35,601 nucleotides of DNA from Nitrospirota bacterium (GTDB taxonomy: Bacteria; Nitrospirota; Thermodesulfovibrionia; Thermodesulfovibrionales; Magnetobacteriaceae): positions 1 to 35,601 of the forward strand of contig JADFYL010000011.1 in assembly GCA_015233045.1 (NCBI GenBank). The letters are read 5' to 3'. Under the pieces are notes generated by a model. That model ran no database searches and had not been told where the DNA came from. It was given only the letters and a program-made list of their open reading frames with translations. Each line of letters begins with the position of its first letter. The stretch's first letter is position 1. Both the position numbers and the translations under genes were made by a program. Positions 1-35,601 of this stretch are shown one piece after another.

Positions 1-2
1 AA

Positions 3-83
3 TTTATGAGATTAAAATCTATTCCAACGCCGTTTATGGAAAATGTTATGAGAGAGGGTATCAGGCTTGAATTACACGGATAG
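3..83 (+). CDS. C-terminal end of a minimal nucleotidyltransferase (MNT-type), partial at window edge
   Basis: An open frame enters from the left edge and stops at 81-83. Its last 26 residues contain IPTPFMENVMREGIRLE, which resembles the usual C-terminus of small MNT-fold nucleotidyltransferases (a TPF..NV..EG pattern). In that family the proteins adenylylate or otherwise neutralise a HEPN partner, and the two genes normally overlap or abut. Here the next frame begins at 67 inside this one and also looks like a HEPN N-terminus, which supports the reading. Only the tail is visible, so catalytic residues cannot be checked. The family call rests on a short motif and on context. Confidence 0.45.
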   Translation, partial: FMRLKSIPTPFMENVMREGIRLELHG

Positions 84-156
84 GGAATTAATAAAGGGGT
101 ACGTTCAAAAGGCTGAGAAAAAGCTGACAGATTTTCGGGAATATTCTCTCACATGA
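67..156 (+). pseudogene. Truncated HEPN-domain gene (partner of the upstream nucleotidyltransferase)
   Basis: A TTG at 67 opens a 29-residue frame ending at TGA 154-156. It sits a few bases after a GAGAGAGGG ribosome-binding stretch. The peptide starts LNYTDRELIKGYVQKAEKKL, which is how many HEPN proteins of MntA/HepT-like modules begin (first helix with K-A-E/R-K-x-L). It then runs into an unrelated TDFREYSLT and stops. A complete HEPN protein has about 110-150 residues and an R-x4-6-H motif, both absent here. The start overlaps the upstream nucleotidyltransferase stop as in intact modules. I read it as a decayed toxin gene cut off where the next gene begins; its TGA overlaps that gene's ATG (ATGA). 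A short functional peptide cannot be excluded. Confidence 0.5.
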
Positions 157-2096
157 GGGTATTAATTGTCTACGATTCATACGCTCAAACAAGTAAATTA
201 AGCAAGATTGTAAAAGATGATAATGTTTATCTGTTCGCGTTACGATCAAAAAAACAAATAACAGAATCATATGTAAGTATGCTGAAGGACTCTCAGTGCG
301 GCGTAGAGATTATAAATACATCTAAGATTGTCAATGACTCCGCCCTGGGCATCAGGCAGAGCTATATACGATTTATTGCCGAGCTGCCATTTAAGATTCA
401 ACACAAAAGTAATAACCTAAAAGAGATATTTTCTATTGATAAATATGCCTCATTGTGGTGGTTCAGCCTTATTGCGGAAAAAAGTACGTATAAATCTGAC
501 ATATTAACAAGGCTTTCCCAGTTGGACGCGATAACAGAAACGATAAAGCTCTATAATATAGAAAAAATTATTCTGATCAACAGTTGTAACAAGCTCACTA
601 CCGCAATAACAGAATACGCCAGAGAAAAGGCCATACTGATTGATAACATAAAATCAGGCGGCAGGATTGCCACTAAAATTATACTCATTGTTAGACAATT
701 AATAAGCCTTTTGCATTACTTTATTTATAGCTGCCGCAATACGGCAACAATCAGGAAGAAATTCTCAAATATTCAAAGAACGCATTCAGATGATAACTCA
801 CTAATGTTAATAACTTATTATCCAAATCTGGATATATCGGCGGCAAAAGAAGGCCGCTTCACAGACAAAAACTATATGCGGCTGCAAAGCAGGCTGCTAG
901 AAGAGGGCAACTCCGTCACAATGATAGCAATTTATGTGGAAAACAACGCGCTCACCAGAAGTGAGGCCATACGCTATGCAAAGACATTCATAACACACGG
1001 GTATCGCATATATTTTCTTGATGAGTTCACAACGCTGTGGATTCAGCTCGGCTCTCTTGTGGGTGTTTTGTTCAGCGCAATAAAATTTATCCTGTTAGAA
1101 AAGAAGATTAAAGAGGCGCATGTCATCAAAGATTATAATATATACGCGTTACTAAGAGATGACTGGCATAGCTCATTTATGGGTACAACCTGCTACAAAG
1201 GCCTTGTATACTATAAGACCTTCAAAAATCTATTATCAAATTTTAAGGTGAGAAAATATCTCTATTTACTTGAGCAGCAGGCATGGGAAAAGGCCTTTAT
1301 TTCAGCAAAAAACGCGCTTAATCTTCAACCTGCGGTTTTAGGCAGCCAATCCGGCACGGTGTCACCAATGCTTTTTAATTTCTTTAACGACCCGTCAGAG
1401 ATACAAGATACTGGCGGCTATGCCATACCAGAGCCTGACATTGTCATATGTAACGGCCAGAATCCATATAACTCTATGATGGAGTCCGGTTGGCCGCGGG
1501 AACAACTGTATATAGCGGAGGCTGTAAGATATGCCTATTTAGAAAAATATTCTGAATATGAATTTAACAAAACAGAAAAAATCGTGCTATTGGCCTGTTC
1601 TATCAGCATACACGAAAGCAGTTCGATGTTAAATGTCCTGTATGAGGCATTAAATGGCAAATCAGGCATTGAGGTATGGATAAAGCCTCATCCATTTTTG
1701 CACATAGAGGAACTGTTTAAGTACTCGGAGATAGAAATGAAGACCTGTACGTTTAAAATAAAAAATGACCCTGTCGGAGAACTCCTCCAGCGCGCAAGGA
1801 TAGTAGTGGTTGGTGAGTCAAGTGTTTGCATTGAGACCTTAGCCTTTGGCTGTGAGGTGTTTATTGTGAATTCTCCTGAGTGGATTAGTATGTCACCATT
1901 AATACAGGTGAGGGGTTCTATGATTAAAACGGTCTCATCGGCAGATGAGTTACAACAAAATGTCCAAAGAATATTTATTGAAAACTATGACGCGCCAGAG
2001 CGTAAGACAGAGGTAAAAAGGATAATAAATGAATTCTTTTACTTCAGCGATTCAAAGGACAGCGTCCAAAGATTTTATGATTTAGTCAGTAAATAA
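153..2096 (+). CDS. Surface carbohydrate biosynthesis protein, GT-B-like
   Basis: This 647-residue protein has no signal peptide. A Rossmann-like start (MRVLIVYDSY) and an aromatic WWFSLIAEK segment near residue 105 recall the family annotated as surface carbohydrate biosynthesis protein (TIGR04326 type). The C-terminal third contains an IKPHP motif near residue 510 and VVVGESSVCIETLAFG near residue 550. Both are typical of GT-B folds of the capsule, glycerophosphotransferase and sialyltransferase kind, where the His contacts the nucleotide-sugar phosphate. A role in cell-surface or capsule glycan assembly is inferred. The gene is visibly more AT-rich than its downstream neighbours and follows a broken toxin-antitoxin module, suggesting horizontal acquisition. 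The start at 153 lacks a strong Shine-Dalgarno but overlaps the previous stop. The substrate is unknown. Confidence 0.55.
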   Translation: MRVLIVYDSYAQTSKLSKIVKDDNVYLFALRSKKQITESYVSMLKDSQCGVEIINTSKIVNDSALGIRQSYIRFIAELPFKIQHKSNNLKEIFSIDKYASLWWFSLIAEKSTYKSDILTRLSQLDAITETIKLYNIEKIILINSCNKLTTAITEYAREKAILIDNIKSGGRIATKIILIVRQLISLLHYFIYSCRNTATIRKKFSNIQRTHSDDNSLMLITYYPNLDISAAKEGRFTDKNYMRLQSRLLEEGNSVTMIAIYVENNALTRSEAIRYAKTFITHGYRIYFLDEFTTLWIQLGSLVGVLFSAIKFILLEKKIKEAHVIKDYNIYALLRDDWHSSFMGTTCYKGLVYYKTFKNLLSNFKVRKYLYLLEQQAWEKAFISAKNALNLQPAVLGSQSGTVSPMLFNFFNDPSEIQDTGGYAIPEPDIVICNGQNPYNSMMESGWPREQLYIAEAVRYAYLEKYSEYEFNKTEKIVLLACSISIHESSSMLNVLYEALNGKSGIEVWIKPHPFLHIEELFKYSEIEMKTCTFKIKNDPVGELLQRARIVVVGESSVCIETLAFGCEVFIVNSPEWISMSPLIQVRGSMIKTVSSADELQQNVQRIFIENYDAPERKTEVKRIINEFFYFSDSKDSVQRFYDLVSK

Positions 2097-2233
2097 CGCG
2101 CGGTATTACAATATGTGACATGAAGAGTTTACCAACGCACCTGTGGGCATAGTTGCAAAGGGCCGCGTTAGTATGGATTAAAGTGGCTGGGTTGTGTTAT
2201 CGTACAACTCATCGAAAGGGAAATGACTGTAAC

Positions 2234-3199
2234 ATGAACAATAACACTATGGCACTGAGCGCGCGATGTTCGCTTTGTGGAGGAATGAAGCTGACACTGC
2301 TTGCCGAAAGGGTCAGGTTTGGCCGCATGGCGGATGTGTATATGTGTGGCGACTGCGGACTGGTCTTTCTGGACCAGGGTTCGTTTTCGTTGCCCGCTGA
2401 CTTTTATGAAAAGCAATACCATCAGACGTATATAACGCACATAGAGCCGGCGGCGTTTAACCCTCGTGAGTACTATGAGAAAATGAAAAAGGCCGCGCGC
2501 CCGTGGGCGGAGAAGTTTGCTAAGGGGCTGAGCGGTGGCGAGGTGGTGCTGGATTTAGGCTGCTCAACCGGCCATTTCATTGATATGATAAAGGACAGGG
2601 CGGGGAAGGTGTACGGGCATGACCTCAACGCAGCGGAAGTGGAGTTTTGCCGTGATGTGCTGGGGTTTGACGTGTCTGACAAGCCGCTGAATGAGAGATT
2701 TAAGGAACACACGTTTGATTATATAACGCTTATCTTTGTCCTTGAGCATATAGCGCAGCCGCGAGAGTTTCTGAAAATGCTAAAGACATTCCTCAAGCCC
2801 GGCGGCAAACTTGTTATCGTTGTGCCAAACATACAGGATGCCCTTGTCAGTTTTTATGATATACCTGAGTTTCTGGAATTTTACTACTGCATTGAGCACC
2901 TTTACTACTATAGCCCGACGACCATCGGCAGGCTCTTGTCTGAAAGCGGGTTCAGGGTTGACACGATGGAGGTAATACAGGAATACCCAATTGCCAATCA
3001 CATAAACTGGGCGTACAGGCGTGCGCCGGGCGATGTGCTTGCCGCCAGGAGCGGGCTGCCAGACGTGCCGCTTTCTCAGAGTGCCCCTGTGGAAAAATGG
3101 AAAGAGCTGTGGGATACAATTAATTTGCGGTATCAGGAGTTTTTAAAGGAAAACGGCTTCGGCGACCGTATCTGGTGTACGGCAAGCTCCGTATGTTAA
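2234..3199 (+). CDS. Class I SAM-dependent methyltransferase with N-terminal zinc ribbon
   Basis: The 321-residue protein begins with two cysteine pairs (C12-x2-C15 and C38-x2-C41), a putative zinc-binding ribbon. A class I methyltransferase domain follows, with motif I VLDLGCSTGHF at about 105-115, an acidic motif II (YGHDL) and FDYITLIFVLEHI as motif IV. Such zinc-ribbon methyltransferases occur in sugar and secondary-metabolite clusters; the acceptor is unknown. I chose ATG 2234 because the cysteine ribbon follows directly. A longer frame exists from TTG 2153, but its extra 27 residues look non-conserved and have no clear ribosome-binding site. It is followed after 22 bases by the aminotransferase gene and probably forms one transcript with the aminotransferase and radical SAM genes. 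Confidence 0.75.
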   Translation: MNNNTMALSARCSLCGGMKLTLLAERVRFGRMADVYMCGDCGLVFLDQGSFSLPADFYEKQYHQTYITHIEPAAFNPREYYEKMKKAARPWAEKFAKGLSGGEVVLDLGCSTGHFIDMIKDRAGKVYGHDLNAAEVEFCRDVLGFDVSDKPLNERFKEHTFDYITLIFVLEHIAQPREFLKMLKTFLKPGGKLVIVVPNIQDALVSFYDIPEFLEFYYCIEHLYYYSPTTIGRLLSESGFRVDTMEVIQEYPIANHINWAYRRAPGDVLAARSGLPDVPLSQSAPVEKWKELWDTINLRYQEFLKENGFGDRIWCTASSVC

Positions 3200-3221
3200 A
3201 GGCCGGGCAAGAGGGCAGACT

Positions 3222-4322
3222 ATGCCAATAAAATCTCATTTAAAAGACCTTTACAGGGTGCAACATATAGGTGTATCAAGAAAGGGGATGTTGCGGCTTG
3301 ATATGAATGAGGCCAATGCCGCCCTGCCCGACAATTTTATTGCCTCGGTACTTTCACATATAGACTCTGATTACTTGTCAATGTATCCCGAATATGAGGC
3401 CCTGCAGGAAAAAATTGCCCTCAGTAACGGCCTGAAATCAGAGAACATCTGTCTTTCAAACGGCTCAGACGCCGCAATAAAATATATCTTCGACGCCCTC
3501 GTATCGCCCGGTGACACGGTATTGCTCACTGAGCCGACCTTTGCCATGTACCCTGTGTACTGTAAGATGTTTGGAGCCACGATAGTGACAGTTGACTACG
3601 CGATGGACCTGTCATTGCCGCTTGAGACATATCTGGAGTCAATAACAGGGGCAATTAAATTAGCGGTCATTGTAAATCCAAACAACCCCACGGGGACGCT
3701 AATCCAGAAGGACGACATTGTAAGGATAATCAAAAAGGCACAGGCTTGCGGAGTACTTGTTATTATTGACGAGGCATATTTTCATTTTTGCGGCGAGACA
3801 GTGATTGACAAAACCTTGGAATATGATAATCTGATAGTGTTAAGGACATTTTCAAAACTTTGTGCAATGGCGTCGCTAAGGATTGGATACGCTGCCGCGT
3901 CGGCAGGGATTATTGAGGGCCTGAGAAAGGTTAAACCCACATATGACGTAAACGGTGTGGCGGTCTTATTTGCCTTGAAGCTTCTCAATACACACGGGCT
4001 TATTGATTCGCTGGTGAGGGAGTTCATGGAGGGGAAGGCATTTTTGACAGACAAACTTGCCGCCAAAGGCACTGAGTATATTTCGGGGAATGCCAACTTT
4101 GTACTGATAAAGTGTCCGGGTGAGGCAGAGCACATCATAAGCTCTCTGGCTCGGAAAAACATCCTCGTAGCCGGTGGATTTAAGCAGAAAATGCTCAGGG
4201 ATTATATAAGGGTCAATATTGCGAAGAGAGATATTATGGAGCGGTTTTTCGATGAGTTTGCAGGTGTCTGCGAAAATAGACGCAGGCATGAGATAATAAA
4301 ATGTTCACAGGACAAATCTTAG
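3222..4322 (+). CDS. Class I/II PLP-dependent aminotransferase, histidinol-phosphate aminotransferase-like
   Basis: The 366-residue sequence has the fold type I aminotransferase landmarks: SNGSDAAI (79-86) for cofactor phosphate binding, NPNNPTG (N155), IIDEAYFHF (D183, Y186) and the Schiff-base lysine K212 in RTFSKLCAMASLRIGYA. It is closest in look to the HisC branch (MYPEYEALQEKIA near residue 54). The context is a methyltransferase and a B12 radical SAM gene rather than histidine genes. I therefore expect it to transaminate an intermediate of that pathway, or an aromatic or phosphorylated substrate, rather than histidinol phosphate. The C-terminus carries about 20 basic and polar residues beyond the domain. 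The next gene starts 10 bases after its stop. The start ATG is preceded by AAGAGGGC. Confidence 0.8.
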   Translation: MPIKSHLKDLYRVQHIGVSRKGMLRLDMNEANAALPDNFIASVLSHIDSDYLSMYPEYEALQEKIALSNGLKSENICLSNGSDAAIKYIFDALVSPGDTVLLTEPTFAMYPVYCKMFGATIVTVDYAMDLSLPLETYLESITGAIKLAVIVNPNNPTGTLIQKDDIVRIIKKAQACGVLVIIDEAYFHFCGETVIDKTLEYDNLIVLRTFSKLCAMASLRIGYAAASAGIIEGLRKVKPTYDVNGVAVLFALKLLNTHGLIDSLVREFMEGKAFLTDKLAAKGTEYISGNANFVLIKCPGEAEHIISSLARKNILVAGGFKQKMLRDYIRVNIAKRDIMERFFDEFAGVCENRRRHEIIKCSQDKS

Positions 4323-4332
4323 AGGGATAATA

Positions 4333-5850
4333 ATGAAAATACTGTTGGTGTACCCGAACATAAGGGGGATGAATATGCTCCCTACGGCAATTGCCCTTTT
4401 CTCATCAATGTTGAAAGAACAAGGGCATACGGTATCGCTTTTTGACGCGACAGATTACCCAAACATTGAAGACGACGAGTTCAACAGCGACAAGCTGAAA
4501 GAGAAAAACCTCAATGCTCGCCCATTTGATGACACACTGCTGAAAATCACCTTTAAGGACGACGACCTGTTAGAGGCATATATGAGGCACGTAGAGGGGT
4601 TTTCTCCCGACCTTATTGCGATGTCATGTACAGAGGATATGTACCCGATAGGGATAAGGCTGCTTGAGCAATCATATCGGTATAAGATTCCTACTTTGAT
4701 GGGCGGTGTTTTTGCAACCTTTGCCTCCGAGCTTGTCATAAACCGGCCGGAGGTGGACATGGTTTGCGTAGGGGAGGGCGAAGATGTCCTGACTGAACTA
4801 TGTGCCCGCATGGAAAGGGGAATGCCTTACGACGATATTGCCGGACTTTGGGTAAAGAAAAAAGGTGAAATACTGCGCAACCCCATGGGACACGCCGTTG
4901 ATATGAACAAAAACCCTGTGTTAGACCTGTCAATATTCCCCGAAGGACGCCTCTACAGGCCAATGCAGGGAAAGGTGTGGAGGATGTTTCCCCTTGAGAC
5001 GCACCGCGGCTGCCCGTATCAATGTACATACTGCAATTCGCCGCAGCAGGCCCTCAAGTACAGGGAGGAGACCGGCTCAAGATTCTTTCGCAAAAAGCGC
5101 CTTGATAAGGTACGCAATGAGATAATTCATTTTCGTGATAAACACAGTGTGGAGGCATTTTATTTTCTCGCCGATACGTTTTTTGCGTATACGGAGGAAG
5201 AGTTTGACGCCTTTGTAGAGATGTACTCGGAGTTTAAAATCCCATTCTGGTGCCAGACGCGCCCTGAGACCATCACCTATAAGCGGGTTAAACAACTGTC
5301 TGATGTGGGCATGTTCAGAATGGCCGTAGGCATAGAACACGGCAACGAAGACTTCAGAAGACGTATTATCCACAGGAACGTAAAGAATGAGACCATAATC
5401 AAGGGCCTTGCCATAGTCAACGACGCTGGAGTTCCATTCAGCGTAAATAACATCCTCGGCTTTCCGTTTGAGACAAGGGAGCTGGCGTTTGACACGATAG
5501 AGCTGAACCGGCACATAAACTCTGACAGCATGAACGCCTATTCGTTTAGTCCATTTCACGGCACTCCTCTGAGGAAAATCGCCGAAGAACAGGGCTATAT
5601 CAAACCTGGCACAATAGCCCGCTCGGCAACCAGGCCGACGCTGTTGAACATGCCGCAGTTTCCGCCGCACCAGATAGAGGGCGTCAAGCGGTGCTTTGTG
5701 ATATACGCAAAGCTGCCGAAATCCAGATGGCCTGAGATAGAAAAGGCCGAGAAACTGACACCCGAAGGCGACGCCATATGGGAGAAACTCAGAGATGAGG
5801 TGGCCGAGAAATATATGCCGCATGGCGATGAAGAGAAAATCACGGAATAA
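4333..5850 (+). CDS. B12-binding radical SAM protein
   Basis: This 505-residue protein has a cobalamin-binding-like Rossmann domain at about 1-160 (MKILLVYPN, then LMGGVFATF and DMVCVGEGE). A radical SAM core follows, with the [4Fe-4S] cysteines C227-x3-C231-x2-C234 in HRGCPYQCTYCN. Later strands include MAVGIEHGNE and NNILGFPFET. The N-domain lacks the D-x-H-x-x-G lower-ligand motif, as is normal for this family, which usually binds cobalamin base-off without a histidine. Members methylate unactivated carbon or phosphorus, or catalyse cyclisation or rearrangement. The reaction here is unknown. It follows the aminotransferase by 10 bases with AGAGGG as ribosome-binding site. With the upstream methyltransferase it suggests synthesis of a modified small molecule or envelope component. 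Confidence 0.85.
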   Translation: MKILLVYPNIRGMNMLPTAIALFSSMLKEQGHTVSLFDATDYPNIEDDEFNSDKLKEKNLNARPFDDTLLKITFKDDDLLEAYMRHVEGFSPDLIAMSCTEDMYPIGIRLLEQSYRYKIPTLMGGVFATFASELVINRPEVDMVCVGEGEDVLTELCARMERGMPYDDIAGLWVKKKGEILRNPMGHAVDMNKNPVLDLSIFPEGRLYRPMQGKVWRMFPLETHRGCPYQCTYCNSPQQALKYREETGSRFFRKKRLDKVRNEIIHFRDKHSVEAFYFLADTFFAYTEEEFDAFVEMYSEFKIPFWCQTRPETITYKRVKQLSDVGMFRMAVGIEHGNEDFRRRIIHRNVKNETIIKGLAIVNDAGVPFSVNNILGFPFETRELAFDTIELNRHINSDSMNAYSFSPFHGTPLRKIAEEQGYIKPGTIARSATRPTLLNMPQFPPHQIEGVKRCFVIYAKLPKSRWPEIEKAEKLTPEGDAIWEKLRDEVAEKYMPHGDEEKITE

Positions 5851-5868
5851 CCGCGCACGCCGCCGCAC

Positions 5869-7965
5869 ATGTCTATGAGACGAACTCTGCCTATGGTGGC
5901 CGCGGTAACGTTTCTCTTTTCATTAGCGCTGTTTTTGTCCGGTGGCTTTGATTATTTTGAGCTGAAGGCCTATGACATATACTGCCGGTATCTAAACCCC
6001 ACGACATCCTCTGACAATATCGTTATTGTAAAGATTGACCAGCAAAGCCTTGACGCCGAGAGCCAGCAAGCGGTCAAATGGCCGTGGCCGCGAGGGCTGT
6101 ATGCCCCGATGATTGAGTATATGTCTGAGGCGGACGCGGTGTTTATTGATATACTATTCACCGAGCCGTCCTTCTACGGCGTGGACGACGACAAGCAATT
6201 CGCCGACGCCGTAAAGAAGGCCGACAATGTCTATATTGCCCTGTTTCTCTCCTCAGAGCCGGCAAGGCAGGTATCCGAGGCCGGGGAGGCATTTATCAGC
6301 CGCATCGCCCTCAGGGATAATGCCACAGTTTTTAAGACTTTTAACTCCGCGGTGCTGCCGATAGAGGAACTGATAGCAGCGGCAAAAGGCGCCGGAAACG
6401 TCACGATTTCCCCGGACAAGGACGGCAATTACAGAAAAATCCCCATGTTTTTTCAGCTTAGTGGGCGTACCATGCCGTATTTTTCGCTTGCATATCTGAT
6501 AGACAAAAAACTCGTGGCCATTGCTGGTGGCCGTCTCATTGTAAAGGGTATCGAGGTCCCCGGAGTTAACCCGTTGGTGAGATATTCCACAAAAAAAGAA
6601 CCCTATACCGCCATCCCCGCCATAGATGTGTTGCAATCCGCCTATGCCGTGAGCCAATCTGAAGGCCCTAAAATAAACAAGGACTTCTTCAAAGGCAAGA
6701 CCGTCTTCATGGGAATGACCGCGGCGGGACTTTATGACTTAAAGCCCACGCCGATTTCATCCATCTCTACGGGGATACATATCCATGCGGCCGCCTTTGA
6801 TAATCTCATAAACGGCGGTTTTATCAAACATCCCGGAAAGATATATGTGATTGTCCCCATGTTTTTTCTCTCTCTCTTTGCCGTTTTCTGTGTGCTGAGG
6901 CGCCATTCGCTCTTAAACAATATCGGGGCGCTTGCCGCGTCTGTTGCCGCGGTTATTGCCGTCACGGCTGTTTTATTCAGAAATTCGATATATATTGACG
7001 TCATCCCTCTGTTGACTGCCGATGTAATGAGTTTCATCGCCGCACTGGCGTACAGTTATGCCTCTGAGGGAAAGCAGCGGCTATTTCTTAAGACGGTTTT
7101 TTCGCAGTACATGGACAAGAAGATTGCCGATCACATATTGAAGAATCCCGAGCTGCTGAGGCCGGGCGGCACCACTATGAATGTTGTCGTGTTCTTTGCC
7201 GACATCGCCGGATTTACGACAATCTCCGAGATGCAGACCGCCCAGGAGACGGCCATCATGCTTCATGGCGTGATGAGTGAACTCACAGAGGTAATCATCG
7301 GCTATGGCGGCGTGGTTGATAAATATATTGGCGACTGTATAATGGCGTTTTGGGGCGCACCGGTAGTCTCCGAAGAGGATGAGTTAAACTCCTGCCGCGC
7401 GTCCGTAAACTGCCTCAGGGCGTTGGATAAGGTCAACAGAGAATTTAAAGGTAAGGGATTCCCCAATATATCCCTGCGCATAGGGATGCACAAAGGCGAC
7501 GTAATCGCTGGAAATATGGGCAGCAACAGGCTCTATAATTTTACCGTCATAGGTGACACCGTAAATCTCGCCTCAAGGCTTGAATCGGTAAACAAGTATT
7601 TTAAGACTAAAATAATAGTAAGCGAAGAGATACTCAGCGGCACAAACGATATATTTCTAAGCCGCGAGCTTGCCCTCATAGAGGTTAAGGGCAAGAGCAT
7701 ACCGACGAAGATATTTGAGATAATGGGTTTTATCGCCGACCTTGACGACGATAAAAAAATCCTTGCCGGGAGATATACAGACGCGATGCGCCTGTTCAAA
7801 GAGGGAAAGTGGCAGGAATCGGCAGACACATTAGAGGAGCTGCTGACACTGTACCCAACAGACGGGCCGTCCGGTGTACTATTAAAGAGGGTAAAAAATC
7901 TTTTGGCGGCAGAGTCCCCCCCCTTGACAAATGATTGGATAGTTGTTAAAATGACGGAGAAATGA
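5869..7965 (+). CDS. CHASE2-domain class III adenylate cyclase
   Basis: The protein has 698 residues: one N-terminal membrane helix (about 8-24), an extracytoplasmic CHASE2 sensor domain (about 30-320, with IVIVKIDQQS and AVFIDILFTE), three closely spaced membrane helices (about 322-400), a short linker (LKTVFSQYMDKKIADHIL) and a class III cyclase domain. Two metal aspartates lie in FFADIAGFT and YIGDCIMAFWG. The base-recognition pair reads Lys (VVDKYIGD) and Thr (FTVIGDTVN). A Lys/Thr pair is the class IIIb adenylate cyclase pattern, so cAMP is the likely product. The transition-state Arg is in NLASRLES. The start has no clear Shine-Dalgarno; ATG 5875 is an alternative. Its last four bases overlap the next gene (ATGA), implying co-translation. 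The CHASE2 ligand is unknown. Confidence 0.9.
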   Translation: MSMRRTLPMVAAVTFLFSLALFLSGGFDYFELKAYDIYCRYLNPTTSSDNIVIVKIDQQSLDAESQQAVKWPWPRGLYAPMIEYMSEADAVFIDILFTEPSFYGVDDDKQFADAVKKADNVYIALFLSSEPARQVSEAGEAFISRIALRDNATVFKTFNSAVLPIEELIAAAKGAGNVTISPDKDGNYRKIPMFFQLSGRTMPYFSLAYLIDKKLVAIAGGRLIVKGIEVPGVNPLVRYSTKKEPYTAIPAIDVLQSAYAVSQSEGPKINKDFFKGKTVFMGMTAAGLYDLKPTPISSISTGIHIHAAAFDNLINGGFIKHPGKIYVIVPMFFLSLFAVFCVLRRHSLLNNIGALAASVAAVIAVTAVLFRNSIYIDVIPLLTADVMSFIAALAYSYASEGKQRLFLKTVFSQYMDKKIADHILKNPELLRPGGTTMNVVVFFADIAGFTTISEMQTAQETAIMLHGVMSELTEVIIGYGGVVDKYIGDCIMAFWGAPVVSEEDELNSCRASVNCLRALDKVNREFKGKGFPNISLRIGMHKGDVIAGNMGSNRLYNFTVIGDTVNLASRLESVNKYFKTKIIVSEEILSGTNDIFLSRELALIEVKGKSIPTKIFEIMGFIADLDDDKKILAGRYTDAMRLFKEGKWQESADTLEELLTLYPTDGPSGVLLKRVKNLLAAESPPLTNDWIVVKMTEK

Positions 7966-8414
7966 GAAGAATCGTATTCATAATGTTGTTGATGCTTGTC
8001 CCCGCTGTCGTGTACGGGGAGACAATGCAGGTTATAACGAAGGAGAACGCTATCAGGGCGGACTGTAATTTTTTCTCTGCCGTCAAGGCTATGGTCAAAT
8101 ACGCCGACGCCTTAGAGATAGTCTCAACGAAGGGCGACTGGTATATGGTGAATTTTGGCGGTAAGTCCGGCTGCATACACAAAAGCGCCCTTAACAAGAC
8201 AGCCGTACAGTTAGCTAAAACCCAAGGGGGCAGCCATGCCGCCTCAAATGAGGAGGTGTCGTTGGCGGGTAAGGGATTTAACCCGCAGGTTGAGGACGCG
8301 TATAAGAAAAAGCACCCGGATTTGGATTTTAATCTTGTCACCAAGGTTGAGGGCTTTACCGTACCGGCAGAGAAGGTTGCGATGTTTATCAAGGCTGGGG
8401 GGCTGACTGAATAA
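7962..8414 (+). CDS. Secreted SH3-like domain protein
   Basis: This protein has 150 residues with a signal peptide (MRRIVFIMLLMLVPAVVYG, cleavage probably before ETMQ). A bacterial SH3-like barrel follows at about 22-85 (ENAIRADCNF, then LEIVSTKGDWYMVNFGGKSGCIHKSAL). In such barrels the G-D-W-Y-x-V and G-x-x-G-x-I-H signatures mark the core. These domains typically bind cell-wall peptides or other periplasmic partners. Two cysteines in the barrel (in RADCNF and SGCIH) could form a disulfide. The remainder is a short helical tail without a known domain. Translation is coupled to the cyclase gene by an ATGA overlap, and the metalloprotease gene follows after 7 bases, so the three are probably one operon. 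It may report envelope state to the CHASE2 sensor, which is speculative. Confidence 0.75.
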   Translation: MRRIVFIMLLMLVPAVVYGETMQVITKENAIRADCNFFSAVKAMVKYADALEIVSTKGDWYMVNFGGKSGCIHKSALNKTAVQLAKTQGGSHAASNEEVSLAGKGFNPQVEDAYKKKHPDLDFNLVTKVEGFTVPAEKVAMFIKAGGLTE

Positions 8415-8421
8415 TTTCATT

Positions 8422-9276
8422 ATGAAAAATCTGGTAATTATAACGCTGTTGTCCGCGCTTATGGGCTGTGTGCCGACGCTCTCGTCCATACCGGAGACGG
8501 CCGTCAAGGTTGGGACTTCTGTGTCCAAAGCGGCGCGGCCAATTGCGCCGGAAGAGGAATACTATATCGGCAGGTCTGTCGCGGCAAGGATACTGGGGTC
8601 ATATAAACTTCTGAACAGTCCTGACTTTACCACTTACGTTAATCTAACGGGGCAGACGATAGCGTTTCACTCTGAGATTCCGTTCACATATGGCGGCTAT
8701 CACTTTGCTATATTGGATTCAAAGGAGATAAACGCCTTTGCGTGTCCGGGCGGGATTATATTTATCACAAAGGGCATGATAGATTTAGCGGTAAACGAGG
8801 ACGAGCTTGCTGCGATACTTGCGCATGAAATCGCGCACATAAACCACAAGGATGGGCTTGGGGCGATAAAGTCGTCGCGTTGGACGGAGGCGCTGACCGT
8901 TATGGGCTCGGAGGCCGCCAAGCAATACACCCCCGGCGAGGTTTCTCAACTGCTGAATGTATTTGAGGGGTCAATAGACGATGTTGTTAAATCTCTGGTT
9001 ACAAGCGGCTACTCCAAGTCGCAGGAATATGCGGCGGACGAAAGCGCGCTTGTCTATTTAAGGGCATCGGGATACAATCCTGCGGCGTTGAAAGAGGTAC
9101 TGAAAAATCTTCAAAGCAAGTCAACGCCCACAGGCGGCGGAGTTTTTAAGACCCATCCATCCACTGAGGACAGGATAGCAAAGGTGAACGAAAGGCTCAC
9201 TGAGTACCGCGTTACAGATTTTTTCAAGATTCGCTCAAAGAGATTCTCTGAACATTACAGCGTTTTCTCCAGATAA
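8422..9276 (+). CDS. M48-family zinc metalloprotease lipoprotein
   Basis: This 284-residue protein has a lipoprotein signal (MKNLVIITLLSALMGC, lipobox LMGC, acylated Cys16). The peptidase domain has the M48 motif HEIAH in LAHEIAHINHKDG, and the third zinc ligand Glu lies in EYAADESALVYL. The segment NAFACPGGIIFITKGM just before the motif is typical of the BepA/LoiP/YcaL-type periplasmic M48 branch. It lacks the TPR domain that BepA carries, so it resembles LoiP/YcaL. The expected role is degradation or quality control of misfolded outer-membrane or lipoprotein substrates. It follows the SH3 protein gene by 7 bases and probably shares its transcript with the cyclase. Confidence 0.88.
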   Translation: MKNLVIITLLSALMGCVPTLSSIPETAVKVGTSVSKAARPIAPEEEYYIGRSVAARILGSYKLLNSPDFTTYVNLTGQTIAFHSEIPFTYGGYHFAILDSKEINAFACPGGIIFITKGMIDLAVNEDELAAILAHEIAHINHKDGLGAIKSSRWTEALTVMGSEAAKQYTPGEVSQLLNVFEGSIDDVVKSLVTSGYSKSQEYAADESALVYLRASGYNPAALKEVLKNLQSKSTPTGGGVFKTHPSTEDRIAKVNERLTEYRVTDFFKIRSKRFSEHYSVFSR

Positions 9277-9342
9277 GACGGGGACATCCCTGAAAACCTG
9301 CTTGTAAAGTAAGCCGTTATTACAAAACCATCGTGAGACTAA

Positions 9343-9372
9343 TTGCAGTTGGCCCCGGCGTTATGCTACACT
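9343..9372 (+). promoter_or_regulatory. Putative sigma-70 promoter for the lipoprotein gene at 9408
   Basis: The -35-like TTGCAG (9343-9348) and -10-like TACACT (9367-9372) are 18 bases apart in the gap after the metalloprotease gene. A clear AAGGAGG lies at 9392-9398 before the ATG at 9408. The placement makes the lipoprotein gene an independent unit. The boxes are only moderate matches. Confidence 0.4.
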
Positions 9373-9407
9373 ATCCTACTAATATTTGTTTAAGGAGGTT
9401 TTTAAGG

Positions 9408-9941
9408 ATGTATAAGATATTTATTATTATGTTGTTGTTTTCAGTAACGGCGGGATGCGCCGGGACAACTTTGTTCAAGGGGGACAACAGCCAGGCTCGT
9501 CAGGAAAATCAGCCCCCTGCAACGCCGTCCACGCCCTCGCAGATTTCACTAATGGGTACCGATTTCGAAGACATTGACATTCCCGAAGAGCTAAAACTGG
9601 TAGAAGGGGAGTCTATCTTAATGAACACTGCTAGTTTTGTAGGCGGGTCTTTGGTTTACTCGGCTAATGTTACCGTTGATTCTATCGTCAGATTTTTCAA
9701 GACACAGATGCCAAAGAAGGGCTGGGAGTTTATGGCGTCGTCGTTTGCAAGAAATAACGCAATTATAGCTTTTAAGAAACCTAATAAAAACTGCGTAGTT
9801 CATATAATCGGCCCGGGCGGCTGGCAGCAGGAGGCAAGAGTCCATGTCTGGATTGGAAATACCACAGGGGCAGCGCTGTCTGATAAATTTACTGACAAAT
9901 TCCCTGATAGACTTCCCGATAAGATTACGCCCGTGAAATAA
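9408..9941 (+). CDS. Conserved lipoprotein of unknown function
   Basis: This 177-residue protein has a lipoprotein signal ending in the lipobox TAGC (acylated Cys near residue 17). A Gln/Pro/Ser-rich linker follows, then a compact domain starting at DFEDIDIPEELKLV. In it GGSLVYSANVTVDSIVRFF and MPKKGWEFMASSFARNNAIIAF look like a beta-alpha-beta unit. I recall similar lipoproteins, with the same IPEEL and F-x2-x-MP-x-x-GW pattern, in Desulfobacterota and Nitrospirota, but no function is known to me. ATG 9408 was chosen over the upstream ATG frame at 9333 because it has AAGGAGG nine bases upstream and gives a proper signal peptide. The C-terminus contains a short degenerate DKF/DRL/DKI repeat. 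Confidence 0.75.
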   Translation: MYKIFIIMLLFSVTAGCAGTTLFKGDNSQARQENQPPATPSTPSQISLMGTDFEDIDIPEELKLVEGESILMNTASFVGGSLVYSANVTVDSIVRFFKTQMPKKGWEFMASSFARNNAIIAFKKPNKNCVVHIIGPGGWQQEARVHVWIGNTTGAALSDKFTDKFPDRLPDKITPVK

Positions 9942-9943
9942 AG

Positions 9944-9959
9944 TCAGGGTTTGCCCTGA
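9944..9959. terminator. Possible bidirectional terminator hairpin between convergent genes
   Basis: TCAGGG, loop TTTG, CCCTGA form a perfect 6-bp stem in the 23-base gap between the lipoprotein gene (ending 9941) and the convergent gene ending at 9965. The downstream T content is weak (TTCTATT), so strength is uncertain. The location is ideal for serving both directions. Confidence 0.45.
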
Positions 9960-9964
9960 TTCTA

Positions 9965-10246
9965 TTAAGGATTGGATTGACCTTGCGCGCCAAAGCCGCT
10001 TTGCACGCTGCGTACGCTCTTCGCCAGCTCGCGCATTGCGTCAGTGAGGGATGCGCCGGCTTCCATCTTTGAGCGCACGAATTCGGCCTTTGACAACTCA
10101 TTTATAACGTGGTCTGTGGAAGTCCCCATTCGGCATTCATTTACCCCGTCCTGAAGCTGATTGGTGATACAGGTTTCGATTTCCTGAGGTGTAAATCTTT
10201 GTGCAAGTTCCCGCACCTCCTTTAAAGGCATGTGCTGTTTTTCCAT
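9965..10246 (-). CDS. Small conserved protein of unknown function
   Basis: This 93-residue soluble, mostly helical protein reads MEKQHMPLKEV and then contains FTPQEIETCITNQLQDG, NECRMGTSTD and AEFVRSKMEAG, ending in a Gln/Gly-rich tail. I recall similar short proteins in Desulfobacterota and Nitrospirota but know no function. The start codon at 10246 is preceded by GGGAGG seven bases upstream, which fixes it; the frame could be extended to 10309 but without such a site. Two cysteines (ETC and NEC) could bind metal or form a disulfide, but nothing shows this. It is divergent from glycogen phosphorylase and has its own promoter, so the two may share regulation. Confidence 0.7.
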   Translation of the reverse strand: MEKQHMPLKEVRELAQRFTPQEIETCITNQLQDGVNECRMGTSTDHVINELSKAEFVRSKMEAGASLTDAMRELAKSVRSVQSGFGAQGQSNP

Positions 10247-10323
10247 AAGTAAACCTCCCGACATCTTTTCAATAACACTTCCCGATACTCTTTCGGCCAC
10301 TGACCGCACTACAATCGCCCATT

Positions 10324-10353
10324 ATGATAGCGTAAGACTTAGTTTTATGGCAA
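10324..10353 (-). promoter_or_regulatory. Sigma-70-like promoter for the small gene at 9965-10246
   Basis: On the minus strand TTGCCA (10348-10353) and TATCAT (10324-10329) are separated by 18 bases, leaving an untranslated leader of about 70 bases before the ATG at 10246. The divergent glgP promoter lies about 60 bases away on the other strand. Confidence 0.5.
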
Positions 10354-10414
10354 CTGTCGTTCAATTTTTTTATATTCAAAAATTACTTTTTGTGACAGTG
10401 TTGTTTCGGTGCGG

Positions 10415-10444
10415 TTGACAAATCATCTTTTCAGCGTTTATAAT
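10415..10444 (+). promoter_or_regulatory. Consensus sigma-70 promoter of glgP, near-leaderless
   Basis: TTGACA (10415-10420) and TATAAT (10439-10444) are both perfect consensus hexamers with an 18-base spacer. Transcription should start 6-8 bases beyond the -10, near 10451. The glgP ATG is at 10454, so the transcript would carry only about 0-4 untranslated bases and no ribosome-binding site. Confidence 0.8.
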
Positions 10445-10453
10445 GTCTTTGTT

Positions 10454-12958
10454 ATGGCAGAACGTAAGAAGGCTAATCCGGTAAAAGTGTCAACCACTGG
10501 TGAGGGGGACTCAGTCAGGGCGTCCTTTCTGCGCCACCTGAAGTATACGCTGGCAAAGGATGAGTACACGGCAACCAAGAGAGACAAGTATAAAAGCCTT
10601 GCCCTTGCGGTGCGGGACAGGCTCGTCGAGAAGTGGATAAAAACCCAGCAGACCTACTACAACGAGGACGTAAAGAGGGTTTATTATCTTTCTCTGGAAT
10701 TTTTAATTGGCAGGTCACTTGGCAATGTCCTCATAAACCTCGGTATATATGGAGAGGTGCAAAAGGAACTCCAGGACATGGGCCTTGAACTTGAAGAACT
10801 CAGAGAGCTTGAATGGGACCCTGGTCTGGGTAATGGCGGGCTGGGTAGGCTTGCCGCGTGTTTTTTGGACTCGCTCGCAACGCTTGCAATCCCATCCTAT
10901 GGCTATGGAATCCGCTATGAGTATGGTATTTTCTTTCAAAAGATACGTAATGGACACCAGATAGAGACCCCGGATAACTGGCTTCGTTATGGCAACCCGT
11001 GGGAAATAGAGAGGCCGGAATATCTTTTTATCGTGAAATTCTATGGAAAGGTAAATAAATGTACGGATGTGGCGGGAAATTTAATATGCAGTTGGGTAGA
11101 TACGCAAGACCTTGTGGCGTTGGGATATGACACACCCATTCCTGGCTATCACAATAACACTGTTAACACGATGCGTCTTTGGGGTGCAAAGTCCACCCGC
11201 GATTTCGACCTCGGCTATTTTCAGCATGGCGACTATCAGAGGGCAGTCTCGGACAAGGTGCTTACTGAGACGATTTCAAAGGTACTCTATCCCAACGACA
11301 ATGTGTTTGAGGGAAAGGAGCTGCGTCTGAAGCAGGAGTATTTTTTCGTCTCGGCCACGCTTCAGGACATCGTGCGCCGTTTTAAGAAAAACAGGCCGCT
11401 GCCCATACATTACAGGGATTTTCCCAACAAGGCCGCCATTCAACTGAATGACACACATCCGTCTATCGCCATCGCCGAGCTGATGAGAATATTTATAGAC
11501 ATAGAGGAATTGGACTGGGACACCGCGTGGGGGATAACCACGGAGACATTTGGCTATACCAACCATACGATACTGCCAGAGGCCCTTGAGAGGTGGTTTG
11601 TCCCGCTCTTTGAACGCGTACTGCCGCGACATCTGGAGATTATATATGAAATCAACTACCGCTTCCTCAAAGGTGTCGCGGAGAGATACCCCGGAGATGC
11701 TGGCAGATTAGCCCGCATGTCTATTATTGAGGAAGGTGATGAGAAAAAGGTGCGCATGGCGAATCTTTCTATAGTAGGCAGCCGCTCGGTTAACGGCGTC
11801 AGCGCCCTGCACTCAGAAATAATCAAAAACGATTTGTTTAGGGATTTCTACGAGTACTGGCCAAAAAAATTCAACAACAAGACAAACGGCATCACTCAGC
11901 GCAGGTGGCTCAGGCTCTGCAACCCCGCCTTGTCCGAACTGATAACCGAACATATAGGCGATGGCTGGGTGCGCGACCTTTACGAACTGACAAAACTCAT
12001 ACCGCTTGCCGACAATAGTGATTTTCAAAAGCGGTGGCGCATCATTAAGCAGGAAAACAAACAATTGCTGGCACACTGTCTCCGTGAAAAAAAGGGGGTG
12101 TCGCTAAACATTGATTCCATATTTGACTGCCATTTCAAGCGGCTGCACGAATACAAAAGGCAGCTTCTTAATGCCATCCACGCGGTAGTGCTCTACAACC
12201 GGATAAAGGCCGCCCGCAAAGGCGGAAGCGCCGCGGCTAACATTGTGCCGAGAACGGTGATATTCGGAGGCAAGGCCGCACCCGGGTATTTCATAGCTAA
12301 ACTCATAATCAAACTCATCACTTCCATCGCTGAGGTGGTTAACAACGACACCGAGGCCAAGCACTCGCTGGCATTGTTTTTTATGGAAAACTATTCGGTC
12401 TCACTCGCGGAACAAATCCTTCCTGCGGCTGAGCTATCCGAACAGATTTCAACCGCCGGCACTGAGGCCTCAGGAACCGGCAATATGAAGTTTGCCCTCA
12501 ATGGCGCACTCACCATAGGAACGCTCGACGGCGCTAATATAGAGCTGAAAGAAAACATCGGGGCGGACAATATTTTTATCTTCGGCCTGACCGCGGACAA
12601 GGTGGCTAATCTCAAACAGAGCGGCTATAATCCCCGTGAATATTACGAAAAAAACGCTGAGCTCAAACAGGCGGTTGATATGATTGCTGATGGTTATTTC
12701 TCTGGAGGTGACGCAAACCTCTTCAAACCTATTATAGAGTCCCTGCTGAACAATGGAGACCAATATATGTTGATGGCGGATTTCGACTCATACGCCAAGT
12801 GCCAGGAGCGTGTGGCCGAGGCATATAAAGACCAGGCCAGATGGACGAAGATGTCCATACTAAATGTGGCAAACATAGGGTTTTTCTCAAGTGACCGGAC
12901 AATAAAAGAGTACGCCGATGACATCTGGACGGCTAAATCCATAAACATAGACATGTAA
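10454..12958 (+). CDS. glgP: Glycogen/starch alpha-glucan phosphorylase
   Basis: This 834-residue cytoplasmic enzyme of family GT35 cleaves alpha-1,4-glucans with phosphate to give glucose-1-phosphate. Visible signatures include YYLSLEFLIGRSLGN and LEWDPGLGNGGLGRLAACF near the N-terminus, IQLNDTHPSIAIAELMR, TNHTILPEALERW, NGITQRRWL, and the pyridoxal-phosphate lysine in EASGTGNMKFALNGALTIG. Length is normal for the bacterial maltodextrin/glycogen phosphorylase type. The longer frame starting at 10409 is unlikely because it overlaps the promoter. ATG 10454 lies just after the predicted transcription start, so translation is probably leaderless. GTG 10487 is a weaker alternative. No other glycogen genes are adjacent. 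It is convergent with the corrinoid cassette downstream. Confidence 0.95.
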   Translation: MAERKKANPVKVSTTGEGDSVRASFLRHLKYTLAKDEYTATKRDKYKSLALAVRDRLVEKWIKTQQTYYNEDVKRVYYLSLEFLIGRSLGNVLINLGIYGEVQKELQDMGLELEELRELEWDPGLGNGGLGRLAACFLDSLATLAIPSYGYGIRYEYGIFFQKIRNGHQIETPDNWLRYGNPWEIERPEYLFIVKFYGKVNKCTDVAGNLICSWVDTQDLVALGYDTPIPGYHNNTVNTMRLWGAKSTRDFDLGYFQHGDYQRAVSDKVLTETISKVLYPNDNVFEGKELRLKQEYFFVSATLQDIVRRFKKNRPLPIHYRDFPNKAAIQLNDTHPSIAIAELMRIFIDIEELDWDTAWGITTETFGYTNHTILPEALERWFVPLFERVLPRHLEIIYEINYRFLKGVAERYPGDAGRLARMSIIEEGDEKKVRMANLSIVGSRSVNGVSALHSEIIKNDLFRDFYEYWPKKFNNKTNGITQRRWLRLCNPALSELITEHIGDGWVRDLYELTKLIPLADNSDFQKRWRIIKQENKQLLAHCLREKKGVSLNIDSIFDCHFKRLHEYKRQLLNAIHAVVLYNRIKAARKGGSAAANIVPRTVIFGGKAAPGYFIAKLIIKLITSIAEVVNNDTEAKHSLALFFMENYSVSLAEQILPAAELSEQISTAGTEASGTGNMKFALNGALTIGTLDGANIELKENIGADNIFIFGLTADKVANLKQSGYNPREYYEKNAELKQAVDMIADGYFSGGDANLFKPIIESLLNNGDQYMLMADFDSYAKCQERVAEAYKDQARWTKMSILNVANIGFFSSDRTIKEYADDIWTAKSINIDM

Positions 12959-12973
12959 GCCAAATGTCGGCCA

Positions 12974-13084
12974 TCACCTGCAGCACTCTGCCTTATACTC
13001 GTCAATCCATTGCTTCAAATGACCACCCGTAGGGAAAGAGCCAGAAGCGGTGAGGTAAGATGAAGTGGACACCAAAATGCCCAT
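12974..13084 (-). other. Possible 36-residue small ORF in the gap after the GGDEF gene
   Basis: An ATG at 13084, directly after an in-frame TAG, opens 36 codons ending WIDEYKAECC-R. The peptide has a Ser/Thr-rich N-half and an acidic helix with a C-C pair. No good ribosome-binding site is visible. It lies 32 bases downstream of the diguanylate cyclase stop and is convergent with glgP. It may be a real small gene, a decayed fragment of a longer one, or chance. Confidence 0.2.
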
Positions 13085-13116
13085 CTACGCGCTAACTTGA
13101 TGATGTTTGTTAGAGA

Positions 13117-14625
13117 TTATGATATTCCCTCTCCATTGAATGTTTTTACCATGGTACGGTTTCTTCCAGTTGACTTGGATTCATAAAGCGCTGTATCCGC
13201 ACACGTCATGAGATTTTGCGCCGATAAGCTATTGGTAGGAACACAGCAGGCAACACCCATACTTAACGTAACATATGGTTTTACCATTGAAGCAGCATGG
13301 GGGATGCATAATTTCTCGATCGACTGCCGAATACGTTCCGCTAGAAGAAATGCCATATCCGCTTCGGTGTCCGAAAGCAAAATCACAAACTCCTCACCAC
13401 CGTAGCGCGCCACAATATCCCCGGGCCGTTTACAATTCGAAGCAAGTACCTTTGCAACCTCGCGCAGGCATTCATCACCTGCCAAATGTCCATATGTGTC
13501 GTTATACCGTTTGAAATAATCCACATCGCACATGATGAGGGACAGTTTTTTTTGTTCCCTGGTCATTCGCTTCCATTCAATCTCAATATGCGTGTCAAAT
13601 GTGCGGCGGTTTGCAATTTTGGTAAGCCCGTCGGTATAAGCCATATCTTTAATCTCCTGATAATGCCTGGCGTTAATGATGGCCATGCCGCAAATATCAA
13701 CCATGCCTGAAGCAAGGCTCAGATAATATTCCAGGTATTCTGGAAATTCTAATCCATCTATTTCAAGCATTCCAAGTAACGTTCCACTTGATGAAATGGG
13801 TAGGATAAACCCTTTGTCAAGACGAATTGTATAGTTTTCAGTTGAAGAATCACCGGATTCACATGGGTTAAAAGAAACTGTCTTTGGCGCAAAAAGCATT
13901 GAAAATATCTCGGTAATCTGATGAATGACATCACTTTCGATTTGAACATTTGTGAGAGTTCGCAGGAGATCCAGGGCCATGGCATAATGAGACAGAATTT
14001 TTTGTTTCTCATCAATCGATATATGGTTCTTATTGTTGGCCTCAATTTGCCTTTGCAAAATGACATTGGTCACAAAGAGATGCAAAAAACCAAGTCCAAC
14101 AGGGACTGTTTCATTTGGTAAGCCAATAAAGTCTGAGAACTCCTGAAGATTGCGGTATGCATCTTTATCCGCCCCTGTGTCAATCAGCAAAATGCCGGTG
14201 GATGATTCTGAAAAATATTGTTGCGCTGTCGCCCTGTCAAATCCCCACAAATTGATAAACTGCCGCCAGTGGGACAGCCACCCAGGCGTTACAGTATAAA
14301 GACCTTTCTCGGCATAGTGACCCACCATGTCTGGATTGGCAAAAATGTGAAAGCATTGCCGCATACCATGAATGTGAAAAGGTTTTAATATCTCGGCATA
14401 CGTGTCCACACCGGCCAGACAATAGCTTCCGCCTAAGACATCTATGTAGTCGTACTCCATAGACCCAAGCATACTGTCTCTCAGTTCTTCCCATGCTAGT
14501 GGAGGTTGCCCGCACCTGGCGGGGAAAAACATAACCTGAACATGGGGATATTCTTCCGATATCTTAAGGCTCTCTACCTCCTGCCGGAAATGGTTGCAAC
14601 ACAGGATAACATGCTTACCTGTCAT
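13117..14625 (-). CDS. DUF1638-like sensor fused to a GGDEF diguanylate cyclase
   Basis: This 502-residue protein has no membrane segment. Residues 1 to about 195 resemble DUF1638: HVILCCNHF at the start, YDYIDVLGGSYCLAG, a Cys-containing RQCFHIF and YTVTPGWLSHW. That family is found beside corrinoid methyltransferases. Residues about 200-325 look like a degenerate GAF/PAS-type linker (ILPISSSGTLLGMLEIDG). Residues 328-495 are a GGDEF domain starting MAYTDGLTKIANRR, with active-site GGEEF at 409-413 and an intact inhibitory I-site RPGD at 400-403. It should therefore make c-di-GMP with product inhibition. It is the last gene of a tight operon, starting 2 bases after the UroD-type gene. I infer that the N-domain senses the corrinoid or methyl state of its neighbours. 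No ligand is proven. Confidence 0.85.
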   Translation of the reverse strand: MTGKHVILCCNHFRQEVESLKISEEYPHVQVMFFPARCGQPPLAWEELRDSMLGSMEYDYIDVLGGSYCLAGVDTYAEILKPFHIHGMRQCFHIFANPDMVGHYAEKGLYTVTPGWLSHWRQFINLWGFDRATAQQYFSESSTGILLIDTGADKDAYRNLQEFSDFIGLPNETVPVGLGFLHLFVTNVILQRQIEANNKNHISIDEKQKILSHYAMALDLLRTLTNVQIESDVIHQITEIFSMLFAPKTVSFNPCESGDSSTENYTIRLDKGFILPISSSGTLLGMLEIDGLEFPEYLEYYLSLASGMVDICGMAIINARHYQEIKDMAYTDGLTKIANRRTFDTHIEIEWKRMTREQKKLSLIMCDVDYFKRYNDTYGHLAGDECLREVAKVLASNCKRPGDIVARYGGEEFVILLSDTEADMAFLLAERIRQSIEKLCIPHAASMVKPYVTLSMGVACCVPTNSLSAQNLMTCADTALYESKSTGRNRTMVKTFNGEGIS

Positions 14626-14627
14626 AC

Positions 14628-15677
14628 CTATTCTTCCATAAGTATAGGATACCGACCGTATGTGTGAACAGTTTCAGACAGGGTCATAAGCACATCCTCC
14701 GGCACTTGCCACGGGATTTCGCCATGATTGTCAGACAGGATAAAACCCCCGCCGACACCTGCCTTTGCAATGGCTTCTATTACCGTAGCAGCCGTCTGCT
14801 CCATATTCCATCGCGACATTTCTATGCCGTTGAGATTTCCCAGTACGGTAATCTTCCCTCTGCATATTTTTTTAACCTCCTCAAGGTCTTCCTCTGCGCT
14901 GACCCCGATGACGGCTGTGCCGGTCTGTGCAATATCTTCGGCAACAGGTAGGCATCGCCCTGAGGCCAAGTGGGTGGCCGTCGGCCCCTTAATGCGGGAG
15001 AGCGTGTTTTTAGCTACGGGATATCCTGTTTTCAGGTAGAGTTCCCTCGGAATGATGGTTGAGGAAGATACCGGGTCAAAATAGCAGATAGCTGTTGCCC
15101 CCGCTTCCAGTTGCGCGTTTGCCCATTCGACGCAGAAATCCTGGTTGACTGCCATTAACTGTTGAAACAGCATGGGTTGCTCGTAAATCAGATCAAGGTA
15201 CGCGGGGAATCCCATCTGCATTATGGGAAGAGAAAACGGCGACATGACAACCCCAATGATAGGGACCTCGTCTCCGGCATTTTCTTTAATAATTCGAGTG
15301 GCGTTAAGCACTTTCACCAGGCAGGGGGTATCTTTCACTTGCGGCACTGTTAATCTGGTTATATCGTTATGGTTTCTGATAATAGGGGCTCCGGCATTCG
15401 GAGGTCCATCATCGATGTATAACACCTCGCCCCCCCAGGCCTCAACTTCCAATGCTGCATAAAAAAAGTTGTAAAAACAGTCGTGCCGGTATTTCTTTCG
15501 CATTGAGATCTGTCCCTTAGCCACAGATTCGGCATTTGAAAAATATTCCCGAATTGATACCCCCAGTTCCTTTGCGCCGTGCATGGTAAGCAGAAGGAAA
15601 AAAGGAACACGGTCAGCCTCGCGGTGGGAAAGCGTAGTCAGCACACGCTGTAACGAACTCATCGGTTTCTGATCCAT
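14628..15677 (-). CDS. UroD/MtaA-family corrinoid methyltransferase-like protein
   Basis: This 349-residue TIM-barrel protein belongs to the uroporphyrinogen decarboxylase superfamily, on the methyltransferase (MtaA/MtbA/CmuA) side rather than HemE: LSHREADRVPFFLLLTMHGA at the start, YIDDGPPNAGAPII, and a C-terminal GGFILSDNHGEIPWQVPED. In MtaA/MtbA an H-x-C pair plus a later Cys bind the catalytic zinc. Here the corresponding stretch reads THLASGRC, so the His is present but the Cys of H-x-C is Ala. Catalysis may be altered, or Cys in SGRC may substitute. The start at 15677 is chosen because its A is shared with the upstream TGA (TGATG), giving translational coupling. A longer frame to 15764 overlaps the corrinoid gene and is rejected. 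Substrate unknown. Confidence 0.8.
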   Translation of the reverse strand: MDQKPMSSLQRVLTTLSHREADRVPFFLLLTMHGAKELGVSIREYFSNAESVAKGQISMRKKYRHDCFYNFFYAALEVEAWGGEVLYIDDGPPNAGAPIIRNHNDITRLTVPQVKDTPCLVKVLNATRIIKENAGDEVPIIGVVMSPFSLPIMQMGFPAYLDLIYEQPMLFQQLMAVNQDFCVEWANAQLEAGATAICYFDPVSSSTIIPRELYLKTGYPVAKNTLSRIKGPTATHLASGRCLPVAEDIAQTGTAVIGVSAEEDLEEVKKICRGKITVLGNLNGIEMSRWNMEQTAATVIEAIAKAGVGGGFILSDNHGEIPWQVPEDVLMTLSETVHTYGRYPILMEE

Positions 15678-16309
15678 CACACACCACCAGCGGATATTGA
15701 TTTGATGATGTCTATCGTATCCGATGCCGTATGAGCGCCAAAATCGGCACCCACCTGTTTCCATAGATGCGGGTCAAGCCTGAACGGCGCACCGCCAACT
15801 ACTATTGTGACTTTACTCCCTTTTTTATCAAGCATATCCCTAACATCCTTCACACGTAAGGCGGAAGGAAACATTAATACGGAAAGAAGTATCACCTCGA
15901 TACCATCATCACTTATCCTTTGAACAATCTCCGCAGGGCTAACTCTTCCATAGTCCAGCAAATCAAATCCACTGGCCCGGAGTGTGGAATAGACTATTCG
16001 CTTGCCAAGGGCATGATAGTCGTTGAGGATGGCGATAGCCATTTTAGGCGATGGTTTTCTCGGAGTGTTTCCCTGCGGGAAAATGGTGTCAACCAGTTCC
16101 TCACAAATACGTCCGCTCATATAGACCTGGGAGAGCGCGTATTCTCCTTTTTCCCATCCTTTTCCGATGTTTTCAAGTGCGTTTACAACCACGGTTTCGA
16201 TAATCTGTTCAAACGTTATCTTGTTTATTGTTTCAGACAGTACCTGCCTGGCCTTTACGATATCCGTAGATAAGAGCGCTTCCTGGAACTCATACAATAC
16301 TTCTGCCAT
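15677..16309 (-). CDS. Cobalamin-binding corrinoid protein (MtaC/MtbC/MttC type)
   Basis: This 210-residue protein has the standard two-part layout: a helical cap domain at about 1-85 (ENIGKGWEKGEYALSQVYMSG) and a B12-binding Rossmann domain at about 88-210. The lower axial ligand lies in D97-Y-H99-A-L-G102, the D-x-H-x-x-G motif, and VTIVVGGAPF follows at the strand near the nucleotide loop. Such proteins shuttle methyl groups between a substrate methyltransferase and a second methyltransferase. ATG 16309 is preceded by AAAGGAGG, which fixes the start 13 codons inside the longer open frame. It leads the operon with the UroD-type and DUF1638-like/GGDEF genes. No substrate-specific methyltransferase (MtaB or MttB) is nearby, which is unusual. 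Confidence 0.9.
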   Translation of the reverse strand: MAEVLYEFQEALLSTDIVKARQVLSETINKITFEQIIETVVVNALENIGKGWEKGEYALSQVYMSGRICEELVDTIFPQGNTPRKPSPKMAIAILNDYHALGKRIVYSTLRASGFDLLDYGRVSPAEIVQRISDDGIEVILLSVLMFPSALRVKDVRDMLDKKGSKVTIVVGGAPFRLDPHLWKQVGADFGAHTASDTIDIIKSISAGGV

Positions 16310-16762
16310 TTTACCTCCTTTATCTATATGCAAAAACAAAAAATCCAATACTTGCGTATTCCGATGAAAACTACCCCAGTTTAAGTAAAGCGCACACCCT
16401 GATCGTATAGTGGAATACTACATGGCACTTGTATTTGCCTCCATAAAAGGAATGTGTAGCACCCTTTAACACAATCCCGAACTGATATTCTTGCGTATTA
16501 GGTCTCATAACCACGCGCTACGTGCCGATTAGCATATCATAAATCAAGTGTTGTTGTATACATGCGATTCAAACCCAAGCTCCGACATAGGATTTTGCGG
16601 CTACCGGGATAAAAGGTTTTTGATGGGTACTCAGAAGCGGAAAAGGACGATGTGGTACGGCTACTGATACAAAGAAAGCAAGACCATGACATAATCGGAA
16701 AAAACGCACATTTAGATTAAAAGCCGTATTAACCAGACTGCTCACGGCAGCCGCTCGTCTCC
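16310..16762. other. 453-base intergenic region with repeats and a possible gene remnant
   Basis: This gap separates the corrinoid cassette from the zinc-finger gene, both on the minus strand. It holds the ribosome-binding site of the corrinoid gene, the CTTGCGTATT repeats, and on the plus strand a coding-like fragment (16613-16720) that begins right after a stop. The fragment encodes 35 residues including YSEAEKDDVVRLLIQRKQ. It may be the end of a decayed gene. No intact gene, tRNA or convincing terminator was seen. Confidence 0.4.
16347..16499. repeat. Two copies of CTTGCGTATT upstream of the corrinoid cassette
   Basis: The 10-mer CTTGCGTATT occurs at 16351-16360 and 16490-16499, and a relaxed copy (CTTGTATTT) lies at 16428-16436. 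The first copy is embedded in an inverted repeat AATAC-TTGC-GTATT (16347-16360). They lie 40-190 bases before the corrinoid gene start and may be binding sites for a regulator. No strong promoter was recognised between them and the gene. Confidence 0.35.
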
Positions 16763-16891
16763 TCAGCATGAGTGCTCAATAAACACGTGCGTAAATAAGT
16801 CATATGATGAGTCGAAGACAACTCCGCAGTACGGGCAGCCCGCCCTTTTTATAATATCGTCCTTGGACATACTCTTTATATCTTCGGGCAT
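16763..16891 (-). CDS. Small C2H2-type zinc-finger protein (42 residues)
   Basis: This very short gene encodes 42 residues: an acidic/basic lead MPEDIKSMSKDDIIKRAG, then C19-x2-C22, ten residues including V-V-F and L-F, and H35-x4-H40, followed by a terminal Cys42. The spacing (C-x2-C-x12-H-x4-H) with hydrophobics between matches the classical C2H2 zinc finger. Prokaryotic single fingers of this kind (Ros/MucR-like and small orphan fingers) bind DNA or proteins. It begins 6 bases after the stop of the anti-sigma-type ATPase gene, so it is probably its operon partner. The ribosome-binding site is weak. Because of its size it would escape most gene callers. Confidence 0.65.
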   Translation of the reverse strand: MPEDIKSMSKDDIIKRAGCPYCGVVFDSSYDLFTHVFIEHSC

Positions 16892-16897
16892 ACCACG

Positions 16898-17323
16898 TCA
16901 CGCCGGGCGGTTTTTAAGCGCGGTAAATTTCAGGATATTTTTACCATCCTGCTGGATGTAGCTAATCTCGTCCATCAGTTGTTTAATAAAAAAAATACCG
17001 AGGCCGCCTACATCCCTATCGTCTATACCGGACTCTAAATCCGGTTCGGGGACAGCCGTCGAATCAAATGGCACGCCTTCGTCTATTAGTTCGATATATA
17101 GATTCCCTGCCTCATCCGCCTCAATAACCATTTCAACGGCGCCTGGCCGCCCTCCATAGGCATAGCGCGCGATATTGACAAACACCTCTTCCATGGTTAG
17201 CTCGATTTCTCCCACACGGTCAGCAGAGAAACCTTGCGAGGTGGCGCCGGAGGCGGCAACTTCCACAAATTCCCGCAGGTGGCCAAGCGCTGCTGGAAGT
17301 TTAATCTCGGCAACAACTACCAC
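16898..17323 (-). CDS. Anti-sigma-type ATP-binding protein (RsbW/SpoIIAB-like)
   Basis: This 141-residue protein is a stand-alone GHKL ATPase of the HATPase_c_2 type. The N-box is in EEVFVNIARYAY, the G1 box in DEGVPFD and the G2 region in GGLGIFFIKQLMD. Such proteins act as serine kinases and anti-sigma factors that bind a sigma factor or an STAS anti-anti-sigma protein. No cognate STAS or sigma gene is in this window, so its partner is unknown. Translation starts at GTG 17323, one base after the Bcp stop, implying coupling. The downstream 42-residue zinc-finger gene may be its functional partner. A role linked to the oxidative-stress gene bcp is plausible but inferred. Confidence 0.8.
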   Translation of the reverse strand: MVVVAEIKLPAALGHLREFVEVAASGATSQGFSADRVGEIELTMEEVFVNIARYAYGGRPGAVEMVIEADEAGNLYIELIDEGVPFDSTAVPEPDLESGIDDRDVGGLGIFFIKQLMDEISYIQQDGKNILKFTALKNRPA

Positions 17324-17324
17324 G

Positions 17325-17798
17325 TCAATCAGACGTCAGGTATTCCAGAATTTTTTCTACGTGTCCCTTGGCCTTGACCGCTTTGTAGTGTTTTATTATC
17401 GTGCCGTCAGGGTCAATTATGAATGTGGAACGGATTACCCCTGTTGTTTGCTTCCCGTATGATATCTTCTGTCCCCATGCGCCGTAGGTCTCCATTGCCT
17501 TGTGTTGCGGATCGCTGAGGAGCGGGAAATTCAGGGCGTGTTTGTCCTTGAATCTCTTATGGCTCTCCACTGAGTCAGCGCTCACACCCACAACGCGGGC
17601 ATATGGAAGTAATCTGTTTAGGTTGTCCCTGAAGTCGCAGGCCTCCTGCGTACAGCCCGGCGTATTATCCCGCGGATAGAAATACAAGACGAGGCGATTT
17701 TTGCCCCCTTTTAGTAAATCGCTCAATGTAAAATCCCTCTGCAGACCATTTTCGTCTATCCCCGTTAACTGAAACTCAACGGCCTTTGTTCCCTCCAT
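17325..17798 (-). CDS. bcp: Thioredoxin-dependent peroxiredoxin, Bcp/PrxQ type
   Basis: This 157-residue thioredoxin-fold peroxidase reduces hydrogen peroxide and organic hydroperoxides. The peroxidatic Cys49 lies in YPRDNTPGCTQEACDF and the resolving Cys54 is five residues later, which defines the alpha-helical PrxQ subclass (atypical 2-Cys). Length and ending match the family. The ATG at 17798 has GGAGG nine bases upstream. It sits between the cupin gene (41-base gap) and the RsbW-like gene (1-base gap) in the pepA operon. Confidence 0.93.
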   Translation of the reverse strand: MEGTKAVEFQLTGIDENGLQRDFTLSDLLKGGKNRLVLYFYPRDNTPGCTQEACDFRDNLNRLLPYARVVGVSADSVESHKRFKDKHALNFPLLSDPQHKAMETYGAWGQKISYGKQTTGVIRSTFIIDPDGTIIKHYKAVKAKGHVEKILEYLTSD

Positions 17799-17839
17799 CT
17801 CAGCATACCTCCATTAATTTCCGCGCAGACGGCGTGATG

Positions 17840-18199
17840 TCATAATATTACTGTGTCTTCGTGGCTGTACGGCGGCACACAGCAGCAGAGCACCTTTAAC
17901 GGGACTGTGCCTGTGTTTTTCAGCTTGTGCGGTGTGCCCGGCTCTATACACACTGTGTCACCCGCTGATACCTCAAACACCTCATCACCGTAGCTCATAA
18001 GCCCCCGGCCAGCCGTAAAATGATATATCTCCTCAGTCAACTCGTGTTTGTGCAGGCTGGTCTGCCCATTAATCTTTACTATTGCCTCGGCGAGGCTCTG
18101 TTTTTCGTTTCCGTGAACCTGCGGGTGCATAAGTTCCCTTATCTCGGAGCCGTCTTTCGTCGTATACGCGTTTATTTTTTTGTATGCAGTCTTAATCAT
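17840..18199 (-). CDS. Small cupin-domain protein
   Basis: This 119-residue single-domain cupin has the first metal motif in SLHKHELTEEIYHFTAGRG (H-x-H-x4-5-E) and the second in PGTPHKLKNTG. Two His and a Glu plus a third His would bind one metal ion. Substrate specificity cannot be read from the sequence. Such proteins range from mannose-6-phosphate isomerase-like enzymes to dioxygenases and metal-sensing storage proteins. A C-C-C run (VLCCCVPP) near the end is unusual. The start overlaps the end of pepA by 8 bases, so it is translationally coupled to it. Confidence 0.85.
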   Translation of the reverse strand: MIKTAYKKINAYTTKDGSEIRELMHPQVHGNEKQSLAEAIVKINGQTSLHKHELTEEIYHFTAGRGLMSYGDEVFEVSAGDTVCIEPGTPHKLKNTGTVPLKVLCCCVPPYSHEDTVIL

Positions 18200-19700
18200 A
18201 GTTTAAAAGGTAGCTCATTATCAGTCTGACCCCGATGCCGGTTGCCCCCTTGCATATGTATGGTTTATCTTTATCGGCATTCGCGGTAGAGGCTATATCC
18301 AGATGTACCCACGGGGTATCGTCTACAAATTCGCTGAGAAAATACGCGGCCGTTACAAGTCCGCCCGTCCGTCCGCCTATGTTTTTTATATCGGCTATGT
18401 CGCTTTTGAGATAATCCTTATATTCCTCGAAAAGGGGCATCTGCCATACGCGTTCGTATGTCTCCGCTGAGGCCTTTTTTAGATTGTCCATGAGGGCCTC
18501 GTTATTTCCCATCATAGCTATGGCCTCGTTGCCAAGTGCAACAGAACACGCCCCTGTTAGCGTGGCCATGTCTATTATGACGGCAGGTTTATAGTGTTTT
18601 ATCGCGTAGCCTATGGCATCGGCAAGGACAAGGCGTCCCTCGGCGTCTGTATTAAGTATCTCTATCGTCTTACCCGTAATAGCGGTGACCACATCGCCGG
18701 GGCGCGTGGCGTTGCCGCCAGGCATGTTCTCAGTGGCCGGCAGCACGGCAATCAGATTTATGGGAAGCGCCAGTGCTGACACCGCCTTTACTATCCCAAG
18801 GGCCGCCGCCCCCCCCGCCATGTCGTACTTCATCTTCTCCATCCCATCGGCCGGTTTCAGGGAGATACCGCCGCTGTCAAATGTGATGGACTTGCCGATT
18901 ATGGCAACCGGCGCGGTCTTAGAAGCCGGACTGCCCTTGTACTCTATAACTATGAACTTCGGCGGCTCCTCCGACCCCTTCGCCACAGACAGGTACGACC
19001 ACATGCCCTCTTTTTCCGCGGCCGCGGCATCCAGCACCTTTACCTTTACGCGCTTACCGGCGAGAGACTTCGCCGTTTCGGCCAGAATAGTCGGCGTCAT
19101 ATCAGAGGAGGGAGTATTTACTAAATCACGGGCAAAGCTCACCGCGGGGATTACAGTATCGAGCCATTTAGTGGAGAGTTTGGCCGAATCGCCTGACTCT
19201 CCAAAAGCCCCGCCACCGAGAACCGACAGGGTTCTGATATCACCGCGCTTTTCCTTTTCAGGTTTCTTATAGCGTTTGAACTCATAGCGGCTCAAGAGCA
19301 CCCCCTCTATAAAATAGAAGGCCGCCGCATATTTAGCTCCCTTTAATTGTCCCAATTCCCTAAAAATCGCCGTAGAAAGGGCAACAGATGAGACATTAGC
19401 CCCATTGAGATATTTTGAAAAAAACACCTTGCCGCCCGCCCTTCTCAGTTTTTCAGGTGTTATGTCCGCTGGCTTGCCAAGTCCGACGAGGACAACCCTG
19501 CCGGTTGTAGTGTGTATGAGCGTCAACTCCGCGTGCTTGCCGGTGAATTCCTTCGTTTCAAATACACGTTTTATCAGGTTGCCGGTCTGCTCATCAAGTT
19601 TTGAATACGCGGCACCCTTATAGTCTTCCGTAAACGGTAAGATCAATACATCTGTCTTTATATCGGTCTCAGCAATATTGTCAACAATTTTTATCTCCAA
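18192..19700 (-). CDS. pepA: Leucyl aminopeptidase (M17)
   Basis: This 502-residue cytosolic exopeptidase releases N-terminal residues, preferring Leu. All five metal ligands and the catalytic residues of the M17 family are present at positions that match E. coli PepA: K270 and D275 (GKSITFDSGG), D293 (KYDMAGG), D352 and E354 (NTDAEGRLVLADA), with R356 following. The N-terminal regulatory domain is complete. E. coli PepA also binds DNA, but nothing here shows that. It leads an operon with cupin, bcp, rsbW-like and zinc-finger genes. Its promoter carries a palindrome (see separate entry). Confidence 0.96.
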   Translation of the reverse strand: MEIKIVDNIAETDIKTDVLILPFTEDYKGAAYSKLDEQTGNLIKRVFETKEFTGKHAELTLIHTTTGRVVLVGLGKPADITPEKLRRAGGKVFFSKYLNGANVSSVALSTAIFRELGQLKGAKYAAAFYFIEGVLLSRYEFKRYKKPEKEKRGDIRTLSVLGGGAFGESGDSAKLSTKWLDTVIPAVSFARDLVNTPSSDMTPTILAETAKSLAGKRVKVKVLDAAAAEKEGMWSYLSVAKGSEEPPKFIVIEYKGSPASKTAPVAIIGKSITFDSGGISLKPADGMEKMKYDMAGGAAALGIVKAVSALALPINLIAVLPATENMPGGNATRPGDVVTAITGKTIEILNTDAEGRLVLADAIGYAIKHYKPAVIIDMATLTGACSVALGNEAIAMMGNNEALMDNLKKASAETYERVWQMPLFEEYKDYLKSDIADIKNIGGRTGGLVTAAYFLSEFVDDTPWVHLDIASTANADKDKPYICKGATGIGVRLIMSYLLNYD

Positions 19701-19733
19701 ACTGTCCCCCTTGTATTAATGAATATATCAACT

Positions 19734-19762
19734 ATTGTATCACAGCGCGCTGTGTAACGCAA
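19734..19762 (-). promoter_or_regulatory. pepA promoter with a 14-bp palindromic operator in the spacer
   Basis: On the minus strand TTGCGT (19757-19762) and TACAAT (19734-19739) are 17 bases apart. The spacer contains the perfect palindrome CACAGCGCGCTGTG (19741-19754). A regulator bound there would occlude RNA polymerase, so repression is likely. GGGGGAC before the ATG acts as a weak ribosome-binding site. Confidence 0.6.
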
Positions 19763-19774
19763 CGTATGGTCAAA

Positions 19775-21139
19775 TCAATTTATGCCGTATTTCTTTAGCC
19801 TGTGCCTGAACTGTCTGAACGAGATATTGAGCATTCTTGCCGCGTCGGTCTTACTGCCTCCAGCCTTGTCAAGCGCCATAAGCAGATATTTCTTTTCGGT
19901 CTCCATTAATATGTCGTCAAGCGATACGCCCGCGTCTGAAAATTCAGTGCAAGTCGGCGGGTGTGCGGTCGTATCCGCCGTCCGGCAGCGGATATCCTCT
20001 GGCAGCTCATCCTCCGTAACCACTGATTTGTCGGTGAATGTGAGCAGCCGGTCAAGCGTGTTTTCAAGCTCTCTGACATTGCCTGGCCACGGGTATTTCA
20101 TAAGGACATCTATTGCCCCTTGCGTGAATTTCACATGCGAGGCATTGTTTTTGTCCAAATAATAGTCAACCAACACGGGAATGTCCTCTTTTCTTTCCCG
20201 CAGTGGAGGCAGGTGTATGGGTATGACGTTTAATCTGTAAAACAAGTCAGCCCTGAATCTGCCCGCCGCCGCCTCGTCTTTTAAAACCTTATTCGTTGCG
20301 GAGATTATCCTTACATCAACGGTTATGTCTTTAGTGCCTCCTATGCGCCTGAATGAGCCATCCTCAATCACCCTGAGAATCTTGGCCTGCAGGTTTTGCG
20401 GCATATCTCCGATTTCGTCGAGGAATATGGCGCCGCCGTCGGCTGCCTCAAACAGCCCTGTTTTGTTTGAATTCGCCCCTGTGAACGAACCCCTCATATA
20501 ACCAAAAAGCTCGCTCTCCAGAAGTCCCTCCGGAAGGGCGGCGCAGTTTATGGGGATAAAATCTTTGACAGCCCGCTTGCTGAGGTTGTGTACCGCCCTT
20601 GCGATAAGCTCCTTGCCGCAGCCGCTTTCGCCGGTTATCAGTACATTGGCATTGCTCTCCGCCACCTTGGGCAGGCTCAACAGAAGGTCTCGAATTGCCT
20701 TGCTCTTACCTGCCACTTTTTCAAATGTGAACACCACCTGAGAGCGAAGGTTCTTAACCTCCCTGCTTAACAGGCGCCTCTCAAGGGCATTTTTGACTAT
20801 TAATCTTATTTCGTCTATCTTAAATGGCTTGTTTATATAATCATACGCGCCTGATTTCATCGCCTCTATGGCATCCTCTGTCGTGCCGAAGGCGGTTATC
20901 ATCAACACCATCGTCTCAGGGGAAAGCTCTCTGACCCCCTTTAATATCTCATAACCGCTGCCCACTGGCATCTTTATATCTGTTATTACGATATCAAAGA
21001 TGTCCTTTTTCAGGATTTCAAGGCCCTCTCTGCCGTCATAGGCGCTCACTACATCGTATCCCTCGCCCTCCAGCAGGAGTTTTAATATGTCGTTCATGCT
21101 TTTTTCGTCTTCTACTACGAGAATCTTCCCCTGATTCAT
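19775..21139 (-). CDS. pilR: Sigma-54-dependent response regulator, PilR-like
   Basis: This 454-residue regulator has three domains: a receiver (1-120, phospho-acceptor D54 and K104 in YINKPF), an AAA+ sigma-54 activator domain (about 140-370) and a C-terminal Fis-type helix-turn-helix (about 405-454). Walker A is GESGCGKE (170-177). The sigma-54 contact loop reads GSFTGA (217-222) instead of canonical GAFTGA, a variant I recall from PilR proteins. The C-terminal NISFRQFRHRLKKYGI is the usual PilR signature. It overlaps pilS by 4 bases and lies with pilC, so it most likely activates pilin transcription with RpoN. No sigma-54 promoter was found in this window. Confidence 0.87.
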   Translation of the reverse strand: MNQGKILVVEDEKSMNDILKLLLEGEGYDVVSAYDGREGLEILKKDIFDIVITDIKMPVGSGYEILKGVRELSPETMVLMITAFGTTEDAIEAMKSGAYDYINKPFKIDEIRLIVKNALERRLLSREVKNLRSQVVFTFEKVAGKSKAIRDLLLSLPKVAESNANVLITGESGCGKELIARAVHNLSKRAVKDFIPINCAALPEGLLESELFGYMRGSFTGANSNKTGLFEAADGGAIFLDEIGDMPQNLQAKILRVIEDGSFRRIGGTKDITVDVRIISATNKVLKDEAAAGRFRADLFYRLNVIPIHLPPLRERKEDIPVLVDYYLDKNNASHVKFTQGAIDVLMKYPWPGNVRELENTLDRLLTFTDKSVVTEDELPEDIRCRTADTTAHPPTCTEFSDAGVSLDDILMETEKKYLLMALDKAGGSKTDAARMLNISFRQFRHRLKKYGIN

Positions 21140-22788
21140 TTAAATTCCTCCCCAATTGGCCCGATTGGCAACACAATATTGAAGGCCGTACCCTTCTCAT
21201 AGATGCTGCTTACGCTTATCCTGCCCATATGCTCCTGTATAATTCTGTATACTATGGCAAGGCCCAGCCCTGAGCCTCCCTTTTTTGTTGTAAAAAACGG
21301 ATAAAATATCTTTTTCAATATCTCCGGTTTTATGCCGCAACCATTGTCCTCAAACGCTATTCTAACATAACCCGCCGTGGCTTTAGCAGAGATAACAATT
21401 CGCCTGATATGCGTGCCAGGCCCCGGAGTCGGACATCCGAAAGACTGCACCGCGTTGAGGCACATGTTCCAAAACACCTGCTTGAGCTTGTCCTCGTCAC
21501 CGTTTATTATCACATCATCCTCTATACCCTCTGCTATTATTTGCAGACCGCTGTCGTTTTGCCCGCTTAAAGAGTTGCGAAGAACCTCAAGGGTCTCTCT
21601 GACGATGGCGGTAACAGAGATTTCCCTGAATTCAGGCGGCCTTGGATTTGAGTAAACAAGAAAATCTGTGATTATCTTATTAAGCCTGTCCATTTCATAG
21701 AGGGCTATTTCCATAACCCTTGCCGTCTTGTCCGGGGGAACTGTCCCCTCTCTAAGCATCTCCACAGAGGCGCGCAAGGCCGCCAGCGGGTTCCTTATCT
21801 CATGCGCTATATTGGCCGAGAGTTCACCAATAGCCGCAAGTTTCTCCTTTTCCTTCATCTCGCGCTCAAGTTCGGTTATCTTTGTCAGGTCCTCAAAGGT
21901 TATAACAAACCCCAGCATTTGACCTGTGTTGTCTCTATGCTCAGAGAGTTTTAGTTCGATTATTTTATTAGTTGCCGCCATCGTCCCCTTGTATATCCCC
22001 TTCGTTATGGGAAGGCTGACGAAATCAAACACGTCTGTAAGAATCATCCCTGTGGCTGCCGCACGGTTTATGCCGGTTATTTCCTCAGCCGGGCGGTTGA
22101 ACAACATGACGTTGCCCCCTGTGTCGGTGTAGAGCAGTCCGTTGGGTATGTTTTCTATAACCTCCCTGTGAAAGGCATAGAGATCGCTGAAGTCTCTTTC
22201 GGTTTTTATAAGACTGCTTGATGTTTGTTCAAGATTTATCAGCAGGTGACGGCTAAGGTAGGCTATTATAAAAAGGGCGGTTATATTGGCAAATATATTA
22301 TAAAAGAAATCCTTCGGCCCTAAACTCCTCAGGTATGGCACAGTTAATATCTGGTAAAATTGCATCTCTAAAACGACGCCGTAGGAGATGCCGCTTAGGC
22401 CGGCTACGATTAAAATCGTCCGCCTTCCAAGCGTAATTCCAGCGCTTATTACGTTTACAAGTAATAGGAAAGAAAACCAGCTATCTATACCGCCGGTCAT
22501 CAGAATCAACGTGATAATTAAAAATATATCAAGTATTATCTGAAAATATGTGAATAAATAAAAAGACTTCTCTACGGCGTTGCCAGATTTTTCGTATGAT
22601 TTCAGAAGGACTTTATAAATTATCAGATATATGATGGTCAGAAGGAAAATAAACGCCGCAAGATAGGAAAGCAATATCGGATATATAAATATCACAAACT
22701 TCTGCCCGTAAAGAAAAAACGAGGCCAGAAGCAGGTATGTGATAAAGACCCTCAGGAGTATCAACGACCTGAGCTTAGTAAATTCCAT
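21136..22788 (-). CDS. pilS: Membrane sensor histidine kinase, PilS-like
   Basis: This 550-residue protein has six predicted membrane helices in residues 1-190, then a PAS domain (about 205-310, starting VIENIPNGLLYTD), the H-box with phosphorylated His in ANIAHEIRNPLAALRASVEML (about 340), and a GHKL ATPase with N-box NMCLNAVQSF, G1 DNGCGI and G2 GGSGLGLAIVYRI. Domain order matches PilS. The gene lies between pilC (11-base gap) and pilR (ATGA overlap), so kinase and regulator are co-translated. It probably reports pilin level or surface contact to PilR, as known for Pseudomonas PilS. Confidence 0.87.
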   Translation of the reverse strand: MEFTKLRSLILLRVFITYLLLASFFLYGQKFVIFIYPILLSYLAAFIFLLTIIYLIIYKVLLKSYEKSGNAVEKSFYLFTYFQIILDIFLIITLILMTGGIDSWFSFLLLVNVISAGITLGRRTILIVAGLSGISYGVVLEMQFYQILTVPYLRSLGPKDFFYNIFANITALFIIAYLSRHLLINLEQTSSSLIKTERDFSDLYAFHREVIENIPNGLLYTDTGGNVMLFNRPAEEITGINRAAATGMILTDVFDFVSLPITKGIYKGTMAATNKIIELKLSEHRDNTGQMLGFVITFEDLTKITELEREMKEKEKLAAIGELSANIAHEIRNPLAALRASVEMLREGTVPPDKTARVMEIALYEMDRLNKIITDFLVYSNPRPPEFREISVTAIVRETLEVLRNSLSGQNDSGLQIIAEGIEDDVIINGDEDKLKQVFWNMCLNAVQSFGCPTPGPGTHIRRIVISAKATAGYVRIAFEDNGCGIKPEILKKIFYPFFTTKKGGSGLGLAIVYRIIQEHMGRISVSSIYEKGTAFNIVLPIGPIGEEFK

Positions 22789-22799
22789 CCTGAACCGGG

Positions 22800-23885
22800 T
22801 TACTTAATCAAGGTGACCATCTTAAATATAGGCAGGTACATCGCAACGACAGTAAAACCCACCGTGCCGCCAAGAAACACAATCATAAGCGGTTCCATCA
22901 GGGCGGTAAGGTTTGAAACGGCCTGGTCAACCTCCTCGTCATAAAAATCCGCTATCTTGGACAGCATCGCGTCAAGCGCGCCCGTAGACTCGCCAATAGA
23001 TACCATGCTGGTTACCATCGGCGGAAATACCTTCGATTTCGATAAGGGTTCAACCATCGTCTGTCCCTCTGTTACTGAGGTCCTGACTATGTTTATGGTT
23101 CTCTCCACTACCTTGTTACCAGATGTCTTGGCGGTATTTTCGAGGGCCTCCAATATGGGTACCCCACTTCTGATAAGCGTCCCAAGGGTGCGGGTGAATT
23201 TGGCCACCGCGACCTTCTGTATAAGCACCCCAAATACTGGCATCTTTAAGAATATCGCGTCTGTGGCGTATTTGCCTTTTTCAGTACTTCGTATTTGTTT
23301 ATATATAAATACAAACGCCACTATTGATACCACAATAATCAGACCACCCCACCCCGCTATGAAACTGCTCAGCGCAATAATTATCCTCGTAGGGGCTGGC
23401 AGCGTACCGCCTAACTGGGCAAACATCTTTGCGAATGTCGGCACAACGAACACCATTATGACGCCGATACAAATAACTGCTATCGAAATGATTACTATAG
23501 GATAGGTCATAGCGCCCTTGACCTTTTTTTTCAGCCTGAGGGCCTTCTCTATGTAATCGGCGAGGTTTTGTAATACCGAATCAAGGATACCGCCCAGTTC
23601 ACCGGCCTGCACCATGTTCGCATACAGCTCATCAAAGACCTTAGGATGTTTCTTTATGGCGTCGGCAAAAGTCATACCGCTTTCAACGTCCTCTTTCATC
23701 TTGGCTATGATTCCCCGAAACGTCGCGTTTTCTGTCTGCGTTGCAAGGATGTCAAGGGCCTGCACAAGAGGCAAACCCGCGTCTATCATCGTAGAAAACT
23801 GCCTTGTAAACACCACAAGGTCCTTCGGGGGAACACTCCCGCCCATCGTAAATGCCTTCTTTGCCGGCTTTTTCGCCTCGGCCAT
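22800..23885 (-). CDS. pilC: Type IV pilus inner-membrane assembly protein, PilC/GspF family
   Basis: This 361-residue polytopic protein consists of two repeated GspF domains, LVVFTRQFSTMIDAGLPLVQAL near the start and VAKFTRTLGTLIRSGVPILEAL near residue 220, each followed by membrane helices. It forms the cytoplasmic-membrane platform with the pilus ATPases. It is somewhat shorter than typical PilC (about 400) because the usual N-terminal 40-50-residue cytoplasmic extension is absent, replaced by a basic MAEAKKPAKKAF. GGGAGG precedes the ATG. It is the first gene of pilC-pilS-pilR; pilB and pilT are not in this window. Confidence 0.93.
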   Translation of the reverse strand: MAEAKKPAKKAFTMGGSVPPKDLVVFTRQFSTMIDAGLPLVQALDILATQTENATFRGIIAKMKEDVESGMTFADAIKKHPKVFDELYANMVQAGELGGILDSVLQNLADYIEKALRLKKKVKGAMTYPIVIISIAVICIGVIMVFVVPTFAKMFAQLGGTLPAPTRIIIALSSFIAGWGGLIIVVSIVAFVFIYKQIRSTEKGKYATDAIFLKMPVFGVLIQKVAVAKFTRTLGTLIRSGVPILEALENTAKTSGNKVVERTINIVRTSVTEGQTMVEPLSKSKVFPPMVTSMVSIGESTGALDAMLSKIADFYDEEVDQAVSNLTALMEPLMIVFLGGTVGFTVVAMYLPIFKMVTLIK

Positions 23886-23912
23886 AACACCTCCCTCACA
23901 CAGTCCCTGTAT

Positions 23913-23944
23913 TTAGGTTATACCTAATCGCAACAATATGTCAA
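23913..23944 (-). promoter_or_regulatory. pilC promoter with a palindrome across the -10 box
   Basis: On the minus strand TTGACA (23939-23944) and TATAAC (23917-23922) are spaced 16 bases. The perfect inverted repeat TTAGGT-TAT-ACCTAA (23913-23927) covers the -10 box, so a repressor site is likely. The GGGAGG ribosome-binding site lies about 30 bases downstream. The adjacent MerR gene is a candidate regulator, but MerR sites usually lie between the boxes. Confidence 0.6.
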
Positions 23945-23994
23945 CCATGCGGCTCAATTTGCACCCCGCGGCTGAAATACATCGCTGTCTTTGA

Positions 23995-24447
23995 TCAGCT
24001 CTTCTTTAACATATTTGTTGACGACACCATGTAGACAACACAGCCTGTACATGTCTTGCCGTCGTCCTGGTTGCATCTCCTTTTATTAAGCTCCCAGCAT
24101 GGCAGCGTTTTATCTACAAAGGCCGAACACTGTTTTCGTATCTGCTGCGGACATTGGGTTATCTCCCAGCATGGGGCATAGTCCAGCAGGAGTTTCACCC
24201 CCTCAATACTGATTTTCCTGTCATGCACCAGGTCTCTGATACAATTGAGCCATTTTATATCGTTTTCGGAGTAGAACCGGTTCCTGTTCTTTCGAAATGG
24301 CTTAATCAGCCCGTGCTTTTCATAAAGCCTCAGCGTCTGGTCGGTTATCCCCACAAGCTCCGCCGCAACACTGATTGTGTATAACGGCCTGTCATCTTTG
24401 GCTTCTGTCTTACTATTATCTGTGGCCTTCATCCTCACACTTGCCAA
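23995..24447 (-). CDS. MerR-family regulator with a cysteine-rich two-CW tail
   Basis: The 150-residue protein has a MerR helix-turn-helix at about 21-90 (YTISVAAELVGITDQTLRLYEKHGLI), followed by seven cysteines: C93, C99, C107, C117, C125, C133 and C136. Two are in C-W-E triplets (93-95 and 117-119), the pattern of the two-CW domain, a probable metal or redox site. The DNA-binding half resembles HspR/MlrA-type members. The tail replaces the usual effector domain, suggesting a metal-, Fe-S- or redox-responsive switch. The start is probably TTG 24447, directly after the nitroreductase stop with GGAG upstream. ATG 24432 is possible. It shares an operon with the nitroreductase. Confidence 0.8.
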   Translation of the reverse strand: MASVRMKATDNSKTEAKDDRPLYTISVAAELVGITDQTLRLYEKHGLIKPFRKNRNRFYSENDIKWLNCIRDLVHDRKISIEGVKLLLDYAPCWEITQCPQQIRKQCSAFVDKTLPCWELNKRRCNQDDGKTCTGCVVYMVSSTNMLKKS

Positions 24448-25059
24448 TTATCTGAACTCCACCACGTCGTCAAAGGCCAGCCGATGCTTCGGAGGTTGAG
24501 GGTTCAGCCTGTATCCAAACGGCACGATAAGCGCGACGTCATATTTTGCATGGTCAAGGCCGAGGGCCTCCATAACCTTTGGCGCGGACAAGCCGCCGAT
24601 AGGACACGAATCTATCCCGACAAAAGCGGCAGCCGTCATCATGTTCGCCGCCGCTATATGGCACTGCGTTATGCTCCATTGGCGTACATCTATGCCTGAG
24701 TAGAAATCGGCATAAAACTTTCTTACCCACGCAAGCACATCGGGGCGGTCAGCGTAGCAGGCAAACCGCGTCTCCACGTATTCAGACCCCGGCCTCAAGT
24801 CCTCCACTTTGGCCGCTATTGCCACAGCGTCGCTGCACGTCGTAAGCTGCACCTGATTAAAACACGCCTCTTTCAGCCTTTCCTTCAACTCCTGAGTGCG
24901 CACCACGATAAATCTCCAGTGCTCTAAGCCAAAAGACGACGGGCTGAGCCGCCCGGCTTCAAGGATAAATCTGAGGTGCTCATCCGGTATCTTTTTCCCC
25001 TCATCGAAAACTTTACACGCATGGCGAAACTGCATCGCCTTCAGGAAGTCTTCTTTCAT
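24448..25059 (-). CDS. NAD(P)H-dependent nitroreductase-family flavoprotein
   Basis: This 203-residue FMN enzyme of the NfsB/NfnB type uses one subunit per half of a dimer. FMN-binding features include the N-terminal FRHACKVFDEGKKI (usually R-R-S-x-R), the PSSFGLEHWRFIVV segment near residue 40, and GIDSCPIGGLSAPKVMEAL. The family reduces nitro groups and quinones. The natural substrate is unknown, and detoxification is the safe guess. It overlaps the upstream large membrane-protein gene by 4 bases (ATGA) and is followed without a gap by the MerR gene, which may regulate it. Confidence 0.88.
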   Translation of the reverse strand: MKEDFLKAMQFRHACKVFDEGKKIPDEHLRFILEAGRLSPSSFGLEHWRFIVVRTQELKERLKEACFNQVQLTTCSDAVAIAAKVEDLRPGSEYVETRFACYADRPDVLAWVRKFYADFYSGIDVRQWSITQCHIAAANMMTAAAFVGIDSCPIGGLSAPKVMEALGLDHAKYDVALIVPFGYRLNPQPPKHRLAFDDVVEFR

Positions 25060-27470
25060 GGTTTTTCCTCCTTATGGCCATCTTTCGAGTCGTGCCCATC
25101 TTGCTCATCCATCTCAAGTTTCAGCCCGGCCACTAATATATCTTCTAATGTCCATTCGTTATCGGGCTTAGCCGACACTTTTGGCTTAGTCGGCACTACT
25201 GGCTCAATTATCGGTTCGGGCACTTCGGGCGCGGCATCCTTTTTGGACTTTGCTCCTTTTTTGGACTTCGCCGCCTTTTTGGGTTTAGATTCTATCTCTG
25301 GCGCTTCCCCCATCTCAAGCGTCTCCGGCATCTCCGGCGCTTGGGGTTGGATACCCTTGTCTGCCTCAGCCGCGGTATCAGGTGTATCCTGTCCCATTTC
25401 CAGCTCAACCAGCTCGGCCAGGGATTTGAAGTCGCTGGTGTCAATTTTCAAATTGCCGGCCTCGTCCTCTATCGGGCGGTCTATATCCAAAGAGTATTCA
25501 GGGGATATGTCGAACTCTTGCTCTTTGGTATCCCCGGTCTCCCGCACTATTTCCAACTCATCAGGCGCACCGGCTATATCAAGAGAAAACCCGGGCGGCA
25601 ACTCTATCTGCATCTGTCCTTCGTCAGTTTCGGCCATTGGCTGCTCAACTCTTTCATAATTGTCTAATTCTAGCGATACGGCGCTGCCACTATCCTCTAA
25701 CGCTGGATTAACATCCAGGTCTGTGGAAAACTCCTCTGTCTCAAGTTGAATATCCCCCGCTTGCGGCAGCTCAAGTCCTTCCCGCTCATAAGTATCTTCG
25801 CCAGTCCCGGGCAACTCATCCGATTCAAGCTGAAAATTAAACTCAGACGTGATCTCCGGCTCTGGTTCTAGTTCTATACCGTCCTGTATTTTCACATCAA
25901 GGCCCTCATCCAGTGCAATCTCAGTCAGGTCGTCTTTATATCCTTCGTCCTGGTCAATCTGCCCCTCCCGCTGAGATGAAGGGTTAGTCTGTGGTTCACC
26001 CTCCAGAGTGAACTCATCAAGGGAAAACTCGATTTCCTCACCTTTGCCATGGTCAGCCGTGGTCTCATCAGGCACCTCGTCAGGCGGCTCAGGCGTGGGT
26101 GCGTCTGCGGGAGTGGCTGCGTCTAATGTAAAGGCCTCTGAATCCACGGCGCCGGGGTCTAATGTGATGGCGTCAGGGTCTAATGTAAAGGCCTCCGAGT
26201 CTGCGGCGCCAGGGTCTAACGTCAGGGCCTCCGAGTCCACTGCGCCCTGTTCTACGGCGAATGTGACGCCGGAGTCCTCATCAACGCTTTGTTCCACGGT
26301 AAACTCATCGTGTTCATTTGACATTTGTATGCCAATAGTCTCATCATCTTCGGTTCGTTTGTGTTCATATTCGGCCTCCGGCGAAACGGCGGGAAACTCC
26401 CCCGCGGCTAACCCCACTGCCGCGCCAAACCCGGCGTCGGCTATGTAGTCCGGCTGGTTCAACGGCACGGTATCATGCTCGTAGTCCGGCGCAGACGACG
26501 ACCCAAGCGGCACATAGGACGACGAATCTGACCTTCGCGTCCTCGTCGCCAACCAGTAACATATGACCGGCTGAGCCGCGGTGGTTAACAACAATATCAC
26601 GAACAAACCCCCGTAGATACCCAGCAAGGTAGATAGATTCTCCTTAGAAAAAACCACAAAAAGCGGAACAACTCTCGATATAATTAATCCTATCAACGGT
26701 GAGCCGAGGCACAAAAATCCAAACTTTTTATTTACCTGCAGCCTCTCACATATGGCCATCCATATAAGTACCATAACCGCGATGTTCACTATTGGTATTA
26801 ACATCAAAAATATCCACCACCACGGCTTACCGGCGGTCTGTGCCATCGTATATAATTGGAGACCCGTAATCCATGCCATCCAGGGCGAAGACACGCCCAG
26901 CCTTACGGCAATCTTATACAGGAAATAGCCGTAAAGTAACGCGCCAAGTAAAATCAGGACAAATGCGCCGATGAGTATCCTAAGAAACGTCTTAGGTTCT
27001 ATTGGAAAGCTCGCCGGTGATGACTTCTGCGGCATCGGCACATTGCGTTTTGCTACCGGGCGCGCGGGAGGCATTGGTGCGGCGGTTGCCGAAGGTTGTG
27101 CCGGTGCGGGTGTTGCCTTAACAACAGGAGACGGTGCTGGTGCGGTAACAGGAGGCTGTGCGGTCTTCTGAGGGTGCGGCGTAACTGTGGCCGCGGGTGG
27201 CGGCGGTGTTTTTTTCGGTAGCTGAGGCGCTGCCGACGCCGAAGGTGGTGGCGGTGTTTTAGGCGTTGCCTCTGCATTGCGCGGCTTAGGGCTGGCCTTC
27301 GTCTCAGGAGGCACCGCCTCTGTATCTTCTTCATTGGGGGGCGGGTAATCAGTGACATGAGATTGCCCGTTTTTGTCAATCCATCTAAACAGGCCGGCTT
27401 CCGCCATATTCTGAGCAACGAACACCGATAACACTATCAGTAAGACTGGTAAAATAAGCCTTATTCTCAT
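25056..27470 (-). CDS. DUF4124/DUF5684 membrane protein with long acidic tail
   Basis: This 804-residue protein has six visible parts. They are: a signal peptide (1-24); a DUF4124 strand (LFRWIDKNGQSHVTDYP, 27-43); a Pro/Ala/Lys-rich linker (about 45-160); a membrane part (about 163-308) with the DUF5684-like segment TAGKPWWWIFLMLIPIVNI; a long Asp/Glu-rich tail (about 310-800) with imperfect D-S-E-A-F-T-L-D-P repeats; and a Lys-rich stretch (KPKKAAKSKKGAKSKK) before a short amphipathic end. No enzyme motif is seen. I infer an envelope scaffold or a calcium- or cation-binding protein. ATG 27470 has GGGAGGG upstream and gives a proper signal peptide, so the 32 extra residues of the longer frame are excluded. 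It overlaps the nitroreductase gene by 4 bases. Confidence 0.7.
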   Translation of the reverse strand: MRIRLILPVLLIVLSVFVAQNMAEAGLFRWIDKNGQSHVTDYPPPNEEDTEAVPPETKASPKPRNAEATPKTPPPPSASAAPQLPKKTPPPPAATVTPHPQKTAQPPVTAPAPSPVVKATPAPAQPSATAAPMPPARPVAKRNVPMPQKSSPASFPIEPKTFLRILIGAFVLILLGALLYGYFLYKIAVRLGVSSPWMAWITGLQLYTMAQTAGKPWWWIFLMLIPIVNIAVMVLIWMAICERLQVNKKFGFLCLGSPLIGLIISRVVPLFVVFSKENLSTLLGIYGGLFVILLLTTAAQPVICYWLATRTRRSDSSSYVPLGSSSAPDYEHDTVPLNQPDYIADAGFGAAVGLAAGEFPAVSPEAEYEHKRTEDDETIGIQMSNEHDEFTVEQSVDEDSGVTFAVEQGAVDSEALTLDPGAADSEAFTLDPDAITLDPGAVDSEAFTLDAATPADAPTPEPPDEVPDETTADHGKGEEIEFSLDEFTLEGEPQTNPSSQREGQIDQDEGYKDDLTEIALDEGLDVKIQDGIELEPEPEITSEFNFQLESDELPGTGEDTYEREGLELPQAGDIQLETEEFSTDLDVNPALEDSGSAVSLELDNYERVEQPMAETDEGQMQIELPPGFSLDIAGAPDELEIVRETGDTKEQEFDISPEYSLDIDRPIEDEAGNLKIDTSDFKSLAELVELEMGQDTPDTAAEADKGIQPQAPEMPETLEMGEAPEIESKPKKAAKSKKGAKSKKDAAPEVPEPIIEPVVPTKPKVSAKPDNEWTLEDILVAGLKLEMDEQDGHDSKDGHKEEKP
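26121..26240 (-). repeat. Tandem repeats within the acidic tail
   Basis: A segment of about 18 bases (GTCTAATGTAAAGGCCTC on the plus strand) recurs at 26121, 26178 and, less exactly, 26214. The spacings of 57 and 36 bases are multiples of three. They encode repeated A-F-T-L-D-P/A-D-S-E units in the acidic tail of the DUF4124 protein, so unit number may vary between strains without breaking the frame. Confidence 0.7.
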
Positions 27471-27587
27471 ATGCCCTCCCTTCCTACAAAAAGCATCTTT
27501 AATCCAACACAGCGATTCTACCAAATCTCCCGATGTAAAATCTCTGTTATATTCAGGGTTATTCATCTGCGGCCATGTGTTTTCCCT

Positions 27588-27923
27588 TTATTTTCCGGCT
27601 ATATAATCGCCAAGAAGTCCTCTTGTGTGTTCGTCGTCATGGCAATAGGCACACAGGTTTTCCCAATTTGAACCATCTGGCGGGTTATTGTTGTGATTGC
27701 TGTCTTTGTGGTGCACTGTCAGCAGGTTCTTGTTTTTTTCGTCGAACTCACGGCCACACTTCGCGCATATAAGACCGTGGATTTGCAGCGACTGCTGCCG
27801 GTAGTTGGCGTTTGTATTTTGGCCCGCCGCCTTCAGCTCCCTGATTATCTCCTCGACGGATTTGTTGCTGCCGGTTGGCTTGCCAATCGGCTTCCTTGGT
27901 TTAAACGACCGGTTCTGAGGCAT
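27588..27923 (-). CDS. YajD-like HNH endonuclease-fold protein
   Basis: This 111-residue protein has a basic N-terminus (about 1-40) and an HNH domain. The zinc-binding pairs are C-x2-C (ICAKCGREF) and C-x2-C (LCAYCHDDEH), with the active-site motif in LTVHHKDSNHNNNPPDGSNWENLCAYC. The H-H and N-H-x-N-N pattern is that of the YajD family, whose biological role is unknown. ATG 27923 has AAGGAG seven bases upstream; ATG 27929 is too close to that site. It overlaps the end of the SurA_N gene by 23 bases. Being in a tight operon with hfq, it may be a housekeeping rather than mobile nuclease. Confidence 0.82.
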   Translation of the reverse strand: MPQNRSFKPRKPIGKPTGSNKSVEEIIRELKAAGQNTNANYRQQSLQIHGLICAKCGREFDEKNKNLLTVHHKDSNHNNNPPDGSNWENLCAYCHDDEHTRGLLGDYIAGK

Positions 27924-28620
27924 ATCCATTCTCCTTGTTACTGGCAACCAACTCAGGTCTGACCTTCACGGGGATTATCATTCTAAGACCCTGCAGGTAT
28001 GACCTTACAGTCTTTGCCTTTTGTTCTTCCTGTGCCGATTTCACGATTGATTCTATTGCCTGGTCGTTGCCCTTGAACTGCGCGGCGATCTCCTTAGGTA
28101 GGGCTGATTTTGTGTCCGCGGCCAGTTCTATTATCCTCCTCATTTTTTGTATGGCGAGGTCTTCTCGTTTTTTCAGCTCAAAGTATTGGGGAGTAAGCCT
28201 GCTTAACTCAAGGGTTCTGAGGTATATCTCCTTTCTGAACACCCCGTCTCTGATAAAAGCGGGGTCACGCGTTATTGAATCGTTTATCTCTTCGTCGCTG
28301 ACTCTTATGCCAAGCTTGTTGGCCTCAGCCAACAGGAGTTGATTTTCTATTATTCCCTCAAGGACAATTTCTTTCAGTCTTAGTTGCTTTTCCATCTCCG
28401 GCGTGAACTTCTCCTTTAGCATATTGGAGTAGTAGTTCTTCATATTTTCGTACATCCTCCAGTACTCCTCCGGGTATATCCTCTTGTCCCCCACCTCTGC
28501 CACAGCAAGCTGTTTTGATGACTTGTCTATCGGCCCCACGTAGAAAAATATGAAAGATATGATTATCAAAAAGAAAAACACGTAAAAAAACTTCGCATAC
28601 TTGTGCATGAATTTGATCAT
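27901..28620 (-). CDS. SurA/PpiD N-terminal chaperone-like protein without PPIase domain
   Basis: This 239-residue protein has one N-terminal membrane anchor (FFYVFFFLIIISFIFFYVG) and an extracytoplasmic helical domain of the SurA_N/PpiD type (VAEVGDKRIYPEEYWRMYEN, then LRLKEIVLEGIIENQLLLAEANKLGIRVSDEEI). The parvulin prolyl-isomerase domain of full SurA or PpiD is missing, so it would be a chaperone-only form. It overlaps hfq (ATGA) and the HNH gene, making three co-translated genes. A role in outer-membrane or secreted-protein folding is inferred. M1 or M5 could be the start. Confidence 0.82.
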   Translation of the reverse strand: MIKFMHKYAKFFYVFFFLIIISFIFFYVGPIDKSSKQLAVAEVGDKRIYPEEYWRMYENMKNYYSNMLKEKFTPEMEKQLRLKEIVLEGIIENQLLLAEANKLGIRVSDEEINDSITRDPAFIRDGVFRKEIYLRTLELSRLTPQYFELKKREDLAIQKMRRIIELAADTKSALPKEIAAQFKGNDQAIESIVKSAQEEQKAKTVRSYLQGLRMIIPVKVRPELVASNKENGYASEPVV

Positions 28621-28883
28621 TTTATGCCTCCTTTATCGTTAAGCCTGCCACACGCATCCTCATCACAATGAACTATATCTCCTTCCGGCAGTATTGACGA
28701 GATCGAGTGTTTATAAATCATCTGCTCCCTGACATCTCTCAGTATTATAACAAAGCTGTCGAATCCCTTTATTATTCCCTTCAATTTCACCCCGTTTATC
28801 AAACATATTACAACCGGCAATTTTTCATTCCTGAGAAGGTTTAAATACGTATCCTGCAGGGTCGTAGTCCTAACTGATGCCAT
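28617..28883 (-). CDS. hfq: RNA chaperone Hfq
   Basis: This 88-residue Sm-like protein forms a hexamer that pairs small RNAs with mRNAs. The Sm1 strand block is LQDTYLNLLRNEKLPVVICL and onward to KGIIKGFDSFVIIL. The Sm2 signature is MIYKHSISSILP, the usual YKHAIST motif slightly changed. The C-terminal tail is short and Cys/Asp-containing. AAGGAG stands nine bases before the ATG. It has its own promoter in the gap after miaA and overlaps the next gene by 4 bases. Confidence 0.95.
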   Translation of the reverse strand: MASVRTTTLQDTYLNLLRNEKLPVVICLINGVKLKGIIKGFDSFVIILRDVREQMIYKHSISSILPEGDIVHCDEDACGRLNDKGGIK

Positions 28884-28906
28884 CGTCTAAGTCTCCTTTT
28901 TCATGT

Positions 28907-28935
28907 ACTATAAATTATTTTTCTTAATAATTCAA
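28907..28935 (-). promoter_or_regulatory. hfq promoter with AT-rich inverted repeat
   Basis: On the minus strand TTGAAT (28930-28935) and TATAGT (28907-28912) are spaced 17 bases, between the miaA stop and the hfq start. The spacer carries the inverted repeat AATTATT-TTTCTT-AATAATT (28913-28932), which may be an operator or a weak miaA terminator. Confidence 0.6.
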
Positions 28936-28939
28936 GCTG

Positions 28940-29851
28940 TTAATACGGCAGGTAGGGGATAATTTTATCCAAAATCTCATTTTCGCTAAATATTCCCGTT
29001 ATATCAAGGCATTTGACGTCCGGTTCGTTCTTAAACCAGCTCATCTGTCTCTTGGCGTACCTGCGCGTTGCCTGTTTTATGTTTGACACGGCCTCATCAA
29101 ACCCTGTCTCTTTCCTGAAGTACGCAAATAGTTCTTTGTAGCCGATTGCCTGCATAGGCGTGTGTGCCAGCTCAAGTGCGAACAGCGCCTGTGCCTCTTC
29201 TATGAGACCGGACGCTAACATCACGTCAACTCTTTCGTTTATCATTGCGTAGAGTTCGTCCCTTTGCCTCATCAGGCATATTTTTATGAACTCATAAGGA
29301 AGCGACCTTGTCATTTCCGTTTGCAGTCTCGACATAGGCGCGCCGCATTTGAGGCATACCTCTATGGCGCGTACAACTCTGCGGTGGTCGTTGGGGTTTA
29401 GCTTTTCAGTAATTTTGGGGTCGAGGCCGCTTAGATAGTTGTATAGGAATCCGGGCGTTTGTGCCTCGGCGTTCATGAGGTTTGTTCTCAGTTGCCAATC
29501 CGCCGATGGCGCTGTAAAAAGCCCTTTTGACATTGCCCTGATATAAAGCCCTGTGCCGCCGGTAATGATTGGCCGCTTGCCCCTGGCGATAATGTCTTCT
29601 ATTGCCAGGGCGGCCTCAGAGACGTACCGCCCGGTACTGTACGGCTCAGTCGGCGGGGCGATGTCTATCATGTGGTGGGTGATTTGCGACCTCTGTCCCA
29701 TGGTTGGCTTGGCCGTGCCTATATCCATGTCCTTGTACACCTGCATTGAGTCGGCACTGATTATCTCACCGCCAAGTTGCCGCGCTAAGAGTATTGAGAC
29801 GCCCGTCTTTCCAACACAGGTCGGGCCGCATATGGTTACTACTTTGTTCAC
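28940..29851 (-). CDS. miaA: tRNA dimethylallyltransferase
   Basis: This 303-residue enzyme transfers a dimethylallyl group to N6 of A37 in tRNAs reading UNN codons. The P-loop is GPTCVGKTGVSI near residue 9, and ISADSMQVYKDMDIGTAKP, GGTGLYIRAM and the C-terminal TRRYAKRQMSWFK are typical. I chose GTG 29851, one base after the folP stop, because the family usually starts M-x-K-V-V-x-I-x-G-P-T. A longer ATG frame to 29881 overlaps folP. Coupled to folP and followed by hfq, a common arrangement. Confidence 0.95.
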   Translation of the reverse strand: MNKVVTICGPTCVGKTGVSILLARQLGGEIISADSMQVYKDMDIGTAKPTMGQRSQITHHMIDIAPPTEPYSTGRYVSEAALAIEDIIARGKRPIITGGTGLYIRAMSKGLFTAPSADWQLRTNLMNAEAQTPGFLYNYLSGLDPKITEKLNPNDHRRVVRAIEVCLKCGAPMSRLQTEMTRSLPYEFIKICLMRQRDELYAMINERVDVMLASGLIEEAQALFALELAHTPMQAIGYKELFAYFRKETGFDEAVSNIKQATRRYAKRQMSWFKNEPDVKCLDITGIFSENEILDKIIPYLPY

Positions 29852-29852
29852 C

Positions 29853-30698
29853 TTAGGCCAGTGTCGCACGGCGCACGGCAAATGCCGCCTTTGCCGCCCC
29901 CGCCATTTCCCTCACATCATGCACTCGCACAATATCAGCCCCCTTTAATATTGAAGCCGCCACCATCGCCGCAGTCCCCATGGCCCTTTTTTCAACCCCT
30001 GCGCCGTCTAATATCTGTCCTATGAAGGCCTTTTTTGATACGCCCACCATTATGGGCATCCCCATAGTTGCAAACCTGTCGAGGTTCCCTATTATCTGAA
30101 GGTTATGTCCTGTGGTCTTGCCAAACCCTATGCCCGGGTCAAGGATTATCAGGTCTTTTTTTACTCCTGCCGCCAGCGCCATCTCTATGCTTCTATTGAA
30201 ATACTCTTTTATCTCCGAAAAAATTGCTTCATAGACAGGGTTTTTCTGCATATCTTTTGGTGTGCCTTTGATGTGCATTATGACTACGGCCGCCTCATGT
30301 AGCGCCGCGACGCTGGCCATGTCAGAATCAAATCGAAGGCCGCTTATGTCGTTCACTATCTCTGCCCCCGCCTGTAGCGCCCTCTGTGCCACACCGGCCT
30401 TATACGTGTCAATAGATATGGCAACGGGGATACTCCCGACAAGCGCCTCTATTACAGGTATCGTCCTTCTAAGCTCTTCATCATATGATACGGCCTCCGC
30501 GCCAGGACGGGTTGACTCCCCGCCTATGTCTATTATATCAGCGCCATCAGCGGCCATTGAAAGGGCGTGTTCAATGGCTCTGGTTTTGTCAAAAAATCGT
30601 CCCCCGTCTGAAAACGAATCAGGCGTAACGTTAAGCACACCCATGATACACGGTTTTTCGGATAGGTCTATGGTATGTCTTTTCAGGCGTAGTATCAA
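29853..30698 (-). CDS. folP: Dihydropteroate synthase
   Basis: This 281-residue TIM-barrel enzyme condenses p-aminobenzoate with dihydropterin pyrophosphate in folate synthesis. Signatures are [18 protein letters not shown] near the start and [14 protein letters not shown] about 40 residues later, with the C-terminal [11 protein letters not shown]. Length is normal. It overlaps ftsH by 4 bases (ATGA), and its stop is one base before the miaA start, so three genes are translationally linked. The sequence shows nothing unusual in the sulfonamide-binding loops that I can judge. Confidence 0.96.
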
Positions 30699-32506
30699 GA
30701 AGATTGGGGGCGCAACTGCCTGGTTTGTTCCATTACCAGTTCTATTTCGTCATTTCCTATGGTCTCTTTTTCCAGTAGTATTTTGGCCATAGCCTCAAGC
30801 GTATCAATGTTGGCGCTGAGTAGCTCCCTGGCGTTTTCATAGGCCTCCATTACTAATCTCCTAACCTCATCGTCAATGCCTATGGCGGTCTTTTCGCTGT
30901 AGTCCTTGTGTCTGGCTATCTCTCTGCCGAGGAAAATCTGCTCTTCCTTTTTCCCAAACGTAAGAGGTCCCATCACGTCTGACATACCCCACTCGGTAAC
31001 CATCTTTCTGGCAAGGTCTGTGGCGCGCTCAAGGTCGTTGCCCGCCCCCGTGGTCATGTGGTTAAGGGCCAGCTCTTCGGCAGCCCTGCCTCCGAGGAGG
31101 ACCTTTAATGTCTTTTTAAGGAATTCCTTTGAGTAAGTGTATCTGTCGTCAATGGGCAGTTGCTGGGTTATGCCGAGGGCGCGGCCTCTGGGTATAATAC
31201 TAACCTTATGTACAGGGTCAGTGCCCGGCGTGAACTTCGCAACAAGGGCATGGCCGGATTCGTGATAGGCGGTGTTTCTCTTTTCCTCATCGCTGATTAT
31301 CATGCTCCTTCTCTCAACACCCATCAGTACCTTGTCTTTGGCCATGTCGAAGTCCACCATTTCGACCTTTTCCTTGGTGTCCCTCGCGGCCAAAAGCGCC
31401 GCCTCGTTTACAAGGTTTGAGAGGTCTGCCCCGGTAAAGCCCGGCGTACCCCTCGCTATGAGTGCTAAATCAACATTCTCATCTATTGGAACTTCCGCCG
31501 TGTGTACCTTTAGAATCTCCTCACGCCCCCTTACGTCGGGCTGCGATACGACAACCTGTCTGTCAAACCTCCCTGGCCGAAGTAGGGCAGGGTCAAGGAC
31601 ATCCGGCCTGTTTGTGGCCGCTACAACAATTCTGCCTTCTTTGCCTTCAAAGCCGTCCATTTCCACAAGCAGTTGGTTGAGGGTCTGTTCACGCTCGTCA
31701 TGCCCTCCGCCGAGTCCTGCGCCTCTGTGTCTTCCAACGGCGTCTATCTCGTCAATAAATATAATGCACGGGGCATTTTTCTTTGCCTGGTCAAAGAGGT
31801 CCCTGACGCGCGAGGCACCCACGCCGACAAACATCTCCACAAAGTCCGACCCCGATATTGAATAAAACGGCACATCGGCCTCGCCAGCGATAGCCCTTGC
31901 CAGCAGGGTCTTCCCCGTTCCGGGAGGGCCTACGAGCAACACCCCTTTGGGGATTCTGCCACCCAGTCTTGTAAACTTCTGCGGGTCTCTGAGGAAATCT
32001 ATTATCTCCTGCACCTCCGCCTTTGCCTCTTCTATACCGGCCACATCTTTGAACGTCACCTTGTTTGTCTTATCGGAGACCAGCCTTGCCTTAGATTTGC
32101 CAAACGACATGGCCTTGTTGCCCCCTACCTGCATCTGGCGCATAAAAAATATCCATATCAGCGCAAGAAAGATTATCGGCCCCCATGAAAAGAAAAAATT
32201 CACATACCACGGGTTCGACACCGGCGGTTTTACCGTTATCTTCACATTCTTACCCATCAGTTCCTTCACAAGGTCTGGATATTCCATGGCAAATGTCCTG
32301 AATACCTTGCCGTCTTTCAGCTTGCCCGTTACCTCGTTTTCCTTTATATTGACCTCTTCTAAGGCTCCGGTCTTTAATTTATCAAGGAAATCCGAGAAGA
32401 TAAGCTCCTCCTGCATGGGCTTCTGAACACTCAGCAGGTTAAACAGCACTATCATCAGGCCGCCGATAAACAGCCACACGAATATGTTTTTATACGCGTT
32501 ATTCAA
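30695..32506 (-). CDS. ftsH: ATP-dependent zinc metalloprotease FtsH
   Basis: This 603-residue membrane AAA+ protease has two membrane helices (about 7-24 and 102-121) flanking a periplasmic domain, an AAA domain with Walker A GPPGTGKT (193-200), Walker B IIFIDE (248-253) and second region of homology near 298-316, and an M41 zinc protease site HESGH (415-419). It degrades misfolded membrane proteins and regulators. Translation most likely starts at TTG 32506, since no in-frame ATG precedes it and GGAG lies about ten bases upstream. It overlaps folP by 4 bases. Confidence 0.97.
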
Positions 32507-32526
32507 GGCATTCCATCTCCGCAGTC

Positions 32527-32532
32527 ATTATA
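32527..32532 (-). promoter_or_regulatory. Extended -10 promoter of ftsH
   Basis: On the minus strand TGC-TATAAT fits an extended -10 element, with the -10 hexamer at 32527-32532, about 21 bases before the ftsH start codon. No good -35 hexamer is visible at the right distance, which is usual for extended -10 promoters. The predicted leader is about 14 bases. Confidence 0.55.
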
Positions 32533-32732
32533 GCACATATCTAACATCAATTTCTCATTATAATAATATGAACAAACAATAATTAAATATATAGCCTCAA
32601 AATAATTAAAGATACAGCCTCACGGATTAAAGACGAAGGGGGGTAACCCCCCTCACCCCGTATTTTCGCCGAAGTTTATCTATTGAGTTTGGGCTGCCGC
32701 CTGTTGGCGGCTTCCAGAACTCCACCAGACAT

Positions 32733-32786
32733 GCGACAATACTGTCGCGCTCCTACAATATTGTATGGTTTTTCGTCAATATTGAC
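32733..32786. promoter_or_regulatory. Three phased CAATAYTG palindromes
   Basis: Three perfect inverted repeats follow one another: GCGACA-ATAC-TGTCGC (32733-32748), TACAATATTGTA (32754-32765) and GTCAATATTGAC (32775-32786). Each has a CAATAYTG core, and their centres are 19 and 21 bases apart, about two helical turns. This is what a dimeric repressor or activator with cooperative binding would need. They lie about 110-165 bases before the lysozyme-like gene and over 200 bases before ftsH. The regulator is unknown. Confidence 0.5.
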
Positions 32787-32898
32787 TTTTTAAAGATCCC
32801 ATGCGAATAGGAGACCGGCGTCTTTACTCGCTTTATATGGCATTTATGCGAATTTTGGACATATATATAGGCAGTAACGCTATTAAGGGGGTAATGCG

Positions 32899-33339
32899 AT
32901 GATAGATAATTTTGAGAAGTCAATAGCATTTGTCCTTGACGCGGAGGGCGGGTATGCAGATGACTCCGATGATCTGGGCGGTGAGACAAAGTACGGTATC
33001 AGCAAGAGGGTATATCCCGATATAGACATAAAAAATCTCGGTGTCAGTGAGGCAATGGAGGTATATCGCCGCGACTACTGGCTCCCGTCAGGGTGCGATA
33101 AACTCGCCTGGCCAATGTGTCTTGTTCAGTTAGACACGGCCGTAAATATGGGTGTAGGAAAGGCTAATAACATTGTTAAGCGTGTGGATGGCCTGTCCCT
33201 GACTCAGAAAGTTAACGCGTATTTGGCAATTCGGAAAGATTACTACGAAGCCATCGCCGCCATGGGCAGTAATGCCCGATTTATAAGCGGCTGGTTAAAC
33301 CGCCTTGGGCGGTTAAATGAATACATTCAATCACATTAA
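32899..33339 (+). CDS. GH108 lysozyme-like protein (endolysin/secretion-activator type)
   Basis: This 146-residue protein has the GH108 catalytic motif near the start, AEGGYADDSDDLGGETKYGI, with the catalytic Glu at residue 16. A predicted peptidoglycan-binding PG_binding_3 region covers about 75-140 (VQLDTAVNMGVGKA). Such enzymes cut the glycan chain of peptidoglycan. They are found in phages and in secretion-linked loci (ZliS). There is no signal peptide. The ribosome-binding site is AAGGGGG. A small hydrophobic protein gene follows after 11 bases, reminiscent of a lysin-holin pair, though no other phage genes are near. Confidence 0.88.
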   Translation: MIDNFEKSIAFVLDAEGGYADDSDDLGGETKYGISKRVYPDIDIKNLGVSEAMEVYRRDYWLPSGCDKLAWPMCLVQLDTAVNMGVGKANNIVKRVDGLSLTQKVNAYLAIRKDYYEAIAAMGSNARFISGWLNRLGRLNEYIQSH

Positions 33340-33350
33340 GGAGGCCACAA

Positions 33351-33554
33351 ATGGGTAACATCACAATCCAGGGAGTCTTACAGTTAGGCGTAGGTATCCT
33401 AAGCCTGTTCGGAGGAGCCGGAGTACAAAGAAACTATGTCAGCGGTATTACAAACATCGTCGGCGCGCTAGAGTCTATGTTTGCACAGCCGCATGAGGTT
33501 GGCTCCGTAGCCGCAACCACCCCACCGGCGGCAACAACACCAGCAGCTTCCTAA
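33351..33554 (+). CDS. Small hydrophobic protein of unknown function, possibly holin-like
   Basis: This 67-residue protein has a hydrophobic/amphipathic core (about 8-45, LQLGVGILSLFGGAGV then ITNIVGALESMF) and a Thr/Pro/Ala-rich tail. There is no recognised domain. It follows the lysozyme-like gene by 11 bases with a strong AAGGAGG, so it is translated with it. A membrane-permeabilising role is possible from context, but it has only one marginal membrane segment. Confidence 0.55.
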   Translation: MGNITIQGVLQLGVGILSLFGGAGVQRNYVSGITNIVGALESMFAQPHEVGSVAATTPPAATTPAAS

Positions 33555-33572
33555 ATAAACTCATCAGCCACA

Positions 33573-33604
33573 CCCTCATGGTCATTATTGATTGACCCTG
33601 AGGG
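33573..33604 (+). terminator. Long hairpin after the lysozyme module
   Basis: CCCTCATGGTCA and TGACCCTGAGGG pair as an 11-bp stem with one mismatch and an 8-base loop, 19 bases after the small hydrophobic gene. No T-run follows, so it may be a processing or 3'-stabilising structure rather than an intrinsic terminator. Confidence 0.45.
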
Positions 33605-33690
33605 CATTACATCTATAAAGTGACAGGCCTCGGCTTGATTCTTGCCAAAGACTCGGGAAACAAAATGTGACTACATAAAACGTGATGATA

Positions 33691-33719
33691 TTGACAAAAA
33701 GGTGGTGGCCCTGTATTAT
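33691..33719 (+). promoter_or_regulatory. Strong sigma-70 promoter for the duplicated-domain gene
   Basis: TTGACA (33691-33696) and TATTAT (33714-33719) are spaced by exactly 17 bases. A leader of about 53 bases with GGAGG at 33769-33773 precedes the ATG at 33779. High expression is likely. Confidence 0.75.
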
Positions 33720-33778
33720 AGAGGTGACGCTTGTATCTCATGTTTAATGAGATCAATATTTCGACCTTGGAGGCAAAG

Positions 33779-34246
33779 ATGGCTAAGAAGACTTTCGGAC
33801 AGTTTGATGACATTATTGAATTCGCGGCAAAATTCGTGGAACAGCAAAAGGGCGTATGGGACCACACGGCATGGACAGATTTTTTGAAGGGGATTGGCAA
33901 GATGGGTTTTGACGTAGATGGAGAGATGCAATCGTATCTTGGTTCCCTGCTGGAATCTCTGAAAAAATACTATGACACCGCGGCATCCACTAGCGGGATA
34001 ACCACCGTGATGACAGGAATCGCAGAAAATACAGCCAGTTTTCTTAATAAGACAAAGGGCAGCTGGGACCATTCGGGTTGGGAGAAATACCTGAGCGATA
34101 TGCAGAAAAAAGGTGCGGAACTCTCCGATGAGACCGTTAAATATCTCGGCAGTGTCCTTGAAATTTCCAAAGAACTCTATCTTCTGCCCGCGCTTGCATC
34201 AAAGATGATGTCAAAAGGAACTGCTAAGAAGTCAAAAGAAGCCTAA
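33779..34246 (+). CDS. Protein with two copies of an unrecognised KGxWDH domain
   Basis: This 155-residue soluble, helical protein has a basic tail (SKGTAKKSKEA). Two halves align without gaps at an offset of 69 residues: residues 24-66 (KGVWDHTAWTDFL, then SYLGSLLESLKKYY) and 93-135 (KGSWDHSGWEKYL, then KYLGSVLEISKELY). The shared consensus is K-G-x-W-D-H-x-x-W-x-x-[FY]-L, 15-16 variable residues, then Y-L-G-S-x-L-E. I do not recognise the domain. ATG 33779 is preceded by GGAGG, and the longer frame from 33731 lacks one. A strong promoter and no operon partner suggest an abundant stand-alone protein, perhaps structural or a phasin/scaffold type. Confidence 0.75.
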   Translation: MAKKTFGQFDDIIEFAAKFVEQQKGVWDHTAWTDFLKGIGKMGFDVDGEMQSYLGSLLESLKKYYDTAASTSGITTVMTGIAENTASFLNKTKGSWDHSGWEKYLSDMQKKGAELSDETVKYLGSVLEISKELYLLPALASKMMSKGTAKKSKEA

Positions 34247-34388
34247 AGAAGGCAGAGAGGTCAGAGAAGGCTGAAAAAGGCAGGGGAGGCGGAGGATGCC
34301 TTGCTTGGTTGGGTTGGGCGCTGAGATGCGGCGATGTGATCGCGCCAGCGGTGAGTCGGCTGTGCGGTGCAACCGGAGGGGTTTATCT

Positions 34389-34712
34389 ATGATTGTTAGA
34401 AAGGTCGTGGTTTTAGTGTTGATATTGGCTGTTGGGTTTTTGGCGACTGGGTGTGGTTTTGTTTCGGACGGGCCGTTCGGCTGGGCGATGACAAATCATA
34501 GGACGCCCGTGGCAAAAGGACGAGCCTCCTCAGGATTCAGAGAAGGGCAGGCATGTCTTTATTCCTTTTTTGGTGCGGTCACTATAGGAGATGCCGGAAT
34601 TGAGGCCGCCATGCGTGACGGCGGATTAAAAGATGTCTTTACTATTGACAGCTATAGCCAGAGTTTCTTCGGCGCATACACAAGGCAATGCACCGTGATA
34701 GTTGGCAGTTAG
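34389..34712 (+). CDS. TRL-like family lipoprotein
   Basis: This 107-residue protein has a lipoprotein signal (VVVLVLILAVGFLATGC, lipobox ATGC, acylated Cys near residue 22). A short Gly-rich domain follows, with GREGQACLYSFFG-like and AVTIGDAGIEAAMRDGGLKDVFTIDSY segments. The G-D-x-x-I-x-x-A-x-x-x-G and final V-x-G pattern is that of the TRL family of small lipoproteins, whose function is unknown. ATG 34389 has GGAGGGG upstream; the open frame extends 31 codons further but without signal or site. It is probably monocistronic. Confidence 0.75.
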   Translation: MIVRKVVVLVLILAVGFLATGCGFVSDGPFGWAMTNHRTPVAKGRASSGFREGQACLYSFFGAVTIGDAGIEAAMRDGGLKDVFTIDSYSQSFFGAYTRQCTVIVGS

Positions 34713-34778
34713 CAGGGCGGGTTAAAGAGGTTATCTCAAATAACGCCGCCTTTGGCATGATATTAGTGGCATATGATG

Positions 34779-34928
34779 TTAGTGAAACATCTTGTTTTGG
34801 ATAACTGGCAAGGATATAGTGACACTGGTACGTTTGCCTTCCTCACTTTCAATATCAACAGTGTCTGCGTGGCGCTTTATTATCCCTTCCACTATTGATA
34901 ACCCTAATCCCTTTCCAGAACCAACTTT
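34779..34928 (-). pseudogene. Remnant of a histidine-kinase ATPase domain (C-terminus only)
   Basis: About 49 codons on the minus strand read as the end of a sensor kinase: KVGSGKGLGLSIVEGIIKRH is the G2-box helix, then VDIESEEGKRTSVTISLPV, the terminal strands of a GHKL ATPase, and a stop at 34779-34781. Upstream the frame is lost: no F-x-P-F-F-T-T-K or N-box is found in any frame before 34928. The signature Gly-rich segment is well preserved, suggesting fairly recent decay or deletion. Confidence 0.75.
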
Positions 34929-35476
34929 CCTTGGGGTATTTTTTTCTCGTCCACATCATCACTATTGTGCAACCGCCGATGTTCTGTCTCTGAAATAGTC
35001 ATAAACATGATAGACTCCCCACATACGATACCTCCAGCGCCAGCAGCCGCAGGGTTAAAGGGTTAAGGCCGTCTGTAATCCTACAAAAAATACGGGGCAA
35101 CTGCCACTACACCGATCCACCTCCTAATACACCCTGACCCTATTGCACAACTTTTATTAGGTAAATACCATGTTTTATTCGCTAAATTGTTACTATATAG
35201 TACAGCTATTATACCGTGTAATGCTTATAGCTATGTTGACTTAACATATACTAACATTGGTCATCACATATATGCTAACAGAATTCTTGTTATATATCAG
35301 TTACAGCAAAGGCACCGGAATGACGGAAAGGGACAAAGCCGGAATGATTGCATAGGTATTGTCTGCTTTATTTTTCAAATGCGATTGCCATGGGTTAAGG
35401 GGCAAGGACTAACGGACCAGGGAAGAGTGGAAAAAAGGATGATCAGGGGATACCCGTCCGGTTATTATTAGCTGAA
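34929..35476. other. Long region without a recognisable gene
   Basis: This AT-rich, non-coding-looking stretch follows the kinase remnant. An 11-base match AAAATACGGGG (near 35086) also occurs, on the opposite strand, in the intergenic repeat at about 32655. A CCGGAATGA motif occurs twice near 35317 and 35341. A frame of 94 codons on the plus strand (35187-35471) has no protein-like character and is not called. Nothing else can be supported. Confidence 0.4.
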
Positions 35477-35521
35477 TAGGACATTTCTATTTTGGTAAGA
35501 AGTAGGACATTTCTACGTTGG
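35477..35521 (+). repeat. Two direct 19-base repeats resembling an IS21/IS481-type terminal array
   Basis: TAGGACATTTCTATTTTGG (35477-35495) and TAGGACATTTCTACGTTGG (35503-35521) match at 17 of 19 positions with a period of 26 bases. Repeated GGACATTTCTA-TTTGG units are usual in the ends of insertion sequences that use multiple transposase-binding sites, such as IS21-like elements. A TTGACA (35523-35528) follows. The transposase would lie beyond the right edge of the window. Confidence 0.55.
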
Positions 35522-35601
35522 CTTGACAAGTTTTTGTGAATGTTTTTGCCCTAGAACCGACATAGAGAAGCGAAAAGAGTTAAAAGCCCCCGTGCTTTAA
35601 G

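Follow-up and report, generated by a model that had tools for sequence, protein, structure and literature searches.

Based on the analysis of a 35,601-nucleotide stretch of contig JADFYL010000011.1 (hereafter the window, meaning this whole stretch), which belongs to a Nitrospirota genome bin of 2.6 Mb and 74% completeness, an operon of three genes was recognized on the minus strand (16309→13117). A corrinoid protein is encoded first, followed by a UroD-fold methyltransferase and a protein in which DUF1638, GAF and GGDEF domains are joined:

15677..16309, minus strand: corrinoid-binding protein, operon gene 1, with a cap domain and a B12-binding domain (Pfam, motifs)
14628..15677, minus strand: UroD-superfamily methyltransferase, operon gene 2 (Pfam URO-D; TGATG overlap with the corrinoid gene)
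13117..14625, minus strand: putative sensor-effector DUF1638–GAF–GGDEF, operon gene 3 (Pfam; model and fold search for the GAF part)
14050..14625, minus strand: DUF1638 domain, residues about 1-192 (Pfam, alignment)
13648..14016, minus strand: divergent GAF domain, residues about 204-326 (alignment, 176-genome search, AlphaFold2, Foldseek)
13156..13641, minus strand: GGDEF diguanylate cyclase domain, residues 329-490 (Pfam, motif check)

The corrinoid and UroD genes share a TGATG stop-start overlap (15679-15675), and the third gene follows after a gap of 2 bases (TAG-GT-ATG, 14630-14623), just as the original prediction, made from the sequence alone, had described for a tight three-gene operon. 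The search of other genomes proposed with that prediction found the same order and the GGDEF fusion again in L055 and L023, with the corrinoid–UroD overlap kept (L-numbers and G410 are labels of the loci or genomes compared here), and the arrangement is therefore far from chance; in other genomes the corrinoid–UroD order is accompanied by different outputs. The GC content of the operon is 45-46%, against 38-52% in the rest of the window, and base composition gives no sign of a recent insertion. An Rfam scan of the window found no cobalamin riboswitch and no other RNA, and the numbers of promoter and terminator sites in the window were not above those of shuffled sequence. A reading of the locus as a defense system was dropped, PADLOC having given no match.

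The corrinoid protein is recognized by the Pfam models B12-binding (63 bits) and B12-binding_2 (44 bits), and the predicted DxHxxG motif is present as DYHALG, together with SVLM and GGAPF. A cap, a B12-binding domain and the DxHxxG/SxL/GG motifs are those of the methyltransferase cognate corrinoid proteins (TIGR02370 type), but the TIGR02370 score of 73 bits lies below the subfamily cut-off of 215, and the protein thus represents a distinct subfamily. Its identity is 75-80% to the proteins of L023 and L055, 48% to that of L024 and 46% to that of an Azoarcus plasmid (L127, described below).

The second protein was assigned to URO-D by Pfam (192 bits). It had been taken for an MtaA-type barrel protein; the fold holds, but the type does not, because the score for the MtaA/CmuA family (TIGR01463) is only 119 bits against a curated cut-off of 235 (90 bits for the UroD proteins of L030 and Azoarcus), and of the zinc motif HxC...C, which serves in thiol (CoM) activation, only the His is kept and both Cys are gone. 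THxAxGRC and NHGEIP stand in place of HxC and the later Cys of MtaA, and these motifs (as THxA[SA]GRC and NHGE[IV]P) are invariant in 10/10 relatives, including Azoarcus. The UroD protein of the window is 64% identical to that of L024 and 59% identical to that of Azoarcus, and the corresponding values for the sensor are 37% (N-terminus, L024) and 30% (352 aligned columns, Azoarcus). By these comparisons the UroD protein is the slowest-changing and most conserved member of the set, and its conservation together with the invariant active-site motifs suggests that catalysis matters. In the assembly of L023 the UroD gene contains internal stops and the CYFDP segment is absent.

Members of the UroD superfamily, namely CdmB, OdmB, VdmB, MtvB and CmuA, are themselves substrate:corrinoid methyltransferases (PMC13222342), so that the UroD protein of the operon may well be its own substrate methyltransferase. 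For the same reason, the earlier argument that the lack of a dedicated substrate methyltransferase fits signaling rather than catabolism is void; the functions truly missing from the operon are those of a methyl acceptor enzyme (MTII) and of an activase of the RACo type. No MTII was found among the listed reading frames of the operon and of L024, L030, L055, L056 and L057, with supply in trans being possible, and neither an activase nor a transporter was found in the operon or in the relatives L024, L030 and L055-L057. Two RACo activases are encoded in the window's genome, outside the operon.

The third protein has 502 residues, and both of its predicted domains exceed their Pfam cut-offs (GGDEF, 185 bits; DUF1638, 38 bits with a cut-off of 27). 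The GGDEF domain has GGEEF at residue 409 and the metal-binding DVD at residue 367, and an RPGD (RxxD) sequence lies nine residues before GGEEF, with the spacing of a normal inhibitory site. The GGEEF and I-site of the original prediction are therefore intact, and with its GG[DE]EF motif, metal ligands and I-site the domain is, as far as its residues tell, a diguanylate cyclase rather than a catalytically dead copy.

The DUF1638 domain (PF07796) lies above the gathering cut-off and has the conserved Cys. Three cysteines (C10, C69 and C91) are invariant in 15/15 aligned DUF1638 proteins, and C38 is restricted to a subclade formed by the fusion and by proteins in which DUF1638 is joined to PilZ. 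The latter occur in four genomes of another family (L025-L028), not near corrinoid genes. PilZ is a c-di-GMP receptor fold, so DUF1638 meets c-di-GMP in two architectures, the GGDEF fusion and the PilZ fusion. In Phaeobacter inhibens, mutants without DUF1638 require methionine, and the split methionine synthase of this organism needs DUF1638 and a RamA-like protein (PMC5764234); the distribution of DUF1638 tracks the RamA-like activase (PMC5764234, PMC12478193). Genetic evidence already connects DUF1638 with the function of corrinoids.

A domain between DUF1638 and GGDEF had been missed in the original prediction, which joined the two directly. Residues 204–326 match no Pfam family and fall below all Pfam GAF models, and yet the aligned copies from other proteins form one shared domain. 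An AlphaFold2 model of this region, built from a three-sequence alignment, reached a pLDDT of 87.6 and a pTM of 0.80; the top Foldseek matches of the model were the GAF domains of PDE2A, PDE6 and KdpD, and a profile comparison gave a 96% probability for GAF. A GAF fold is predicted on these grounds. For residues 1-321, AlphaFold with two input sequences gave a model (pLDDT 42) too poor to be used for the arrangement of DUF1638 and GAF, and sequence searches of solved structures with DUF1638, corrinoid and GAF yielded general relatives only, or nothing.

A search with the GAF alignment in 176 genomes of the window's order (Nitrospirota; E<=1e-20) yielded 14 matches, 13 of which lie downstream of a UroD gene, directly or one gene further. 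These are found in the window, L055 (two), L023 (two), L024, L030, L036, L056, L057, L058/G410, L059 and L060; where L055 and L023 have two, the second copy is the one placed one gene further, and in L058/G410 the end of the UroD gene stands just upstream of the GAF gene. The sole exception, L029, is an orphan GAF kinase, whose genome contains a UroD-linked copy as well. At every GAF locus whose contig reaches far enough, a corrinoid gene precedes UroD. All six DUF1638–GAF fusions (window, L055, L023, L024, L060 and Azoarcus L127) directly follow UroD, with the corrinoid gene present in 5/5 where the contig extends far enough, so the fusion is not one that usually occurs away from corrinoid genes.

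This front end is retained, and the outputs attached to it differ. GGDEF is found in three genomes (window, L055 and L023), and a histidine kinase in L024, L030, L056, L057, G410, Azoarcus and the second copies of L055 and L023; L024 has the architecture DUF1638–GAF–histidine kinase, and L030, L056 and L057 have GAF–histidine kinase, in L056 also with PAS domains. A Cys-rich tail takes the place of the output in L059 and L060, and in L036 the GAF domain stands alone. Response regulators or more kinases come next in L024, L030, L055 and L056. Five GAF sensors (L030, L036, L056, L057 and L059) have no DUF1638, so the design can do without it, and the GAF domain would be the more constant reader. 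From these searches, the GAF domain emerges as a specific marker of a putative corrinoid-linked sensor family. The three GGDEF members form one strongly supported (starred) clade in the corrinoid, UroD and GAF trees alike, and the module has thus been inherited together.

In a phylum-wide search with the corrinoid protein, the eight closest relatives (E<1e-65) were all found in corrinoid–UroD–sensor clusters, and many remoter relatives also adjoin signaling genes; the coupling of corrinoid–UroD pairs to signaling therefore appears, from gene neighborhoods, to be broader than the window's clade. L031 and L032 have a stand-alone DUF1638 and kinases near the corrinoid gene, kinases are also near it in L097, L098 and L101, and PAS proteins without a kinase domain stand beside it in L094 and L096. 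Four of the remoter loci (L094, L096, L097 and L101) carry a RACo activase. L100 and L103 have a catabolic look.

A protein search of plasmids revealed a kinase version on pAZKH of Azoarcus sp. KH32C, in the order corrinoid, UroD, DUF1638–GAF–histidine kinase and then a receiver/kinase hybrid. The cluster lies inside a methylotrophy island, flanked on one side by formylmethanofuran (fhc)/fae genes and on the other by the gene cluster of a PQQ methanol/ethanol dehydrogenase; genes for carbon fixation are also near. These neighbors point to a one-carbon signal in the Azoarcus host. No match to PQQ methanol dehydrogenase above the cut-off was found in the window's family, so the Azoarcus setting is not simply transferable and methanol is unsupported as a shared signal. 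For this reason, a methyl donor is a likelier shared signal than the oxidation of methanol itself.

Taken as a whole, the locus looks like a modular sensor, reusable by bacteria, that detects some methylated compound and in which the corrinoid protein and the methyltransferase probably feed the c-di-GMP-making enzyme encoded in the same operon. We give a probability of roughly 0.6 to the reading of the operon as a cytoplasmic, enzyme-coupled sensor, with the pair as input and, in the window copy, c-di-GMP as output. We infer a methyl donor, a read-out step and a direction of control as follows. The UroD-fold protein would move a methyl group from some donor substrate onto the corrinoid cobalt; DUF1638 and GAF would read the state of the corrinoid protein, in methylation or in redox terms, by protein contact; and the attached output, which is GGDEF here and a histidine kinase in relatives, is predicted to respond, with c-di-GMP made in the present case. 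The cobalt could be restored by the RACo activases that the genome encodes at other sites. Because the set comes without a gene for a methyl acceptor enzyme, the methyl group would be information and not fuel. The original prediction had read the cassette as a sensor in which corrinoid methylation or substrate supply controls c-di-GMP; comparative genomics supports the corrinoid-linked control, through the constant position of the fusions after UroD and the wiring of the same front end to kinases, whereas the MtaA type and the missing-methyltransferase argument have fallen away. Points that speak against a sensor are the orphan kinase of L029, the occurrence of DUF1638–PilZ away from corrinoid genes, the dispensability of DUF1638, the internal stops in the UroD gene of L023, and the incompleteness (74%) of the window's genome bin.

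Corrinoid proteins can act as sensors, as in CarH, whose type is marked by the signature W-x9-E-H. The corrinoid protein could accordingly sense alone (cobalt redox, oxygen or light), with UroD as a loader or scaffold, and it speaks for this idea that the CarH model matches the protein, if weakly (40 bits, cut-off 400). However, W-x8-QVY replaces the signature in all ten relatives, and it is the UroD protein that is most conserved, with its active-site motifs intact even in Azoarcus, which makes the idea improbable. Slightly less probable still is a metal or iron-sulfur center in DUF1638 as the true redox sensor, which the corrinoid system would keep or use. The three invariant cysteines, the fourth limited to the signaling subclade, and the union with PilZ apart from corrinoid genes would suit such a center, but the five loci named above keep corrinoid, UroD and GAF without any DUF1638.

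An unlikely but weightier alternative is that the pair serves as a methyltransferase in a catabolic or anabolic pathway, on which the third protein only reports or with which it is co-regulated, without direct contact; DUF1638 would then serve B12 reactivation, and GGDEF would be an unrelated output. A UroD-fold protein with a corrinoid partner is the make-up of ordinary substrate methyltransferases (PMC13222342), the DUF1638 phenotype is linked to reactivation (PMC5764234), and two activases are available elsewhere in the genome. Against this, the operon and its relatives L024, L030 and L055-L057 encode no acceptor enzyme, transporter or activase, the constant third partner at a dozen loci is signaling genes, and the corrinoid–UroD pair is tracked across phyla by one GAF family.

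If the enzyme-coupled sensor is real, bacteria turn a one-carbon enzyme reaction itself into a signal, and would report on the flux of a methylated compound rather than bind that compound. This would be a new type of input for c-di-GMP and two-component signaling, DUF1638 would gain a testable role, and many "UroD family" genes beside kinases, which are read today as metabolism, would be explained. Cobalamin and corrinoids are unmentioned in a 2022 census of c-di-GMP inputs (PMC8846402), and we could not find an earlier description of the corrinoid–UroD–sensor arrangement in the open-licence literature, with a prior description elsewhere being possible. The chances seem about even that the detector is a complete corrinoid methyl-transfer pair whose methylation state is read by a dedicated GAF family with interchangeable outputs, conserved between Nitrospirota and a betaproteobacterial methylotrophy plasmid; no corrinoid-methyl input to c-di-GMP would have preceded it.

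Among known systems, the nearest are MsmS and RdmS, kinases of Methanosarcina in which signaling is likewise tied to corrinoid methyltransferases and GAF-type sensory domains are used (PMC11619418, PMC11784639). However, for these archaeal proteins a heme or a thiol is described as the basis of redox sensing and a corrinoid–UroD pair is not a stated input (PMC11619418), and their output is a kinase only, with neither GGDEF nor DUF1638. CdmBC, OdmBC, VdmBC and MtvBC pair a UroD-fold protein with a small corrinoid protein whose domains are the same as here, but are catabolic and have an MTII, whereas the window has a signaling third gene and no MTII. In the split methionine synthase of Phaeobacter inhibens, the DUF1638 gene neighbors that of a B12-binding protein whose function depends on DUF1638 (PMC5764234), although DUF1638 is there a single-domain protein of a biosynthetic enzyme and not fused to GAF and an output. 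CarH and other B12 photoreceptors also use a B12-binding domain in signaling, but their transcription factor domain, like their signature, is absent here. Finally, in H-NOX- and globin-coupled diguanylate cyclases a cofactor-bearing front end, separate or fused, controls GGDEF (PMC8846402) as is proposed for the window, with the difference that the cofactor is heme and the signal a gas.

A PilZ domain lies at the C-terminus of DUF1638 proteins of the four-cysteine subclade, which includes the window's fusion protein, in four genomes that belong to one family:

L025:7456-8403, DUF1638-PilZ
L026:9149-10270, DUF1638-PilZ
L027:8072-9145, DUF1638-PilZ
L028:8025-8978, DUF1638-PilZ

Their genes are a second link of DUF1638 to c-di-GMP, and are neighbored by ABC transporter or other genes, with corrinoid genes not found nearby. 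Another genome of the window's order possibly harbors an independent pairing of corrinoid and c-di-GMP, in which a B12-binding protein of 368 aa, with an additional N-terminal region, directly precedes a PAS-GGDEF protein:

L099:5239-7281, B12-binding protein, then PAS-GGDEF protein

At locus L102, a similar B12 protein is followed by a PAS protein, and a kinase is located further downstream.

Among the operon's relatives with a GAF sensor after the UroD gene, the sensor itself was found to lack a kinase or cyclase at three loci:

L059:7581-8312, GAF sensor with short Cys-rich tail
L060:5853-7157, GAF sensor with short Cys-rich tail
L036:6030-6632, corrinoid-linked GAF domain (200 aa) without its own output domain

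The C-terminal tail (LPICASCKxIR...FSHGxCPxC) that replaces these domains in the first two gave no match in a Pfam comparison, and the third gene is followed by a kinase bearing a membrane sensor of its own.

Elsewhere in the window, a 698-aa reading frame (5869-7965) resembles, by eye, a putative CHASE2-type adenylate cyclase.

Two genes are truncated or interrupted in their assemblies:

L095:5555-7016, corrinoid gene of signalling type, ending early after about 87 residues
L023:1551-2600, UroD gene in G328, a close relative, with internal stops (one TGA and two TAA)

The former, adjoined by IS3-like transposase genes (identified by eye), is a decayed copy, and the stops in the latter may reflect either assembly error or decay. 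In the more distant corrinoid-UroD clusters L094, L096, L097 and L101, which contain the corrinoid activase RACo and PAS proteins or histidine kinases, a larger share of the methyl-transfer machinery adjoins signalling genes.
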